64,000 nt of DNA from Sedimenticola hydrogenitrophicus (GTDB lineage: Bacteria; Pseudomonadota; Gammaproteobacteria; Chromatiales; Chromatiaceae). The first letter of the stretch is position 1; each line of letters opens with the position of its first letter. The notes under the pieces are model-generated. The model made no database searches. It worked only from the letters and a program-made list of their open reading frames with translations, and was not told where the DNA came from. The stretch lies in the NCBI RefSeq assembly GCF_029017505.1, contig NZ_JAQGEI010000024.1:1-64000 (forward strand), written 5' to 3'. The translations under genes were made by a program, and so were the position numbers. Below, piece after piece: positions 1-64,000 of the stretch.

Positions 1-1058
1 TTATTTATATAATTATCTAGCTTGGCAAAGCCTTTATCTTTTGCTGCCACTTCACATAGTAGCCTTAAAGACATTCTAATGACTGAAATAAATGTTGATG
101 ATAGTACATGTTGATTATTGTTGTAGTAATCGTATAAATCAGAGATATCTCTATAAATATTATTCACCTCACAAGATTTCAAATACAAAGGCCCGCCGAA
201 TATTTTATTCTTACTATTTGATCTAGGTGAGCGTTTCCTGTTTTTAATTAACTGGCCCCCGTGATTCTCTGATATAACTGCACACTTCTTATTTGCCTTA
301 CCTGTTTTATTGTCTTCAATTATCTTTCTTGTAGATCCTTCGAGAACACCCAAGACGTCCCCACGATTTTTACGGGTCGAGATCTCTGTTGCCTCAATCT
401 TTTTAGCCAAATCTAATAGAATAATATTTGCTGTTTTTGCATCATATTTCGACTTTAGCTCACCAGAATCAGTAGAGAAACCTAATTTCTTAATGTTTTC
501 AGCCCTAAATATTTCATTTTTAACAAAACCTTTGTTCATCGCTGGATTACTACCAATCAAGCCAGTGGCTTCTTCTATGATCAAATAATCACTTTTCTTA
601 TAGCCCATATGCCTGTGTAAGAATATATCTCGTTCCAGTGGATTCCATGAGCCCGAATCGCCATGCTTTCTCCATATATGCTTTAGTGCCACATCCTGCG
701 TACACACATTACAGGGAATTGAATATGGGAAGTCTGGTATCAAAAAGCGTTTTTCTTCTGTGATTGTTACTAAATTGTGTTTTATTTTTGCGAGTATAAT
801 CCTTCTGTTGCCATCATAAACTATTGGTATTCGGTTATGATAAACAACGATTGGTAGTTCGCTATGATCAAAAATATCCCCCATATTCTTCGCGAGCTTG
901 TCTAATGCCCAAATTTTGTTATTTTCTCCTAGCGCACGATCAACAATTTTCTGGTCATTATTATCTTCATAAATAGGATCTCTAGGATTCTCAGACCACA
1001 GAACTAGCTCACTTATAGGTATGTATTCTACTTTTTGTTTTTCCATCAACTGCTCCAT
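1..1058 (-). CDS. ParB-like nuclease-domain protein (partial, 3' end outside window)
   Basis: An open minus-strand frame runs without a stop from an ATG at 1058 off the left edge, about 352 residues. A second ATG at 1046 is preceded by GGAG and may be the real start. The N-terminal part shows the two ParB/Srx boxes: a SENPRDP motif at about residues 22-28 and YDGNRRI at about 95-101, as in ParB-like nuclease folds of partition, phage and defence proteins. A WRKHG segment and a basic region with possible metal ligands (CNVC) follow; no C-terminal family was recognised. The DNA is clearly richer in A and T than the nif genes to the right, which suggests horizontal acquisition. Substrate and role are unknown; a modification- or plasmid-related function is possible. 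Confidence 0.6.
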   Translation of the reverse strand, partial: MEQLMEKQKVEYIPISELVLWSENPRDPIYEDNNDQKIVDRALGENNKIWALDKLAKNMGDIFDHSELPIVVYHNRIPIVYDGNRRIILAKIKHNLVTITEEKRFLIPDFPYSIPCNVCTQDVALKHIWRKHGDSGSWNPLERDIFLHRHMGYKKSDYLIIEEATGLIGSNPAMNKGFVKNEIFRAENIKKLGFSTDSGELKSKYDAKTANIILLDLAKKIEATEISTRKNRGDVLGVLEGSTRKIIEDNKTGKANKKCAVISENHGGQLIKNRKRSPRSNSKNKIFGGPLYLKSCEVNNIYRDISDLYDYYNNNQHVLSSTFISVIRMSLRLLCEVAAKDKGFAKLDNYIN

Positions 1059-1302
1059 GAGATCCACAGATATTGCTTTTAAATCTATCTTTAATTGATG
1101 TGGTAATTAAAAGGGATAGCGAAAAGAGGTCAAGGCCATTTAAGCGGCGACCCATTTCACTTGCCGCTAATGTATTGGGCTTGACCCTAACTTATTGAAG
1201 ATTACCAGAGATTCAATCACTGAGGAACCCATTTCAGGTTGTTATGTCGGGTGAGGTGTGCGGCAGGCTGCGTAGCACTCCCGACAACACCCCCATTTGT
1301 CG

Positions 1303-1318
1303 TGTCCATTACCCTACA
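1303..1318 (+). promoter_or_regulatory. NifA upstream activator site of the truncated nifB copy
   Basis: Exact TGT-N10-ACA, identical in sequence to the element before the intact nifB. It lies 65 bp upstream of a sigma54 core. Confidence 0.75.
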
Positions 1319-1381
1319 TTACCCGACCTGGCTCATTAAAAAACACCCAATAAACAGCCTATTAGCTTCCTAGCAGCAACT

Positions 1382-1397
1382 GGGCACAGCCTTTGCA
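1382..1397 (+). promoter_or_regulatory. sigma54 promoter of the truncated nifB copy
   Basis: GGCAC-N5-TTGC with GG at 1383-1384 and GC at 1395-1396. Spacing is ideal for RpoN. The stretch 1059-1456 otherwise contains no gene; 1269-1456 is a diverged duplicate of the region before intact nifB. Confidence 0.8.
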
Positions 1398-1456
1398 TCA
1401 AGGGTCTCAAGCAATGTTAACAACCCTCGACAGGGCATTGATCAGGAGACCCAGTG

Positions 1457-2131
1457 ATGGAGTTGACGGTAATAGGTCAAACGGCAGGTGAGGCGGCTGA
1501 GGGCGGCTGCAGTTCGTCCGGTTGCGGCGGCAGCAGCGATCAGTTGTCGCATCTGCCCGAGCATATCCGCGCGAAGGTGCACAACCACCCCTGCTATTCT
1601 GAGGAGGCGCATCACCACTATGCCCGCATGCATGTGGCGGTGGCGCCGGCCTGTAATATTCAGTGCCACTACTGTAATCGGAAGTACGACTGCGCCAACG
1701 AGTCGCGTCCCGGTGTGGTCTCGGAGGTGCTGACGCCGGATCAGGCGGTGAAGAAGGTGATGGCGGTGGCGGCGAATATCCCGCAGATGACGGTACTCGG
1801 CATCGCCGGTCCCGGCGATCCGCTGGCCAATCCGGAGCGCACCTTCGAGACCTTCCGCCAGCTGACCGAGAAGGCGCCAGATATCAAGCTCTGCGTCTCC
1901 ACCAACGGTCTCTCCCTGCCGGATCAGGTGGAGGAGCTGTGCAAGCACAATATCGACCACGTCACCATCACCATCAACTGTGTCGATCCCGACGTGGGCG
2001 CCAAGATCTATCCCTGGATCTTCTGGAACAACCGCCGCATCAAGGGACGCAAGGGGGCGGAGATCCTGATCAAACAGCAGCAGAAGGGGCTGAAGATGCT
2101 CACCGTTGATCAATGGGGTCAGTGTCATTGA
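1457..2131 (+). pseudogene. nifB: truncated duplicate of nifB (radical-SAM N-terminal part)
   Basis: The first about 216 codons are nearly identical to intact nifB at 3642, including the CNIQCHYC radical-SAM cluster motif. Homology stops at about 2105, where the reading frame enters a hairpin repeat that supplies a few foreign codons and the stop. The C-terminal half of the SAM barrel and the NifX-like domain are missing, so cofactor-precursor synthesis by this product is unlikely. Start chosen at ATG 1457, with AGGAG 8 bp upstream; a GTG lies at 1454. The promoter and activator site are fully conserved, so it is probably transcribed under nitrogen-fixing conditions. It is best read as the relic of a nifB duplication. 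Confidence 0.85.
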
Positions 2132-2176
2132 TTTCCTCTCATCGGAGAAACATCAATGACTCCGACCCCATTGATC
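2108..2176. repeat. 69-bp hairpin repeat, copy A (GTCGGAGTC family)
   Basis: Inverted repeat with 25-nt arms (two mismatches) beginning GATCAATGGGGTC. It is identical over 69 bp to copy B at 2272-2340 and ends the truncated nifB frame. Confidence 0.85.
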
Positions 2177-2271
2177 CGCAATCAATATTCCAACCGCAGC
2201 AGTTCGTACAGCAAATGAATAGCCCATAGTGAGTTCCCTCTTCATGACTTGACTAAGAAATATAAATCCCT

Positions 2272-2340
2272 GATCAATGGGGTCAGTGTCATTGATTTCC
2301 TCTCATCGGAGAAACATCAATGACTCCGACCCCATTGATC
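2272..2340. repeat. 69-bp hairpin repeat, copy B (GTCGGAGTC family)
   Basis: Exact copy of 2108-2176, separated from it by 95 bp that hold no recognised gene. Confidence 0.85.
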
Positions 2341-2416
2341 CATTCATTGATCCCATTGAACCAAAAAGTCCAATTGAAACAAAAATAGCGAGAAATATTC
2401 CTATGGTTTTTTTCAT
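2303..2416 (-). CDS. possible truncated signal-peptide ORF ending in hairpin repeat
   Basis: A 37-residue frame starts MKKTIGIFLAIFVSIGLF, a good signal peptide or membrane segment, and then runs into hairpin copy B, which supplies the rest and the stop. The 95 bp between the two hairpins contain a similar short frame (MKRELTMGYSF...) that is cut by copy A. This may be the remnant of a small exported protein gene broken by the repeat. No homologue was recognised and expression is uncertain. Confidence 0.25.
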   Translation of the reverse strand: MKKTIGIFLAIFVSIGLFGSMGSMNGSMGSESLMFLR

Positions 2417-2444
2417 GCGTATGACCTTAGGTGCCTGATTTTTT

Positions 2445-2506
2445 GCCCTAACGCCTAAAGCAGCCGAGCGCGCTTTTCGCGCGTCGGTTGCCTTTACTGG
2501 TTATGT
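2445..2506 (-). repeat. attC-like integron recombination site
   Basis: On the minus strand the site opens with CATAACC and closes with GCGTTAGGGC. These outer boxes flank paired inner boxes (TAAAGGCA / TGCTTTA with one unpaired base) and a GC stem CCGACGCGC...GCGCGCTCGG with a further extrahelical base. The stop codon of the adjacent gene lies inside the site, as in gene cassettes. No integrase gene is visible in the window. Confidence 0.45.
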
Positions 2507-3093
2507 TCGTATTTGTTCGGGAGCAGAAAAACAACCCCGTTATCTGTGACCCTAAACTCGCCATTATAGAAATCACCTCGATTGGTTGATTGGCCACTTT
2601 TTAGCTTGGTAACATCTGCATCCGATATAGGCATTGTCATGTTTTGTTTCTTAAACCCGACATTGTCACTTACTAGCTTGCTCGCATAGTCGACTGCCTT
2701 AGATTTAGGGTAATCGACCTGTTTCACGGTAGGAATATTTTCCACGGTACTAATGATGTACGCTTCAGATTCTGTAACCCAAGCTTGGAACGTTGACGGC
2801 CTGTCTTGTTGGCCGTCATCTTCAAGCACGGAAATAGAAAGCATTCCTCCTCCATCGGGAATTTTCCTCTCGACCTCCCTGCCTTTATGAATAAAATATT
2901 CTCTGCCTTTTGTTTGCTTTGGATCTACGGGTAATACCTTAGCTGTTTGAGCACCACTCATGTCTGGTGATTTATTAGCCATTTTTTCAATCGCAGGTGG
3001 TATCACATAGGACATAGCAACTAGCCAAACAGCTACAAATGCTATTGCGGCCCCCGCTCCGAAAACGATTCCCTGTATAAACTTCTTCAACAT
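2494..3093 (-). CDS. membrane-anchored hypothetical protein, possible gene-cassette product
   Basis: A 199-residue protein with one N-terminal membrane segment (about residues 9-32), followed by a soluble domain rich in Lys, Asp and Val that probably faces the periplasm. No family was recognised. Its ATG follows directly on the stop of the upstream minus-strand ORF (TGAATG), with AAGGA as ribosome site, so the two could be co-translated. Its stop lies within the attC-like site, the arrangement expected of an integron cassette. Base composition is lower in GC than the nif genes on either side. Confidence 0.55.
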   Translation of the reverse strand: MLKKFIQGIVFGAGAAIAFVAVWLVAMSYVIPPAIEKMANKSPDMSGAQTAKVLPVDPKQTKGREYFIHKGREVERKIPDGGGMLSISVLEDDGQQDRPSTFQAWVTESEAYIISTVENIPTVKQVDYPKSKAVDYASKLVSDNVGFKKQNMTMPISDADVTKLKSGQSTNRGDFYNGEFRVTDNGVVFLLPNKYEHNQ

Positions 3094-3426
3094 TCATAGA
3101 TCCTTTTCTTGTAGAACAGCGTTATTCACCGACATCAGACGTCTATCCCTCCGACGCCTATCCATTAGTTTTAAAGCCCAGAGTATTACTTGAATTCCCA
3201 ATCGATACAAGAACTTACTTCGATTTAATTTGCGCCTGATGTTATCTGGATAGGCGGACGCGTTCGCATCATTACTGTCGTCTATCCAGTTTGCACACAA
3301 CCTATATGTGTCCTGGTAAGCGATTGTATTTTGTCCGGTATTTGTATTCAGGTGCATTTGTGATTCAGGAGATATACGCCAGAGTCCGCTGAATTCCGCT
3401 CGTGATGAGGTCATCAACAGCCACAT
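3094..3426 (-). CDS. hypothetical small protein upstream of the cassette gene
   Basis: A 110-codon frame whose TGA abuts the next ATG. It has a basic C-terminal half (NRSKFLYRL, MDRRRRDRRL) and no recognised domain. The start at 3426 lies close to the right edge of the accessory insert and is uncertain; an ATG at 3414 is an alternative. It may be only the leader part of a cassette. Confidence 0.35.
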   Translation of the reverse strand: MWLLMTSSRAEFSGLWRISPESQMHLNTNTGQNTIAYQDTYRLCANWIDDSNDANASAYPDNIRRKLNRSKFLYRLGIQVILWALKLMDRRRRDRRLMSVNNAVLQEKDL

Positions 3427-3487
3427 CCACCCAATTCATCCCCTTCGATGCGTAGCGTAGCACTCCCGACAACCCCGCCATTTGTCA

Positions 3488-3503
3488 TGTCCATTACCCT
3501 ACA
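3488..3503 (+). promoter_or_regulatory. NifA upstream activator site of nifB
   Basis: TGT-N10-ACA, the same 16 bp as at 1303, 65 bp upstream of the sigma54 core. Confidence 0.8.
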
Positions 3504-3566
3504 TAGTCCGGTTATCCGTATAAAAAAATAACCAATAAACAGTATGTTAACTTCCTGGCAGCAACT

Positions 3567-3582
3567 GGGCACACCCTTTGCA
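3567..3582 (+). promoter_or_regulatory. sigma54 promoter of nifB
   Basis: GGCAC-N5-TTGC, with GG at 3568-3569 and GC at 3580-3581. It matches the RpoN consensus and lies about 60 bp before the nifB start. Confidence 0.85.
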
Positions 3583-3641
3583 TCAAGAGTTTCAAGCAAT
3601 GTTAACAACCCTCGACAGGGCATTGATCAGGAGACCCAGTG

Positions 3642-5150
3642 ATGGAGTTGACGGTAATAGGTCAAACGGCAGGTGAGGCGGCAGAGGGCGGCTGCAGTTC
3701 ATCCGGTTGCGGCGGCAGCAGTGATCAGTTGTCGCATCTTCCCGAGCACATCCGCGCGAAGGTGCATAACCACCCCTGCTATTCCGAGGAGGCGCATCAC
3801 CATTTTGCCCGCATGCACGTGGCGGTGGCGCCGGCCTGTAATATCCAGTGCCATTACTGTAACCGGAAATACGACTGTTCCAACGAGTCGCGGCCGGGGG
3901 TGGTGTCGGAGGTGCTGACGCCGGATCAGGCGGTGAAGAAGGTGATGGCGGTGGCGGCCAATATCCCGCAGATGACGGTGCTCGGCATCGCCGGTCCCGG
4001 CGATCCCCTGGCCAATCCGGAGCGCACCTTCGAGACCTTCCGCCAGCTCACCGAGAAGGCGCCGGACATCAAGCTCTGCGTCTCCACCAACGGCCTCACC
4101 CTGCCGGACCAGGTGGAGGAGCTGTGCAAGCACAATATCGATCACGTCACCATCACCATCAACTGTGTCGATCCCGACGTGGGCGCCAAGATCTATCCCT
4201 GGATCTTCTGGAACAACCGCCGCATCAAGGGACGCAAGGGGGCGGAGATCCTGATCAAGCAGCAGCAGAAGGGGCTGAAGATGCTCACCGAGCGCGGCAT
4301 CCTGGTGAAGGTCAACTCGGTGATGATCCCGGGGGTGAATGACGCGCACCTGGAAGAGGTGAGCAAGGTGGTGAAGGCCAACGGCGCCTTTCTGCACAAT
4401 GTGATGCCGCTGATCGCCGAGGCTGAACACGGCACCTTTTATGGCGTGATGGGCCAGCGCGGCCCGACCCACGGTGAGTTGCAGGCGCTGCAGGATCAGT
4501 GCGCCGGCGACATGAACATGATGCGCCACTGCCGCCAGTGCCGCGCCGATGCCGTCGGCATGCTGGGCGAGGACCGGGGCGATGAGTTCACCATGGACAA
4601 GGTCGAGAACATGGAGATCGACTATGAATCGGCCATGCAGCGGCGCGCCGAGTATCACGCCTCCATCGAGGCGAATCGCGAGGCGCAGAAGCAACAGAGC
4701 GGCCAGGCCTTCGTCGCGCTCTCGTCGCTGCAGTTGAAGAAGAAAGAGACCCGGCCGGTGTTGATGGCGGTGGCCACCAGCGGCGGGGGTGTGATCAACC
4801 AGCACTTCGGCCACGCCAAGGAGTTCCTGGTTTACGAAGCGTCGATGACCGATGTGCGCTTCATCGGCTACCGCAAGGTGGATCTCTACTGCAGCGGTGG
4901 TGACAGCTGCGGTGACGCGGAGACCACCCTGCAGAAGATCATCCGCGCCCTGGAAGGCTGCGAGGCGGTGCTCTGTTCCAAGATCGGTTACGAACCCTGG
5001 GAGCAGCTGGAGACGGCCGGCATCCAGCCCAACGGCGAGCACGCCATGGAGCCGATCGAAGAGGCGGTGGCCGCCGTCTATGCCGAGATGGCCGGGAACG
5101 GTCAGCTGGATGAAGCCCGGGAAACGGCTCAGTTGCAGATCGGTGCCTAA
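3642..5150 (+). CDS. nifB: NifB, radical-SAM FeMo-cofactor precursor (NifB-co) synthase
   Basis: 502 residues. NifB fuses 4Fe-4S clusters and inserts the central carbide from S-adenosylmethionine to form the 8Fe precursor of FeMo-co. Visible are an N-terminal Cys-rich tail, the radical-SAM motif Cys66-x3-Cys70-x2-Cys73, further conserved cysteines (CRQCRADA region) and a C-terminal NifX-like domain from about residue 380 with NQHFGHA. ATG 3642 is chosen over GTG 3639 because AGGAG lies at a normal distance. It heads an operon with fdxN, a small ORF and nifO, and is driven by its own NifA/sigma54 promoter. A truncated duplicate lies 2.2 kb upstream. Confidence 0.97.
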   Translation: MELTVIGQTAGEAAEGGCSSSGCGGSSDQLSHLPEHIRAKVHNHPCYSEEAHHHFARMHVAVAPACNIQCHYCNRKYDCSNESRPGVVSEVLTPDQAVKKVMAVAANIPQMTVLGIAGPGDPLANPERTFETFRQLTEKAPDIKLCVSTNGLTLPDQVEELCKHNIDHVTITINCVDPDVGAKIYPWIFWNNRRIKGRKGAEILIKQQQKGLKMLTERGILVKVNSVMIPGVNDAHLEEVSKVVKANGAFLHNVMPLIAEAEHGTFYGVMGQRGPTHGELQALQDQCAGDMNMMRHCRQCRADAVGMLGEDRGDEFTMDKVENMEIDYESAMQRRAEYHASIEANREAQKQQSGQAFVALSSLQLKKKETRPVLMAVATSGGGVINQHFGHAKEFLVYEASMTDVRFIGYRKVDLYCSGGDSCGDAETTLQKIIRALEGCEAVLCSKIGYEPWEQLETAGIQPNGEHAMEPIEEAVAAVYAEMAGNGQLDEARETAQLQIGA

Positions 5151-5178
5151 CAGGAAACCTATGGCTGGAGATATCCGC

Positions 5179-5457
5179 ATGGCTTATGAAATTATCGAGA
5201 GTTGCGTCAACTGCTGGGCTTGCGAGCCGCTCTGTCCCAGCCAGGCGATCTTTGATGCACGCCCCCACTTCCGCATCGATGCGAAAAAGTGCACCGAGTG
5301 CGAGGGCGATTTTGCCGATCCCCAGTGCGTCAGTATCTGTCCCATCGAGGGAGCCATCCTGAGCCCGTTCGGCGAGGCGGCCAATCCGCCCGGCTCCCTT
5401 ACCGGAATCCGGCCGGAACGGATGGCCGAGGTGATGGCGGAGATCCAGGCGCGCTAA
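5179..5457 (+). CDS. fdxN: FdxN-type 2[4Fe-4S] ferredoxin
   Basis: 92 residues with two Cys clusters: CVNCWACEPLCP near the N terminus and CTECEGDFADPQCVSICP further on. This is the nif FdxN pattern, with an insert between the second-cluster cysteines. FdxN proteins donate electrons to NifB in several diazotrophs, which fits its place 28 bp after nifB. ATG 5179 is preferred (product begins MAYEIIESC, as in relatives) although an in-frame ATG at 5161 would add six residues. Confidence 0.93.
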   Translation: MAYEIIESCVNCWACEPLCPSQAIFDARPHFRIDAKKCTECEGDFADPQCVSICPIEGAILSPFGEAANPPGSLTGIRPERMAEVMAEIQAR

Positions 5458-5475
5458 CGACAAAGGAGCTAAACC

Positions 5476-5652
5476 GTGTCCACGAACCTGACATTGCCTG
5501 GCATCGAACGTTTCAGCGCGTGGCGCAAGCCGCGCCCGCAGCGGTCGGTCGGCACACAACCCGATTGGGCGCATCTGCCGGAGCGGCTTTGGCGGCGCAA
5601 CTCAGCGTTGCTGAACTCCCTGCACGAAAAGCAGTTGCGCAACGACCCATGA
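5476..5652 (+). CDS. small conserved-looking ORF between fdxN and nifO
   Basis: A 58-residue basic protein starting at GTG 5476 behind a good AAGGAG site. Its TGA overlaps the ATG of nifO (ATGA), so translational coupling is likely. It begins MSTNLTLPGIERFSAWRKP and is rich in Trp, Arg and Pro, with no cysteine pair or signal peptide. No family was recognised. The tight position in a nif operon argues that it is a real gene; it might act with NifO or NifB, but that is inference. Confidence 0.55.
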   Translation: MSTNLTLPGIERFSAWRKPRPQRSVGTQPDWAHLPERLWRRNSALLNSLHEKQLRNDP

Positions 5653-6071
5653 ACCAGTTGCTGTTTTACGAAAAACCGGGTTGCACCGGCAACCAATACC
5701 AGTTGGCGCTGTTGCGTGCCCGGGGCCATCGGCCGGAGGTGCGGGATCTGCTGAGTCACGCCTGGACGGCGGTAACCCTGCAGCCGTTTTTTGGCGACAA
5801 GCCGGTGCCCCAGTGGTTTAACCCGTCCGCCCCGGCGGTGAAGTCGGGGGCCATCGATATCACCGCTCTGAGTGCACGGCAGGCGCTGAATTTGATGCTG
5901 GCCGAGCCGTTGCTGATTTGTCGGCCGCTGCTGGAGTACGGCTTGCTGCAACAATCGGGGTTTGTCGACGGACCGGTATTGAAGGCACTGGGTATCGTGC
6001 TGGATCGCAAACGGGATCTGAACGCCTGCCCGATGGGCGGGGATGCGCTTGCATGTGAACCGCCGGCTTAG
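5649..6071 (+). CDS. nifO: NifO-like nitrogenase-associated protein (ArsC/Spx fold)
   Basis: 140 residues beginning MNQLLFYEKPGCTGNQYQ. The Lys-Pro-Gly-Cys loop corresponds to the ArsC active-site loop but has a single cysteine, as in the nitrogenase-associated ArsC-like family. In Azotobacter nifO lies with nifB, fdxN and nifQ, the same group as here, and has been linked to molybdenum handling. A second signature, the ICRPLLEYG segment, is ArsC-like too. It overlaps the preceding small ORF by 4 bp. A role as a classical arsenate reductase is less likely given the context. Confidence 0.85.
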   Translation: MNQLLFYEKPGCTGNQYQLALLRARGHRPEVRDLLSHAWTAVTLQPFFGDKPVPQWFNPSAPAVKSGAIDITALSARQALNLMLAEPLLICRPLLEYGLLQQSGFVDGPVLKALGIVLDRKRDLNACPMGGDALACEPPA

Positions 6072-6444
6072 CGGGTTGAATAACCCCGGTCGTTGCAAAA
6101 ATCGACCTGTAGGAGCGCCTCTGGCGCGAAGTTGTTCGCGGCGAAGCCGCTCCTACGGGTGCAATTCTGGACTTCACCAGCGGTGCATTCCAGGAAACGA
6201 TGCAACATGTCTGTTTCATCCGGCAGTTGAATTCGTAGGGTGGATAAGCGTCAGCGCATCCACCGTGAGTCGGATGGCGGTGGATGCGCAAGCTTATCCA
6301 CCCTAGATGTACATATGCCATCCTCGGGTCCGTGAACGGTACATCCATGTACCACTCCTCACCCTACAAGTACCGCGAGTTCAGCAGATTGAATTGAATA
6401 ACGCTTCATCACGGCAACGTATTACACCCTACAGGTGAGCAAAG
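6072..6444. repeat. repeat-filled intergenic region before the ferredoxins
   Basis: No gene seen. It contains a GTAGGAGCG/CGCTCCTAC palindrome at 6109-6156, a TAGGGTGGATAAGC palindrome at 6235-6306, and a fragment of the ACGGTACATCCATGTACC repeat at about 6333-6360. No nif promoter was found, so the downstream genes may depend on read-through from nifB. Confidence 0.75.
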
Positions 6445-6729
6445 ATGGCGAAAGCAAAGATTACATTTGAGGATATCGGAAAGAGCGTCAGCGTGCCGGC
6501 CGGCACGCGGGTGATTGAAGTCTCCGAGCAGATCGGTGCCGGGATCGTGTACGGCTGCCGCGAGGGCGACTGCGGCACCTGCATGATGCATGTGCAGGAG
6601 GGGTGGAACAATCTCAGCGAACCCTCGGTACTGGAAGAGAAGGTGCTGAAGGAGAACATGGCGAGCCGGCATGACCGGCTGGCCTGCCAGGCGCAGATTA
6701 TCGGCGACTGTACCATCAAGCCCGCCTGA
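6445..6729 (+). CDS. 2Fe-2S ferredoxin, nif-associated
   Basis: 94 residues with the plant/adrenodoxin-type motif CREGDCGTCMM and a distal Cys at about residue 83 (LACQAQ). This is a complete set of four [2Fe-2S] ligands. It probably carries electrons for NifQ or other nif maturation steps, judging only from its place before a second ferredoxin and nifQ. A ribosome site (AGGTGAG) lies just upstream. No own promoter was recognised. Confidence 0.9.
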   Translation: MAKAKITFEDIGKSVSVPAGTRVIEVSEQIGAGIVYGCREGDCGTCMMHVQEGWNNLSEPSVLEEKVLKENMASRHDRLACQAQIIGDCTIKPA

Positions 6730-6761
6730 TTGAACCTGCTTGACCGAAGAGGAGTAGACCG

Positions 6762-7271
6762 ATGCCGCTGATCACCTTTTCCAGTCCCGATTTCAAGGAC
6801 AAGACGGTCTATGCCGTGTTCGGCCACGCACCCGATACGCTGCTGGCCATCGCCCGGGCCAACCGGATACCGCTGCGATTCGAGTGTGGCGAGGGTAAGG
6901 GCTCGCGCAAAAATAAGGTTCGGTATTCGGTCGCAACTGGACCCCGCTGGAGGCGTTACGCTTTTTGGCAAGGGAACAGCCATTGCCTGCAAAGCGTGCC
7001 TTGCCAGCGTGACCCAGTTACGCCCTCGGTACTGCGAAATTATTCTTGCGCGAGCCCTAAGTGCGGCAACTGCGCCATCCGGGTTCAGCCTGCCGATGAC
7101 CAGGTAGCCCGGGCGTATCCCCTGGATAGAAAGGAGCGACGGGTGCTGCAGGCGTTGGGCAAGCTCGATGTGTCGGCGCCGCCGGGACGACATCCGCCCG
7201 GTGAATGGCATCTGGCTTGCCGCTTCATCCCCCGGGATGAGGATATTGTCGTGGCGTATGAGGTGGCGTGA
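6762..7271 (+). CDS. 2Fe-2S ferredoxin split in frame by a 159-bp MITE
   Basis: The frame codes for 169 residues. Removing the MITE at 6899-7057 and one copy of its TAA duplication restores a 115-residue ferredoxin with a continuous FECGEGKCGNCAIRV motif and a distal Cys near LACRF. The MITE plus duplication is exactly 162 bp, so the frame stays open and adds 54 residues between the first and second cluster cysteines. Cluster assembly would need a very long loop and is doubtful, although the inserted part brings three cysteines. Its TGA overlaps nifQ (GTGATGG). It is best treated as an intact frame of uncertain function. Confidence 0.8.
   Translation: MPLITFSSPDFKDKTVYAVFGHAPDTLLAIARANRIPLRFECGEGKGSRKNKVRYSVATGPRWRRYAFWQGNSHCLQSVPCQRDPVTPSVLRNYSCASPKCGNCAIRVQPADDQVARAYPLDRKERRVLQALGKLDVSAPPGRHPPGEWHLACRFIPRDEDIVVAYEVA
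6899..7057. mobile_element. 159-bp MITE inside a ferredoxin gene
   Basis: Terminal inverted repeats start GGGCTCGCGCAA. TAA is present on both sides (6896-6898 and 7058-7060) as target duplication. A 3-bp T-N-A duplication is typical of some IS5-family groups. There is no transposase; it is translated through without a stop. Confidence 0.8.
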
Positions 7272-7843
7272 TGGCGCATGCGGTCAGGGCGATTGATAGC
7301 TTGGAGACGGTGTATGCCGGATTGATGGCGGGGCGCCGGGGCGAGCCGGTGGAGAAGCCGCTGGCGCGCATGCTCGCCTCCTGGTCGGTGGGGCTGGGCG
7401 TCATGCCCGACTGGCTGGGCCTGGGTGAGATGCCGTTTCGCCGGATGATGGCGCGGCATTTTCCCGCGGCCGATCCAGACCGGGTGGTGCGGCTCGGCCG
7501 GCCGCTCGGTTTCAACCGTCACGATGAGCGGGAGGAGCTGAACCAGCTGCTGCTGGCGGGGCGCACGGGCGCCAGTGAATCGGAGGTGTGGATGGCCGGC
7601 ATTGTGACCGTGGGTTGCCTGGGGAACGATCACCTGTGGCAGGACCTGGGCCTCTGGAGTCGCCCCGACCTGTCGCAACTGATGCTGGACAATTTCGCGC
7701 CGCTGGCGCTGCGCAACGACAAGAACATGAAGTGGAAACGCTTCCTCTACAAGCAGCTGTGCGAGGCGGAAGGCATCTATGTCTGTCGCTCGCCCAGTTG
7801 CGAGGTGTGTGTCGATTACGCGAAATGTTTTGTGCAATCGTAG
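7271..7843 (+). CDS. nifQ: NifQ, molybdenum donor for FeMo-cofactor synthesis
   Basis: 190 residues. NifQ carries a Mo-Fe-S cluster and delivers molybdenum to the NifEN/NifH machinery. The family signature C-x4-C-x2-C-x5-C is complete near the C terminus (CRSPSCEVCVDYAKC). The upstream part matches NifQ in length and in the GMP-xW and NHLWQDLGL-type conserved stretches. ATG 7271 overlaps the stop of the ferredoxin, which points to coupled translation of ferredoxin and NifQ. A GTG at 7268 is a less likely start. Confidence 0.95.
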   Translation: MAHAVRAIDSLETVYAGLMAGRRGEPVEKPLARMLASWSVGLGVMPDWLGLGEMPFRRMMARHFPAADPDRVVRLGRPLGFNRHDEREELNQLLLAGRTGASESEVWMAGIVTVGCLGNDHLWQDLGLWSRPDLSQLMLDNFAPLALRNDKNMKWKRFLYKQLCEAEGIYVCRSPSCEVCVDYAKCFVQS

Positions 7844-7925
7844 GGGCAGGCCCCCGTGCCTGCCCGGATGGGATGGTGGCGGAATCGAACGGGCAACCAC
7901 GGGGGGTTGCCCATACGTGGGGTGC
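7843..7925. repeat. TAGGGGCAGGCCCCCGTGCCTG palindromic repeat
   Basis: One copy of the family also found at 9170-9247 and in tandem at 31453-31812. It follows nifQ directly and reaches to the start of draG. Confidence 0.75.
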
Positions 7926-7933
7926 GGGGGTCG

Positions 7934-8905
7934 GTGCAAACATCACTATCACTGGAGCAACGCGCCCTCGGCGCCTACCTGGGGCTGGCCGTCGGCGATG
8001 CCCTGGGGGCCACGACCGAGTTCCTTACCCCCCAGGAGATCCGGGAAAATCACGGGGTCCACAAGAAGATTGTCGGTGGCGGCTGGTTGCATTTGAAGCC
8101 CGGCCAGGTGACCGACGATACAGGCATGAGCCTGGCCCTCGGCGAATCGATCCTGGCGCAGGGCGGGGTGCGCGCGGTGCCGGTGGCACGGGCGTTCAGT
8201 GACTGGATGCGCACCAAGCCGGTGGATATCGGTCACACGGTGCGGCGCGGCATTGTCCACTTCCGCGACAGCGGCGTGCCGTGCGTGCCGGAGAATGAAT
8301 TCGATGCCGGCAATGGCGCCTGCATGCGCTCGCTGCCGGTGGCCATCGCCTACTGGAATGCCCCCCATGAGCGGCTGGTCGAGGCCTCGCGTACCCAGTC
8401 CCATGTCACCCACAACAACCCCCAGGCCGATGCCGGGACGGAGGCCGTATTGCGCATGCTGGTAGCCGCCTTCCGGGGCGAACCGCCGGCGACCTTGCAT
8501 AACATCGCTCTGGAGTTGGTGGCGCAACAGCGCGCCTACCGCTTTGACCGGCGCCCGGTGGAGAATCCCAGCGGCTGGATGGTGGAGACCCTGCAGGCGG
8601 TATTTCAGGCCTTCTTCGCCCATGACAGCCTGGAGGCGATCCTGATCGACGTGGTCAACCGGGGCGGGGACGCCGATACCACCGGGGCGATTGCCGGCAT
8701 GCTGGCCGGTGCCTGCCATGGGGTGGAGGCCATCCCCCGGCGCTGGCTCCGGGCGCTGGACCGGGAGGTGCGGGTGGCCTGTGAAGACCAGGCGCTGGCG
8801 CTGCTTGAGTTGGCGCAGACGGCTGAGTGGGGTCGGGGTTGTTCTGTTGAGGGGAAATACAGCCACGCAGGATGTGCTGAGCCCGGCGACACGCATCACC
8901 GGTGA
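7934..8905 (+). CDS. draG: DraG, ADP-ribosyl-dinitrogenase reductase hydrolase
   Basis: About 323 residues. DraG removes ADP-ribose from the NifH arginine and reactivates nitrogenase when energy or nitrogen status allows. It has the ADP-ribosylglycohydrolase motifs GLAVGDALGA, VTDDTGM and the C-terminal NRGGDADTTGAIAG metal-binding stretch. The reading frame is open further upstream, but there it crosses a palindromic repeat, so GTG 7934 (VQTSLSLEQRALG) is taken as start; no clear ribosome site is seen. draG follows nifQ, while draT lies 3 kb away beside nifH. The last about 30 residues after AEWGRG look non-conserved. Confidence 0.88.
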   Translation: MQTSLSLEQRALGAYLGLAVGDALGATTEFLTPQEIRENHGVHKKIVGGGWLHLKPGQVTDDTGMSLALGESILAQGGVRAVPVARAFSDWMRTKPVDIGHTVRRGIVHFRDSGVPCVPENEFDAGNGACMRSLPVAIAYWNAPHERLVEASRTQSHVTHNNPQADAGTEAVLRMLVAAFRGEPPATLHNIALELVAQQRAYRFDRRPVENPSGWMVETLQAVFQAFFAHDSLEAILIDVVNRGGDADTTGAIAGMLAGACHGVEAIPRRWLRALDREVRVACEDQALALLELAQTAEWGRGCSVEGKYSHAGCAEPGDTHHR

Positions 8906-9350
8906 TTGATGCGGTTCGTTTTACTCACCGCATCCTACGATTTCGGAATTCGTAGGGTGGATAAGCATCGGCGCATCCACCATGAATAGGAGGCGGTGGA
9001 TGCGCAAGCTTATCCACCCTACAAATACTTCGGCGGTGGTCCGTAGAAGGTGTCGGAGTCGCGCGTCGAACTCCGTGATGAATTCCTCCGGAAGTGGATG
9101 CGCGACTCCGACACCTGTTGCCGCTCGGTATGCATTCCCACGCGGAGCGTGGGAACGAGGAACGGACTCGTAGGGGCAGGCCCCCGTGCCTGCCCGGACG
9201 GGGTGGGGGTTGTGTCGAGTGGGCAACCACGGGGGGTTGCCCCTACGTAGCGCATGAAGGTCGCGGCATGGCGTGTAGAGGTCTGTTCATCAGGGGGTAG
9301 ACGGGCACGTTTTTTGTGCCCACGCGGAAGCCACCGACCAGACAACGTCA
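8906..9350. repeat. repeat-filled region between draG and hemerythrin
   Basis: No gene seen. In order it holds a GATGCGG/CCGCATC hairpin just after draG, a TAGGGTGGATAAGC palindrome (8952-9022), a GTCGGAGTC hairpin with 17-nt arms (9048-9116), a TTCCCACGC/GCGTGGGAA hairpin at about 9135-9156, and a TAGGGGCAGG palindrome (9170-9247). The first hairpin could end draG transcripts. Confidence 0.75.
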
Positions 9351-9752
9351 TCAGCCATTGCCGTTCAGTTTGAGGTGCGCCGCCAGGGCGCTGTCCATGG
9401 TGCGGGCGTGCAGGTCGAACCAGCCGGGCAGGTGATTTTGTACATAGTCCTGGCCCATGGCGATTGAACCCCGCGCCACCTTTTCGCCGAACCGGTCGAG
9501 TTCCCCAAGCACCCGCTGGTGTTCATCGGTATGTTCGCGGATGGCCGAAAAGCGGTACTGCTCCATCAGGGCCGCCTCCGAATTGAAATGGGCATGGGTG
9601 TGCTTCACCAGCTGCGCAAACAGGGTGACAAAGTCATCCCGCTCCGAGACGGCGAGTTGATTGACCAACGCGATGAATTCGTGATGGGTCTGGTCCATGG
9701 TGGTTACGCCCAGCCGGTAACTGGGGTTGTCGGCATCGATCATCGGTTGCAT
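9351..9752 (-). CDS. bacteriohemerythrin
   Basis: 133 residues from ATG 9752, which has GGAG eight bases upstream; the frame stays open to 9806, but that part reaches into a repeat. Di-iron ligands of the hemerythrin fold are visible: His and Glu/Phe in MDQTHHEF, HTHAHFNSE, REHTDEHQR and WFDLHARTMD. These cytoplasmic four-helix proteins bind O2 reversibly. Next to nitrogenase regulatory genes an oxygen-buffering or sensing role is plausible but not shown. No nif-type promoter was found upstream. Confidence 0.9.
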   Translation of the reverse strand: MQPMIDADNPSYRLGVTTMDQTHHEFIALVNQLAVSERDDFVTLFAQLVKHTHAHFNSEAALMEQYRFSAIREHTDEHQRVLGELDRFGEKVARGSIAMGQDYVQNHLPGWFDLHARTMDSALAAHLKLNGNG

Positions 9753-9798
9753 AACTTGAACTCCGGTCATGCGGAATTGTTGGAAGGGATCGGCGTCG

Positions 9799-9941
9799 AA
9801 TGGCACTTACTTAAGGCGAATTGCAGGATTTCCGTCATTCCGGCGCAGGCCGGAATCCAGGAATACCGCCACCATTAGGCAGTCTGGATCCCGGCCTTCG
9901 CCGGGATGACGGTGGTTCTTGGCTTAAGTAAGTGCCATTCG
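9799..9941. repeat. AATGGCACTTACTTAAG palindromic repeat, short form
   Basis: Long inverted repeat ending in AATGGCACTTACTTAAG and its complement, with CCGGCGCAGGCCGG and GATCCCGGC cores. Longer copies lie at 16526-16708 and 21910-22091. Confidence 0.8.
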
Positions 9942-10011
9942 GGTCGGAGTCAAATTGGTTTAGGATTGTTTGCTTCCACCCGCATCATTGATCCAATTTG
10001 ACTCCGACCCC
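9941..10011. repeat. GTCGGAGTC hairpin repeat at the 3' end of the SIR2-like gene
   Basis: 18-nt arms (GGGTCGGAGTCAAATTGG and complement). The right arm supplies the last codons and stop of the minus-strand SIR2-like gene. Confidence 0.8.
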
Positions 10012-10887
10012 ATCGATTCCGATCCCGGTCTCATGTTTCGGCACGATGGCGGCCGCTGCCATCAGGTCGCTGACGTCGGCCTCGATGATCTCGATGTTCA
10101 GGCGTTGGCAGAAACGCCGCTCCTTGGCATTCGGCTTGGCAATCAGCGCCCAGCCGGCAGGGGTGGCAGCGTCATAGATCATGTCGGAGAGTACCATGCG
10201 TTCGGTGTCCCGGGTCATGCGCAGGCCGATGAACAGGTACTGTTTTTCCTTGCGGTAGCGCTTGACGAAATCGGGGATGGCGAAGCCGCCCATCAGCTCG
10301 GAGATGTAGTCGACGTAGTCGGCGTCCGAGGCGATATAGGTGGCGTCCGGCAGCGGGCTGCCCATCGGTTTGAACAGGATGGGCAGGGAGGTGTCCACCG
10401 CCTCCTGTTCGATCTCCCGCTCGGAATAGCGCATGCCGTCGTAGTGGTGAATGCGGAAGCGGTAGTCGGTGCCGGCAATCCGCGAGATGCCGCGGATCAG
10501 GGTGTGGGGCCGGTCGGCATAGCCCAGCTGCAGCTGGTTGTCGCGGTTGATGTCGATCACATAGGGTGTCCCGATCGCCGCGAGCCACGCATGCAGGGGC
10601 GAGCGGCTCCAGCGGGTTGCACCGTAGGTGCTGTCGAGAAAGCGGTTGACCGCACTGCGGCCGCGTTTCAGTTCGATATCCATGGCCGCCCGGGGAAACT
10701 CGTACATCAGCCGTGGGGACATGGGGTTGCCGTTGTTCATGGCGAGGATCAGGCTGTCACTGTCGGCGGGGATCGGTTCACCGGTCTCGATATTGATCAC
10801 GCCGTCGAGTGCGCCGGCCCCCAGGTAGGGCACGATGTCGCCGCTACCGATGCCGTCGATCAGGTCCTGCATGCTTGTCTCTGCCAT
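9985..10887 (-). CDS. SIR2-like family protein with nif-type promoter
   Basis: 300 residues. The N-terminal half has the SIR2-like NAD-binding pattern (VPYLGAGALDGV at residues 18-29, later INRDNQLQLGY and HYDGMRY), as in SIR2_2 domains. The catalytic role is unproven; such proteins could consume or sense NAD, and NAD is also the DraT substrate. The last eight or so residues (GVGVKLDQ) are encoded by a hairpin repeat and look acquired. It lies between draG and draT and has its own NifA site and sigma54 promoter, so it belongs to the nif regulon. Start ATG 10887 has a good AAGGAG. Confidence 0.8.
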   Translation of the reverse strand: MAETSMQDLIDGIGSGDIVPYLGAGALDGVINIETGEPIPADSDSLILAMNNGNPMSPRLMYEFPRAAMDIELKRGRSAVNRFLDSTYGATRWSRSPLHAWLAAIGTPYVIDINRDNQLQLGYADRPHTLIRGISRIAGTDYRFRIHHYDGMRYSEREIEQEAVDTSLPILFKPMGSPLPDATYIASDADYVDYISELMGGFAIPDFVKRYRKEKQYLFIGLRMTRDTERMVLSDMIYDAATPAGWALIAKPNAKERRFCQRLNIEIIEADVSDLMAAAAIVPKHETGIGIDGVGVKLDQ

Positions 10888-10925
10888 TTTCCGTGCTCCT
10901 TAATAATGGGGATTCACAAGGCAGC

Positions 10926-10941
10926 AGCAAGAGCCGGGCCA
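10926..10941 (-). promoter_or_regulatory. sigma54 promoter of the SIR2-like gene
   Basis: On the minus strand it reads TGGCCCGGCTCTTGCT: GG-N10-GC with one change from the TGGCAC consensus. It lies about 40 bp before the start codon. Confidence 0.7.
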
Positions 10942-11005
10942 GATTGGCCGATCCGTATCGGAACAACGACTTAGCGATATCCGGGGTGGGCATTGTGAAT
11001 ACGAT

Positions 11006-11021
11006 TGTCGGCTTTGCTACA
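11006..11021 (-). promoter_or_regulatory. NifA upstream activator site of the SIR2-like gene
   Basis: TGT-N10-ACA, 66 bp upstream of the sigma54 core, the same spacing as at nifB. Confidence 0.7.
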
Positions 11022-11073
11022 CAACGTCGTGGTCTTCCAATCTAATATTGCCGGGTAAATCTGTTTCAGTTTC

Positions 11074-11196
11074 GTAGGGTGGATAAGCCGGTAGGCGCAT
11101 CCACCATTGCTTTGTCCAGTAATGGAATTATGCCGCGGAGATCATGGATGGCCGGGAGCGGTCGCGGTGGATGCGCTGTCGCTTATCCACCCTACG
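11074..11196. repeat. TAGGGTGGATAAGC palindromic repeat
   Basis: Outer arms GTAGGGTGGATAAG and complement enclose an unrelated middle part. It lies between the SIR2-like promoter and the end of draT. Confidence 0.75.
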
Positions 11197-11236
11197 AACT
11201 ATTGGGTAGTTTTGTGCGGCGGGCTACTACACAGGA

Positions 11237-12082
11237 CTAAAATGGCTTCAGCGCGACTTCATACACCCCACCGATCACCAGGTACTCATCCTCGCCACTC
11301 AGCCGGCCCGGCAGTAGCCCCGGGAGATAGACCAGTTTGCTCAGCGGGATCTTGGCTTCAAGAATATAGTCACCGAACTCGTCGGCCCGTTCGCGGTTGC
11401 CGGTAAAGGAGTTGATGTTGTTCAGCACCAGGATATAGATATGCCGGGCCGGTTGATGCAGCACCTCATGTTCATCGATGCGGTTGATGCCACGGTACAG
11501 GGTGAGATGGGTCTGCGCGGGGAACTGGCGGCGCACCTCGTACTGGCAGTAGGTGTAGAGCAGGTCGAGCTGGGACTCCAGGGCATTGGTGTTGTACAGC
11601 CCCTGGGTGCGGGCCGCCAGATAGTGCTGGTAAGTCTTGGAGTTGATATCGCCCACCGGTCCCTGGTGGTTGCGCGGCAGCAGGCCGAAGCGCGATTCCA
11701 CCCAGCCTTTCAACACGGCCGCCTCCTTGCCGTCGGCATCGAACAGCCAGCCGCGCAGGATGCGCAGGTAGTCCGCCCGGCGCCGGTTCTGTTTGCCGGG
11801 TTGGTCGGGCAGTCCGGCCTCGTCCGGATTATCCAGCAGAAAACCGGAACGCATATAGTCCTGAAAATTCTCCGCCCGCTCGGCGGCATCCGCTATCTGC
11901 TGCAGATTGCTGAACAGCGCGGCATGCAACTCCTGCACGCCGTCCAGGTGGAGCGGCGCCGGGTGGTGCTGGAAGGTCAGGCTGCCGAGGATCACCGGCG
12001 GCAGATTGCAGTGGTTGATGGAGAGCCGGGCGCTGGCCGGCAGCGAGGCGCTGTCAGGCGCGGTTTGTCTGTATTCATCCAT
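11237..12082 (-). CDS. draT: DraT, NAD+-dinitrogenase-reductase ADP-ribosyltransferase
   Basis: 281 residues from ATG 12082 (MDEYRQTAPD); the frame also allows a TTG at 12106. DraT transfers ADP-ribose from NAD+ to the conserved arginine of NifH and so shuts nitrogenase off after ammonium or darkness/energy shifts. Recognised by CNLPPVILGSLTFQHHP, LYRGINRID (NAD-binding) and NNINSFTGNRERADEFGDYI. It is transcribed away from nifH, and the NifA site of nifH overlaps its start codon. No clear promoter of its own was seen in the 186-bp gap. Confidence 0.93.
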   Translation of the reverse strand: MDEYRQTAPDSASLPASARLSINHCNLPPVILGSLTFQHHPAPLHLDGVQELHAALFSNLQQIADAAERAENFQDYMRSGFLLDNPDEAGLPDQPGKQNRRRADYLRILRGWLFDADGKEAAVLKGWVESRFGLLPRNHQGPVGDINSKTYQHYLAARTQGLYNTNALESQLDLLYTYCQYEVRRQFPAQTHLTLYRGINRIDEHEVLHQPARHIYILVLNNINSFTGNRERADEFGDYILEAKIPLSKLVYLPGLLPGRLSGEDEYLVIGGVYEVALKPF

Positions 12083-12085
12083 ACA
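12070..12085 (+). promoter_or_regulatory. NifA upstream activator site of nifH
   Basis: TGT-N10-ACA, 99 bp before the sigma54 core. It overlaps the draT start codon, so NifA binding could also affect draT expression. Confidence 0.75.
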
Positions 12086-12166
12086 ATTGACCGGGGTTTG
12101 TAGCAAACCCGACTGTTGAATCCTGCCCTTGCTTAATAAAAATACCGTTTTATTACAGTCAGTTAA

Positions 12167-13144
<978 letters not shown>

Positions 13145-13162
13145 GCGAAGGGGATGTCAGCT

Positions 13163-13248
13163 GTAGGTTGGGGTGAGCTTGCGAACCCCAACAATTGCAA
13201 GGCCGAACCATCCCGGTTTGTTGGGGTTCGTTCCTCACCCCAACCTAC
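13163..13248. repeat. TAGGTTGGGGTGAG palindromic repeat between nifH and nifD
   Basis: Inverted repeat with outer arms GTAGGTTGGGGTGAG. Able to form a strong RNA hairpin after the nifH stop codon. Relatives lie at 28448, 49365 and 56132. Confidence 0.8.
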
Positions 13249-13260
13249 GGATTATTTCAT

Positions 13261-13308
13261 GACCCCGCGTATCCATGGATTAGTGGTGCCGGGAGAAGGA
13301 GAAGATTT
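13261..13308 (+). promoter_or_regulatory. leader shared by nifD and nifK
   Basis: The bases GGATTAGTGG followed by GC and GGGAG recur at 14890-14931 before nifK, both directly upstream of the ribosome site. This points to a common 5' leader, perhaps for RNA processing or balanced translation of the two subunits. Confidence 0.5.
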
Positions 13309-14790
13309 ATGTCAACCATGACACGCGAAGAGACCGCCGCCCTGATCCAGGAGGTGCTTGAAGTCTACCCAGAGAGTGCACGTGAAGAGCGTGCCAAACA
13401 TCTCACGGTGAATGACCAGGAGGTGGAGCAGTCGAAAAAGTGCATCACCTCCAACCGTAAATCCCTGCCGGGTGTAATGACCATCCGCGGTTGCGCCTAC
13501 GCCGGCTCCAAGGGCGTGGTCTGGGGTCCGATCAAGGACATGATCCACATCTCCCACGGACCGGTCGGTTGCGGCCAGTACTCCCGTGCCGGGCGGCGTA
13601 ACTATTATGTCGGCACCACCGGCATCAATACCTTCGGCACCATGAACTTCACCTCTGATTTCCAGGAGAAGGATATCGTCTTCGGCGGCGACAAGAAGCT
13701 GTCCAAGATCATGACCGAGATCGAGCAGCTGTTCCCGCTCAACAAGGGCATCACCATCCAGTCCGAGTGTCCCATCGGCCTGATCGGCGACGACATCGAG
13801 GCGGTGGCCAAGCAGGCCGCCAAGACGCTGGAAAAACCGGTCGTGCCGGTGCGTTGCGAGGGTTTTCGCGGTGTCTCCCAGTCCCTGGGTCACCACATCG
13901 CCAATGATGCGGTACGCGACTGGGTGCTGGGCAACCGCGACGAGGACACCAGCTTCGTGAGCACCCCCTATGACGTGACCATTCTCGGCGATTACAACAT
14001 CGGTGGTGACGCCTGGGCCTCCCGTACCCTGCTGGAGGATATGGGCCTGCGGGTGATCGCCCAGTGGTCCGGCGACGGTACCCTGGCGGAGATGGAGAAC
14101 ACCCCCAAGGCCAAGCTCAACCTGCTGCACTGCTATCGCTCGATGAACTACATCTCGCGGCACATGGAAGAGAAGTACGGCGTGCCCTGGATGGAGTACA
14201 ACTTCTTCGGTCCGACCAAGATCGCCGAATCACTGCGCCAGATCGCCGCGTTCTTCGATGAGACCATCCAGGCCAATGCCGAGAAGGTGATCGAGAAGTA
14301 CCAGGCCGAGTACCAGGCGGTGATCAACAAGTACCGTCCGCGCCTGGAAGGCAAGCGGGTGATGCTCTACGTGGGCGGTCTGCGTCCGCGCCATATCATC
14401 GGCGCCTACGAGGACCTGGGCATGGAAGTGGTCGGCACCGGCTACGAGTTCGGCCACAACGACGACTACGATCGCACCATCAAGGAGATGGGCAACGCCA
14501 CCCTGATCTACGACGACGTGACCGGCTACGAGTTCGAGGAGTTCGTCAAGCGGGTCAAGCCCGACCTGATCGGTTCCGGTATCAAGGAGAAGTACATCTT
14601 CCAGAAGATGGGCATCCCCTTCCGCCAGATGCACTCCTGGGATTACTCGGGTCCCTATCACGGCTATGACGGCTTCGCCATCTTCGCCCGCGATATGGAC
14701 ATGACCCTGAACAATCCCTGCTGGAGCAAGGTCCAGGCGCCCTGGCTGAAAAGCGAGGAGGCCGCGGAAGCCGCCGTGGCCGGCGCCTGA
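13309..14790 (+). CDS. nifD: NifD, nitrogenase MoFe protein alpha chain
   Basis: 493 residues, normal length. It holds FeMo-co and, with NifK, the P-cluster in the cytoplasmic alpha2beta2 protein. P-cluster ligands are Cys62, Cys88 and Cys154; FeMo-co ligands are Cys275 and His442. These positions coincide with the Azotobacter numbering. Active-site neighbours are present in [12 protein letters not shown] and [11 protein letters not shown]. The start ATG 13309 has AGAAGGAG upstream; the longer open frame reaches back into the intergenic repeat and is not used. Co-transcribed with nifH and nifK. Confidence 0.98.
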
Positions 14791-14810
14791 TTCCATGGAG
14801 GTAGGTTGGG

Positions 14811-14859
14811 TTGACGGAGGAAACCCAACGTTGGGCTTCGCAAGCTCAGCCCAACCTAC
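14811..14859. repeat. TAGGTTGGGTTGA palindromic repeat between nifD and nifK
   Basis: Short inverted repeat (GTAGGTTGGG...CCCAACCTAC) in the nifD-nifK spacer, followed by the shared leader at 14890-14931. Confidence 0.75.
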
Positions 14860-14889
14860 ATTCGAGGCATAACAAGTTTATTTTTATCT

Positions 14890-14931
14890 GACCCGTCGTC
14901 CACGGATTAGTGGCGCGGGAGGAGAAAGATC
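14890..14931 (+). promoter_or_regulatory. leader of nifK, similar to the nifD leader
   Basis: Contains GGATTAGTGG and GCGGGAGGAGAAAG directly before the nifK ATG; aligns with 13261-13308 apart from a few single-base gaps. Confidence 0.5.
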
Positions 14932-16503
14932 ATGAGTCAGCTAGTCGAAGACATCAAACCGAGTTATCCCCTGTTCCGGCAGGACGAGTACAAGGATACC
15001 CTGAAGAACAAACAGGAGTTGTTCGAGGAGAAGGTTCCCCAGGAGAAGATCGAAGAGGTGTTCCAGTGGTCCACCACGGTGGAGTACAAGGAGCTCAACT
15101 TCAATCGCGAGGCGCTGACCGTCAACCCGGCCAAGGCGTGTCAGCCGCTGGGTGCCGTGCTCTGTGCCCTGGGCTTTGAAAAGACCCTGCCCTATGTGCA
15201 TGGTTCGCAGGGTTGCGTGGCCTATTTCCGCACTTACTTCAACCGCCACTTCAAGGAGCCGGTGGCCTGTGTCTCCGACTCCATGACCGAGGACGCGGCG
15301 GTGTTCGGCGGGCAGAAAAACATGTTAGCCGGCCTGGAGAACGCCAAGGCGCTGTACAAGCCGGAGATGATCGCCGTCTCCACCACCTGCATGGCCGAGG
15401 TGATCGGTGACGACCTGAACGCCTTTATCGGCAACGCCAAGAAAGAGGGCAGTGTCGAGCAGGAGTTCCCCACCCCGTTCGCCCATACCCCCAGTTTTGT
15501 CGGTTCCCATACCACCGGCTGGGACAACATGTTCGAGGGCATCCAGCGCTATTTCACCCTCAACTACATGGAAGACAAGGTGGTCGGCAGCAACGGCAAG
15601 ATCAACATCGTGCCGGGCTTTGAGACCTACCTGGGCAACTACCGGGTGATGAAGCGCATGATGGTGGAGATGGACGTCGAGTGCAGCCTGCTGAGCGATC
15701 CCAGCGACGTGCTGGATACCCCGGCGGACGGCGAGTATCGCATGTACGACGGCGGTACCACCATCGATGAGATTAAGGACGCGCCGAACGCCATCGACAC
15801 CCTCTACCTGCAGCCCTGGCAGTCGGTGAAGAGCCGCAAGTTCACCAAGAACACCTGGAAGCAGCCGGCCTCCGATATCGCCATTCCCATGGGACTGGAG
15901 GCGACCGACGAGTTCCTGATGAAGGTGTCGGAACTGACCGGCAAGCCGATCTCCGCTTCGCTGACCCGCGAGCGCGGCATCCTGGTGGACATGATGACCG
16001 ACAGCCACGCCTGGCTGCACGGCAAGTCGTTCGGTGTCTACGGCGATGCGGATTTCGTCCTGGGCATGGTGCGCTTCCTGCTGGAGGTGGGCGCGGAGCC
16101 GACCCAGATCCTTTGCAGCCACGCCAACAAGCGCTGGAAGAAGGCGGTGGAACAGCTGCTGGCCAACTCACCCTACGGCCAGAACAGCGAGGTGCACATC
16201 GGCAAGGATCTGTGGCACTTCCGTTCCCTGATGTTCACCAACAAACCGGACTTCATGATCGGCAACTCCTACGGCAAGTTCATCCAGCGCGACACCCTGC
16301 ACAAGGGCAAGGAGCACGAGGTGCCACTGATCCGTATCGGCTTCCCGATCTTCGACCGGCACCATATGCATCGGGACACCACCCTGGGTTACGAGGGTGC
16401 CATGTACATGCTCAAGACCCTGGTCAACGCGGTACTGGAACGGCTCGATGAAGAGACCCGGGGCATGGGTACCACGGACTACAACTACGACCTGATCCGT
16501 TAA
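14932..16503 (+). CDS. nifK: NifK, nitrogenase MoFe protein beta chain
   Basis: 523 residues, the usual length for the Azotobacter-type long beta chain with an extended N terminus. P-cluster ligands Cys70, Cys95 and Cys153 are in place (NPAKACQPLGA, HGSQGCVAYFR, STTCMAEVIGDD). The C-terminal GFPIFDRHHMHRDTTLGYEG stretch is typical of NifK. It works with NifD as the catalytic MoFe protein. A strong GGAGGAG lies just before ATG 14932. The next gene, nifT, is separated by 296 bp of repeat. Confidence 0.98.
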   Translation: MSQLVEDIKPSYPLFRQDEYKDTLKNKQELFEEKVPQEKIEEVFQWSTTVEYKELNFNREALTVNPAKACQPLGAVLCALGFEKTLPYVHGSQGCVAYFRTYFNRHFKEPVACVSDSMTEDAAVFGGQKNMLAGLENAKALYKPEMIAVSTTCMAEVIGDDLNAFIGNAKKEGSVEQEFPTPFAHTPSFVGSHTTGWDNMFEGIQRYFTLNYMEDKVVGSNGKINIVPGFETYLGNYRVMKRMMVEMDVECSLLSDPSDVLDTPADGEYRMYDGGTTIDEIKDAPNAIDTLYLQPWQSVKSRKFTKNTWKQPASDIAIPMGLEATDEFLMKVSELTGKPISASLTRERGILVDMMTDSHAWLHGKSFGVYGDADFVLGMVRFLLEVGAEPTQILCSHANKRWKKAVEQLLANSPYGQNSEVHIGKDLWHFRSLMFTNKPDFMIGNSYGKFIQRDTLHKGKEHEVPLIRIGFPIFDRHHMHRDTTLGYEGAMYMLKTLVNAVLERLDEETRGMGTTDYNYDLIR

Positions 16504-16513
16504 TCAGGTTAAG

Positions 16514-16745
16514 GGATCGGAGTCGAATGGCACTGACTTAAGGCGAATTGCAGGAGTTTCGTCATTCCGGCGCAGGCCGGAGGAGTGGTGCAGGGATGCA
16601 CCGTTTACGGACCTAAGGATGGAATCCAGGAATGCCGCCACCATTAAGCAGTCTGGATCCCGGCCTGCGCCGGGATGACGGTGGTTCTTGGCTTGAGTAA
16701 GCGCCATTCGGGTCGCAGTCAATATTTCTGACTCCGACCCCCGAT
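16514..16745. repeat. AATGGCACTGACTTAAG composite palindromic repeat
   Basis: Long form of the element at 9799, with a nested GGAGTGGTGCAGGGATGCACC segment, flanked on both sides by GTCGGAGTC-type arms. It fills the nifK-nifT gap. Confidence 0.8.
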
Positions 16746-16799
16746 CTACGGACAAGTAATGCGGCATTCAATTTTGCCGGCTGAAGTGAGGTAAGAACG

Positions 16800-17012
16800 A
16801 TGCCCAGTGTAATGATTCGTGTGAAAGAGAATGGCGCGCTCCTGTTCTATATCGCCAAGAAGGACCAGGAGGATGAGATCGCCGAGGTGGAGACGGATAC
16901 CGAGGAGAGCTGGGGAGGCGAGGTGTTGCTGACCGACGGTTCCCGCTACTACGTCGATCCGATCACGCCCCGGCCTTCATTCCCGACCACATTGCGTTTC
17001 AAGCGTGTCTGA
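16800..17012 (+). CDS. nifT: NifT/FixU family protein
   Basis: 70 residues with the family pattern MPSVMIRVKENG...LLFYIAKKD...WGG...LTDGSRYYVDP. NifT lies after nifHDK in many diazotrophs. Its role is not settled; mutants are often near normal. The ATG at 16800 follows GAGGTAAG. It is probably transcribed with nifHDK despite the repeat before it. Confidence 0.93.
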   Translation: MPSVMIRVKENGALLFYIAKKDQEDEIAEVETDTEESWGGEVLLTDGSRYYVDPITPRPSFPTTLRFKRV

Positions 17013-17037
17013 ACCCCCTTTTTGAAGGAGACTTATC

Positions 17038-17232
17038 ATGGCTCTAGCAATTGTAAGAGATATCTGCACCGCCTGCGGTGACTGTGAACCGGTGTGTCCC
17101 ACCAAATCCATCAAGCCCTTCAAGGGCGTCTATATGATCGAGGCCGAGACCTGCACCGAGTGCGAGGATGAGTTCGACGTTCCCCAGTGTCTTGATGTCT
17201 GCATGGAAGACGACTGCATCATCTCTGCCTGA
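17038..17232 (+). CDS. 2[4Fe-4S] ferredoxin after nifT
   Basis: 64 residues with CTACGDCEPVCP and CTECEDEFDVPQCLDVCMEDDC. It is a FdxN-like small ferredoxin with a spaced second cluster, similar to the ferredoxin that follows nifT in Azotobacter-type clusters. Likely an electron carrier for nitrogenase or its maturation. A good AAGGAG precedes ATG 17038. A MITE begins three bases after its stop. Confidence 0.92.
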   Translation: MALAIVRDICTACGDCEPVCPTKSIKPFKGVYMIEAETCTECEDEFDVPQCLDVCMEDDCIISA

Positions 17233-17235
17233 AAC

Positions 17236-17442
17236 GTAACTACTCACCCGGTTCGTAGGTGATTGGACTGCCTTGTTGGCCGATCTTGGTGGCGCCTCGA
17301 ATCCGGCCCATTTTTCAGATTCAAGCCTGCCCTTGTTTGAGCGAAGCGAGTCTGGGCAGGCGCTGAAAAATGGGCCGGATTCGAGGGGGCAAGCCATCGT
17401 GTGAGGCCGGCAAGGCAGGCCAATCACCCCGTGAGTAGTTAC
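17236..17442. mobile_element. 207-bp MITE, copy 1 (GTAACTACTCAC ends)
   Basis: Terminal inverted repeats GTAACTACTCAC, and degenerate 8-bp flanks CCTGAAAC and ATTGAAAC. It has the same length as copy 2 at 21495. Ends starting GTAA and 8-bp duplications are what IS66-family elements show; no transposase inside. It fills the gap before nifY. Confidence 0.8.
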
Positions 17443-17516
17443 ATTGAAACTGACATAGGGCGCCCCGTGGGCGCCCTCCGGACAACCCAGATCGGGACCC
17501 AGATCAGGAGACAGCA

Positions 17517-18245
17517 ATGAACAGCCCAACCCTCGATAAAGAGATCGCCCTGCGCATCGGACTGGCGGCGCGCGAACTGCCGGAAACCGATATCCCCCGC
17601 CTGCTGCGCGTGCTGGATGATGCGGTGGGTCTGCCACCCGGCAAAAAACAGCTCGCCGACCTGACGGTGAAGCAGCTGAAGTCGGCTGACGATGGCGAGT
17701 TTGCCGATCTCGATACCGGGTCGCTCAAGGCGGCGCTGGCTTGCCTCAAGGGTGAGGTGCATGAGTTCACCGAACCCTTGCCCGAGGTGGTGGCCTATGC
17801 CGAGGCGGATATGCCGAACAGCATCCGGGTCGCCTGTGCCTCCAACCGCGGCGCCCAGCTGGACGGGCATTTCGGTTCATGCCGGCGTTTCCTGATCTAC
17901 CAGGTGTCGGCATCGGAACAGCGACTGATCGATATCCGCGAGGTCGGGAATGCGGCCGCCGGTGAGGACAAAAACGCTCATCGGGTCGCACAGATCACCG
18001 ATTGCCAGATCCTGTTTGTCGCTTCCATTGGCGGGACGCCCGCCGCCAAGGTGATCAGGGCCGGTGTGCATCCGGTCAAGAAACCCCAGGCCGGGCCGGC
18101 GGACGTCGAGATCGGTGCCCTGCGGGCGGCGATCGGCAAGAGTGCGCCGCCCTGGTTGGCGAAAATCATGGGCCAGGCGCCGGAACAGCGCATTCGCTTC
18201 ACTCCTGTGGAGATCGAGGGAGCGGACATCGAGGCGACGGCATGA
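17517..18245 (+). CDS. nifY: NifY/NafY-type cofactor-binding protein
   Basis: 242 residues. The N-terminal about 95 residues look like the helical (SAM-like) domain of NafY/NifY; the C-terminal part is a NifX-fold domain with RVACASNRGAQLDGHFGSC at about residues 102-120. Such proteins hold FeMo-co or bind apo-dinitrogenase during maturation. Position after nifHDKT-fdx matches NifY. It overlaps the next gene by 4 bp (ATGA). The MITE upstream may separate it from the nifHDK transcript; no own promoter was seen. Confidence 0.88.
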   Translation: MNSPTLDKEIALRIGLAARELPETDIPRLLRVLDDAVGLPPGKKQLADLTVKQLKSADDGEFADLDTGSLKAALACLKGEVHEFTEPLPEVVAYAEADMPNSIRVACASNRGAQLDGHFGSCRRFLIYQVSASEQRLIDIREVGNAAAGEDKNAHRVAQITDCQILFVASIGGTPAAKVIRAGVHPVKKPQAGPADVEIGALRAAIGKSAPPWLAKIMGQAPEQRIRFTPVEIEGADIEATA

Positions 18246-18508
18246 TCACCCAGGAGCAGCTGAACCAGATCGGCTGGCTGGCGGGGGAGACGCCGCTGTC
18301 GGAGAGTTCGGTGAATCGGCTGCGCCTGCGCTTTCCGGAGATCCATTTCACTTACTGCATGGATGATGATGTGATGGCCGCCCGCCCGGTACTGGAAGCG
18401 TCGGGGTTCAATCTCTACCTGATCGACAGCAGCCGGCACTGCCTCGGCTTCACCCAGGACATGGAGCTGGCCACCGGCGTGGTGGTGGCCGAAATCGAAG
18501 CCGAATGA
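18242..18508 (+). CDS. DUF6129-type small nif protein
   Basis: 88 residues beginning MITQEQLNQIGWLAG, with FTYCMDDDV and a Cys near RHCLGFT. It resembles a small conserved protein commonly found after nifY. Function unknown. It is coupled by ATGA overlaps to nifY on one side and the LRV protein gene on the other, so it is translated as part of that set. Confidence 0.75.
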   Translation: MITQEQLNQIGWLAGETPLSESSVNRLRLRFPEIHFTYCMDDDVMAARPVLEASGFNLYLIDSSRHCLGFTQDMELATGVVVAEIEAE

Positions 18509-19260
18509 ACGCCGTTGTCATGCCTGACGAAGACGACGCCACACCCCGGGCCGACTGCCGCACCTGCCCGCATCGCGAGGACCGGTTGCAGAAGGGCCGT
18601 TGTCATCCGGGGGATGCCTGTGTCGGCGCCCTGAGCGGCCGGCAGATCGCGCGCTTTTTCAAGATCAACCCGGACCTGGCGGAACAGTACGCCGGCGACC
18701 CCTTCTGGGAACGGCGCGCCATCGCCGCCCGCTACCTGTCGGTACAGCGGCTGCTGCGCATGCTGGACGATCCCGACGAAGTGGTCAGGCGGGTACTCGC
18801 CTATCGCCTGCCGGTGGATGCACTGGCCGCCCTGATTGATGACCCGGATCGAGAGGTGCGGGTCACCGTGGCCGACCGGCTGCCGCCGGAGCAGCTGGAG
18901 CAGCTGGTGACGGATAACGATTACCTGGTGCGCCAGTACGTGGCGAAACGCCTCAAGCCGGGGCGTTTGTTTCGCATGCTGCGGGACCCGGAGCGCGAGG
19001 TGCGCAAGACGGTCGCCAGCCGTCTGCCCGAGGAGAGTCTCGGGCTGATGCTGGATGACGCGGAGGCCGAGATACGCCTGATCGTGGCCGAGCGGATCGA
19101 CGCCGATGCCCTCGGCGCGCTGTTGCGGGACCGGGACTGGCGGGTACGGCTGGCAGCCTGCCAGCGTGCCCCCGTCGCCCTGCTGGCGCCCCTGCTCGAA
19201 GACGATGATGAGGATGTCAGGGCGGTGGCACGGGAGCGGCTTGGCAAGCGCCAGGCCTGA
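18505..19260 (+). CDS. leucine-rich-variant (LRV) 4Fe-4S protein
   Basis: 251 residues. The N-terminal part has a four-Cys set (CRTCPHRE, CHPGDAC) like the LRV FeS4 domain; the rest is about eight helical LRV/HEAT-like repeats of about 24 residues with the pattern L-DD-x-VRR/VR-xVA-RLP. The same protein type is encoded after nifY in Azotobacter vinelandii. Its partner is unknown; a scaffold role in the nif machinery is inference. It starts at an ATGA overlap with the preceding gene. Confidence 0.9.
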   Translation: MNAVVMPDEDDATPRADCRTCPHREDRLQKGRCHPGDACVGALSGRQIARFFKINPDLAEQYAGDPFWERRAIAARYLSVQRLLRMLDDPDEVVRRVLAYRLPVDALAALIDDPDREVRVTVADRLPPEQLEQLVTDNDYLVRQYVAKRLKPGRLFRMLRDPEREVRKTVASRLPEESLGLMLDDAEAEIRLIVAERIDADALGALLRDRDWRVRLAACQRAPVALLAPLLEDDDEDVRAVARERLGKRQA

Positions 19261-19285
19261 ATCAGACCAGCAAGATAGGAGAGTC

Positions 19286-20323
19286 ATGCATCCATTCGCA
19301 CGCTTCATCCAGATCCTCGGCAAGGGCCGCAACGGCATGCGCGCCCTGAGCCGTGACGAGGCCTACGAGGCGATGCAGATGATCGCCCGCTACGACGTGG
19401 AGCCGGAACAGCTTGGCGCCTTCCTGATGCTCATGCGGGTGAAGGAGGAGAGCGCCGAAGAGGTGGCCGGCTTCACCCAGGCGCTGCGCGAGAGCTTCCA
19501 TGTGGCCGAGTCGGCATTTCACCCGGCGATAGATTGGGCCGCCTACGCCGGCAAGAAGCGGCACCTGCCCTGGTTTCTCCTGGCGGCACTGATCCTGGCG
19601 GCGCGTGGCTATCCGTTGCTGATGCATGGGATCAATCGCAGCGACGGGCGGCTCTATGTGCCGGATGCGCTGGATGCCCTGGGGATGGAGCCCGCCCTCT
19701 CGCTGCACGAGGCGCAGGCGCAGCTCCAGTTGCGCGGCTTCGCCTATCTGCCCATCAGCAAGCTCTCCCCGCTCACCGCCGAGCTGATCGAGACGCGCAA
19801 GCTGTTCGGTCTGCGGCCGCCGCTGCACACGGTGGCGAGGATGCTCAACCCGCTCTCGGCACCGCTGTCGGTGATGGGCGTGTTCCATCCCAATTTCGCC
19901 GCCATCCATCAACAGGCCGCGGTACTGCTGGGGCAACCCGGCGCCCTGATCTGCAAGGGTGACGGCGGCGAGCTGGAACGCATACCCGACCGGGCGGTCG
20001 AGCTGTACGGGGTCGGCGCTGGCGCGGCCTGGTCGGCCACCTGGGACTGCCTGATCCGTCCAGGAGGTGAGGTAAAGCCCGGGCGACTCAACCTGTACCA
20101 TTTTATCCAGGTTTGGGAGGGCGAGGCCGAGGATAGTTATGGCGAGCGCGCGGTCGTCGGTACCCTGGCACTGATCATTCGTGCACTCGGCCTGGAGGTT
20201 GCGCCGGGGCCGGCGCACCAGCTCGCCGAGGTGTGGTGGCGGGAGCGGCGGCAGCACCCGTTGGTGCATCTGGAAAGGCCGGCCACGACCTGCGCCTGCG
20301 GGCGCGCGGAGACCGTCCGATAA
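19286..20323 (+). CDS. TrpD-like glycosyl (phosphoribosyl) transferase family protein
   Basis: 345 residues from ATG 19286 (AGGAGAG upstream). It is related to anthranilate phosphoribosyltransferase and its YbiB-like paralogues: helical N terminus with SRDEAYEAM...LGAFLMLMRVKEES, then LMHGINRSDGR, LFGLRPPLHTVARMLNP and VMGVFHP. The usual TrpD glycine loop is altered, so tryptophan synthesis is not implied. Members of this type recur in nif clusters with unknown role. A CACGR Cys pair is near the C terminus. Confidence 0.8.
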   Translation: MHPFARFIQILGKGRNGMRALSRDEAYEAMQMIARYDVEPEQLGAFLMLMRVKEESAEEVAGFTQALRESFHVAESAFHPAIDWAAYAGKKRHLPWFLLAALILAARGYPLLMHGINRSDGRLYVPDALDALGMEPALSLHEAQAQLQLRGFAYLPISKLSPLTAELIETRKLFGLRPPLHTVARMLNPLSAPLSVMGVFHPNFAAIHQQAAVLLGQPGALICKGDGGELERIPDRAVELYGVGAGAAWSATWDCLIRPGGEVKPGRLNLYHFIQVWEGEAEDSYGERAVVGTLALIIRALGLEVAPGPAHQLAEVWWRERRQHPLVHLERPATTCACGRAETVR

Positions 20324-20392
20324 ACGATCAAAGGCGGCTGGCCCTCGCCGGGGCCGGTCGCCCCGAACAGAACCGAACAGAAGGAATCGACA

Positions 20393-21340
20393 GTGAAGAC
20401 CCTGATTGACCGGCCCGATCGGCTGGCGGAAATCTGCGCCGCGGCGGATGCCGAACAAGGCATCGCGGCGTTAGAACAGACATTGCAGCAGCTTGTCCCG
20501 GAGGCCGGGTTAAGCTGTGTGCTGACCCGCGGCAACTGGCATCGGCCGGGGGGCGTGGTCGATGCCGAGCTTAATCCGCTCAGCAGCAATATACGGCGCT
20601 GGGCCGAACAGGAGTCGGCGGGTGATGTGGATGCGTTGATCGCCGGTTATGCCGATGCCGGCTACCTGGCCACCCAGCTGTCCGGCAAGACCCATTACTT
20701 CACCGTTGCCTGCGGCGACGCGCCGGCGGATTTCATCCAGCTGGAGATCGAGGAGCTGCAGGAGGTGATCGACCGTCCCCTGGTGGCGCCGGACTGGTAC
20801 CCCGACAGCCTGGAGGATTTCCTCGACCCGCTCGATTGTCCGCGCCTCGATCCGGTCCCGGTGGGACAGCCATGCTATCGCTTCCGGCGCGTCACCCCCA
20901 TCGCCCGCCTGCTGGATGAAGCCGGCAGCGGCCAGCGCGCGTTCTCCGCGCTGCGCCGGTTTCTCCATGACTGGGGTCAGAGCAGCGCGGCGGAGGGGGA
21001 GCACTTCTGCCGCCACTGGATCCTGGCGTTGCGCGAATACATGGATCGGGACGGCGAGGTCAGACTGACCGCCACCCCCGTCACCACCTTCGGCGGCAGC
21101 CTGCCCGATCTGCCCCCGGGCGACGCCCTGACCGGCGCCGAGCTGGCCAAGGCCATCCACGGTTACGATCGGGTGGTGGGCTATCCCTTCGCCTGGTATT
21201 TCCACATGCTCAGCCGCAAGGCGGAGAATTACCAGCTGGCCAAGGCCGTATTGCGCGATCTGATGGGTGCCTACGCCTACCTGCCGGCCCGGGACCTGAA
21301 AGTGCTGCGGGAGTGGGAGGCGCGGTCTTACGCCGTGTAG
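20393..21340 (+). CDS. conserved hypothetical protein of the nif cluster
   Basis: 315 residues starting at GTG 20393 with AAGGA upstream. The protein is acidic and soluble, with no signal peptide or cysteine cluster. Recognisable stretches are DWYPDSLEDFLDPLDCPRLD and YPFAWYFHMLSRKAENYQLA. I do not recognise a characterised family. It ends the nifY-LRV-TrpD-like gene run and has the same codon character as its neighbours, so it is a genuine cluster member of unknown function. Confidence 0.75.
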   Translation: MKTLIDRPDRLAEICAAADAEQGIAALEQTLQQLVPEAGLSCVLTRGNWHRPGGVVDAELNPLSSNIRRWAEQESAGDVDALIAGYADAGYLATQLSGKTHYFTVACGDAPADFIQLEIEELQEVIDRPLVAPDWYPDSLEDFLDPLDCPRLDPVPVGQPCYRFRRVTPIARLLDEAGSGQRAFSALRRFLHDWGQSSAAEGEHFCRHWILALREYMDRDGEVRLTATPVTTFGGSLPDLPPGDALTGAELAKAIHGYDRVVGYPFAWYFHMLSRKAENYQLAKAVLRDLMGAYAYLPARDLKVLREWEARSYAV

Positions 21341-21437
21341 CCCCTGACCACACCACCGAATCCGGATGTCCCCATCCGATGGGGTTCGCAGGCCCAGCCC
21401 AACCTTAGGCTGTTTAATTACCCAAGCCGGTTAATAA

Positions 21438-21736
21438 GGAACCACGGATGGACACAGATTTACACAGATAGGAGATCAGAATTCTAAATCTGTGGTAACT
21501 ACTCACGGGGCGATTGGCCTGCATTGTTGGCCTCACACGATGGCTTGTCTCCTCGAATCCAGCCCCATTTTCAGCGCCTGCCCAAACTCGCTTCGCTCAA
21601 ACAAGGGCAGGCTTGAATCTGAAAATTGGGCCGAATTCGAGGCGCCATCAAGATCGGCCAACAAGGCAGGCCAATCACCTACAGACCGGGTGAGTAGTCA
21701 CAATCCGTGTTTATCTGTGTGAATCCGTGGTTCTCC
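21438..21736. repeat. GGAACCACGGATGGACACAG repeat interrupted by a MITE
   Basis: The same palindromic element occurs uninterrupted at 51809-51892. Here it is split by MITE copy 2, giving a filled and an empty site within one window. Confidence 0.85.
21495..21701. mobile_element. 207-bp MITE, copy 2 (GTAACTACTCAC ends)
   Basis: Same ends and length as copy 1. The flanks AATCTGTG and AATCCGTG form the 8-bp target duplication, confirmed by the empty site AATCCGTG at 51859-51866. Confidence 0.85.
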
Positions 21737-21754
21737 AGGGTCTCGCCCAGAATA

Positions 21755-22091
21755 GTAGGGTGGATAAGTGACAGCGCATCCACCAGTTTGGTGGTGGATG
21801 CGCCTACCGGCTTATCCACCCTACGAAACTGAACTGCAGGTGTCGGAGTCAAACCGGGCGATACACCGAATTCAAACACCCAGCTTTAATCCGGTTTGAC
21901 TCCGACCCGAATGGCACTTACTTAAGGCGAATTGCAGGATTTTCGTCATTCCGGCGCAGGCCGGAGGAGTGGTGCAGGGATGCACCGTTTACGGACCTGA
22001 GGATGGAATCCAGGAATACCTCACCGTTAAGCAGTCTGGATCCCGGCCTGCGCCGGGATGACGGTGGTTCTTGGCTTAAGTAAGTGCCATT
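21755..22091. repeat. three palindromic repeats upstream of the nifE promoter
   Basis: A TAGGGTGGATAAG palindrome (21755-21824), a GTCGGAGTC hairpin with inner arm AAACCGG (21841-21906), and a long AATGGCACTTACTTAAG composite (21910-22091). No gene is visible in 21341-22283 apart from these and the promoter. Confidence 0.8.
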
Positions 22092-22155
22092 CGACTCCGA
22101 CCCCTCGTGATGGCGGAAGCAGAATTGGTCGCAGACCCTCCAATCATTCCCCGAT

Positions 22156-22171
22156 TGTCATGTTTGCGACA
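22156..22171 (+). promoter_or_regulatory. NifA upstream activator site of nifE
   Basis: TGT-N10-ACA embedded in a longer palindrome (ATTGTC...GACAAT), 59 bp before the sigma54 core. Confidence 0.85.
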
Positions 22172-22228
22172 ATCGATCCGGCGCTAAAAAACCTTATAAA
22201 ACAACCGGTCTGACAGGGCAATCCGATA

Positions 22229-22244
22229 TGGCATGTCGCTTGCA
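22229..22244 (+). promoter_or_regulatory. sigma54 promoter of nifENX
   Basis: TGGCATGTCGCTTGCA: GG-N10-GC with TTGCA intact. It overlaps an upstream ATG in the nifE frame, which therefore cannot be the start. Confidence 0.85.
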
Positions 22245-22283
22245 CTAACCCTGGGTAAGGCAACAACAGAGTCCTATCAGACC

Positions 22284-23774
22284 ATGAAGCAGAAAGATAT
22301 CGCGGCGCTGCTGGATGAACCGGCCTGCGCCCACAACAAGAAATCCAAGTCGGGCTGTGCCAAACCCAAGCCCGGCGCCACCGCCGGCGGTTGCGCCTTC
22401 GACGGGGCGCAGATCGCGCTGCTGCCGATCGCCGACGTGGCGCACATCGTCCACGGCTCCATTGCCTGCGCCGGCAGCTCCTGGGACAACCGCGGCACCC
22501 GCTCCAGCGGTTCGCGGCTGTTCCGCATCGGCATGACCACCGATCTGACCGAGCAGGATGTGATCATGGGGCGCGGCGAGAAGCGCCTGTTCCACTCCAT
22601 CAAGCAGGCCATCGAGAGCTACCAGCCGGCGGCGGTGTTTGTCTACAACACCTGTGTCCCCGCGCTGATCGGCGATGATGTGAGCGCGGTCTGCAAGGCG
22701 GCGGCCGAACGCTGGGGTACCCCGGTGATCCCGGTGGACGCGGCCGGTTTCTACGGCACCAAGAACCTCGGCAACCGCATTGCCGGCGAGACCATGGTGA
22801 AATATGTCTGCGGCACCCGCGAACCGGATCCGCTGCCGGCGGCCGCCCAGCGCCCGGGCATCCGGGTGCATGATGTCAGCCTGGTGGGTGAATACAACAT
22901 TGCCGGTGAGCTGTGGCACGTGCTGCCGCTGCTGGACGAGCTGGGGCTGCGGGTGCTCTGCACCCTGTCCGGTGACGCCCGCTACAGCGAGGTGCAGACC
23001 ATGCACCGTTCCGAGGCCAATATGATGGTCTGCTCCAAGGCGATGATCAATGTCGCGCGCAAGCTGCAGGAGGCCTACGGCACCCCCTGGTTCGAGGGCA
23101 GCTTCTACGGGGTGCAGGATGTCTCCCAGGCGCTGCGCGATTTTGCCCGGTTGATCCGGGACCCCGATCTGTATGCCCGTACCGAGCTGCTGATCGAGCG
23201 GGAAGAGGCGCGCATCAGCCGGCGCCTCGCCCCCTGGCGGGAGAAACTGAAGGGCAAGAAGGTGCTGCTCTATACCGGCGGGGTCAAGTCCTGGTCGGTG
23301 GTCGCGGCGCTGCAGGATCTGGGTATGCAGGTGGTGGCCACCGGCACCAAGAAATCCACTGAAGAGGACAAGGCGCGCATCCGCGAACTGATGGGGGGCG
23401 AGGCGCTGATGCTGGAGGATGGCAATCCCCGGGCGCTGATCGATATCGTGCGTGACCAGCAGGTGGATGTGCTGATCGCCGGCGGGCGCAACATGTATAC
23501 CGCGCTGAAGGCGCGTATTCCCTTCCTCGACATCAACCAGGAGCGCGACTTCGGCTATGCCGGCTATGAGGGCATGCTGGAGCTGGCGCGTCAGCTGGTG
23601 CTCACCATCGACAGTCCGGTGTGGCCGGCGGTGCGCCAGGCTGCTCCCTGGCATGCCGTAGAGAGTAGTTCAAAGGGGTCAGACTCGATTGATCATCGTC
23701 CACAAGTTCGGGACCAACAGCTCAATAGATCAATCGAGTCTGACCCCATTGATACTGCGGCGGCGGAGGCGTGA
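22284..23774 (+). CDS. nifE: NifE, FeMo-cofactor scaffold alpha chain, with in-frame repeat insertion
   Basis: 496 residues from ATG 22284 ([18 protein letters not shown]). NifEN is the scaffold on which NifB-co is converted to FeMo-co. Cluster cysteines are visible in GGCAFDGAQ and [12 protein letters not shown], and again in [11 protein letters not shown]. Near the C terminus a 73-bp hairpin repeat (23675-23747) is translated in frame, adding about 25 foreign residues ([12 protein letters not shown]...ESDPID) before the last TAAAEA. The insertion lies after the conserved [10 protein letters not shown] stretch, so function is probably kept. nifN starts four bases after the stop. Confidence 0.95.
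23675..23747. repeat. GGGGTCAGACTC hairpin inserted in nifE
   Basis: Perfect 20-nt arms (GGGGTCAGACTCGATTGATC and complement) around a 33-nt loop. No stop codon arises in the nifE frame. Confidence 0.9.
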
Positions 23775-23777
23775 ACC

Positions 23778-25502
23778 ATGGTTGAGATCATCAAACGCAA
23801 CAAGGCGCTCTCGGTCAGTCCCCTGAAGGCGAGCCAGACCATCGGGGCGGCGCTCGCCTTCCTCGGCTTCCGCCGCGCCATTCCCATGCTGCACGGGTCC
23901 CAGGGTTGCAGCGCCTTCGGCAAGATATTCTTCGTGCGCCATTTCCGTGAACCGATCCCGCTGCAGACCACCGCCATGGACCAGGTGACCACGGTAATGG
24001 GTTCCGAGGAGAGCGTGGTGGAGGGTCTCAGGACCCTCGCCGAGAAGAACCGGCCGTCCCTGATCGGGGTGCCGACCACCGGCCTCTCCGAGACCCAGGG
24101 CAGCGACGTGCCGATGGCGGTCAAGCTGTTCCGCAAACGCCATCCCGAGTTCGCGGCCATTCCGGTGGTTCCGGTCTCCACACCCGACTACAGCGGCTGT
24201 CTGGAGACGGGTTTCAGCAAGGCGGTGGAGGCGATCATCCAGGCGGCCGTACCCACCGCCGAGGCGGCCGGCACCCAGCCGGGGCGCCGCCGCCGGCAGC
24301 TCAACGTGCTGGTGGGCTGCTTCCTGACTCCCGGTGACCTGGAGGAGCTGAAGGAGATCATCGAGGCGTTCGGACTGCGCCCGGTACTGGTGCCGGACCT
24401 CTCCGACTCCCTGGACGGTCACCTGGGCGAGGAGGATTTCTCGCCCCTGACCATCGGCGGCACCGATGTCTCCGAACTGCGGACCCTGGGCGATGCCGTG
24501 GCCACCCTGGTGATCGGCCGCTCCATGCACAAGGCGGCCGACCTGCTGCGGCAGCACACGGGGGTGCCCGATTACCGGTTCGATCACCTGATGGGGCTGG
24601 CGGCGGTGGACGCCCTGGTCGATACCCTGCAGCGGATCTCCACCGAGCCGGTGCCGGCGAAACTGGAGCGGCAGCGCGCCCAGTTGCAGGATGCCATGCT
24701 CGACGGCCACTTCATGCTCGGCCTGGCGCGCATCGCCGTGGCCGCCGATCCCGATCTGCTCACCGCCTTCAGCCAGCTGCTGGCCGGGGTCGGTGCCGAA
24801 ACCGTCGCGGCGGTGGCGCCGGTCAATGCGCCGGTACTGCAACAGGCCGCGGCGGCGGCAGTGAAGATCGGCGATCTGGAGGACCTGGAGCAGCTGGCGC
24901 GCACGGCAGAGGCCGAGGTGCTGATTTGCAATTCCCACGGGGTGGAGAGCGCCGCGCGACTCGGTATCCCGTTGTTGCGCGCCGGCTTCCCCCAGTACGA
25001 CGCCCTGGGCGGCTACCAGAAGACCTGGATCGGTTATCGCGGCAGCCGCCAGACCCTGTTCGACCTGGCCAACATCCTGTTGTCCCTGGAGAAGGGGGAG
25101 ATCCATCCCTACCGCTCCATCTATTCACAAAAACCGGAGGTGACCCATGACGCTACAGCGGCGACTGCAGCTGGTGGGCAACAACAGCGAGGCGCAGTGG
25201 ATGGGCAGCGCCCTGAAGGTGGCCTTTGCCACCCGCGACATGAAGCATGTCGACCAGCACTTTGGCGCGGCCCAGTCGTTTGCCATCTATGCGGTGGACC
25301 GGGAGCGGGCCTGTTTTGTCGAGGCGTGCGAGTTCGGCGACCTGGACATGGACGGCAACGAGGACAAGCTGGCGGAGAAGATAACGGCGCTGGACGGCTG
25401 TATCGCCGTCTACAGCCAGGCGGTCGGCGCCTCGGCCATCACCCAGCTCAAGGCCCAGGGGATCCAGCCGGTGAAGGTCTCCCCTGGCGCCGCGATCAGT
25501 GA
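23778..25502 (+). CDS. nifN: NifN, FeMo-cofactor scaffold beta chain, frame running into nifX
   Basis: 574 codons, about 120 longer than expected. The NifN part ([20 protein letters not shown], the [14 protein letters not shown] stretch) ends near residue 455 at [13 protein letters not shown]. From there the frame overlaps nifX out of phase for 356 bp, giving an Arg/Gly-rich tail unlike any NifN. One missing or extra base in the A5 run at about 25129-25133 would place a TGA just before the nifX start. So either a recent stop loss or an assembly error explains the tail. NifN pairs with NifE as cofactor scaffold. Confidence 0.9.
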
Positions 25503-25632
25503 CCTGGTCGCGGCGCTGCAGGAGGAACTGCGCCAGGGCCCCGGCAGCTGGCTGGCCAAGGCCATCGCCAGCACCCTGCCGGCCGATCCCGGCCGCTTTG
25601 ATGCGATGGAAACCGAGGGCTGGGAAGAGTAA
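25147..25632 (+). CDS. nifX: NifX, FeMo-co precursor carrier
   Basis: 161 residues. The NifX core shows [20 protein letters not shown] at about residues 23-42 and [23 protein letters not shown]. NifX binds NifB-co and VK-cluster and shuttles them between NifB and NifEN. GGAGG precedes ATG 25147. The end of the nifN frame overlaps it in another phase. Confidence 0.95.
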
Positions 25633-25655
25633 GGGCGGCGGAACGGAGCAAGCAG

Positions 25656-26183
25656 ATGATCGAACAGACCGGCATCGTGGTGGCGACAAGCGATACAACC
25701 CTCTGGGTGGAGACCCGCCAGGTGAGCGGCTGCTCGGCCTGTGCCAGCGGCAGTTGCAGCTCGGCGGTGGTGTCGAAGCTGTTCGGTGAGCGGCGTCAGC
25801 GTATTCAGCTGCCCAACACCCTGTCGGCCAACACGGGCGATACGGTGGTGATCGGCATCCCCGAGACGGTGTTGGTAAGCGCCTCGCTATGGGCCTATCT
25901 GCTGCCGCTGCTGGTGATGATCGGTGCCGCCCTGGCGGGCCGGCTGCTGGATGCCGGCGAGGGCGTGCAGGGTCTGATGGGTCTGGGTGGTCTGGTCGCC
26001 GGCCTCCTGCTGGTGCGCCGGTTGACCGGTGGCGGCACTGGTGGGGGCACTGGCGGGGGCGCGGGCGATGCCCGTCTCAATCCCCGCCTGTTGCGCCTCT
26101 CCGTCCCGGCTTCCGGTCGGGCGGTGAGCTTCCCGGTCGGGATGAATGGAATAACGGTTGACACAACCCATGATGAATCTTGA
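25656..26183 (+). CDS. rseC: RseC family membrane protein
   Basis: 175 residues. The N-terminal domain has the RseC Cys set (SGCSACASGSCSS at about residues 24-36) and then a beta-rich part. Two membrane segments follow (about 75-95 and 103-122), then a Gly/Thr-rich stretch. RseC belongs to the Rsx/Rnf electron-transfer systems that reduce SoxR or, in diazotrophs, supply low-potential electrons to nitrogenase. Position between nifX and the NifX-associated gene is common. The rnf genes themselves are not in the window. It overlaps nothing; the next start is 17 bp on. Confidence 0.85.
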   Translation: MIEQTGIVVATSDTTLWVETRQVSGCSACASGSCSSAVVSKLFGERRQRIQLPNTLSANTGDTVVIGIPETVLVSASLWAYLLPLLVMIGAALAGRLLDAGEGVQGLMGLGGLVAGLLLVRRLTGGGTGGGTGGGAGDARLNPRLLRLSVPASGRAVSFPVGMNGITVDTTHDES

Positions 26184-26199
26184 ATCACAGGAGCAGAAG

Positions 26200-26673
26200 A
26201 TGAGTGAAGCGGTATTGTCTATCAGCAGCGACGATCCGGTCCTGGGGACCGATTTCGCCAAGGAGATGGTGCGTCAGATGCGTGCCATCGACACCTACGG
26301 CAGCTACGACAACTGGCCCCTGGAGAAAATCCTGGAGCCCTTCGTCCTGACCAAGGAGAAGAAACGGGAGATCCCGGTGGTGGGGGACCCGGACGAGATC
26401 GTGATGGCGCGGGTGCGGGCGTTTTACAACGCCATCTCCGTGCTGATCGAAAAGGAGTGCGGGCTGATGGCGGTGCCCATGCTCAACCTGACCCATGAGG
26501 GTTTCGGCCGGGCGCTGATCACCGTCGGCAAGCTGGTGGTGATGGACCGGACGCTGCGCGATGTCCACCGCTTCGGTTTTCCCAGCCTGTCGAAGATGAA
26601 GGACGAGGGCGACAAGTTGTTGTCGGTGGCGCTGGAAATCATCGGCCTGCACCCGAAGGTGGCAGGGCTGTAG
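26200..26673 (+). CDS. NifX-associated protein (DUF269)
   Basis: 157 residues from ATG 26200 (MSEAVLSISSDDPVLGTDF) with AGGAG upstream. It belongs to the NifX-associated family found after nifX in nearly all Mo-nitrogenase clusters: MRAIDTYGSYDNW, CGLMAVPMLNLTHEGFGRAL and RDVHRFGFPSL are clear. Function is unknown; involvement in cofactor synthesis is inferred from conservation. Upstream in-frame codons overlap rseC and are not needed. Confidence 0.93.
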   Translation: MSEAVLSISSDDPVLGTDFAKEMVRQMRAIDTYGSYDNWPLEKILEPFVLTKEKKREIPVVGDPDEIVMARVRAFYNAISVLIEKECGLMAVPMLNLTHEGFGRALITVGKLVVMDRTLRDVHRFGFPSLSKMKDEGDKLLSVALEIIGLHPKVAGL

Positions 26674-26689
26674 CCAACCACCCTCTCGG

Positions 26690-26957
26690 AGGCGGCCGGG
26701 TTCCTCGTTCCCACGCTCTGCGTGGGAATGCATACCCAGCGGCAATGGTGGATGCGCCCCTCGGGCTTGTCCACCCTACGTTAGAGGCTGAGTGTAGGGT
26801 GGGTTAGGCGCGCCCTGCACAGAGGTCGCCGATTGCCGCGCACCGTGCGCGCGCCGTAACCCACCGTTTGACGGCTGCGGATGCGTTGGGTTACGCAGCG
26901 CCCGGACATTGTCGTGGTCTGGACGCGCAGTGCCCGTGCGCCGCTAACCCAACCTAC
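26690..26957. repeat. palindromic repeats between NifX-associated gene and DUF683 gene
   Basis: A TTCCCACGC/GCGTGGGAA hairpin at about 26702-26725, a fragment of the TAGGGTGGATAAGC family (about 26743-26780), and a TAGGGTGGGTTAGGCGC palindrome (26793-26957). No gene seen. Confidence 0.75.
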
Positions 26958-26978
26958 GGGATGGAACGGAGAAACGAG

Positions 26979-27194
26979 ATGAATCCGGAAGAGTTGAAAG
27001 GCATGCAGAAGGCAGTGCGAAAGGCCAAGCGCATTGCCACGGAGAAGGCGGGTGAACTGCACGATCTGGTAGAGGATCGGCTGCCCGCCGCCTATGAGGA
27101 TATTCCCGCCCTGGCGCAGGCCACCTACGATGCCTGCAAGGCCTGGGCCGAGGTGGAAGCCGCCTTCAGGGCGGCCGAAGTAGAGATAAATTGA
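26979..27194 (+). CDS. CCE_0567/DUF683 family small nif protein
   Basis: 71 residues, entirely helical in appearance: MNPEELKGMQKAVRKAKRIATEKAGELHDLVEDRLPAAYEDI. This is the small helical metalloprotein family that sits between the NifX-associated gene and fdxB in many clusters. Function unknown. GGAGAAACGAG precedes the ATG. Confidence 0.88.
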   Translation: MNPEELKGMQKAVRKAKRIATEKAGELHDLVEDRLPAAYEDIPALAQATYDACKAWAEVEAAFRAAEVEIN

Positions 27195-27204
27195 GGAACT
27201 CACA

Positions 27205-27537
27205 ATGCAAGTGATAACCGGTGTTACCCGGGGTGGTGAACCCTATACCCCCGCCTTCGTGATGGCGATTGAACAGACCAAATGTATCGGCTGCGGCCGC
27301 TGTTTCAAGGTCTGTCCGCGTGAGGTGTTCGATCTGGTCGAGCGTGAAGAGCTGGAGGCGCTGGAAGCCGACGATTATGACGACGACTATGGCGATGATG
27401 ACGACGACGGCTTCTCCGATGATACGGCCATGGTGATGAGTCTGAAGAACGATCAGGATTGCATCGGTTGCGGCTCCTGTGCGCGTATCTGCCCGAAGAA
27501 GTGTTTTACCCACCAGCCGCAGACCCTGTCGGCGTGA
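27205..27537 (+). CDS. fdxB: FdxB, nif-specific ferredoxin III
   Basis: 110 residues with two 4Fe-4S motifs, CIGCGRCFKVCP (about 28-39) and CIGCGSCARICP (about 89-100). The linker between them is unusually acidic, with a run of Asp broken by Tyr and Gly. Ferredoxin III proteins are nif-specific electron carriers; the acidic linker may serve protein docking. It follows the DUF683 gene by 10 bp. Confidence 0.93.
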   Translation: MQVITGVTRGGEPYTPAFVMAIEQTKCIGCGRCFKVCPREVFDLVEREELEALEADDYDDDYGDDDDDGFSDDTAMVMSLKNDQDCIGCGSCARICPKKCFTHQPQTLSA

Positions 27538-27547
27538 GGAGAAGAGC

Positions 27548-27874
27548 ATGGCAAAACCCGAAAAGCACGTGTTTATCTGCATGCAGAACCGGCCCCTGGG
27601 CCATCCCCGGCCCTCCTGCGGGCAGAAAAACTGCGGTGAAGTGGCGGACGAATTCTACTGGCACCTGCAGGAGCGCCAACTGTTCGACAAGGTGCGGGTG
27701 ACCACGGCGGGTTGCCTGGGTCCCTGCAGCGAGGGCCCCTCGGTACTGGTCTACCCGGAAGGGGTGATGTATGGCGGCGTCGGCAAGGAGGATGTGGCGG
27801 CGATATTCGACGAGCACCTGGAGAACGACCGGCCGGTCGAGCGCCTGCTGATGTCCAGCGAGTTCTGGGGATAG
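27548..27874 (+). CDS. thioredoxin-like 2Fe-2S ferredoxin (Shethna-type)
   Basis: 108 residues with the pattern of thioredoxin-fold [2Fe-2S] ferredoxins: CMQNRPLGHPRPSCGQKNC, then TTAGCLGPCSEGPSVLVYP. Relatives occur in nif clusters (Azotobacter FeFdI/Shethna I protein). An electron-transfer or redox-signalling role is expected, not demonstrated. GGAGAAGAG lies before ATG 27548, 10 bp after fdxB. Confidence 0.92.
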   Translation: MAKPEKHVFICMQNRPLGHPRPSCGQKNCGEVADEFYWHLQERQLFDKVRVTTAGCLGPCSEGPSVLVYPEGVMYGGVGKEDVAAIFDEHLENDRPVERLLMSSEFWG

Positions 27875-27894
27875 TCAGGGCAGATCCGGTCGGC

Positions 27895-28272
27895 ATGATG
27901 AACGATACCATCGCAAGCCGTTACGCCAAGCTCAGCGCCCTGGCCGAAATGATCCATGAGCGGCTCGGTGACGAACTCTGGAGAATGGGGTTTGCGGAGC
28001 ACGAGGTAACACTGATGCCGCCGTCGGCAGCCAGCTACCGGCTGGAGAAAGATGTCTTCTCCGGTGCCCACGCCCTGGTGGGACGCTGGCAGGACGACCA
28101 GGGGATGAGCCGGGGCAGCCTGGTGTTTCATGCCGACGGCAGTTTCTTTGTGGAACAGGATATCGTCAAACCGCACCCGCGCAAAAAGGCCTGGTTCGTC
28201 GAGGCACTGACCGCCTGGGGGCGGGAGGCGACCCTCCAGGTGGAGTCGAAGTTGCTGCCGATGCCGGAGTGA
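27895..28272 (+). CDS. hypothetical protein at the end of the nifEN operon
   Basis: 125 residues from ATG 27895 (a second ATG follows at 27898). Soluble, with VFSGAHALVGRWQDDQG and a short Trp-rich part; no known family recognised. It follows the 2Fe-2S ferredoxin gene by 20 bp and is probably in the same transcript. Its last codons are duplicated 163 bp downstream (22-bp direct repeat), on the far side of inserted repeats. Confidence 0.65.
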   Translation: MMNDTIASRYAKLSALAEMIHERLGDELWRMGFAEHEVTLMPPSAASYRLEKDVFSGAHALVGRWQDDQGMSRGSLVFHADGSFFVEQDIVKPHPRKKAWFVEALTAWGREATLQVESKLLPMPE

Positions 28273-28437
28273 GTTCGCGCCATGGGTGCTCCCGTAGGAG
28301 CGGCTCCGCCGCGATTCGGCCCCGGGGCGGACCTCCTAGAGCCGTAGGGTGGATAAGCCGGTAGGCGCATCCACCATGCTGCGGTGGATGCGCTGTCGCT
28401 TATCCACCCTACATCTGCTGCCGATGCCGGAGTGAGT
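28253..28437. repeat. 22-bp direct repeat flanking an inserted repeat segment
   Basis: TGCTGCCGATGCCGGAGTGA plus GT occurs at 28253-28274 (end of the preceding gene) and again at 28416-28437. Between them lie GTAGGAGCGG and TAGGGTGGATAAGC repeats. Confidence 0.8.
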
Positions 28438-28447
28438 CGCGTAGCCC

Positions 28448-28665
28448 GTAGGTTGGGGTGAGCCTGCGAACCCCAACGTGGTTTTCTGCGTGTGCGCCAT
28501 GATGTTGGGGTTCGTTCCTCACCCCAACCTACGGGCTGTTTGATGGGTTACGTCGTTCCTCCTCCACCCATCCTACATTCCTACGCGATTTGTAGGGTGG
28601 GTTAGCGGCGCACGGGCACTTCACTTCCAGTCCATGATGATGCCTGGGCGCCGCGTAACCCACCG
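28448..28665. repeat. two palindromic repeats before the iscA promoter
   Basis: A TAGGTTGGGGTGAG palindrome (28448-28532) and a TAGGGTGGGTTAGCGGCGC palindrome (28591-28665). No gene in 28273-28873. Confidence 0.75.
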
Positions 28666-28725
28666 ATCCCTGACTCGCCAAACGGCAATCCATCCTTATC
28701 CCACACCCTCCAATCTGTTGTGCGT

Positions 28726-28741
28726 TGTCGTAATCGCGACA
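28726..28741 (+). promoter_or_regulatory. NifA upstream activator site of iscA-nifUS
   Basis: TGT-N10-ACA within a longer palindrome (TTGTCG...CGACAA), 70 bp before the sigma54 core. Confidence 0.85.
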
Positions 28742-28809
28742 AGTTTTTCATTCGCTAGGCACGGCAAAAAAACCAGCCAATTCAACGACTAACAATTCTC
28801 GCAAGCGCA

Positions 28810-28825
28810 TGGCACAGCCCTTGCA
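28810..28825 (+). promoter_or_regulatory. sigma54 promoter of iscA-nifUS
   Basis: TGGCACAGCCCTTGCA, full consensus; GG at 28811-28812, GC at 28823-28824. Confidence 0.9.
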
Positions 28826-28873
28826 CCCTGTCTGGTGAAGCGTAACCAAACACATTTGTCACGGGAGTTAGCC

Positions 28874-29197
28874 ATGTTGACACTCACTGAAAGTGCCCAG
28901 AAGGCTGTGGGCCGTTTTATCAAAGGTTCGGATGCCCCGGTCGCGGGGCTGCGGATCTCCGTCACCGGGGGCGGCTGTTCGGGCATGCAGTACGGCCTGG
29001 CCCTGGAAGCGTCCGCCCTGTCCGAGGATACCGTTGTCGAAGTGGGCGGGTTGAAGATCTTTGTCGATCCCCACAGTGCGCCCCTGTTGCAGGGCGTGAC
29101 GGTCGATTTTGTCGACAGCATGGAGGGGAGCGGGTTCAAGTTCGTGAATCCCAATGCCAGTGCCAGCTGCGGCTGCGGCAACTCATTTTCAGCGTGA
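28874..29197 (+). CDS. iscA: IscA-type iron-sulfur assembly protein (nif)
   Basis: 107 residues of the A-type carrier family. The three ligands are in place: Cys in GGGCSGMQYG (about residue 36) and the C-terminal CGCGNSF pair. A-type proteins accept Fe-S clusters from the U-type scaffold and pass them to targets. As the first gene of the operon, with its own NifA/sigma54 promoter, it serves the nif branch together with nifU and nifS. Confidence 0.93.
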   Translation: MLTLTESAQKAVGRFIKGSDAPVAGLRISVTGGGCSGMQYGLALEASALSEDTVVEVGGLKIFVDPHSAPLLQGVTVDFVDSMEGSGFKFVNPNASASCGCGNSFSA

Positions 29198-29215
29198 TGC
29201 ACCGGGAGAACCGTC

Positions 29216-30106
29216 ATGTGGGACTATTCGGAAACAGTTCAGGAACATTTTTTCAATCCACGCAATGCCGGTGCGGTCGAACTGGCTAATGGGGTGGGCG
29301 AGGTCGGCTCACTCTCCTGCGGCGATGCGCTGCGCCTGACCCTCAAGGTCGACCCGGAGACGGAGACTATCCTGCAGGCGGGATTCCAGACCTTCGGTTG
29401 CGGTTCGGCCATCGCCTCCAGTTCGGCGCTGACCGAGATCATCAAGGGGATGACCCTCAGCGACGCGCTGAAGGTGAGCAACCAGGATATCGCCGACTAT
29501 CTCGACGGCCTGCCGCCGGAGAAGATGCACTGCTCGGTGATGGGGCGCGAGGCGCTGCAGGCGGCGGTGGCCAACTATCGGGGCGAGGAGTGGAAGGATG
29601 ACCACGAAGAGGGCGCGCTGATCTGCAAATGCTTCGCCATCGACGCGGTGATGATCGAGGAGACGATACGCGCCAACGGCCTGCGCAGCGTGGAAGCGGT
29701 GACCAACTACACCAAGGCGGGCGGCGGTTGCTCCTCCTGCCACGAGGGTATCGAAGAGATACTGGGCCGGGTACTGGCCGAGCAGGGCGAGCAGTTGGAG
29801 ATCAACGCGGTGGCAGCGGAGGCCCGCCAGCCCCGCACCGGCCTGACCAACCTGCAGCGCATCAAGCGTATCGAGGCGCTGCTGGACGAGATCCGTCCCA
29901 ACCTGCAACGTGACCACGGTGATGTGGAGTTGGTGGAGGTCGACGGGCGCCATATCTACGTCAAGATGACCGGCGCCTGCGCCGGCTGCCAGATGGCCGC
30001 CACCACCCTGGGGGGCATCCAGCAGCATCTGGCGGAGGGCATGAGTGAATTCATCCTGGTGCTGCCGGCGGAAGAGCTGGCCCGCCGCGCAACCGTGGGG
30101 GGCTGA
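29216..30106 (+). CDS. nifU: NifU, Fe-S cluster scaffold
   Basis: 296 residues with all three NifU modules: an IscU-like N terminus with Cys35, Cys62 and Cys106; a central permanent 2Fe-2S domain with Cys137, Cys139, Cys172 and Cys175; and a C-terminal Nfu domain with Cys255-x2-Cys258. It assembles 2Fe-2S and 4Fe-4S clusters from NifS-derived sulfur for NifH, NifB and others. It lies between iscA and nifS with short gaps. Confidence 0.97.
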
Positions 30107-30109
30107 GGC

Positions 30110-31321
30110 ATGGACAAGGGCATCTATCTGGATAACAACGCCACCACCATGGTGGCCCCCGAGGTGGTGGAGGCGATGCTGCCTTTCTTCACCGAACAGT
30201 TCGGCAATCCCTCCTCGCTGCACCAGTTCGGCAACCAGGTGGGGCGGGCGTTGAAGGCGGCGCGCAAACAGGTGCAGGCGCTGCTCGGCGCGGAGCATGA
30301 CTCGGAGATCATCTTCACCTCCTGCGGTACCGAATCCGACTCCACCGCGATCCTCTCCGCGCTCAAGGCGCAGCCGGAACGCCGCGAGATCATCACCAGC
30401 GTGGTGGAGCACCCGGCGATACTCACGCTCTGCCAGTACCTGGAGAAGGACGGCTATACCGTGCACTACCTGAAGGTGGACAAGCGCGGGCGGCTGGATC
30501 TGCAGGAGTACGCCCGGCTGCTGTCGGACCAGGTGGCCGTGGTCTCCATCATGTGGGCCAACAATGAGAGCGGGACCCTGTTCCCGGTGGAAGAGATGGC
30601 CGAGATGGCCCGCGCCGCCGGGGTGATGTTTCACACCGACGCGGTGCAGGCGGTGGGCAAGCTGCCTATCAATCTGCAGGAGAGCTGTATCGACATGCTG
30701 TCGCTGTCGGGCCACAAGCTGCATGCCCCCAAAGGGATCGGGGTGCTCTACCTGCGCCGTGGTGTGCGTTTCCGCCCGCTGCTGCGCGGCGGCCACCAGG
30801 AGCGTGGGCGGCGTGCCGGCACCGAAAACGCCGCCTCCATCGTCGCCCTGGGCAAGGCCTGCGAGATGGCCGGCGAGGCGCTGGCCTACGAGGAGCGTGT
30901 CGTGCGCTCGCTGCGCGACCGCCTGGAGCAGGGGATTCTCGAACAGGTCTCCCACTGCTTCGTCACCGGCGATCCGGAAAACCGCTTGCCGAATACCTGC
31001 AATATCGCCTTCGAATTTATCGAGGGCGAGGCCATCCTGCTGCTGCTCAACAAGATGGGCATCGCCGCCTCCAGCGGTTCCGCCTGCACCTCGGGCTCGC
31101 TGGAGCCGTCGCATGTGATGCGCGCCATGGATATCCCCTTTACCGCGGCCCACGGCTCGGTGCGCTTCTCCTTCTCCCGCTATAACACCATGGAGGAGGT
31201 CGAGCGGGTGATCGCGGCGGTGCCACTGATTGTCGAGCGGCTGCGAAAACTCTCCCCCTACTGGAATGGCGATGCGCCGGCCGACGAACCCGGGCAGGAA
31301 TTTGCACCAACATACGCCTGA
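30110..31321 (+). CDS. nifS: NifS, cysteine desulfurase
   Basis: 403 residues. The PLP-binding lysine is Lys203 in SLSGHKLHAPKG and the persulfide cysteine is Cys326 in SSGSACTSGS, in the short loop typical of NifS. It provides sulfane sulfur to NifU. It starts three bases after nifU and ends the iscA-nifU-nifS operon. Confidence 0.97.
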   Translation: MDKGIYLDNNATTMVAPEVVEAMLPFFTEQFGNPSSLHQFGNQVGRALKAARKQVQALLGAEHDSEIIFTSCGTESDSTAILSALKAQPERREIITSVVEHPAILTLCQYLEKDGYTVHYLKVDKRGRLDLQEYARLLSDQVAVVSIMWANNESGTLFPVEEMAEMARAAGVMFHTDAVQAVGKLPINLQESCIDMLSLSGHKLHAPKGIGVLYLRRGVRFRPLLRGGHQERGRRAGTENAASIVALGKACEMAGEALAYEERVVRSLRDRLEQGILEQVSHCFVTGDPENRLPNTCNIAFEFIEGEAILLLLNKMGIAASSGSACTSGSLEPSHVMRAMDIPFTAAHGSVRFSFSRYNTMEEVERVIAAVPLIVERLRKLSPYWNGDAPADEPGQEFAPTYA

Positions 31322-31452
31322 TAACAAAGACCGTGCACCCGAATGTGACCGGGTGACCCGGCGGTTGACCCGAACCCCATCTTTTGCCGCAACTCCGTTG
31401 CGGCATTTTTTGGTTCCAGGGATGGAGTTGTGCCGCGGAGGCCGTGGATGGC

Positions 31453-31812
31453 CGTAGAGGCAACCCCCCGTGGTTGACCTATCGGCCGGTGGCCGACGGG
31501 TCCGGGCAGGCACAGGGGCCTGCCCCTACGGGGGCGGTACAGAATCCGGCGCAAGGGTCAATGAACGGAAGGTCAGGATGGTCGTAGGGGCAACCCCCCG
31601 TGGTTGCCCGGTCGGCCGGTGGCCGATGGTTCGGGCAGGCACAGGGGCCTGCCCCTACGGGGGGTCGCACAGAATCCGGCGCAAGGGTCAATGAACGGAA
31701 GGCCGGTGAGTGTCGTAGGGGCAACCCCCCGTGGTTGCCCGCCCCCGTGGTTGCCCGGTCGGCCGGTGGCCGACGGGTCCGGGCAGACACAGGGGCCTGC
31801 CCCTACGGGGGC
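31453..31812. repeat. 131-bp tandem repeat, about 2.7 copies
   Basis: Units begin GTAGGGGCAACCCCCCGTGG at 31453 (one variant base), 31584 and 31715, exactly 131 bp apart. Each unit contains the palindrome with TGCCTGCCC-type arms plus a spacer with AGAATCCGGCGCAAGGGTCA. It lies between nifS and the nifV promoter; no gene seen. Confidence 0.85.
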
Positions 31813-31840
31813 CAGAAAATTATGAGAACCCGGGCGGCCC

Positions 31841-31856
31841 TGTCCGGTTTGCGACA
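31841..31856 (+). promoter_or_regulatory. NifA upstream activator site of nifV
   Basis: TGT-N10-ACA, 74 bp before the sigma54 core; shares TTTGCGACAATCG with the nifE element. Confidence 0.8.
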
Positions 31857-31928
31857 ATCGCCCCAAACCCTACATAAATTGCTGTTTCAGACAAAACTAT
31901 CTTGTTGAAAAAGTGGGGGTATTTCGGC

Positions 31929-31944
31929 TGGCACACTGTTTGCA
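31929..31944 (+). promoter_or_regulatory. sigma54 promoter of nifV
   Basis: TGGCACACTGTTTGCA: GG at 31930-31931, GC at 31942-31943. Confidence 0.88.
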
Positions 31945-31969
31945 CTAGCTCCTGGTAAAGGAGAGATCC

Positions 31970-33124
31970 ATGCATACACAGACAGCGAACATCACGATCA
32001 ACGACACCACCCTGCGGGATGGCGAGCAGTCTGCCGGCGTTGCCTTCACCCTGGAGGAGAAACTGGCCATCGCCTGTGCATTGGATGAACTGGGCGTGCC
32101 CGAACTTGAGGTGGGCATCCCGGCCATGGGTCAAGAGGAGCGCGATTCCATCCGCGCGGTCGCCGAGGTGGTGCTGCATGCGCAGCTGATGGTCTGGTGC
32201 CGGATGCACAGCCAGGACATTGCCCAGTGCCGTGACCTGGGGGTGCGGCGGGTCGATCTCTCCATCCCGGTCTCCGATCAACAGATCTACCACAAGCTCG
32301 GGCGCAGTCGGGAATGGCTGCTGGAGCAGATCGTCCGTTGCACCGGCGAGGCGCAGGAGCTGGGCCTGGAGGTGTGCGTCGGTGGCGAGGACGCCTCGCG
32401 TGCCGATCCCGAGTTCCTCTGGCAGGTGGTGGAGGTGGCCGAGCAGGCCGGCGCGGCCCGGTTCCGCTTTGCCGATACCCTGGGCATCATGGAGCCGTTC
32501 CAGGTGTGCGAAACCATTGCCGATCTGCGGCGCATCTGCGACCTGGAGATCGAGATGCATGCCCATGATGATCTCGGTCTGGCCACGGCCAATACCCTGG
32601 CGGCGATCCGCGGCGGGGCCAGCCATGTCAACACCACGGTGCACGGCCTGGGCGAGCGCGCCGGCAATGCCCCCCTGGAAGAGGTGGTCATGGGGCTGCG
32701 GCGCTTTTTCGAGCAGGGACGGGAGATCGACATGGCGCACTTTTCCGCCGTCTCGCAACTGGTGGAGCTGGCCTCCGGGCGCAGTGTCGGCTGGCACAAG
32801 AGTCTGGTCGGGGCCGGTGTCTTCACCCACGAGGCGGGTATCCATGTGGATGGCCTGATCAAGGACCGGCGCAACTACCAGGGGATCGATCCAGCCGAAC
32901 TGGGGCGCGAGCACCAGATTGTGCTGGGCAAGCACTCCGGCAGCCACGCGGTGATCCAGGCCTACGCCGATATGAGCATCCACCTGACCCGCCAGCAGGC
33001 GGAGTCCCTGCTGCTGCTGGTCAGGCGCTACACCGTCCTGCACAAGCGGCCACCGGCGGATCAGGAACTGCGCCAGTTCTATTTCGACGTCAATCAGGCC
33101 CACAAGGAGCGGCGGCCACAATGA
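31970..33124 (+). CDS. nifV: NifV, homocitrate synthase
   Basis: 384 residues. It condenses acetyl-CoA and 2-oxoglutarate to homocitrate, the organic ligand of FeMo-co. Signatures are DTTLRDGEQ near the N terminus, [13 protein letters not shown] and the metal-binding [13 protein letters not shown]. The length fits NifV rather than the lysine-pathway enzyme. It overlaps cysE by 4 bp (ATGA), so cysteine/acetyl-CoA supply genes are coupled. Own NifA/sigma54 promoter. Confidence 0.96.
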
Positions 33125-33903
33125 ACAGCAGCGAACTGATCAACCCGGCGATGCTCCGGACCACCGGACACTCGGTCTGGCGCAGCATCGGCGAGGATAT
33201 CTCCTGCGTCTTTGAACGCGACCCGGCGGCCCGCACCCGCCTGGAGATCATCACCACCTATCCGGGGGTGCACGCCATCATGCTCTACCGCGTCGCCCAT
33301 CGCCTGTGGCGGCGCGGCTGGCGCTACCTGCCGCGGCTGATCAGCTACGTGGGGCGCATCTGGACCGGTGTCGATATTCATCCGGGTGCCACCATCGGCC
33401 GGCGATTCTTTATCGATCACGGGGCCGGCGTGGTGATCGGCGAGACCGCCGAGGTGGGGGACGATGTGACTCTCTATCACGGGGTCACCCTGGGGGGCGT
33501 CTCCTGGAGCCGGGGCAAGCGTCACCCCACCCTGGGCGACCAGGTGGTGGTCGGTGCGGGGGCCAAGATTCTCGGGCCCATCCACATTGGCCGCCAGGCG
33601 CGCGTCGGCGCCAATTCGGTGGTGATCGCCTCGGTGCCGGAGGGGCGGACGGTAGTCGGTATTCCCGGCAAGGTGGTCGGCCCAAAGCGGGTGACCCCCG
33701 CCCGGGGCATCGATCTGGACCACCATATCATTCCCGATCCGGTGGCCGATGCCGTCAACTGCCTGTTGGAGCGCATCGGCCGCCTGGAACAGCAGGTGGG
33801 GCTACATGACGACCTGCTGGCGGGCGACCGGCCGGCACAGGGGTGTGACGAGTGTGATGCGAACCAGGTCTGCGAAACGGCGGGCGGGAGCGAATGGAGA
33901 TGA
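33121..33903 (+). CDS. cysE: serine O-acetyltransferase (CysE/NifP)
   Basis: 260 residues. Left-handed beta-helix enzyme making O-acetylserine for cysteine synthesis. Seen: [20 protein letters not shown], the catalytic-type HGVTLGG, HPTLGD, and the hexapeptide repeats. In nif clusters (nifP) it provides extra cysteine for Fe-S building. The C-terminal about 70 residues form a non-standard tail with [10 protein letters not shown]. It overlaps nifV at its start and ends two bases before the likely start of the next gene. Confidence 0.94.
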
Positions 33904-33905
33904 TT

Positions 33906-34433
33906 ATGGACATGCAGGATTTTGAAGCCGGCGAGCTCTACTTCAACGAGCCGCTTACGGATGAGGTGAGCCGGTGTCTGGACTGTGCCGCCGAACAGTA
34001 TGCCGAGGGCGAGGCCGAGTGGTCGCTGATGCGGGCCTATTTTCTCGAGCCGGAACATCCAATGGTGCTGGTGGCGCTGTACCGCTTTTTCTATTACCAG
34101 CACCGGTTGGAAGAGGCCCTGATGGTGGCCGAGCGGGTACTTGCGGTGTTCGCGGAACGGCTCGAATTGCCCGACGACTGGCGCGAGATCACCGAGCTGC
34201 GCATCGGCAGCGGGGTGATGATCTCCATGGCCCTGATCCGTTTTTACATGCTGGCGCTGAAGGGGGCCGGTTATCTGGAGTTCCGGCTGGGCCGCTACGA
34301 CTCGGCCATCGAACGTCTGGAGAAGGTGGCCGAACTGGATAGCCGGGACCGCCTGGGCGCCAAAAGCCTGCTCAGCATCGCGCGCGATGCGCTGGGCAGA
34401 CGGGTGCCCCGGACCTACCTGGGTGCGACCTGA
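33906..34433 (+). CDS. TPR-like nif-cluster protein
   Basis: 175 residues from ATG 33906 (MDMQDFEAGELYF), with GGAG six bases upstream; ATGs at 33894 and 33900 are in frame. The sequence is helical with repeat pairs resembling tetratricopeptides (LYRFFYYQHRLEEALMVAERV; LEFRLGRYDSAIERLEKVA). Function unknown; likely a protein-protein adaptor. It sits between cysE and nifW, where Azotobacter has no extra gene. Confidence 0.75.
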   Translation: MDMQDFEAGELYFNEPLTDEVSRCLDCAAEQYAEGEAEWSLMRAYFLEPEHPMVLVALYRFFYYQHRLEEALMVAERVLAVFAERLELPDDWREITELRIGSGVMISMALIRFYMLALKGAGYLEFRLGRYDSAIERLEKVAELDSRDRLGAKSLLSIARDALGRRVPRTYLGAT

Positions 34434-34494
34434 CGGTATGTTGAACCTGAAAGACGCTAAGTGAGGCAGCAATTCTGATTTTGCCCTTCAGCTC

Positions 34495-34743
34495 GTAGGA
34501 TGCGGTGAGTAAAACGAACCGCATCAGGAAGCTTGCGCCGTTTCCAGTGATGTTGGTGCGGTTCGCAAGCTCACCGGCACCCTACATCCTAAAGGGTACC
34601 AGCTCCCGGAAAGGGAGTGACCCGTCCGGTGTTTGGAACTGAACACCGACACGGGAGCTTGGTAGGGTGGGCACGCTTTTTGTGCCCACGCGGATGCTGC
34701 AGACGGGATGACGGCGTGGGCACAGAAGACGTGCCCACCCTAC
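34495..34743. repeat. two palindromic repeats before nifW
   Basis: A GTAGGATGCGGTGAG palindrome (34495-34585) and a TAGGGTGGGCACGC palindrome (34662-34743), with a short CGTCCGGTG/CACCGACACG hairpin between them. No gene in 34434-34790. Confidence 0.75.
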
Positions 34744-34790
34744 GCGCCGGCTATGCCGGCGGTGGTTAGATTTCAATCGGGAGATAGAAG

Positions 34791-35138
34791 ATGAGTGACA
34801 GCGAATTTGATCTGGACCTGGAAGAGCTCAGCAGTGCGGAGGAGTTTCTGGAGTACTTCGGTGTGGCTTACGACCCGGCGGTGGTACAGGTCAACCGGCT
34901 GCATATCCTGCAGCGCTTCCACGACTACCTCGATGGCGCGGATGCGATGCCCGCGAGCGACGACGCACGACGCACCCTGTATGCCGGGCTGCTCGACAGC
35001 GCCTATAACGATTTTGTCGCCTCGGACGCGCGCACGGAGAAGGTGTTCAAGGTCTTTCGTATGCACCAGCCGTTCAGCGTGGAGGTGCCATTGACTGATC
35101 TTTTCAAAAAGGAACCCGCATATGCGTCCAAGATTTGA
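34791..35138 (+). CDS. nifW: NifW, nitrogenase stabilising/protective protein
   Basis: 115 residues with the family core FLEYFGVAYDPAVVQVNRLHIL and a C-terminal FRVHQPF-like segment (FRMHQPFSVEVPLTDLF). NifW binds the MoFe protein and is needed for its full activity and O2 tolerance. It overlaps nifZ by 17 bp. Confidence 0.94.
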   Translation: MSDSEFDLDLEELSSAEEFLEYFGVAYDPAVVQVNRLHILQRFHDYLDGADAMPASDDARRTLYAGLLDSAYNDFVASDARTEKVFKVFRMHQPFSVEVPLTDLFKKEPAYASKI

Positions 35139-35577
35139 ATATGGCGAGGCGGTGCGAGTGATCCGCAACGTGCGCAACGACGGCACCTATCCCGGCGAGC
35201 CGACCGGCCGCCTGTTGGTGCGTCGTGGCAGCGTCGGTTATGTGCGTGATGTCGGTACCTTCCTGCAGGATCAGATTGTCTACTCGGTGGATTTCATCGA
35301 CAGCCAATGCATGGTGGGTTGCCGGGAGCCGGAGTTGCAGTTGGCCAGCGATCCCTGGGTGCCGACCCGTTTCGAATTCAGGGACAAGGTCACGCCGCGC
35401 ATGCCGCTGGCCATTCAGGGTGAGGTGATTGCCCGGCCCGGCGATTCCGGCGAAGTGGAAAAGGTCCTGCGCGAGCAGGAGAACGGCCCGGCCTATCATG
35501 TCCGTTTCAGTGGCCGTACCCTGCAGGTTCCGGAGTGTGCGCTCGACTTGCTGCAGGGCGAACCCGAGGAGGCCTGA
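35122..35577 (+). CDS. nifZ: NifZ, P-cluster maturation protein
   Basis: 151 residues: MRPRFEYGEAVRVIRNVRNDGTYPG, then RGSVGYVRDVGTFLQDQIVYSV. NifZ helps form the second P-cluster of the MoFe protein. A further SH3-like half (PLAIQGEVIARPGDSGEV) is visible. The stop overlaps the nifM start (TGATG). Confidence 0.95.
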   Translation: MRPRFEYGEAVRVIRNVRNDGTYPGEPTGRLLVRRGSVGYVRDVGTFLQDQIVYSVDFIDSQCMVGCREPELQLASDPWVPTRFEFRDKVTPRMPLAIQGEVIARPGDSGEVEKVLREQENGPAYHVRFSGRTLQVPECALDLLQGEPEEA

Positions 35578-36503
35578 TGAGCGGTTCCGACAGGCAACCC
35601 GATAGCGGCCCCGCGTTCAGCTACCATCTGCTGCGCAACGCCTTGCACGGTTTCGGCAGGAACCTGGCGCAACTGGCGCCGGAGGAGTATCGCCGGGTGC
35701 ATGACCAGGCGCTCAAGAGCTTTGACCTGGAGTCGCGGGTACTGGCAGCGGACGAGGCCCGGGGAGTGGTTGTTTCCGGGGCGTTGCTGGATGCCTCGCT
35801 GGCGCAGTTGTTGTCGCGCTATGCCAGCCGGGAGGAGTATCTCCAGGACCTGGAGGTCAATAGCCTGGACGAGGCCGGATTGCGTCGCGCCCTGCATCGG
35901 GAGCTGCTGTTCGACGCGGTTCTGCAACGGGTCGCCGCCGCCAGCCCCGGGGTCAGCGACCTCGATGTCGGCCTGTTCTACGAGATGCATCGGGAACGCT
36001 TCGAGGCCCCGGAACAGCGGGTGGCGCGGCATATCCTGATCACGGTGAATGCCGAATTCCCGGAAAATACCCGCGCCGCGGCCTGCGCCCGGATGGAGCA
36101 GCTGGTCGAGAAGTTGTCCGGGCGGGTGAACCGGTTCCCCGATTTCGCCAGGCGTTACTCCGAGTGCCCGACCGCCATGCAGGGGGGCGCGCTGGGTGAT
36201 GTCAGGCCGGGGCAGCTGTATGCCGAGCTGGACGCCATGCTGTTCAGTATGCAGGCGCGGGAGATCAGCCCGATTATCGAGACGGAGATGGGTTTTCATA
36301 TCCTGCTGTGTGAAAAGATCAAGCCGGGCAAGCGTGTGTCGCTGGCCCGGGCGCAGGCGCGGATTCGCCAGCTGCTCCAGGAGCGCCACCGGCTCAACCG
36401 TCAGAAGGCGTGGCTGGCCGCCTTGCCGGAGCGGGACCCTGCACACCTGAGCGAAACTCCGGCGCCGAGGCCGCTACCCGGGGACCGGCATATCCGGTCA
36501 TGA
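35577..36503 (+). CDS. nifM: NifM, parvulin-type peptidyl-prolyl isomerase for NifH
   Basis: 308 residues. A helical N-terminal half is followed by a parvulin domain (about 155-270) with VARHILITV, FPDFARRYSECPT, GGALGDVRPGQLYAELD and METEMGFHILLCEK-like motifs (ETEMGFHILLCEKI). NifM is needed to fold the iron protein. Starts at a TGATG overlap with nifZ. Confidence 0.94.
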   Translation: MSGSDRQPDSGPAFSYHLLRNALHGFGRNLAQLAPEEYRRVHDQALKSFDLESRVLAADEARGVVVSGALLDASLAQLLSRYASREEYLQDLEVNSLDEAGLRRALHRELLFDAVLQRVAAASPGVSDLDVGLFYEMHRERFEAPEQRVARHILITVNAEFPENTRAAACARMEQLVEKLSGRVNRFPDFARRYSECPTAMQGGALGDVRPGQLYAELDAMLFSMQAREISPIIETEMGFHILLCEKIKPGKRVSLARAQARIRQLLQERHRLNRQKAWLAALPERDPAHLSETPAPRPLPGDRHIRS

Positions 36504-36526
36504 GCCGTATTCAACCATGCCCATAT

Positions 36527-36637
36527 TGAATGGCACTGACTCGAATGTAGGCTCAAATGTAGGGTGGGTTAGGCGCGTTGTTTGCGCCGTAACCCACCCT
36601 ACATTGGATACGAATCCGCTTAAGTCAGTGCCATTCA
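36527..36637. repeat. nested palindromic repeats between nifM and clpX
   Basis: Outer arms TGAATGGCACTGACT and complement enclose a TAGGGTGGGTTAGGCGC palindrome; one family inserted into another. Confidence 0.8.
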
Positions 36638-36688
36638 TGCCCGTATTCAAACATGGCAGCGTCACTGCTGCCCGGAGAGGTGAAGCCC

Positions 36689-37972
36689 GTGAGTCAGCTA
36701 AAAGCGCACTGTTCATTCTGTGGTCAGGAGCAGAGTCCGGACCTTCCGCTGATCGCCGGTGAAGAGGGGCACATCTGCGAGGAGTGTGTCCGCCTGGCCT
36801 CCCAGGTGGTCGGCAGCTGGGGACGCAAGCGGGCGGCCGCCAAGCCGTTGCAGAACCTGCTCAAGCCGGTCGAACTCAAGGCGCAACTGGACCGCTATAT
36901 CATCGGTCAGGATCTGGCCAAGGAGACCCTGGCGGTCGCGGTCTATAACCATTTCAAACGGCTGAGCATGGAGCAGGCGGGCCCGAAGATGCCGGTCTGC
37001 AACCCGGATGTGGAGATCGAAAAATCCAACATCCTGCTGCTCGGCCCCTCCGGCACCGGCAAGACCCTGCTGGCCAGTACCCTGGCGCGTATCGTCGGCG
37101 TGCCCATCGTGATTGCCGATGCCACCACCCTGACCCAGGCCGGTTATGTGGGGGATGACGTGGAGAGTATCCTGGCACGCCTGGTGGACAGCGCCGAGGG
37201 TAACCTGGAGCTGGCGGAGTGGGGGATCGTCTACATCGACGAGATCGACAAGCTGGCCCGTGCCGGCGAGTCATCCCACGGCACCCGCGACGTCTCCGGC
37301 GAGGGAGTGCAGCAGGCGTTGCTGAAACTGGTGGAAGGCGCCCGGGTCAAGCTGAGTGCCAACGGGGCGAAGGGGCAGGGGGGCGATCTGCTGCTGGATA
37401 CCCGCCATATCCTGTTCATCGCCGGCGGCGCCTTTGCCGGGATGGAGGGCCTGCTGGAGAAACGCCTGGGCAGCGGTGGCGGGGGGATCGGTTTCCATGC
37501 CGAACCCGCGGCCGCCGGCCCGGGGTATGACCCGTCCTGCCTGTTCGAGCAGGTACAGCCGGACGATCTGCGCCATTTCGGCCTGATTCCCGAGTTCATC
37601 GGCCGCTTTCCCGTCATCACGGCACTGCATGACCTGGATGAGTCGGCGCTGCTGCGGATTCTCACCGAACCGCGCAACGCCCTGATCCGCCAGTACCAGC
37701 GGCTGTTCGAGTACGAGGGGGTCGCGCTGGAGTTTACCGCGGAGGCGTTGCGCCTGATCGCCCGCCAGGCGATCGAACGCGGCACCGGGGCGCGCGGACT
37801 GCGGGCTGTCCTGGAGGGGCTGTTGCGCAGGATCATGTATGAAATACCGTCGATCCCCGGCGTCACCGGGTGCCGGGTGGATGAACAGGTGGTACTGGGA
37901 ACCGGGGAGCCCACCCTTGTCGCGGATCCGGATATCCCCAGGGAGCTGGTCGGGGAGGCCGCGGGGCGCTGA
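36689..37972 (+). CDS. clpX: nif-associated ClpX paralogue
   Basis: 427 residues from GTG 36689 (MSQLKAHCSFCG) behind GGAGAGG; an ATG at 36653 would add 12 residues. It has a zinc-binding domain (Cys8, Cys11, Cys30, Cys33), Walker A GPSGTGKT, Walker B IVYIDEIDK and sensor motifs with GTGARGLR. AAA+ unfoldase that works with ClpP. It follows nifM as in Azotobacter, where the nif ClpX is distinct from the housekeeping one. A role in degrading or remodelling Nif proteins is inference. The core RYF pore region cannot be judged reliably by eye. Confidence 0.92.
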   Translation: MSQLKAHCSFCGQEQSPDLPLIAGEEGHICEECVRLASQVVGSWGRKRAAAKPLQNLLKPVELKAQLDRYIIGQDLAKETLAVAVYNHFKRLSMEQAGPKMPVCNPDVEIEKSNILLLGPSGTGKTLLASTLARIVGVPIVIADATTLTQAGYVGDDVESILARLVDSAEGNLELAEWGIVYIDEIDKLARAGESSHGTRDVSGEGVQQALLKLVEGARVKLSANGAKGQGGDLLLDTRHILFIAGGAFAGMEGLLEKRLGSGGGGIGFHAEPAAAGPGYDPSCLFEQVQPDDLRHFGLIPEFIGRFPVITALHDLDESALLRILTEPRNALIRQYQRLFEYEGVALEFTAEALRLIARQAIERGTGARGLRAVLEGLLRRIMYEIPSIPGVTGCRVDEQVVLGTGEPTLVADPDIPRELVGEAAGR

Positions 37973-38107
37973 TCCCGGGTGGCTTCTTCCCAAGGATGGC
38001 GGGGCGTGGCGATCCGCGCTCCGTTTGCCGCCCGTACCGCCGACCGCCGTTCTGTCCAGACCGCCGGCTCTATTCCATCCGCTGCGCAATCGGCGTATAA
38101 GGGCGCC

Positions 38108-38956
38108 ATGAAAATTCCTAAAAGAATCCAGCCCTTGGTCGACGACGGCCTGGTGGATGAGGTGATCCGCCCGCTGATGAGCGGCAAGGAGGCCGCCGTC
38201 TATGTGGTGCGATGCGGTGGCGAAACCCGTTGTGCCAAGGTATACAAGGAGGCGGACAAACGCAGCTTCAAGCAGGCGGCGCAATACCAGGAGGGCCGCA
38301 AGGTGCGCAATAGCCGCCGCGCCCGGGCGATGGAGAAGGGCTCCCGGTTCGGCCGCGATGAACAGGAGCGGATCTGGCAGAGTGCCGAGGTGGATGCGCT
38401 CTATTGCCTGGCGCGTGCCGGGGTACGTGTCCCGCAACCCTTTGGCTGCTTCGACGGCGTCCTGCTGATGGAGCTGATAACCGATCATGAGGGGCAGGTG
38501 GCGCCGCGCCTGAACGATCTGTCGATGTCCGCGGCGGAGGCGCGGGAGGGCCATGCGATCATCATGCGCTACGTGGTGCGCATGCTCTGTGCCGGACTGG
38601 TACACGGTGATCTGTCGGAATTCAATGTCCTGGTGGATGCGTCCGGTCCGGTGATTATCGACCTGCCGCAGGCGGTGAATGCGGCGGCCAACAACAACGC
38701 CCAGGGGATGCTGGAACGGGATGTGAACAGCATCACCGGCTACTACGCCCGGTACGCCCCCGACTTGCTGGAGAGCCAGTACGCCAAAGAGATCTGGGCA
38801 CTGTACGAAAATGGCCGGTTACACCCGGAGGTGCCGCTCACCGGCCGCTTCGAGGCGTCCGAGCAGATCGCCGATGTGGTTGCCGTACTGGATGAAATCA
38901 ACGCGGCACGGGTCGAGGAGCAATCCCGCCGGGAACGCCTGCGCGAGGCGGGTTGA
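38108..38956 (+). CDS. RIO1-like protein kinase (PA4780 family)
   Basis: 282 residues with kinase motifs of the RIO type: GKEAAVYVV (ATP loop), CAKVYKE (lysine), LVHGDLSEFNVLV (catalytic loop) and VIIDLPQAV (metal-binding). Substrate unknown. It lies after clpX with a 135-bp gap and is probably not part of the nif system; the open frame upstream (to 37979) looks non-coding. Confidence 0.9.
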   Translation: MKIPKRIQPLVDDGLVDEVIRPLMSGKEAAVYVVRCGGETRCAKVYKEADKRSFKQAAQYQEGRKVRNSRRARAMEKGSRFGRDEQERIWQSAEVDALYCLARAGVRVPQPFGCFDGVLLMELITDHEGQVAPRLNDLSMSAAEAREGHAIIMRYVVRMLCAGLVHGDLSEFNVLVDASGPVIIDLPQAVNAAANNNAQGMLERDVNSITGYYARYAPDLLESQYAKEIWALYENGRLHPEVPLTGRFEASEQIADVVAVLDEINAARVEEQSRRERLREAG

Positions 38957-39031
38957 TTACGACTCCCGGATCGCGGATGCGTAGCCGGTCGGGCGAGCTT
39001 GTAGCACCGTAACCCAACAAAATCCGAGTTC

Positions 39032-39105
39032 GTAGGGTGGGTTAGCGGCGCATAGGCACCCCACTTCCAGACCACGACAATAGCCGGGCGCCGCGTAACC
39101 CACCG
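39032..39105. repeat. TAGGGTGGGTTAGCGGCGC palindromic repeat
   Basis: Right arm GGCGCCGCGTAACCCACCG. Fills part of the 355-bp gap between the kinase gene and the NosL-type operon; the rest holds the FNR-type promoter. Confidence 0.75.
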
Positions 39106-39207
39106 TTTTCCCAACCCGCCGCGACCGCCACAAAAACAGGTCATATGACCTGATTGAAGCGCCCCCCTGTGGCATATCACACGATCAAAAACTCTATATT
39201 TATCAAA

Positions 39208-39241
39208 TTGATGGTTATCAGAAACGATTGACGGTTATCAA
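39208..39241 (+). promoter_or_regulatory. two tandem FNR/Dnr-type boxes
   Basis: TTGATGGTTATCAG (39208-39221) and TTGACGGTTATCAA (39228-39241), each one base from TTGAT-N4-ATCAA and 20 bp apart centre to centre. A TAGATT -10 element at 39265-39270 puts the second box at about -42, the class II position for activation. Confidence 0.75.
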
Positions 39242-39311
39242 TGTCCAGCGGTTTCGCCAGTCGGTAGATTAACCCTCAACCTGTGTTGATGCGGCCACCG
39301 AACCTCCCTCT

Positions 39312-39614
39312 ATGCGTAAGTCAGATCCTCTCCTGTCGCTCTTCGCCCTGTTGGCGGGGCTGTTCCTGTGGACGCTGGCCGGCAGCACGCGCTCCCCGCA
39401 GGTGGCGGCGGAGCGGCTCGACCCTGTCCGGCGGCTGGTGAGCGAGCTGGGCCTGAGCGATCCGGCGCTGTTTACCGAGGCCCGCTACACCCGGCACCTC
39501 TCCCAGGCCGACCTGCACTCGGCCTTCCAGGATCACCCGATGGCGCTGGAGCACTTCCCCAGCGGCTCGCTGCTGGCGCCGCCACGCCCGGGGGCTCACG
39601 GGAGGGGCGAGTGA
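39312..39614 (+). CDS. small exported/membrane-anchored protein, first gene of the NosL-type operon
   Basis: 100 residues with an N-terminal membrane segment (about 7-24) and a hydrophilic periplasmic part ending in Pro/Gly-rich residues. No family recognised. The stop overlaps the start of the permease gene by one base (TGATG), so the two are coupled. It is the first gene behind the FNR-type boxes. Confidence 0.65.
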   Translation: MRKSDPLLSLFALLAGLFLWTLAGSTRSPQVAAERLDPVRRLVSELGLSDPALFTEARYTRHLSQADLHSAFQDHPMALEHFPSGSLLAPPRPGAHGRGE

Positions 39615-40744
39615 TGGGATGGCTGCGGCGCCAGCGCTACCTGCTGGATTTCATCCTCGCCTCGCTGCTGCGGCGCAAGGGCAAGAACCTGGGCCTGCTG
39701 CTGGTCTACAGCCTGATCGTCTTCATGCTCGCCTCGGTGATGCTGTTCACCCATGCCCTGAAGCGGGAGATGGGGCTGGTGCTGCAGGCGTCGCCGGAGA
39801 TCATCCTGCAGCGCATCGAGGCCGGCCGCCATGCCCTGATCCCGGAGGATTATTTGCAAAAGATCGGGCGCCTGCGCGGGGTGACGGCACGCAAGGGGCG
39901 GCTGTGGGGCTATTTCTACGATCCGGCGGTGCGGGCCAACTACACCCTGATGGTGGCGCCGGAGAGGCGGCTGGCGGATAGCGAGGTGATCATCGGCAGC
40001 GCCATCGCCCGCACCCGGGGCATCGGCCCGGGGGACTACCTCACCTTCCGCGCCCACGACGGGGAGGCCTACAGTTTCCGGGTCAGGGAGCTGCTGGCGA
40101 GCGATACGGAGCTGTTCAGCGCCGACCTGGTGCTGATGTCGGAACGCGCCTTCCGGATCAGCCAGGGCGTCACCGAGGGCTGGTACACCGATATCGTGCT
40201 GTCGGTGAGCAACCCCCTGGAGCTGGAGAAGATCGCCGAGAAGCTCACCCTGCGCCTGCCGGACACCCGGCCGATCCTGCGCGAGGAGATCCTGCGCACC
40301 TACGACGCCATCTTCTCCTGGCGCCAGGGGATCCTGTTCGTGCTGCTGCTGGGAGCGATCCTGGCATTTGTCATCTTCGCCTGGGACAAGGCCTCGGGCC
40401 TGAGCGCGGAGGAGCGACGCGAGATCGGCATCCTCAAGGCGGTCGGCTGGGAGACCGGCGATGTGCTGCGGATGAAGTTCTGGGAGGGTGCCATCCTCTC
40501 CCTGATGGCGTTCCTGCTCGGCTACCTGCTGGCCTACCTGCATGTGTTCCACGCCTCGGCCAGCCTGTTCGAACCGGTGCTGAAGGGCTGGGCGGTGCTC
40601 TACCCCGCCTTTCGCCTCACCCCGGTGATCGATGGACTGCAGGTCGCCACGCTGTTTTTCTTCAGCGTGTTTCCCTACGTGGTGGCCACCATCATTCCGA
40701 TCTGGCAGGTGTCGGTGACCGATCCCGATGCGGTGATGAGGTAG
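39614..40744 (+). CDS. ABC transporter permease, FtsX/MacB type
   Basis: 376 residues. One membrane segment near residues 25-45, a large periplasmic domain (about 50-230), then three membrane segments (about 240-262, 295-320, 340-368): the FtsX/LolC plan. The cytoplasmic loop AEERREIGILKAVGWETGDVLRMKF is typical of this class. Such transporters act on periplasmic substrates rather than pumping solutes. Partner ATPase follows four bases later. Context suggests a role in copper-site assembly. Confidence 0.9.
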   Translation: MGWLRRQRYLLDFILASLLRRKGKNLGLLLVYSLIVFMLASVMLFTHALKREMGLVLQASPEIILQRIEAGRHALIPEDYLQKIGRLRGVTARKGRLWGYFYDPAVRANYTLMVAPERRLADSEVIIGSAIARTRGIGPGDYLTFRAHDGEAYSFRVRELLASDTELFSADLVLMSERAFRISQGVTEGWYTDIVLSVSNPLELEKIAEKLTLRLPDTRPILREEILRTYDAIFSWRQGILFVLLLGAILAFVIFAWDKASGLSAEERREIGILKAVGWETGDVLRMKFWEGAILSLMAFLLGYLLAYLHVFHASASLFEPVLKGWAVLYPAFRLTPVIDGLQVATLFFFSVFPYVVATIIPIWQVSVTDPDAVMR

Positions 40745-40748
40745 GCCC

Positions 40749-41426
40749 ATGCGCATTGTCCTGGAGGATGTACACAAGGTGTTCAACCAGGGGCGCCCCA
40801 ACGCCCACGAGGCGATCCGCGGCGTCTCCCTGAGCATCGAGCCGAACCGGGTCACCTGTCTCAAGGGGGCCAGCGGATCGGGCAAGAGCACCCTGCTCTC
40901 CATGATCGGCTGCCTGTCGCGGCCCACCGCGGGGCGTATTCACCTGGGCGAGCGCCTGCTCTCCGGCCTGCCGGAGCGCTTTCTCACCGATATCCGCCGT
41001 CACACCTTCGGCTTCATCTTCCAGCAGTTCAACCTGATCAGCGGCCTGAGCGTGCTGGAGAACATCATGCTGCCGGCCTATCCCCTGGCGCCCGACCACC
41101 GCCAACTCACCGCCACGGCGAGCGCGCTGCTGGACCGCTTCGGCCTGGCGCACAAGGCGCGCAACCCGGTGCAGTGGCTGTCCGGCGGCGAGGCGCAACG
41201 GGTCGCCATCTGCCGCGCCCTGATCAATGATCCGCGGATTCTGATCGCCGACGAGCCGACCGCCAATCTCGACACCCGGCTCTCCCGCGACTTCATGGAA
41301 CAGATCCGCCGGCTGCGCGAGTCCGGCCGGACGGTGCTGATCACCAGCCACGACCCGGTGGTGTTCGACTCACCGGTGGTGGAGCGGGTGATCGAGCTGT
41401 GCGACGGCCGGGTGGTGGGAGGCTGA
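40749..41426 (+). CDS. ABC transporter ATPase, LolD/MacB type
   Basis: 225 residues with Walker A GASGSGKST, Q-loop FQQFNLIS, signature LSGGEAQRVAICRA and Walker B ILIADEPTANLD. It energises the preceding FtsX-type permease. Adjacent genes are two bases (next) and four bases (previous) away. Confidence 0.93.
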   Translation: MRIVLEDVHKVFNQGRPNAHEAIRGVSLSIEPNRVTCLKGASGSGKSTLLSMIGCLSRPTAGRIHLGERLLSGLPERFLTDIRRHTFGFIFQQFNLISGLSVLENIMLPAYPLAPDHRQLTATASALLDRFGLAHKARNPVQWLSGGEAQRVAICRALINDPRILIADEPTANLDTRLSRDFMEQIRRLRESGRTVLITSHDPVVFDSPVVERVIELCDGRVVGG

Positions 41427-41428
41427 CC

Positions 41429-42436
41429 ATGCTGCTCAACCCGGCCATCATGGCGCTGATCCTGGTCTCCGGCGTGGTGCTGTCGATGCTGCTGCTCGCC
41501 GCCGGTTTCGCCATTCAACTGCTGCGCCACTGGGATATCAGCAGCGGCAGCGAACGGCAACTGCGGCTGGAGCGGCGTACCTACCTGATCTCCACCCTGT
41601 TGGCCTGGGCGTTCGCCGCCGAGCTGGTGTCGCTGCTGCTGTTCGTCTACAACGCCGAGGCGATGTCGGGCCAGTTTGTCGGCGCCATGTGCGCCACCGG
41701 GGTGTTGAACGTCAATGCCTGGGGCTGGCCGACGCTGCTGCTGAAGATCGCCATTTTCTTCAGCGGCGCCAGCTGGCTGATCCTGAATGCGCTGGACAAC
41801 CGCGGCTATGACTACCCGCTGGTCCGCCTCAAGTACCGCCTGCTGTTGCTGATCGTGCCCCTGGTGGCAGTGGAGAGCGGGCTGCAGCTGCGCTATTTCC
41901 TGGAACTGCGCCCGGATGTCATCACCTCCTGTTGCGGCTCGCTGTTCTCCGCCAATGCACGGGGCGTGGCCGGGGAGGTGGCCGCGCTCTCCCCTGCGCT
42001 GGCGGTGTGGGGCCTGGCGATGTCCGGGGTGCTGGTGCTCGCCGCCGGCCTGCGCTTCCAGCGCACCCGCCGCGGTGGTCCGCTGTTCGGCCTGCTGGCG
42101 CTGCTGGCGTTCGGCATCGCCCTGGCGGCCATCGTGTCGGTGATCTCCCCCTACATCTACGCCCACCCCGAGCATCACTGCCCGTTCTGCATCCTCAAGT
42201 CCGGGCACGGCTTTGCCGGCTATCTGCTCTATATCCCGCTGTTCGCCGCCACCGCCTGGGCCCTGGGGGTGGCGGTGGTGGCGCCCTGGCGGCACATCCC
42301 CAGCCTGGACGCGGCGGTGGCGGACGGCGCGAGCCGGCTGGTGCGCCGCTCGCTGGGCATGTTCCTGCTGTTCTATCTGGCGGCCGGCTGGTTCGTCTAC
42401 AGCTCGCCCCTGGTGATGCAGGGGGTGTGGTGGTGA
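41429..42436 (+). CDS. polytopic membrane protein with CC and CxxC motifs
   Basis: 335 residues with about eight membrane segments. Possible metal or redox ligands are the Cys pair in TSCCGSLF (about 170) and EHHCPFCILKSGH (about 251-263), both near membrane boundaries. No characterised family recognised. The following gene overlaps it by 4 bp (GTGA). The cysteines and the thioredoxin-like partner suggest a thiol or copper relay across the membrane; this is inference. Confidence 0.75.
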   Translation: MLLNPAIMALILVSGVVLSMLLLAAGFAIQLLRHWDISSGSERQLRLERRTYLISTLLAWAFAAELVSLLLFVYNAEAMSGQFVGAMCATGVLNVNAWGWPTLLLKIAIFFSGASWLILNALDNRGYDYPLVRLKYRLLLLIVPLVAVESGLQLRYFLELRPDVITSCCGSLFSANARGVAGEVAALSPALAVWGLAMSGVLVLAAGLRFQRTRRGGPLFGLLALLAFGIALAAIVSVISPYIYAHPEHHCPFCILKSGHGFAGYLLYIPLFAATAWALGVAVVAPWRHIPSLDAAVADGASRLVRRSLGMFLLFYLAAGWFVYSSPLVMQGVWW

Positions 42437-42921
42437 CGCGCTGGTTGCCGTGGCTGCTGTGGCCGCTGTTGCTGACCGCCTGTGATGCCACGGACCGCCC
42501 ACTGGCTATCGGACAGGAGGTGCCCGCTGTCGATCTGGTGCGGTTCGCGGGAGGGACCGTGCAGTTTCCGGTTGCCTATCGGGGGCGCGTGCTGCTGATC
42601 CATTTTTGGGCCGACTGGTGTGCGCTCTGCCGGGAGGAGCTGCAGGAATCCGAACCGCTCTACCGGCGCTACCGCGACCGGGGGCTGGAGGTCCTAGCCA
42701 TCAATCTGCAGCAGCCTCGTGAAACGGTCCGCTCCTACTTGGCAGGTCTGGATATCAGTTACCCGGTATTGCTCGATAGCGGTGGCGAAATGTCCAGGCG
42801 CTACGGCGTCTCGGCGCTGCCGGTTATCTATCTCCTCGACCGGCGTGGCCGATTGCATGCGCGGATGCTGGGTGGCGCGTCCCCGGATCAGCTGGAACGA
42901 CTCGTCAGGAGTCTGCTGTAA
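42433..42921 (+). CDS. TlpA-like thioredoxin lipoprotein
   Basis: 162 residues from GTG 42433. A signal peptide with lipobox LLTAC (Cys17) is followed by a thioredoxin fold with the active site WADWCALC and a cis-Pro SALPVIY. It would sit in the periplasm, membrane-attached, and reduce cysteine pairs of copper- or haem-carrying partners, such as the two NosL-type proteins encoded next. Confidence 0.9.
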   Translation: MTRWLPWLLWPLLLTACDATDRPLAIGQEVPAVDLVRFAGGTVQFPVAYRGRVLLIHFWADWCALCREELQESEPLYRRYRDRGLEVLAINLQQPRETVRSYLAGLDISYPVLLDSGGEMSRRYGVSALPVIYLLDRRGRLHARMLGGASPDQLERLVRSLL

Positions 42922-43008
42922 ACGTATCAAGGGCCGGTCCGACCTGCGGTTTGGGTCCGGCGTTGTCAGATAACACCGCAGAGTTAGCGATTGATAGGGA
43001 GAGACGTA

Positions 43009-43689
43009 ATGTGTGAAGAGAAGATGCTGGATCGACGTGGCGTGTTGAAACTGCTGGCGGTGGCCGGTCTCGGCAGCCTGGCGGGGCCGGTGGTTGCCGG
43101 TCCCGGTGTCGGCGCCATGGTGCCGGGCAAAGGTTGGGTGAAAGCGTCCGGCGAGGCGTGTCAGGGGGACGGCACGCCGCTGCAGTTTATCCCGAAGAGG
43201 GCGCCGGATGCCGATCCGCTGGAGAACGAACTGGAGAAGTATCCCGCCTGCCCCTACTGCGGGATGAACCGCACCCAATGGCAGCACAGTCGCCACCTGG
43301 TCCAATACGACGACGACCTGGTGGACGGCACCTGCTCCATCCACTGCCTGGCCATCAGCCTGTCGCTCAATCTGGATCGCGGTCCCAAGGCGATCTATGC
43401 CGCTGATTTTGGTGCGGCCGATAAAGTCAAACCGTTGGTCAATGTGGATACGGCGACTTATCTGCTCGGCTCAAAACTCAAGGGCACCATGACTGCGAGT
43501 AGCAAGATGGCATTCGCTTCGGCGGAGGCGGCGCGCGCGGCCCAGGCGGAGCAGGGCGGGGAGTTGACCTCGTTCGACGAAGGGCTGAAGGCGGCCTACC
43601 TTGGCATGGCGCAGGATACGCTGATGATTCGCAAGCGCCGGGCAGAGAAAGTCAGGAAGATGATGCAGATGAAAAAGAGTGGCGGCTGA
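43009..43689 (+). CDS. NosL-family protein with Tat-type signal
   Basis: 226 residues from ATG 43009 (GGGAGAG upstream). The N terminus has DRRGVLKLLAVAGLG, a twin-arginine-like export signal. The NosL motif CPYCGMNR is at about residues 82-89, followed by a CSIHC pair (about 110-114) that could complete a copper site. NosL proteins are Cu(I) chaperones for nitrous oxide reductase. The basic tail after about residue 190 (IRKRRAEKVRKMMQMKK) is unusual. Confidence 0.82.
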   Translation: MCEEKMLDRRGVLKLLAVAGLGSLAGPVVAGPGVGAMVPGKGWVKASGEACQGDGTPLQFIPKRAPDADPLENELEKYPACPYCGMNRTQWQHSRHLVQYDDDLVDGTCSIHCLAISLSLNLDRGPKAIYAADFGAADKVKPLVNVDTATYLLGSKLKGTMTASSKMAFASAEAARAAQAEQGGELTSFDEGLKAAYLGMAQDTLMIRKRRAEKVRKMMQMKKSGG

Positions 43690-43753
43690 AGCGTAAGCCC
43701 GCGGCGGCCGGTTGTGACCGGCTGCCGCGCTAACCGGTATGTGGGGAAGTGAC

Positions 43754-44248
43754 ATGAAGTGGACGTCGAGAATTCTGGTAAGCGTGCTCCTGCTGCTGGG
43801 TGTGCCGCCCGTGTTGTCGGGGCCGGTGGAGATAGCGCCGCCCCGGGCGGACGACACCTGCCCGGTGTGCGGCATGTTCGTCGCCAAGTATCCGGCCTGG
43901 GTGGCCAGCGTGCGCTATCGCGACGGCCACCTGCACCATTTCGATGGCGCCAAGGACCTGTTCAAGTATCTGCTGGACCTGGCACGCTGGGCACCGGGAC
44001 ACCGCAGCGAGGAGATCGACACCATCGGTGTGACCGAGTACTACACCCTGGGTCGCATCGATGCCGGGTCGGCCTGGTTCGTGATCGGCTCGGACGTGCT
44101 CGGTCCCATGGGGCACGAGCTGATCCCGCTGGAGACCCGGGAGGACGCCGAGGAGTTCCTGCGTGATCACCGCGGGGTTAGGATCCTGCGCCGGAACGAG
44201 GTGACGGCGGAGCTGCTGGAGAGGCTTGACCACGGGGTGTTCGAGTAG
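43754..44248 (+). CDS. nosL: NosL, copper chaperone-like protein
   Basis: 164 residues from ATG 43754 with GGGGAAG upstream. Signal peptide (about 1-22), then TCPVCGMFVAKYP, the Cu(I)-binding NosL motif, and a conserved FDGAKDLFKYLLD segment. It lacks an obvious lipobox, unlike many NosL. Last gene of the operon; it converges on the PilJ-N-type gene. Supports a copper-delivery function for the whole set. Confidence 0.88.
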   Translation: MKWTSRILVSVLLLLGVPPVLSGPVEIAPPRADDTCPVCGMFVAKYPAWVASVRYRDGHLHHFDGAKDLFKYLLDLARWAPGHRSEEIDTIGVTEYYTLGRIDAGSAWFVIGSDVLGPMGHELIPLETREDAEEFLRDHRGVRILRRNEVTAELLERLDHGVFE

Positions 44249-44300
44249 GGCTGGCGCGGCAGGGGAAGGCGGGCGCGGTCGAATCCGGCCGCGGTGCCGG

Positions 44301-45086
44301 CTACCGGGGCAGGGCGGCGTAGAGCCCGGTCACCTCGTTCATCTGCAGCAGGATCTTGTCCAGCATGCGCACCGCCAGCCCCGGCACGAACTCGTTCTCG
44401 CCCATGCGGTTGCTCAGGTTGTAGAGGTCCCAGTTCTGTCTCACCTGGGCGAGGATCCGGCCGATCTCCGGGGTGTTCTCGTTGGCGTTGCTCAGCTCCT
44501 GCAGGGCGTTGTCGAACTGCTCGGTGGCGGTCCGGTAGTCCTGGCGGTAGAGCTCATGGTCGAACTTCCAGCTCATCAGCATGTAGAGGTTGCCCATGCG
44601 CTGGCTGAGCATGCGCTGGCGGCCGGCGATATTGACCAGGTGGCCCTGCTGGGTGCCGGACTGGTCGGCCAGGATCAGCACCACCTGGTGGGCGGCCGCC
44701 AGCAGCTGTTCGGCATTGGCCCTCAGCTCCTCGGCCTTCTCCCGCTGTACCGGTCCGCTGGCGATGGTCTTGACCGGTTTCCAGAGCTTCTCCACCAGGG
44801 CGAGTCCACGCTGGGTCTCCGGGTCCTGGCTGAACTCCTTGAGCATGTTGAGCTGCTGTTCGAACAGGATGATCGACCCCTTGAGGTGACCCTTGGCCAC
44901 CCGGTAGCGGACATCCTGTCCCATCTGCAGGTAGGACTTGACGATGCGCTGGCTGAGCATACGCTGGCGCCCGGCGATATTGATCGCCTCGGCCAGGTTG
45001 ATCTCCGTGGCGGCCTGGGCCAGCGGCAGCTGGCACAGCAGGATCAGCAGTCCGTATACCACGGTCCGTACGCCTTTCATGATCAT
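44301..45086 (-). CDS. stand-alone PilJ/NarX-type sensor domain protein
   Basis: 261 residues: signal peptide (about 1-26) and two copies of the INIAGRQRMLSQR helix motif (about residues 36-48 and 152-164), characteristic of type IV pili methyl-accepting N-terminal and NarX nitrate-sensing domains. No kinase, HAMP or methyl-accepting part follows, so it would be a periplasmic ligand-binding protein. Its place beside the NosL-type operon makes a nitrogen-oxide ligand plausible. Start ATG 45086, with ATG 45080 as alternative. Confidence 0.82.
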   Translation of the reverse strand: MIMKGVRTVVYGLLILLCQLPLAQAATEINLAEAINIAGRQRMLSQRIVKSYLQMGQDVRYRVAKGHLKGSIILFEQQLNMLKEFSQDPETQRGLALVEKLWKPVKTIASGPVQREKAEELRANAEQLLAAAHQVVLILADQSGTQQGHLVNIAGRQRMLSQRMGNLYMLMSWKFDHELYRQDYRTATEQFDNALQELSNANENTPEIGRILAQVRQNWDLYNLSNRMGENEFVPGLAVRMLDKILLQMNEVTGLYAALPR

Positions 45087-45449
45087 CTATCTGACTCCCC
45101 GGATTGGTTCCGAATTAAATTTATATCGCCTTCCCGTACGGCAGCGCAAGTCGTGACGGGCTTACGCCAGCGTACGGTTGCCGGTTCTGCGCGGTCGGTC
45201 ACCCTGGCGACGCCCCGTCAGTTGCCGTACCGCTGGGTCAGATGGGCAATGGTGGCCGTGATGCGCATCAAAAGCTGCTGCTTATTCCTGGACGGCCATC
45301 ACCTTAGCGTCCGCAAATGCCCATCCCTGAGCCGTTTGTCGTTATAAAAGGGATTTCCGCCGCCGGGCGCGGATTCTATCAAGCGGATGGCGACGCTCTG
45401 GCCGCTTGGTGTTAAAATGTCCCATTTTTTCCCGGCGGAGATGGCTGAC
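45087..45449. other. intergenic region upstream of glyA
   Basis: Divergent spacer between the PilJ-N-type gene and glyA. No repeat family, riboswitch or convincing promoter recognised; the last 80 bp are the glyA leader with GGCGGAG at about 45433-45439. Confidence 0.5.
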
Positions 45450-46703
<1,254 letters not shown>

Positions 46704-46764
46704 GCGTGCGCCCGGACCAAGGGCGAATGCTCCGCTGTCATTGCAAGGCGGAGCCGATGTGGAT

Positions 46765-46940
46765 GTAGGGTGGGTTAGGCGCGCCCTGCGCAGGGGGTGG
46801 CCGTTTGCATGGTACCGTACGCGCACCGTAACCCACCGTTTGGCAGGTTGAGGTGGATTGAAAAAACGGTGGGTTACGCGGCGCCCGGGTATTGTCGTAG
46901 TCTCAAAGCGGGGTGCCTGTGCGCCGCTAACCCACCCTAC
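46765..46940. repeat. TAGGGTGGGTTAGGCGC palindromic repeat pair
   Basis: Two back-to-back arms (GTAGGGTGGGTTAGGCGC ... GCCGCTAACCCACCCTAC) fill the glyA-nrdR gap. Confidence 0.75.
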
Positions 46941-47015
46941 GCAACCGGGCAAATCTGCAATCAATGGCCCAGGGCCAAGTTTTTCATGCGCTTTCTGGAA
47001 AGATCAGGTTAAATC

Positions 47016-47531
47016 ATGCGATGCCCTTTCTGCGGTGCCCAGGATACCAAGGTGGTGGATTCCCGACTGTTCGGGGATGGGGACCAGGTGCGTCGACGGC
47101 GTGAATGCGCCATCTGCAAGGAGCGCTTCACCACCTACGAAACGGCGGAACTGACCTTGCCGATGCTGATCAAGCAGGACGGTAGCCGGGTGCCGTTCGA
47201 CGGCCGCAAGCTCGCCTCCGGCATGTCCCGCGCCCTGGAGAAACGCCCGGTCAGCGCCGAGCAGGTGGAGGAGGCGATCAGCCACATCCGCCGCAAGCTG
47301 CTGGCCCATGGCGAGCGCGAGGTGCCATCGCGGCAGATTGGCGAGTGGGTGATGGAGGAGCTGCGGGCCCTGGACCAGGTGGCCTATGTGCGCTTCGCCT
47401 CGGTGTATCGCAGTTTCGAGGACGTAAACGCCTTCCGCGAGGAGATCGAACGGCTGGAGAAACAGCTGCCGCCGGACGTGCGCCGCGATCAGCTGGACCT
47501 GCTCAACGGCAACAAAGACGATGACGGCTAA
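47016..47531 (+). CDS. nrdR: NrdR, transcriptional repressor of ribonucleotide reductase genes
   Basis: 171 residues. N-terminal zinc ribbon [15 protein letters not shown] ... [12 protein letters not shown], then an ATP-cone domain ([12 protein letters not shown]-like, about 49-139). It senses ATP/dATP and represses nrd operons. It overlaps ribD by 11 bp. Confidence 0.97.
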
Positions 47532-48657
47532 AGATCATAGCTACATGGCCCGGGCCATCCGCCTGGCCGAACAGGGACTCTACACCACCCATCCCAACCC
47601 CCGGGTCGGCTGTGTGCTGGTGCGGGACGGCGTGATCGTCGGCGAAGGCTTTCACCGCCGCGCCGGAGAACCCCATGCCGAACGCAACGCCCTGGCCAAG
47701 GCCGGCGAGCGGGCGCGCGGCGCCACCGCCTACGTGACCCTGGAGCCGTGCTGCCATCACGGCCGCACCGCGCCCTGCAGCGACGGCCTGATCGAGGCCG
47801 GGGTGGCGCGGGTGGTGGTGGCCATGACCGACCCCAATCCACGGGTGGCCGGCCAAGGCATCGCCCAGCTGCAGGCGGCCGGCATCCGGGTCGACCAGGG
47901 GGTGATGACGGCCCAGGCGCAGGCCCTCAACCCCGGTTTTATCGCCCGCATGAGTCGGGGCCGGCCCTTTGTGCGCTGCAAGCTGGCCATGAGCCTGGAC
48001 GGGCGTACCGCCATGGCCAGCGGCGAGAGCAAGTGGATTACCGGCGAGGCGGCGCGGCTGGACGTGCAGCGGCTGCGCGCGCGCAGCGACGCCATCATCA
48101 CCGGGATCGGCACGGTGCGGGCCGATGACCCCTCGATGAACGTGCGCCTGAGTGCCGCCGAACTGCCGGGGGTGGCCTCGGACGACTACCTGCTGCAGCC
48201 GCTGCGGGTGGTGCTGGATCCCGACCTGCAGATGTCCCCCGCTGCGCGGATGCTGAATCTGCCGGGGCCGACCCTGGTGGTCAGTACCACCGATGATGAG
48301 AGCAGAAGGCGGGCGTTGGAGGCGGCCGGGGCCGAGGTGATCCAGCTGCCGCGTCGCGGACTGGGCATCGACCTGGAGCGGCTGATGGAGACTCTGGCCC
48401 AGCGCGGCATCAACGAGGTGCTGATCGAATCCGGCCCCACCCTGGCAGGCGCGGCGGTGGCGGCCGGGGTGGTGGATCAGCTGACCATCTACGCGGCACC
48501 GATCCTGATGGGCAGCGATGCCCGGGGGCTGCTCAATCTGCCGGCCCTGACCGAGATGAAACACCGCATCGCCCTGGAGATCGAGGACCTGCGCATGGTT
48601 GGGTCCGATCTGCGCATCCGGGTGAAACCCACACGAACCATCAAGGCGGGCAACTGA
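47521..48657 (+). CDS. ribD: RibD, bifunctional riboflavin deaminase/reductase
   Basis: 378 residues. Deaminase zinc site HAE in PHAERNAL and PCxxxGRTxPC in [12 protein letters not shown] (about 80-90); reductase domain from about 145 with [11 protein letters not shown] and the SGP motif in [10 protein letters not shown]. Carries out the second and third steps of riboflavin synthesis. Its stop overlaps ribE by one base. Confidence 0.96.
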
Positions 48658-49322
48658 TGTTTACAGGCATTATCCAGGCCGTCGGCACCCTGGCCGGCCG
48701 TGAACCCCGTGGTGGTGACCTGCGCCTGGCCATTCGCGCTGACCGGTTGCCGCTGGCCGATGTGCAACTCGGCGACAGCATCGCCACCAACGGGATCTGT
48801 CTGACGGTGATCGAACTGACCGGCGACGGTTACCTGGCCGACGTCTCGCGCGAGACCCTGGCGCTGAGCACCCTGTCCGAGCTGGCGGTGGGCAGCCGGG
48901 TCAACCTGGAGAAGGCGCTGACCCTGAGCACCCCGCTGGGCGGCCACCTGGTGAGCGGCCACGTGGACGGGGTGGGGACCATCCTGGAGCGCCGCGAAGA
49001 GGCCCGCTCGATCCGTTTTTGGGTGGAGGCGCCGCCGGCGCTGGCCCGCTATATCGCCCACAAGGGCTCGATCTGCGTCGACGGCGCCAGCCTCACGGTG
49101 AACGCGGTGGACGGCCACCGCTTCGATCTGAATATCGTCCCCCACACCCGGCAGGAGACCATCACCGCCGACTACCGCCCGGGCAGCCGGGTCAATCTGG
49201 AGGTGGACCTGGTGGCGCGCTACCTGGAGCGGCTGCTGCTGGGCGAGCGGGCGGCGCAGCCGGCCACGCCCGAATCCGGTGTGACGATGGCGTTGCTGGC
49301 GGAGCGGGGTTTTTTGCGCTAG
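48657..49322 (+). CDS. ribE: RibE, riboflavin synthase alpha chain
   Basis: 221 residues made of two lumazine-binding halves: [12 protein letters not shown] ... NGICLTV, and GHVDGVGTI ... KGSICVDGASLTVN. Dismutates 6,7-dimethyl-8-ribityllumazine to riboflavin. Directly coupled to ribD. Confidence 0.96.
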   Translation: MFTGIIQAVGTLAGREPRGGDLRLAIRADRLPLADVQLGDSIATNGICLTVIELTGDGYLADVSRETLALSTLSELAVGSRVNLEKALTLSTPLGGHLVSGHVDGVGTILERREEARSIRFWVEAPPALARYIAHKGSICVDGASLTVNAVDGHRFDLNIVPHTRQETITADYRPGSRVNLEVDLVARYLERLLLGERAAQPATPESGVTMALLAERGFLR

Positions 49323-49364
49323 CCGGGGCGCCGTGGCTTTGGGATTGGATTTGGGGGTTTGGTT

Positions 49365-49540
49365 CGTATGTTGGAAGTGAGCCCGGGAACCCCAACGGGG
49401 TTTCATGCGTGTGCGCCATGATGTTGGGGTTCGTTCCTCACCCCAACCTACGGGCTGGCGCCTCGCAAATGGGGAGCAGACCCTATATGAGGCGTGGTAC
49501 AAGGATGTACCGTTTACGGGGGTGAGGACGGCATAAGCTC
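49365..49540. repeat. palindromic repeats between ribE and ribBA
   Basis: TTGGGGTTCG...CACCCCAACCTACGG part of the TAGGTTGGGG family (to about 49452), then a GTGGTACAAGGATGTACCGTTTAC fragment (about 49490-49530). No FMN riboswitch features were found here. Confidence 0.7.
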
Positions 49541-49638
49541 AGCGCATCCGCCGATCAGATTTTTAATGTCTTGGGAGATTCCCCCGGCTTTGTTACACTT
49601 TTCCGCTGTTTTCGGTGCTTTGAGGCACGGTAGTAATT

Positions 49639-50754
49639 ATGGCTTTTAATACGACAGAAGAGATTATCGAGGATCTGCGCCAGGGCAAGATGGTGATCAT
49701 CATGGATGATGAGGACCGCGAGAACGAGGGTGACCTGCTGATGGCCGCCGAGGCGGTGACGCCCGAGGCGATCAACTTTATGGCCCGTTACGGGCGCGGG
49801 CTGATCTGCCTGACCCTGACCAAGGAGCGCTGCCAGCAGTTGCGGTTGCCGCTGATGGTGGGGGTCAATGAGTCCCAGCACGCCACCAACTTCACCGTCT
49901 CCATCGAGGCGGCCGAGGGGGTTACCACCGGCATCTCCGCGGCGGATCGCGCCACCACGGTGCTGGCGGCGGTGAAGGAGCAGGCGATGCCCCAGGACCT
50001 GGTGCAGCCTGGCCACATCTTCCCGCTGATGGCCCAGCCCGGCGGCGTGCTGGTGCGCGCCGGACACACCGAGGCCGGCTGCGACCTGGCCCGGCTGGCC
50101 GGTTTCAGCCCGGCGGCGGCGATTGTCGAGATCCTCAACGAGGACGGCAGCATGGCGCGCCGGCCCGACCTGGAGAAGTTTGCCGAGCAGCACGACCTGA
50201 AGATCGGCACCATCGCCGACCTGATCCACTACCGGGTCAGTAATGAAAAGACCATCGAACGGGTCAGCGAGTGCACCCTGCCAACCGAGTATGGCGATTT
50301 CCGCCTGGTGGCCTATCAGGATTGTGTCGACCCCGAACTGCATCTGGCCCTGGTGATGGGCGAGGTGGCCCCGAGCCAGCCGGTGCTGGTGCGGGTACAC
50401 ATGCAGAACACCCTGTGCGACCTGTTCTCGACCAGTCATCCCGGTTGCAGCTGGCCGCTGAATAACGCGATGAAACAGATCGCCAAGGCGGGTTCGGGTA
50501 TCATCGTGGTGCTGCGCAACCACGACACCACCCGGGACATGATCCAGCGCATGCGCGAGTTCCAGTACCACGACAAGGAGCCGCAGAACATCCCGGCCGG
50601 GGACTCCAAGCGCCATCTGCGCACCTACGGTATCGGCGCGCAGATCCTGTGCGACCTGGGGGTGCAGAAGATGCGCGTGCTGAGCGCGCCCAAGAGCCTG
50701 CATGCCATCTCCGGCTTCGACCTGGAGATTGTCGAGTATGTGGCCTGTGAATAG
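49639..50754 (+). CDS. ribBA: RibBA-type DHBP synthase with degenerate GTP cyclohydrolase II domain
   Basis: 371 residues. The N-terminal RibB half is complete (DDEDRENEGDL, HTEAGCDLARLAG), making 3,4-dihydroxybutanone phosphate. The C-terminal RibA-like half keeps the fold (VLVRVHMQNTLCDLF, LRTYGIGAQIL) but lacks the three-Cys zinc site of active GTP cyclohydrolase II. So a separate ribA gene is expected elsewhere. Followed by ribH. Confidence 0.92.
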   Translation: MAFNTTEEIIEDLRQGKMVIIMDDEDRENEGDLLMAAEAVTPEAINFMARYGRGLICLTLTKERCQQLRLPLMVGVNESQHATNFTVSIEAAEGVTTGISAADRATTVLAAVKEQAMPQDLVQPGHIFPLMAQPGGVLVRAGHTEAGCDLARLAGFSPAAAIVEILNEDGSMARRPDLEKFAEQHDLKIGTIADLIHYRVSNEKTIERVSECTLPTEYGDFRLVAYQDCVDPELHLALVMGEVAPSQPVLVRVHMQNTLCDLFSTSHPGCSWPLNNAMKQIAKAGSGIIVVLRNHDTTRDMIQRMREFQYHDKEPQNIPAGDSKRHLRTYGIGAQILCDLGVQKMRVLSAPKSLHAISGFDLEIVEYVACE

Positions 50755-50823
50755 GCCAGACCCGGTCGCCCTGTTACATAATCCAATCGGGAAGCTTCCC
50801 GCACTAAAAGGTCGTATGAAGAG

Positions 50824-51294
50824 ATGGCTATAAAAACCATAGAGGGTTCGCTGACGGTACAAAACGCGCGTTTCTGCCTGGTGGTGGCACGCTTCAACAG
50901 TTTTGTCGTCGAGAGTCTGCTGGACGGGGCGATCGACGCCCTGAAGCGTCACGGTGCCAGTGACGCCGATATCACCGTGGTGCGGGTACCCGGCGCCTTC
51001 GAGATGCCGCTGGTGCTGGAACGGCTGGCGGCCAAAGGCGGTTATGACGCCATCGTCGCGCTGGGCGCGGTGATCCGCGGCGGCACCCCGCACTTCGACT
51101 TTGTCGCCGGCGAGTGCGTCAAGGGCATGGCCCAGGTGACTCTCAAACACCAGCTGCCGATCGCCTTCGGCGTACTCACGGTGGATACCATCGAGCAGGC
51201 GATCGAGCGCGCCGGCACCAAGGCCGGCAACAAGGGAGCGGAAGCAGCCATGTCCGCCATCGAGATGGTCAACGTCCTGCGCCAGCTCGACTGA
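50824..51294 (+). CDS. ribH: RibH, 6,7-dimethyl-8-ribityllumazine synthase
   Basis: 156 residues with [51 protein letters not shown] and the [17 protein letters not shown] segment. Forms the icosahedral or pentameric enzyme before riboflavin synthase. Lies 15 bp before nusB. Confidence 0.96.
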
Positions 51295-51309
51295 ATGAGC
51301 ATCGACTGA

Positions 51310-51732
51310 ATGAGCAAAAAACGAAGCCAGGCCAGACACAACGCGGTACAGGCCATCTACCAGTGGCAGGTCGCGGGGCAGGATATCAAGGATATCCGCA
51401 ATCAGTTTGTGGCCGATCGCAAGCCGGGAAGTTTTGAACTGGACTACTTCGAGGCCCTGCTGCACGGCGTACCGGCCCACCTGGATGAGCTGGATGAATT
51501 GCTCGGGCCCTATCTCGACCGTTCCATCGAGAGCGTCGATCCGGTGGAGCGGGCGATCCTGCGTCTCGGCGCCTTCGAGCTGCGTTACCAGTTGGAGGTC
51601 CCCTACAAGGTGATCATCAACGAGTCGATCGAGCTCTCCAAGGTGTTCGGCGCCGAGCAGGGTCACAAGTATGTCAACGGCGTGCTGGACAAGCTGGCGC
51701 GTCAGCTGCGTTCGGGCGAGCTGAAGAAGTAG
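51310..51732 (+). CDS. nusB: NusB, transcription antitermination factor
   Basis: 140 residues beginning MSKKRSQARHNAVQAIYQWQ, with VERAILRLGAFEL and VPYKVIINESIELSKVFG, the NusB core. Works with NusE at rRNA boxA. A GGCGGGC/GCCCGCC hairpin lies directly after the stop codon, without a T run. Confidence 0.96.
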   Translation: MSKKRSQARHNAVQAIYQWQVAGQDIKDIRNQFVADRKPGSFELDYFEALLHGVPAHLDELDELLGPYLDRSIESVDPVERAILRLGAFELRYQLEVPYKVIINESIELSKVFGAEQGHKYVNGVLDKLARQLRSGELKK

Positions 51733-51808
51733 CCTGGCGGGCATGGCCCGCCCTATACACTAAGTGTGGCTTTCAATAGCCGTTTAGTTATCCCGGGCCG
51801 GTTAGTAA

Positions 51809-51892
51809 GGAACCACGGATGGACACAGATTCACACCGATAGGAGCTCAGAATTCTGAATCCGTGTTTATCTGTGTGAATCCGTGGTTCTCC
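51809..51892. repeat. intact GGAACCACGGATGGACACAG repeat (empty MITE site)
   Basis: Uninterrupted form of the element split by a MITE at 21495; arms GGAACCACGGAT...ATCCGTGGTTC. Confidence 0.85.
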
Positions 51893-51930
51893 AGGGTCCC
51901 GCCCATCAGGCCCGGTATCAATTGAGCTTG

Positions 51931-52012
51931 GTAGGGTGGGCACGCTTTTTGTGCCCACGCGGATGCCGCGCACGCGATGGCAGCGTGGGCACAGAAGACG
52001 TGCCCAACCTAC
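51931..52012. repeat. TAGGGTGGGCACGC palindromic repeat
   Basis: Same family as 34662-34743; between nusB and thiL. Confidence 0.75.
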
Positions 52013-52100
52013 GCGCTGATTATATTTGCGTTTATTCGCGTTCATTCGCGGCTAATATCTTCCTGCCTGTGGCCAAGCAGACGGGTAATCAGGAAACATT

Positions 52101-53072
52101 GTGCCGAGCTCCGAATTCCAACTGATCGAGCACTACTTCTCCCGCCTCGGCGCGCTCCGTTCCGATGTGCCGCTGGGCGTGGGGGATGACTGCGCTCTGC
52201 TGCAGGTCCCGCCGGGACAACAGCTGGCAGTCAGCATCGACACCCTGGTGGAGGGGACCCATTTCCTGCCCGGTGTGGACGCCGAATCCCTGGGACACAA
52301 GGCGCTGGCGGTCAATCTCAGCGACCTGGCGGCGATGGGGGCAGCGCCGGCCTGGGTCACCCTGGCGCTGACCCTGCCGCGGGTGGACGAGGCGTGGATC
52401 GAGGCGTTCTGCCGCGGCTTTGCCCGGCTGGCGGCCCGTCATCAGGTACAGCTGGTGGGGGGCGACACCACCCGCGGCCCCCTGAGTATCACGGTTCAGG
52501 TGCATGGCTTCGTCGAGCCGGGCCGGGCGCTCAGGCGCGATGCGGCGCGGCCGGGTGACCTGATCTACGTGACCGGCACCCTGGGCGATGCCGGGCTGGC
52601 GCTGCTCGCCCTGCAGGGCGGTTACGACGCCGGGGAACATCTGGCGGCGCTGCAGCGGCGGCTGGACCGGCCCGAACCCCGGCTTGCCGAGGCCCGGGCG
52701 CTGCGCGACCTCGCCAGCGCTGCCATCGACATCTCCGACGGCCTGCTCGCCGACCTGGGGCATATCTGCGAACGCAGCAACGTGGGCGCGACGCTCCAAC
52801 AAGCGGCCATCCCCCTCTCCGCAGCGCTAGCGGCCTATGTGCGGGCGACCGCGGACTGGTCGATTCCGCTCGCCGCCGGGGACGATTACGAACTCTGCCT
52901 CATAGTCCCCGCCGACCGGCAGGCGGCGGTCGAGGCGGTCGGACAGACCCTGGATATCCCGCTCAGCCTGATCGGCCGCATCGAGGCCGGCGGCGCTATC
53001 CACTGCCTCGATGCGGCGGGCAACCCCATCGCTGTCGCCCGGGGAGGGTATGACCATTTCCGCAACCCCTGA
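52101..53072 (+). CDS. thiL: ThiL, thiamine-monophosphate kinase
   Basis: 323 residues starting at GTG 52101 (CAGGAAAC upstream). Motifs: GVGDDCALL, SIDTLVEGTHF, NLSDLAAMGA and the LVGGDTTRGPLSI region. Phosphorylates thiamine monophosphate to the active cofactor. Overlaps pgpA by 23 bp. Confidence 0.95.
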   Translation: MPSSEFQLIEHYFSRLGALRSDVPLGVGDDCALLQVPPGQQLAVSIDTLVEGTHFLPGVDAESLGHKALAVNLSDLAAMGAAPAWVTLALTLPRVDEAWIEAFCRGFARLAARHQVQLVGGDTTRGPLSITVQVHGFVEPGRALRRDAARPGDLIYVTGTLGDAGLALLALQGGYDAGEHLAALQRRLDRPEPRLAEARALRDLASAAIDISDGLLADLGHICERSNVGATLQQAAIPLSAALAAYVRATADWSIPLAAGDDYELCLIVPADRQAAVEAVGQTLDIPLSLIGRIEAGGAIHCLDAAGNPIAVARGGYDHFRNP

Positions 53073-53538
53073 GCCCCGGCCCGACTGGCGCAATCCGGTC
53101 CATCTGCTGGCCTTCGGCCTCGGCTCCGGCGCGGCGCCCAAGGCACCCGGCACCTTCGGCACCCTGGCGGCGGTGCCGCTCTACCTGCTGCTGCAGCCGC
53201 TGGCTCCGCTGCCGTACCTGCTGCTGGTGTTGCTGCTGTTCCTGCTCGGCATCTGGCTCTGTGGTCGTACCTCGCGGGATCTGGGGGTGCATGACCACGG
53301 CGGTATTGTCTGGGACGAGTGGGTCGGCTTGCTGATTACACTGTGGATGGCCCCACCGGGCTGGTATTGGCTGCTGGCCGGCTTCTGCCTGTTCCGCTTT
53401 TTCGATATTCTCAAGCCCTGGCCGATCGGTCTGCTGGACCGGCAGGTCTCCGGCGGGCTGGGGATCATGCTGGATGACGTGCTGGCCGGGATCTACGGTT
53501 TCGTACTCATCCAGCTTGCGGTTTATCTGCTAGGCTAA
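53050..53538 (+). CDS. pgpA: PgpA, phosphatidylglycerophosphatase A
   Basis: 162 residues from ATG 53050 (GGGGAGG upstream). Several membrane segments; motifs GAAPKAPGTFGTL and DHGGIVWDEWVG with FDILKPWPI are typical of PgpA. Makes phosphatidylglycerol in the inner membrane. Last gene of the block that starts at nrdR. Confidence 0.95.
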   Translation: MTISATPEPRPDWRNPVHLLAFGLGSGAAPKAPGTFGTLAAVPLYLLLQPLAPLPYLLLVLLLFLLGIWLCGRTSRDLGVHDHGGIVWDEWVGLLITLWMAPPGWYWLLAGFCLFRFFDILKPWPIGLLDRQVSGGLGIMLDDVLAGIYGFVLIQLAVYLLG

Positions 53539-53612
53539 GGGCGCTGACCATACGCGGGCACGGCCCACTCCATAGGGCTACCCTTTACCCACAAATGCCG
53601 ATGAACACGCGT

Positions 53613-53767
53613 GTAGGATGGGTGGAGGCGCGGCACCTATGTTGGCGGCTGTTCGCGGCGGTCGGGCGCGCCGTAACCCATCTTCGGATGCGGATGCAGG
53701 TGCACGATGGGTTGCGCGCCGGAGAGGGAGCCGGCGGAGAGTTCATGGAGGCGCTCCACCCATCCTA
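53613..53767. repeat. TAGGATGGGTGGAGGCGC palindromic repeat
   Basis: Long palindrome (GTAGGATGGGTGGAG...CTCCACCCATCCTAC). No gene in 53539-53897. Confidence 0.75.
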
Positions 53768-53897
53768 CGCCTGGATGCAGTCCGACCCACTTATGGGTAA
53801 AGGGCGGCCCTGGGGCACCCGGTGGGCGCCGACTTGATAAACATTCAACGGGCGGAAGCAGATCGGCCCCGCGCCATTGCGATAGAGAGAGCATCCG

Positions 53898-54566
53898 ATG
53901 ATCCGATACAGAGTGATCCGACAACTCCCCCTGGCCGGTCTCCTGCTGGGCTGTCTGCTCGCATCGACCGCTCTCCTGGCGGTGGAGAAGGTCCGGGTGA
54001 TGGCGCTGTTTGCCGATAAGGCGATGCTGCAGATCGACGGCAAACAGCGACTGCTGAAGGCCGGGCAGCGCAGCCCGGAAGGGGTGCTGCTGGTCTCGGC
54101 GGATGCCAACGGGGCGGTGATCGAGATGGATGGCAGGCGCGAGCGCTACGGCCTCGGTTCCCAAGTCGGCGGTCACTTCGCCCAGCGACAGATGGCCGAG
54201 GTGAAGATCTGGGCCGACACCAAGGGCGCCTACAACACTATGGGCAGTATCAACGGCCGCATGGTCGATATGCTGGTGGACACCGGTGCCACCAGCGTCG
54301 CTATGAGTGAAGTGGAAGCGAAACGCCTGGGCATCCCCTACCGGATCAAGGGGGAGAAGACCGGGGTGCGTACCGCCTCCGGTTTTGCCCGCGCCTATGC
54401 CGTGACCTTGGATCAGGTGCAGGTCGGGGAGCTGACGTTGCACCAGGTCGACGCGGTGGTGGTGGAGGGCAACAGCCCGCACCGGGTGCTGCTGGGGATG
54501 AGCTTTCTTGGGCGGGTGAATATGCAGCACAAGGGCAGCCTGATGGTGCTGCAGAGCAAGTTCTGA
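53898..54566 (+). CDS. retropepsin-like clan AA aspartic protease
   Basis: 222 residues: signal or membrane segment (about 10-28), a linker domain, then the aspartic-protease core with LVDTGATSVAMS (about 129-140) and VLLGMSFLGRVNM. Family of predicted periplasmic retropepsin-like enzymes, probably dimeric since only one Asp motif is present. Substrate unknown. It converges with the lipoprotein gene, whose stop abuts. Confidence 0.88.
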   Translation: MIRYRVIRQLPLAGLLLGCLLASTALLAVEKVRVMALFADKAMLQIDGKQRLLKAGQRSPEGVLLVSADANGAVIEMDGRRERYGLGSQVGGHFAQRQMAEVKIWADTKGAYNTMGSINGRMVDMLVDTGATSVAMSEVEAKRLGIPYRIKGEKTGVRTASGFARAYAVTLDQVQVGELTLHQVDAVVVEGNSPHRVLLGMSFLGRVNMQHKGSLMVLQSKF

Positions 54567-56018
54567 TTACGGCTCCACCGCCTCGAACAGCGAGGGTATC
54601 AGGAACGGATCATCGAAATGGCGCCGGCCGATGAAGGCGATGGCATGGCGGCCGACCTGGCGCATGCCCCCGGGCGAGCGTATGCCCATGGGCCAGAGGA
54701 TGAACCGTTCCGGCCGTTCGCTGCCCGCCACCAGGCCGTAGTCGGCGAACAGGCTGCGATGGCCGCTCTCCGCCGGCAGGGAGCGCAGCCGGTCATAGGG
54801 CTGTTGTGCCATGCCCAGGGCGTTCGGCCCGCCCTCCAGATGGTAGAGCCGTTCGATATAGTGGGTGACCGGGGCGATGCGCAGCACCAGGGGGCCGGGG
54901 GGTGCCTTCTGAGGCATCAGCGCCGGTTCGGTGTAGGCTCGCCGCTCGTCGCGTGGTTGCAGATGTTCGGTCGGAAAGGCCATGTAGTAGCAGCCGCAGT
55001 GATGGATGCTGTCATACAGCAAGGGTGTGCCGTCCGGCCCCAGGGTGACGCGCCAGTGCAGGCCGTCGAAGCGCCCGCCATAGATGTCGCGACTCGGGCG
55101 CGACGGGAACCAGACCAGGTAGTTGAGTTGCGGCAGTATCCGGCCCTGGAAACGGGTGTAGCTGATCAGCCGGTATTCACTGGCGCGGCGGGTATCCACC
55201 GTGGCCTCATCACCCCATTCCAGGGTGCCGATGTGGTCGGCATTGCTGGCCACATCGACCTCCCACACCGGGGCGTGGCGGGCGAACAGGCGCCGTGCCG
55301 TCGCCTCGCTCAATTGGGGGATCCCCAGGGCGTCATGGTCCCACTCCGGTGTCGCGCCGGTGATGCTTTCGGGCCGGCGCGTCGACCAGCGTGTCAGCCT
55401 GCCGGTCACCGCCAGCCGGTCCAGCGGCAGGGCGAAACGTGCCGCGGTGTCGTCGTGCCAGTCGGCGATACGCAGCGACACAATCGGGGCGGTGACAGGA
55501 TACAGGCCGAACACCCGCCAGCTCATCACATAGTCGTCCGCCACCGCGCTGGCGGTGCGCAGCCGGCGCAGCGATTCCGGGTCCGTCAGCAGTGCCTGGC
55601 GCAGCTGTTCCCGGCAGCGGTCCAGCCGGGGCAGCTGTGACTGGGCTTCCCGGCGGAGGGCGGGATCGGGCAGGTTGTTGATCTCCAGGCGGCGGGCGAC
55701 GCCATCCAGTGCCGCCAGGTGATAGGTCCAGCGCTCCAGTGGATCGCTGCCCGTGACCTCGTTACGGAAGGAGGCCAGGAAGCGGTCGCTGCGCAGGTAG
55801 GGAAAGCCGGGAACCCGGCTGACCCCCTGGTCGCGCCGGTCGGCCCGGTCGATCAACTGGTCGTTATCCACAAACAGCTGCAGACAGCCGGGAGGGGTGG
55901 CGCCGGCCGCATCGCCGGCCGGCGGTGCTGTGGCACAGCCCGTCAGTAGTGCAAGCAGCAGCAGGCTTAGGGCTCGCGCGGCGAAGCGGGCATGCGATGA
56001 CCCGGAATAGAGGTGCAT
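54567..56018 (-). CDS. lipoprotein of unknown function
   Basis: 483 residues. Signal peptide with lipobox LLTGC at about residues 24-28, then a large soluble domain without recognised family. Notable stretches: HHCGCYYMAFPTEHLQP and RLYHLEGGPNALG. Likely anchored in the outer membrane. Ends directly against the protease gene on the other strand. Confidence 0.75.
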   Translation of the reverse strand: MHLYSGSSHARFAARALSLLLLALLTGCATAPPAGDAAGATPPGCLQLFVDNDQLIDRADRRDQGVSRVPGFPYLRSDRFLASFRNEVTGSDPLERWTYHLAALDGVARRLEINNLPDPALRREAQSQLPRLDRCREQLRQALLTDPESLRRLRTASAVADDYVMSWRVFGLYPVTAPIVSLRIADWHDDTAARFALPLDRLAVTGRLTRWSTRRPESITGATPEWDHDALGIPQLSEATARRLFARHAPVWEVDVASNADHIGTLEWGDEATVDTRRASEYRLISYTRFQGRILPQLNYLVWFPSRPSRDIYGGRFDGLHWRVTLGPDGTPLLYDSIHHCGCYYMAFPTEHLQPRDERRAYTEPALMPQKAPPGPLVLRIAPVTHYIERLYHLEGGPNALGMAQQPYDRLRSLPAESGHRSLFADYGLVAGSERPERFILWPMGIRSPGGMRQVGRHAIAFIGRRHFDDPFLIPSLFEAVEP

Positions 56019-56106
56019 GGGCCCTCCTCAAGAGATTCAGCGTTGCGGAGGCGTAAAAACCGTTACCCTCAACGGGAAGTGTAGCCCCGTTGCGGTGAGA
56101 AACCCT

Positions 56107-56277
56107 GCGTCGGGTTATAAACAGGATAGCCTGTTGGGGTTCGCTCCACTCACCCCAACCTACGCGCTGCGTCGGGTTATAAACAGGATAGCCCGTAGGT
56201 TGGGGTGAGGAACGAACCCCAACATCATGGCGCCTATGCGTGAACCCCCGTTGGGGTTCGCAGGCTCACCCCAACTA
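56107..56277. repeat. TAGGTTGGGG repeats with 25-bp direct repeat
   Basis: GCGTCGGGTTATAAACAGGA occurs at 56107 and again at 56169 (62 bp apart). Each copy leads into an arm of the TAGGTTGGGGTGAG palindrome. Fills most of 56019-56317. Confidence 0.75.
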
Positions 56278-56317
56278 CGGTCTCCGTGGCCCTTGAATCT
56301 GACGAGTCTCTGCCGAC

Positions 56318-56872
56318 ATGAAACGACTATTTCTGGCACTGGATATCCCGGACGCGATCAAGGAGGCCTTACTTGCCTTCCAGCCGAAGCCGGGCGTTGG
56401 CCTGCGTCCGCTGAGCAGGGAGGGACTGCACCTGACCCTGTGCTTTATCGGGGCGGTGGATATCGAACGGGTGCATCAGGCCGTCCGCAGTGTTCAGGCG
56501 CGGGAATTTTCACTTCAGATCAAGGGGCTGGGACGGCTCCATCCCGCCAGGGGAGGGGTGCTCTGGGCGGGCGTGGAGCCCAGCGAAGAACTGACGCGAT
56601 TGCAGAAGCGATTGTCCACGGCGTTGCAGCAGGCGGGTTTTCAGACGGAGGTCAGGGAGTTCCGTCCCCATATCACCCTGGCGCGCTGCAAGCCGGGCGT
56701 GTCCAAGGGCAAGATCGAACGCTTCCTGGCGCAGGGCGAGCGGCTGGAGCTGGGGCCCATCCGGGTACGGGAGTTTGGGCTTTTCTCCAGCGATACCCGA
56801 CCGGAAGGGGCGGTGTATCGGCTGGAGCGCAGCTACCCGCTGCGCGACAGCGATGAAAGCGAGCCCGCCTGA
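56318..56872 (+). CDS. thpR: ThpR, RNA 2',3'-cyclic phosphodiesterase
   Basis: 184 residues of the 2H phosphoesterase family with both HxTx motifs, HLTLCFIG (about 43-50) and HITLARCK (about 122-129). Hydrolyses 2',3'-cyclic phosphate ends of RNA (LigT family). Stand-alone gene behind a palindromic repeat. Confidence 0.93.
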   Translation: MKRLFLALDIPDAIKEALLAFQPKPGVGLRPLSREGLHLTLCFIGAVDIERVHQAVRSVQAREFSLQIKGLGRLHPARGGVLWAGVEPSEELTRLQKRLSTALQQAGFQTEVREFRPHITLARCKPGVSKGKIERFLAQGERLELGPIRVREFGLFSSDTRPEGAVYRLERSYPLRDSDESEPA

Positions 56873-56925
56873 TCTCCGAAGCGGTCCACTTCCACCCGTC
56901 CGGATCGGGCGGTGGGTGACGACAG

Positions 56926-57612
56926 CTATTTGAGATTGGCGATGTAGGTTGCGACCGCCCTCATCTGCGGTTCGCTCAGGCGAATGGCGACCGCCGTCAT
57001 CCAGGGGTTGCTGCGCCGACCGGTACGGTCACGGAACTCCGTGAGCATCTTCATGACATAGTCGATGCGCTGACCTGCGAGTCGGGCATAGCCCTTCTCG
57101 CCATGTCCGTCTGTACCATGGCATTCGCTGCAGATGGCAGTGAATAGTTGCTCCCCCTCGGACAGCAGTGCGGGATCACCGCCACCGGACGCCTTGGGCT
57201 CCAGGTTTGAGTAGTAGAGGGCGACCTTGATCTTGTCCTCATCGCTGAAACTCTTGGCCAGCCCGCTCATCAGGTAGTCGTAACGGCGCCCATCGCCGAA
57301 GCGCTGAAACTGATCCACGATATACACCGGGTTCTGACCGGCCAGGTTCGGCACCAGCTCCTTCACCGCGGCACCGTCCTTGCCGTGGCAGGTGCGGCAG
57401 AGCACGGTCCTGTTGCGCCCCTCTTCAATCGTCCGCGCCAGTTGCTTCGGGTCGCTCTTCAGCGCCTCGATGCGTGGCTTCAACTCCTGGATGATCTTCT
57501 CCTGGGTGGCGATATCCAGTTCGGCGGGTTGGGCATAAGCCAGGGTGAAGGTACCGATCAGCAAAATGGTAAAGGCACCGCCCAGTGCCAACATCGACAT
57601 GTTCTTTATCAT
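56926..57612 (-). CDS. dihaem cytochrome c (cytochrome c4-like)
   Basis: 228 residues: signal peptide (about 1-27), a helical part, then two c-type haem sites, CRTCH (about 72-76) and CSECH (about 161-165), with distal methionines likely in the LMSGLAK and NPWMTAV segments. A periplasmic electron carrier resembling cytochrome c4 or c-553 pairs. No partner oxidase nearby. Confidence 0.9.
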   Translation of the reverse strand: MIKNMSMLALGGAFTILLIGTFTLAYAQPAELDIATQEKIIQELKPRIEALKSDPKQLARTIEEGRNRTVLCRTCHGKDGAAVKELVPNLAGQNPVYIVDQFQRFGDGRRYDYLMSGLAKSFSDEDKIKVALYYSNLEPKASGGGDPALLSEGEQLFTAICSECHGTDGHGEKGYARLAGQRIDYVMKMLTEFRDRTGRRSNPWMTAVAIRLSEPQMRAVATYIANLK

Positions 57613-57768
57613 TATTTGTCAGTCTATTCAGGTAAGTATGTTAGTAGGACTCCCGTTTGTATGGTACCACAGGAGTGTGATAGGGGGCAGATGGGTGTTG
57701 CAACATTCAAGCCGACACCAGAGTGCGGCGATCAGCGACCTCCGGGCCATGACGCCTTGCGCGAGCCC

Positions 57769-59475
57769 CTAGAATACCGGGGTCTCCCGGTAGGTACCCC
57801 AGACGGTTTTCAGGGTCTCGACGATATCGCCCATGGTCGCCCCCGCCCGGACCAGCTCGATCGTCATCGGCAGGATATTGACCGAGGGATCCTTGGCCGT
57901 TTCCACCAGCTGTGCCAGCAATCGGTCGACCATTGCCTGGTCACGTTGCGCGCGTACCCGGCGGGTGCGTGCAATCTGCCGGTCGGCGGTGCTCTGATCG
58001 TAGGGGTGGGTGTGGATATGTGCATCGGGCGTGTCATCGACAAAGCGGTTTATGCCGATCACCGGTTTCTCTCCCGACTGCTTGCGCAGGGCGGTTTCAT
58101 AGGCGAAGTCGGCGATCTGGCGCTGGAACCACCCCTCCTGGATGAGCTGCAGGGTGCCGCCGCGCTCCTCGACTTCGGCGAGGATCTCGAATATCCCTCT
58201 TTCGTAGTCGTTGGTCAGTGTCTCCAGGTAGTAGCTGCCGCCCAGCGGGTCGATGACCTGGGTGACGTTGGACTCCTCGGCGATCACCTGCTGGGTGCGC
58301 AGTGCCAGGCGCATCGCCTCCTCGGTCGGTATGGCGAAGGCCTCGTCATAACCGTTGGTGTGCAGCGACTGGCAGCCGCCCAGCACGGCCGCCAATGCCT
58401 GCAGCGAGGTGCGCACGACATTGACCATGTATTGCGGCTTGGTCAGCGAGGCGGCCGCCGTCTGGCAGTGGAAACGCAGGCGCATGGACTCCGGCTTTTG
58501 CGCGCCGAAGCGCTCCTTCATGATCCTGGCATAGCAGCGCCGGAGCGCGCGGAACTTGGCGATCTCCTCGAAGAAATCGACCTGGCAGACGAAGAAGAAC
58601 GCCAGTCGCGGGGCGAACTCGTCGATCTCCAGGCCGGTCTCCAGCACCTCCTCGACATAGACGATGAGATTGGCCAGGGTGAAGGCCGCCTCCTGCAGCG
58701 GCGAGGCGCCGGCCTCGGAGATGTGGTAGCCGGAGATGTTGATCGGGTTATAACGCGCCAGATGCCTGGCGCAGTAGGTGATGCAGTCGCGCACGATGCG
58801 CACCGAGGGCGCGATCGGGAAGATGTACTCCTTCTGCGCCATGTACTCCTTGAGGATATCGGCCTGCACGGTGCCGGACAGCTTGTTGAGGTCATAACCG
58901 CGCTCTTCGGCCAGCACGATATACATGGCCAGCAGGATCCAGGCCGTGGGATTGATGGTCATGGAGACCGAGATGTGTTCAAGATCGATACCGTCAAACA
59001 GCGCCTCCATGTCGGCGAGGGTGTCGATCGCCACGCCTTCGCGGCCCACCTCGCCCTCACTCATCGGGTGGTCGCTGTCATAGCCCATCAGGGTCGGCAT
59101 ATCGAAATCGGTGGAGATGCCGGTCTGCCCCTGTGCGATCAGGTATTTGAAGCGCCGGTTGGTATCCTCGCCGGTACCGAATCCGGCGATCTGGCGCATG
59201 GTCCAGGGCCGCGAGCGGTACATGGTCGGGTAGGGGCCGCGGGTGAACGGGTAGCGGCCCGGCAGCCCGATCGCCTCGACCTGCGTACCGGCCAGATCGG
59301 CGGCGGTGTAGACGCGTTTGACCGGAAAATCGCCCAGGGTGAAAAACCGCTCTTTTCGCTCGGGCCGGCGCGCCATGAAACGGCTGACCTCGTCGGCCTC
59401 CCACTGCTCCACCTCGCGGCGGATCTGCTCGGCGGCCTGAGCGGAGATGTTCGGAGTGCGCTGACGCTCATTCAT
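57769..59475 (-). CDS. hcmA: 2-hydroxyisobutyryl-CoA mutase large subunit (methylmalonyl-CoA mutase family)
   Basis: 568 residues from ATG 59475; the longer frame lies inside the upstream gene. TIM-barrel part of a B12-dependent acyl-CoA mutase without its own cobalamin domain. Ile96 ([10 protein letters not shown]) and Asp123 (GISTDFDMP) have the spacing and context of Ile90/Asp117 of HcmA, where methylmalonyl-CoA mutase has Tyr and Ala. The ending [10 protein letters not shown] also matches HcmA as I recall it. Expected reaction: 2-hydroxyisobutyryl-CoA to (S)-3-hydroxybutyryl-CoA. Encoded last in an operon with the B12 subunit, ligase and chaperone; overlaps the MeaB-like gene by 8 bp. Confidence 0.85.
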
Positions 59476-60445
59476 GTTTGGATTCCCACGCAAGGAGGTT
59501 GGCGACGAGTTCCCGTGCCAGTGTGTAAGGGCCCGCATCGCGATCGGCGAGCCGGCGTGCAAGCGGTGGGGCACCCTCGGCCGCCACCGCCGCGAAGCGT
59601 TCGGCCAGCAGGTTTTCAGCGGTTTTTCGCAGCCGGAAATCGGCGATCGCCAGGCGTCGCGTCTGGCCTGCCGCACTCCGGAAGGCCACGGCGCGATGCC
59701 GTGTGATGGCCGTGACCAGTGCGTCGATCCCCTCGCCGGAATAGGCGCTGACGCCGATGACCGGGACTTGCCAGTCGGTGGAGGCGGCCGCGGCGTGGCC
59801 CAGCATCAGCATCTGCTTGAGATCCATCAGGGTGCGGTTGGCATCGCTCCGGTCGCATTTCGAGACGACGTGGATATCGGCGATCTCCAGCGTGCCGGCC
59901 TTGATCGCCTGGATCCCGTCCCCCAGTCCCGGAGCCGACACCACGATAGTGGTATGCGAGGCGCGGGCGATCTCCACCTCGTCCTGACCGACCCCGACGG
60001 TTTCGATGATGATCGCATCGAAGCCCGCCAGATCGAGAATATCCACCGCCTCGAGGGTGGCGCGTGCCATGCCCCCCAGCGCGCCACGGGTGGCCATGGA
60101 GCGGATGAAGATGCCGGGGTCGGCGGCGAGTTCGCTCATGCGGATACGGTCGCCCAGGATCGATCCGCCCGAATAGGGGCTCGACGGGTCGATGGCGACA
60201 ATCCCCACCTTGTCGCCGACCTGGCGCAGGCGCAGGGCAAGCCCGGCCACCAGCGTCGACTTGCCGCTGCCCGCCACCCCGGTAATGCCGATGACATGCG
60301 CCGCGCCGGTGCGCCGGTAGATGGCGGCGAGGGTGGTGCGCACCTCGGGCACGCCCGCCTCGGCGCGGGAGATCAGTCGCCCGACGGCCTGCAATTCTCC
60401 CCTGGCGGCACGCTCCGCCAGGATGTCCGAGGGGATGTAGCTCAT
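59468..60445 (-). CDS. MeaB/ArgK-like GTPase chaperone of the mutase
   Basis: 325 residues. G-protein with Walker A GVAGSGKST (about 56-64), AIDPSSPYSGGSILGDRIRM, ETVGVGQDEVEIA and a SKCDRSD-type base-recognition motif. It protects and reloads the cobalamin mutase; in hcm loci it is called MeaH. Its start overlaps the ligase stop by 4 bp and its end overlaps hcmA, so it is made with both. Confidence 0.92.
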   Translation of the reverse strand: MSYIPSDILAERAARGELQAVGRLISRAEAGVPEVRTTLAAIYRRTGAAHVIGITGVAGSGKSTLVAGLALRLRQVGDKVGIVAIDPSSPYSGGSILGDRIRMSELAADPGIFIRSMATRGALGGMARATLEAVDILDLAGFDAIIIETVGVGQDEVEIARASHTTIVVSAPGLGDGIQAIKAGTLEIADIHVVSKCDRSDANRTLMDLKQMLMLGHAAAASTDWQVPVIGVSAYSGEGIDALVTAITRHRAVAFRSAAGQTRRLAIADFRLRKTAENLLAERFAAVAAEGAPPLARRLADRDAGPYTLARELVANLLAWESKHE

Positions 60446-61884
60446 GGGGCGCGTCCCGTCCCGGCCTGGGTCCGCACCTCGTGGAACATGGCGCGGTCGT
60501 CGATCACCCGACGGGCCTTGAAATCGGTGCGTGGCAGCGAGCCCTGCGGCATCACCTCGGAGAGGGTACGCAGCCCCAGGAGTTTCCGCACCCGCCGTGC
60601 CACGTCCTGGCGGAATGCCTCGGCCCCGGCGGGATCGGCGGCGATGTCGCCGGCGTATTCGACCTGCAGCAACAGCTCGTCCATGGTGGCATCGCGGGTG
60701 ATGATGATGCGATGCTCGCCGCCGTAACCCGGCGTCTCATTGAGCGCCGCATCGATCTCGCTCGGATAGACGTTTTCACCGCGGATCGTGAACATGTCGT
60801 CGATGCGGCCGAAAATGCCGTTCGGCAGATGCGGGTAGGTGCGGCCACAGGGGGTCTCCCCATCGACCCACTGCGTCAGGTCACCCGACAGCAGGCGGAT
60901 CATGGGTTGCGAGGTGCGTTCGAGGTGGGTATAGACCGGGGTGCCGCGCTGGCCATAGGGGACCCGGGTCAGGGATTTCGGGTCGCAGACCTCGGTATAG
61001 ACCACATCCTGCCAGCAGAGCATCCCCGCTGTTTCCGCCGACCCGGCGACATTCATCCAGGGCGTCATCTCCGCCATCGATCCGGAATCGAACACCCTGG
61101 CGCCATACAGTGCTTCGAGCCGCTGGCGCACGCTGGGGATGGAGGCCCCGGGCTCGCCGGAGAAGATCATGTAGCGCAGACCGAAGTCGCGCGGGTCCAG
61201 TCCCTCGTCGCTGGCCGTCTGCGCCAGATGCAAGGCATAGGTGGGCGTGCCGTAAAAACCGGTCGGCTTCAGCGCATCGAGCCATTGCGCGCAACGGGCG
61301 GTCATGCCAGCCGCCCCGGCTCCGAACGGAAACGCCTTCGCGCCCAGCCGCTCGGCGCCCGCCAGGGCACCCCAACTACCCATGTAGAGGCTGAAGATCG
61401 CGGCGATGCAGAGCGTATCGCCCGGGCGCACCCCCATCGCCCACATGACCCGTGCATGGGCATTGGCGATCGCCTGCCAGTCGGCGCGGCCGATGGCGAA
61501 CGCGGTGGGGCGCCCGGTGGTGCCGCTGGTGCCGTGGATATGGAATATTTCGGCGTCGGGGATGCAGAGGTAATCGCCGAAGGGCGGGTGGGCGGCCTGC
61601 GATTCCCGCAGGTCCTGCTTGGTGACCACCGGGACCCGGGTTTCGAAATCCTCCAGGCTGCGCAGATGGTCGGGGTGAAACCCGGCCTCGTCCCACAGGC
61701 GGCGGTAGAAGGGCGCGTGCTCCCAGGCGTAGCGGCACACCTGTTGCAGCCGCCCGAGGATCGCCGCCTCGCGTTCGGCGGCGGGCATCGTTTCGCGCCG
61801 GGGGAACCAGTAGCGGCTGTTCTCCGGGGGGAGATAGGAGGCATCGTAGGCGGGCGGGAAAGACCAGGATTCCATGGCGGCCAC
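60442..61884 (-). CDS. AMP-forming acyl-CoA ligase (2-hydroxyisobutyrate-CoA ligase-like)
   Basis: 480 residues of the phenylacetate-CoA ligase branch. ATP site HGTSGTTGRPTAFA (about 114-127), FSGEPGASI, DSGSMAEMTPW, and the C-terminal hinge FGRIDDMFTIRGENVYPSEI. In hcm operons a ligase of this type and size activates 2-hydroxyisobutyrate. Substrate here is inferred from the mutase signature. Two bases separate it from the B12 subunit gene. Confidence 0.85.
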   Translation of the reverse strand: MAAMESWSFPPAYDASYLPPENSRYWFPRRETMPAAEREAAILGRLQQVCRYAWEHAPFYRRLWDEAGFHPDHLRSLEDFETRVPVVTKQDLRESQAAHPPFGDYLCIPDAEIFHIHGTSGTTGRPTAFAIGRADWQAIANAHARVMWAMGVRPGDTLCIAAIFSLYMGSWGALAGAERLGAKAFPFGAGAAGMTARCAQWLDALKPTGFYGTPTYALHLAQTASDEGLDPRDFGLRYMIFSGEPGASIPSVRQRLEALYGARVFDSGSMAEMTPWMNVAGSAETAGMLCWQDVVYTEVCDPKSLTRVPYGQRGTPVYTHLERTSQPMIRLLSGDLTQWVDGETPCGRTYPHLPNGIFGRIDDMFTIRGENVYPSEIDAALNETPGYGGEHRIIITRDATMDELLLQVEYAGDIAADPAGAEAFRQDVARRVRKLLGLRTLSEVMPQGSLPRTDFKARRVIDDRAMFHEVRTQAGTGRAP

Positions 61885-61886
61885 CC

Positions 61887-62300
61887 TCAGCGTGCGCCGC
61901 GCTCGGCCACCAGCCGGCGCAACGTGGTGACAATGGTTTCCGGCGGGGTGTCCTGCAGCAGCACGGCGCGCACCCCCATCGCCTTGATGGCGGCCACGTC
62001 CTCGTCGGGCATCACGCCGCCGGCCACGACGATCATATCCCCAGCCCCGTACTGGCCGAGCAGGGCAAAGATCCTGGGAAACACCGTCAGCTGCGTGCCC
62101 GAGAGCAAGCTGACGCCCAACACGTCCACATCCTCCTGCACCGCGGCGGTGACCACCTCCTCGGGGGTGCGGTGCAGGCCCGAATAGATCACGTCCATCC
62201 CGGCATCCCGGAGTGTCCGGGCGACCACTTTCACGCCCCGGTCATGTCCGTCCAGCCCCACCTTTGCCAACAGCATCCGGATCGGCCCTGTTTCAGTCAT
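61887..62300 (-). CDS. hcmB: mutase small subunit, cobalamin-binding
   Basis: 137 residues. B12-binding domain with the DxHxxG motif at Asp17-Gly22 (DGHDRG; His19 is the lower cobalt ligand), then SLLSG and VVAGGVMPDED. It supplies the coenzyme B12 to the large subunit encoded three genes on. First gene of the operon; ATG 62300 has GGAGGAGAAGG. Confidence 0.9.
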   Translation of the reverse strand: MTETGPIRMLLAKVGLDGHDRGVKVVARTLRDAGMDVIYSGLHRTPEEVVTAAVQEDVDVLGVSLLSGTQLTVFPRIFALLGQYGAGDMIVVAGGVMPDEDVAAIKAMGVRAVLLQDTPPETIVTTLRRLVAERGAR

Positions 62301-62330
62301 GTCCCTTCTCCTCCATAAGCGAATACAGAG

Positions 62331-62344
62331 TACTGAATTCAGTA
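62331..62344. promoter_or_regulatory. palindromic operator of the hcm-type operon
   Basis: Perfect 14-bp palindrome TACTGAATTCAGTA at the expected transcription start of the operon; probable site for the divergent GntR repressor. Confidence 0.6.
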
Positions 62345-62347
62345 TAC

Positions 62348-62376
62348 AGAATATGAATAAGTTGCTACTCTGTCAA
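62348..62376 (-). promoter_or_regulatory. sigma70 promoter of the hcm-type operon
   Basis: TTGACA (62371-62376), 17-bp spacer, TATTCT (62348-62353) on the minus strand; the operator lies just downstream. Confidence 0.75.
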
Positions 62377-62398
62377 TGTGCCAATAAATATGGGAATG

Positions 62399-62698
62399 GT
62401 AACTACTCACGGGGTATGGATGTAGTGTGGATAAGCCGGTAGGCGCATGCCATCCTCAGGTCCGTAAACGGTACATCCATGTACCACTCCTCGCCAATGC
62501 TCACGGAGGATTGGCCTGCCTTGCCGGCCTCACACGATGGCTTATCTCCTCGAATCCGGCCCCATTTTCAGCGCCTGCCCAAACTCGCTTCGCTCAAACA
62601 AGGGCAGGCTTGAATCTGAAAACGGGGCCGGATTCGAGGCGCCATCAAGATCGGCCAACAAGGCAGGCCAATCACTTACAGACCGGGTGAGTAGTTAC
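62399..62698. mobile_element. MITE copy 3 with a nested repeat (GTAACTACTCAC ends)
   Basis: Same family as 17236 and 21495, flanked by TGGGAATG and TGGAAATG (8-bp duplication with one change). About 93 bp longer than the other two because fragments of two other repeats (GTGTGGATAAGCCGG and ACGGTACATCCATGTACC) are inserted near the left end. Confidence 0.8.
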
Positions 62699-62711
62699 TG
62701 GAAATGTTTGT

Positions 62712-63410
62712 ATGCTGTCTCAATATGGGAGATCGGAATTGGAATCGCTCAAACCCGCCAAGAACCTGGTCGATCAGACCTATGAGGTGATCCTCGACGC
62801 GATTTGCAACGGCAAGTTCAAACCCGGTGAGAGGCTGACCCAGGAAGACATTGCGGCGCGGCTCGATGTGTCGCGGCAACCGGTGACCCACGCGCTGGTG
62901 TTGCTCAAGGCACAGGGTTTTCTGGTGCAGACCGGGAAACGCGGGTTGATGGTCAGCGAGGTCGGCACGTCGTTTTTCCGCGAAATCTACGAGTTCCGCT
63001 CGGCCGTGGAACCGCTCGCGGTGCGCCTGGCCACCCGCAGGCTCACGCCGCAATTGATCGTGCAGGGCCAGTCGCTGGTGGAGCATGGCCGCAACAGGGC
63101 GATGGCGGGCGATGCCGGGGCCTGCCTGCAGGCGGACATGGATTTCCACTCCTTCATCTATGAGCTGTCCGGCAATCAGATCATCAGCGAGACGATGCGC
63201 CTATACTGGCTGCACCTGCGCCGCGCCATGGGCGAGGTCCTGCGCCATCCGGGCATGTCGATCAAGGTCTGGCAGGAGCATGGGCAGATCCTCAACGCCA
63301 TGATTCGCGGCGATGCCGACAGCGCCGCGGAATTGATGTACAGCCATCTGGTGGAGGCCGCCAGGCGGACCGGTATCCTGCCTGCCTCGTCCGAGCCTCG
63401 CGGTCAGTGA
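62712..63410 (+). CDS. GntR-family (FCD) transcriptional regulator
   Basis: 232 residues. Winged-helix domain (about 18-80) with GKFKPGERLTQEDIAARLDV and RQPVTHALVLLKAQGFLV; FCD ligand-binding helices follow, with EIYEFRSAVEPLAVRLA and a metal-binding-type His (DMDFHSFIYELSGN). Divergent from the hcm-type operon, so it probably controls that operon through the palindrome at 62331. A MITE ends 13 bp before its start codon and may have displaced its original promoter. Confidence 0.9.
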   Translation: MLSQYGRSELESLKPAKNLVDQTYEVILDAICNGKFKPGERLTQEDIAARLDVSRQPVTHALVLLKAQGFLVQTGKRGLMVSEVGTSFFREIYEFRSAVEPLAVRLATRRLTPQLIVQGQSLVEHGRNRAMAGDAGACLQADMDFHSFIYELSGNQIISETMRLYWLHLRRAMGEVLRHPGMSIKVWQEHGQILNAMIRGDADSAAELMYSHLVEAARRTGILPASSEPRGQ

Positions 63411-63426
63411 TCCCCCGAAACGGGGG

Positions 63427-64000
63427 TCATGCCACGCCGTTGCGGTCCCGTAGCAGCTTTTCCGCCAGGGGGCTCTCTTCGGCGCCGAAATAGAGCGTGC
63501 GGTGGGGAAAGGGGATCTCGATGGCCTCGGCATCGAAGGCGAGCTTGAGGCGCCGCCGGAACTCCCGTCCCACCTCCCACTGCTTGATCGGCAGGGTCTT
63601 CAGGCGCGCCTTGATCACCACCGCCGAGTCCGCGAACTGGTCGACGCCGAACACCTCCAGATCGTCGATGATGAGCGCCTTGAAGTAGGGATCCCGACGC
63701 AATTCCACGCCCACCCGGCGCATCACCTCCATCACCCGGTCCGGGTCCTCCTTGTAGGCGACCCCGATATCCATCACATAGGCCGACCACTCGCTGGTCA
63801 TGTTGGACATGCTGGTGATGCTGCCGTTGGGGATGATGTGCACCACCCCGGAGAGATCCCGCAGCACGATGGTGCGGAAGTTCACCTGCTCCACCAGGCC
63901 GCCGGTGCCGTTGATCGTCGCCACGTCGCCGACCCGCACCTGGTTCTCCAGGATCATGAAGAAGCCCGAGATCACATCCCGCACCAGGTTCTGCGCGCCG
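63427..64000 (-). CDS. MscS-family mechanosensitive channel (5' part outside window)
   Basis: C-terminal 190 residues or so of a small-conductance channel: GAQNLVRDVISGFFMILENQ is the pore helix/beta-domain junction, followed by VGDVATINGTGGLVEQVNFR and HIIPNGSITSMSNMT, then the alpha/beta cytoplasmic domain. Membrane segments lie beyond the right edge. It protects against osmotic downshift. It converges with the GntR gene. Confidence 0.9.
   Translation of the reverse strand, partial: GAQNLVRDVISGFFMILENQVRVGDVATINGTGGLVEQVNFRTIVLRDLSGVVHIIPNGSITSMSNMTSEWSAYVMDIGVAYKEDPDRVMEVMRRVGVELRRDPYFKALIIDDLEVFGVDQFADSAVVIKARLKTLPIKQWEVGREFRRRLKLAFDAEAIEIPFPHRTLYFGAEESPLAEKLLRDRNGVA

Follow-up and report, generated by a model that had tools for sequence, protein, structure and literature searches.

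The copper sites of nitrous oxide reductase are assembled by NosDFYL, which combines an ABC ATPase and a permease with a NosL-family copper chaperone for periplasmic metal transfer. In the available excerpts of two reports, the CXXCXM motif and a second Met of NosL are connected with Cu(I) binding (PMC6530538), and the NosL fold is likened to MerB (PMC8261052). PA4063-PA4066 of Pseudomonas aeruginosa, with ZrgA relatives in Vibrio, likewise joins a split ATPase and a MacB-fold permease to a periplasmic metal-binding protein; the accessible part of its description (PMC11481552) presents it as metal-responsive, Zur-controlled and tied to zinc/cobalt, and mentions no NosL, TlpA or 8-TM partner. 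The SCO1/SenC-PCuAC-TlpA set assembles copper sites of cytochrome oxidase, and the available portion of PMC7558416 describes it without mention of an ABC transporter or NosL.

Here we describe an operon of Sedimenticola hydrogenitrophicus that shares parts with all of these systems, PA4063-PA4066 being set beside it by description only. It differs from NosDFYL in that its permease is of the FtsX type and that neither NosD nor NosY was found next to it; it also encodes two NosL proteins of separate clades, a thioredoxin-fold partner and an 8-TM protein with conserved Cys and His. No description of the operon was recognised in the open-access literature searched.

A seven-gene operon preceded by FNR-type boxes

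The window analysed was a stretch of 64,000 nucleotides, in which seven genes on the + strand (39312-44248) form one operon. The features are listed below, the boxes being compared with the FNR-type consensus TTGATNNNNATCAA.

39208..39221, + strand: FNR-type box 1, TTGATGGTTATCAG, 1 mismatch to the consensus
39228..39241, + strand: FNR-type box 2, TTGACGGTTATCAA, 1 mismatch, 20 bp after box 1
39265..39270, + strand: -10-like TAGATT, identified by eye, 4/6 to TATAAT
39312..39614, + strand: orf100, small protein with one N-terminal TM helix
39614..40744, + strand: FtsX/MacB-type ABC permease, 376 aa, PF02687
40749..41426, + strand: ABC ATPase of the FtsE/LolD/MacB group, 225 aa, PF00005
41429..42436, + strand: 8-TM protein (TM count predicted from hydropathy), family without Pfam model
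42433..42921, + strand: TlpA/ResA-like thioredoxin-fold lipoprotein, GTG start, PF00578
43009..43689, + strand: NosL1, NosL-family protein with Tat-like signal, PF05573
43754..44248, + strand: NosL2, NosL-family protein with signal peptide, PF05573

All elements named in the preliminary description (boxes, FtsX permease, ATPase, TSCC/HCPFC protein, TlpA-like lipoprotein and NosL pair) were found, and its view of an operon separate from NosDFYL with an FtsX-type transporter held. The tight spacing claimed for all seven genes applies to the first five, which overlap or lie at most 4 nt apart, and not to NosL1 and NosL2, which are preceded by gaps of 87 and 64 nt. An alternative NosL2 ORF opens at 43739; the start at 43754 has the better-placed GGGGAAG, judged by eye.

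FtsX (PF02687, 30.9 bits) was the sole Pfam family matched by the permease, and no match to the ABC-2-type NosY was obtained. Its hydropathy peaks near residues 26-44, 239-257, 294-312 and 345-363 predict a domain of ~190 residues between the first TM helix and the other three. Among PDB sequences it matched LolC (22.7 bits), YtrF (19.1) and MacB (14.9). The ATPase (PF00005, 105.5 bits) scored best among NCBIfam models with FtsE (170.5 bits), MacB (170.3) and LolD (166.8), all under the equivalog cut-offs. Although LolCDE and MacB (type VII/mechanotransmission) share this kind of permease and ATPase, the operon differs from them in having a single permease gene that falls far short of the lolCE equivalog level (28.5 bits, cut-off 362.45) and no MacA-like adaptor among its seven genes.

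The small orf100 product has a conserved segment, TxAxYTRHxxxxDxxxxFQxxPxxxxHFPxG, and gave zero matches at E<=0.01 in Pfam and NCBIfam. The TlpA-like protein (PF00578, 70.4 bits) carries the lipobox LTAC, with its Cys at position 17, and the active site WCALC. In the 8-TM protein, the cysteines of TSCC (166-169) and HCPFC (250-254) were kept in 63-65 of 64-65 aligned homologues; C88, C168 and C169 were invariant, and H249, H250, C251 and C254 nearly so. According to hydropathy and K/R counts, these residues sit in K/R-poor loops predicted to be periplasmic. The family profile (A1) found zero PDB sequences at E<=10, Pfam searches over 40 members returned scattered weak matches (at most 3 members per family), and the one PHROGs match was at chance level. 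A hidden Pfam or PDB relative was therefore rejected after these searches, and the protein probably belongs to a new family of membrane proteins that keep a common set of Cys and His residues.

Both NosL proteins exceeded the PF05573 cut-off of 24 bits (NosL1 53.7, NosL2 96.1) and belong to separate clades. Alignment with the clade I NosL of the same genome showed that both retain the CXXCXM motif and the second Met, as C81xxC84-G-M86 with M161 in NosL1 and C41xxC44-G-M46 with M124 in NosL2. NosL1 has an additional CSxHC motif and starts with a Tat-like DRRGVLK; by eye, such signals occur in part of the family only. No lipobox was seen by eye in either protein, so the NosL-family lipid anchor, at a Cys after the signal, appears to be missing.

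At up to one mismatch, the window contained 4 FNR-type matches versus 0.91 expected, a number reached by 2/100 shuffles. TAGATT at 39265-39270 puts box 2 near -41.5; a sigma-70 scan, which requires a -35 as well, reported no promoter there. Conservation was examined as a box at up to two mismatches within 150 bp upstream, leaving out 9/65 loci with missing genes or less than 150 bp of upstream sequence. The box was kept in 21/24 Sedimenticola/Thiodiazotropha-type loci versus 3.3 expected, and in 2/28 delta/other loci, which is chance level, the groups having been defined after box presence per locus was already seen. FNR-type control, proposed for the operon as such, is supported in the Sedimenticola/Thiodiazotropha lineage, and a general FNR link outside this group was rejected.

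The gene set is conserved across phyla with lineage-dependent partners

To examine conservation, 92 loci were picked by the 8-TM gene, 38 from Pseudomonadota and 54 from deltas and others. They contained orf100 in 81, FtsX in 86, the ATPase in 87, NosL2 in 76 and NosL1 in 53 cases, while module partners were present in 0/40 control stretches, a set unmatched to the test loci with 33 from the class of G076. Because the identical gene set was found again in unrelated phyla, the operon is real beyond chance, and it is a module conserved across phyla. The NosL pair had been called unusual; both proteins were recognised in 52/92 loci, each with its own clade, showing that the pair is usual here. 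The operon also occurs in Sedimenticola selenatireducens DSM 17993 (L009). Plasmid carriage was rejected, with zero matches in 72,556 plasmid records.

Neighbourhoods were then compared with lineage-matched controls (27 Pseudomonadota and 33 delta/other stretches). TlpA was found in 34/38 Pseudomonadota neighbourhoods versus 0/27 controls, and DsbD_2 in 23/38 versus 0/27 (p=7e-8). SCO1 lay beside 15/54 delta/other loci versus 1/33 controls (p=0.003), or 14 without L112, where the SCO-like gene has no Pfam SCO match. The partners vary by lineage, since SCO1 occurred in 0/38 Pseudomonadota loci and DsbD_2 in 0/54 of the others; TlpA and SCO1 are the usual thioredoxin-fold neighbours in Pseudomonadota and deltas, respectively. 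Neither TlpA nor SCO was recognised in 38/92 loci (34 of them delta/other), some of which end at contig ends.

Genes of the oxidase set adjoined the operon in single loci. PCuAC and SCO1, both Pfam-confirmed, lie just downstream in L107, the only one of the 92 loci with PCuAC. In L112 (G609), a phosphotransferase-like gene, the SCO-like gene, COX1, COX2 and a UbiA-type gene follow on the same strand, and in L109 the operon is divergent from SCO1-COX1. COX1 adjacency amounted to 2/92 loci, plus genomes G630 and G533 by coordinates. A Cu-type HMA P1B-ATPase was near the operon in L094 and L097; the rate in Pseudomonadota (3/38 versus 1/27 controls, p=0.45) does not support an association.

NosZ is absent from many carriers

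In addition to the operon, the window genome carries two nosZ and a pair of nosDFYL sets. Because of these two sets, the operon is no replacement of NosDFY, and the statement that it works instead of NosDFY fails. With clade I queries from the same genome, NosZ, NosD and NosY were found within 8 kb of 0/92 loci.

In a class sample of 194 genomes around a Geobacteraceae genome, the 8-TM protein was present in 98 and NosZ in 1, which contradicts a general tie to N2O reductase. NosL occurred in 96/98 8-TM carriers versus 11/96 other genomes. COX1 was matched in 85/98 carriers versus 62/96 non-carriers, shared ancestry being ignored, and 13/98 carriers had no COX1 match. The preliminary description had held that carriers without a periplasmic copper enzyme would count against it. 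Among the enzymes tested, three carriers (G076, G081 and G083) gave no NosZ, COX1 or Cu-oxidase_3 match, which means that service to one of these enzymes does not by itself account for the operon.

Full-length NosZ was found in 22/51 carrier entries searched (two genomes counted twice), and all but one of the NosZ-positive carriers came from the Sedimenticola/Thiodiazotropha/tubeworm-symbiont side. NosZ and the operon occur together in the Sedimenticola group; four NosZ-positive relatives (G010, G014, G018 and G030) had no 8-TM match. In the window genome, boxes with one mismatch also precede nosR (by ~115 bp) and the clade II nosZ (by ~95 bp). At least one match in this 19-kb stretch was reached in 42/200 shuffles, weakly above chance, so box sharing with the operon is suggestive only.

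A candidate envelope machine for Cu(I)

We consider the chances about even that the products of the operon form a machine in the cell envelope that transfers Cu(I) and helps cuproproteins to mature, with clients that vary. Cu(I) would enter the periplasm through a P1B-ATPase, the gene of which adjoins the operon in a few relatives; NosL1 and NosL2 would bind it there. The permease and ATPase, together with the 8-TM protein and orf100, may undergo an ATP-driven conformational change on the periplasmic side, by which copper at Cys/Met/His sites would be handed on or released to a client, while TlpA, SCO1 or DsbD_2-type partners would keep the cysteines reduced. No single enzyme would be the client throughout. 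For some Desulfuromonadia, copper sites of the cytochrome c oxidase type are the leading candidate, and the FNR-type promoter of Sedimenticola might add low-oxygen copper supply for the two NosZ and the oxidases. In favour of this reading are the conservation of the module, the co-occurrence of NosL with the 8-TM gene, the Cu(I)-linked motif residues of both NosLs, the Cys/His of the 8-TM protein in loops predicted periplasmic, the TlpA, DsbD_2 and SCO1 neighbours, the P1B-ATPase, PCuAC and COX genes at single loci, and the higher frequency of COX1 in carriers. Against it are the carriers without a COX1 match, the three without a NosZ, COX1 or Cu-oxidase_3 match, the rarity of COX1, P1B-ATPase and PCuAC beside the operon, the loci with neither TlpA nor SCO, the difference of partners between lineages, and the chance-level boxes outside the Sedimenticola group. 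The copper membrane machine proposed earlier survives as an FtsX-type operon probably handling copper, without a general tie to N2O reductase.

The main rival is copper extraction or tolerance, in which the ABC machine would strip Cu(I) from periplasmic or membrane sites and load it onto NosL proteins that carry it away, chiefly in anoxic cells, where Cu(I) prevails. FNR-type control in Sedimenticola and the three carriers without a NosZ, COX1 or Cu-oxidase_3 match would suit it, as would the high anaerobic copper sensitivity of cusFCBA mutants noted in the available text of PMC7558416. CusA-type RND genes lay within 8 kb of 7/92 loci, and in L053 CusBA immediately precedes the operon in the same orientation. 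However, CusA was not enriched over matched controls (4/38 versus 3/27 in Pseudomonadota; 3/54 versus 1/33 in the rest), on which ground efflux was dropped as the favoured reading, and the SCO1, PCuAC and oxidase genes at some loci favour delivery. We regard tolerance as rather unlikely.

FtsX-type transporters carry varied cargo, and a thiol-redox machine or one for another cofactor or metal (haem, mercury, arsenic, lipoprotein), its NosL-fold proteins holding another ligand, was also weighed. It would agree with thiol-redox-type TlpA and DsbD_2 being the most regular Pseudomonadota neighbours, with the likeness to MerB, and with the link of PA4063-PA4066 to pyochelin-cobalt export in the accessible part of PMC11481552. 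The CxxCGM and second Met of Cu(I)-binding NosL, kept in both NosLs, and the copper proteins nearby (SCO1, P1B-ATPase, PCuAC) argue against it, and we consider it quite improbable. A NosZ-maturation machine standing in for NosDFY could draw on the two nosZ, the boxes before both nos operons and the NosZ-positive carrier entries, but the two nosDFYL sets, the single NosZ among 194 genomes with 98 carriers, the 92 loci without an adjacent nos gene and the four relatives without an 8-TM match speak against this reading. It is very doubtful, and NosZ as the client by general rule is contradicted and was rejected.

Returning to the Cu(I) machine, we tentatively propose, at somewhat less than even chances, that it works independently of NosZ, the mechanotransmission-type ABC transporter and the 8-TM family moving Cu(I) between the NosL pair and periplasmic clients. 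This machine would be the main home of NosL in Desulfuromonadia, and NosDFYL just one among several systems to use the NosL fold. Should the copper reading hold, an ATP-driven step and a new Cys/His membrane protein family would be added to periplasmic copper supply. NosL was named after nitrous oxide reductase, but about half of the 194 genomes pair it with the module instead and, with one exception, have no NosZ match, so that a NosL match there should not be taken to indicate N2O reduction. The carriers are related to bacteria that reduce metals, oxidise sulphur or live as animal symbionts, and many of them come from oxygen-poor places.

Architecture of the operon

The preliminary description had proposed an ABC-thioredoxin-NosL operon with upstream FNR-type boxes (14-nt matches to the FNR consensus), and all seven genes and both boxes were found in the window. 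The operon occupies 39312-44248 of the plus strand (contig C24, genome size 5.13 Mb); its genes and the boxes ahead of them are listed below.

39208-39221: FNR-type box upstream of the operon, one mismatch
39228-39241: FNR-type box upstream of the operon, one mismatch
Gene 1, plus strand: orf100, 100 aa, single N-terminal TM helix
Gene 2, plus strand: FtsX-type permease, 376 aa
Gene 3, plus strand: ABC ATPase, 225 aa
Gene 4, plus strand: 8-TM protein, 335 aa
Gene 5, plus strand: TlpA/ResA-like lipoprotein, 162 aa
Gene 6, plus strand: NosL1, NosL-family, Tat-like signal, 226 aa
Gene 7, plus strand: NosL2, second NosL-family protein

Genes 1-5 overlap or are separated by at most 4 nt, and gaps of 87 nt and 64 nt precede the NosL1 and NosL2 genes, respectively. 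A 103-nt inverted repeat, with arms at 39024-39126 (just upstream of the operon) and 46846-46948 that are 85% complementary, looks like a dispersed intergenic repeat; a resembling sequence near 36520-36700 was seen by eye only and is absent from the repeat search output. Directly 3' of the operon, the minus-strand gene at 44301-45086 encodes a product with two 'INxAGRQRMLSQR' repeats, which we take to recall PilJ-type sensor segments.

The 8-TM protein marks a conserved module

The 8-TM protein matched no Pfam or NCBIfam family at E<=0.01, and the PDB sequence search returned no relative; its counterpart in Sedimenticola hydrogenitrophicus SB48 is 99% identical. Mean hydropathy of 40 homologues gave eight helices. 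C88, C168 and C169 were conserved in 65/65 rows, H249 and C251 in 64/64, C254 in 63/64 and H250 in 62/64. A periplasmic position is predicted for these Cys and His residues, because the loops bearing them are poor in Lys+Arg (means 0.1, 0.9 and 0.8) compared with three of the four loops across the membrane (4.3, 2.1 and 3.8); the remaining loop on that side is short (0.9), and the helix after it opens with more Lys/Arg.

Searching with this protein yielded 65 loci, among them loci from Sedimenticola, Thiodiazotropha, tubeworm symbionts, Competibacter, Syntrophobacteraceae, Geobacter and other Desulfuromonadia, an Acidobacteria MAG and a member of Nitrospirae. The usual gene order was orf100-ftsX-ATPase-8TM-tlpA-(DsbD_2)-nosL1-nosL2 in gammaproteobacteria and nosL1-nosL2-orf100-ftsX-ATPase-8TM in deltas. 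With 27 further loci (92 in total, contig-end loci and near-copies counted as they stand), partners located no more than 8 kb from the 8-TM gene were orf100 in 81, ftsX in 86, ATPase in 87, nosL2 in 76, nosL1 in 53 and both nosL genes in 52; none of these five partners occurred in 40 control stretches (17 kb each) taken from module-bearing genomes. The 8-TM protein was encoded in 98/194 genomes sampled from the class of the Geobacteraceae genome G076, and in 7/397 Pseudomonadota, own genome counted.

Two loci, L105 and L117, carry orf100-ftsX-ATPase-8TM with NosL not found nearby, and in L105 an ORF containing two CxxCH motifs separates the ATPase gene from the 8-TM gene. A distant version in L098 (8-TM protein 109 bits, NosL 82.9 bits, an RND-type gene nearby) may represent the edge of the family.

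NosL follows the module in the class of G076

In the class of G076, NosL is tied to the 8-TM module, not to NosZ: NosL was found in 107/194 genomes (105 above the cut-off), namely 96/98 with the 8-TM protein vs 11/96 without it, and NosZ in 1/194. The best NosL match started 2.5-3.2 kb from the 8-TM gene in 20 genomes selected for having both genes on one contig; the two matches lay on different contigs in G500, G571, G522, G640 and G641. In a 44-row tree NosL1 (20) and NosL2 (20) were separated with branch support 100/98, and nos-cluster NosLs (three clade I, one clade II) stood apart from both, on long branches that leave their own placement unsure. CxxCGM and a second Met are present in NosL1 and NosL2 alike, and NosL1 has an extra CSxHC motif (C109, S110, H112 and C113 in 42/42 rows).

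Own genome has four NosL-family matches above the cut-off: two in the operon, a third in the nosRZDFYL cluster (clade I) of contig C3, and a fourth on contig C41, in a clade II nosZ cluster that has nosD- and nosFY-like genes of its own (TIGR04246 served to assign nosZ; the remaining nos genes were named by eye). Since these clade I and clade II nitrous oxide reductase clusters each bring NosDFY-like genes as well as NosL, the operon is not a stand-in for NosDFY, contrary to the earlier proposal. NosZ, NosD and NosY were found in 0/92 loci using clade I queries.

Neighbouring genes and possible function

Neighbours were counted against lineage-matched controls, with queries taken from the test loci, which biases towards matches there. 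In Pseudomonadota (38 test loci vs 27 controls), TlpA (34 v 0, p=2e-14) and DsbD_2 (23 v 0, p=7e-8) were enriched, P1B-ATPase was 3 v 1 (p=0.45) and CusA 4 v 3 (p=0.69), and SCO1 and COX1 were both 0 v 0. In delta/other loci (54 vs 33), the counts were SCO1 15 v 1 (p=0.003; one of the 15, L112, has no Pfam SCO match), TlpA 5 v 0 (p=0.09), CusA 3 v 1 (p=0.51), COX1 2 v 0 (p=0.38), PCuAC 1 v 0 and a cytochrome c-Peripla_BP fusion 9 v 1 (p=0.05), with DsbD_2 and P1B-ATPase absent from all 54. Neither TlpA nor SCO was recognised in 38/92 loci.

Neighbours at single loci are still telling as clues. L097 carries a Pfam-supported HMA-type P1B-ATPase as well as a DsbD_2-like match between tlpA and nosL1. 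L112 carries on one strand nosL1-nosL2-orf100-ftsX-ATPase-8TM, a phosphotransferase-family gene, the Pfam-unconfirmed SCO-like gene, COX1, COX2 and a UbiA-type gene; L109 has divergently oriented SCO1-COX1, L107 has PCuAC and SCO1 immediately downstream, and L113 and L114 have SCO-like and cytochrome c fusion genes within the cluster. The fusion (its binding domain confirmed as Peripla_BP_6 by Pfam in L056 only) and a SCO-like gene lay at most 8 kb from the 8-TM gene in 9/92 loci (L046, L056, L066, L101, L104, L108, L110, L113 and L114), and the pair also occurred in one control, L151.

We put at about an even chance that the operon is a periplasmic Cu(I)-transfer machine powered by a MacB/FtsX-type ABC engine. 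According to one study (PMC6530538), NosL is likely to bind Cu(I) through the CXM motif and its Met; a single further Met is conserved, and in clade II the motif takes the form CXXCXM. COX1 was found in 34/38 carriers of the 8-TM gene and Cu-oxidase_3 in 17/38; own genome has five COX1 matches, aa3- and cbb3-type loci among them by eye. In the class sample COX1 occurred in 85/98 carriers vs 62/96 non-carriers (odds ratio 3.6, p=4e-4, with no correction for ancestry). NosZ was present in 22/51 carrier entries (two genomes counted twice). The carriers G076, G081 and G083 had no match to NosZ, COX1 or Cu-oxidase_3, the three enzymes searched, and of these G086 matched just Cu-oxidase_3, weakly.

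A copper tolerance system is a lesser possibility, a non-copper role somewhat less probable again, and a role in NosZ maturation only very improbable. As a split MacB-type transporter whose periplasmic partner binds metal, PA4063-PA4066 is the nearest precedent found; it is tied to zinc/cobalt (PMC11481552). NosDFYL is nearest to the operon in logic, although the operon did not test as a member of that system.

FNR-type boxes

One-mismatch boxes numbered 4 in the window vs 0.91 expected. The clade I nos cluster has one about 115 bp before nosR (L005 16608-16621; 1 match vs 0.24 expected), and the clade II cluster one 95 bp before nosZ (L182 4277-4290; 6 matches at <=2 mismatches vs 1.5 expected). 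Judged by number alone, the nosR and nosZ boxes are weak candidates for FNR-type signals; judged by box placement, it is plausible that the operon and the nos clusters would be expressed jointly in low oxygen.

At <=2 mismatches within 150 bp upstream, with expectations from shuffles, a box was kept in 21/24 Sedimenticola/Thiodiazotropha-type loci (3.3 expected), many of them near relatives and the groups defined after box-bearing loci were already visible; the counts were 0/4 in Competibacter and 2/28 in delta/other loci (2.3 expected). At <=1 mismatch, 5 of the 24 retained one. FNR-type control appears to be a single-lineage trait.
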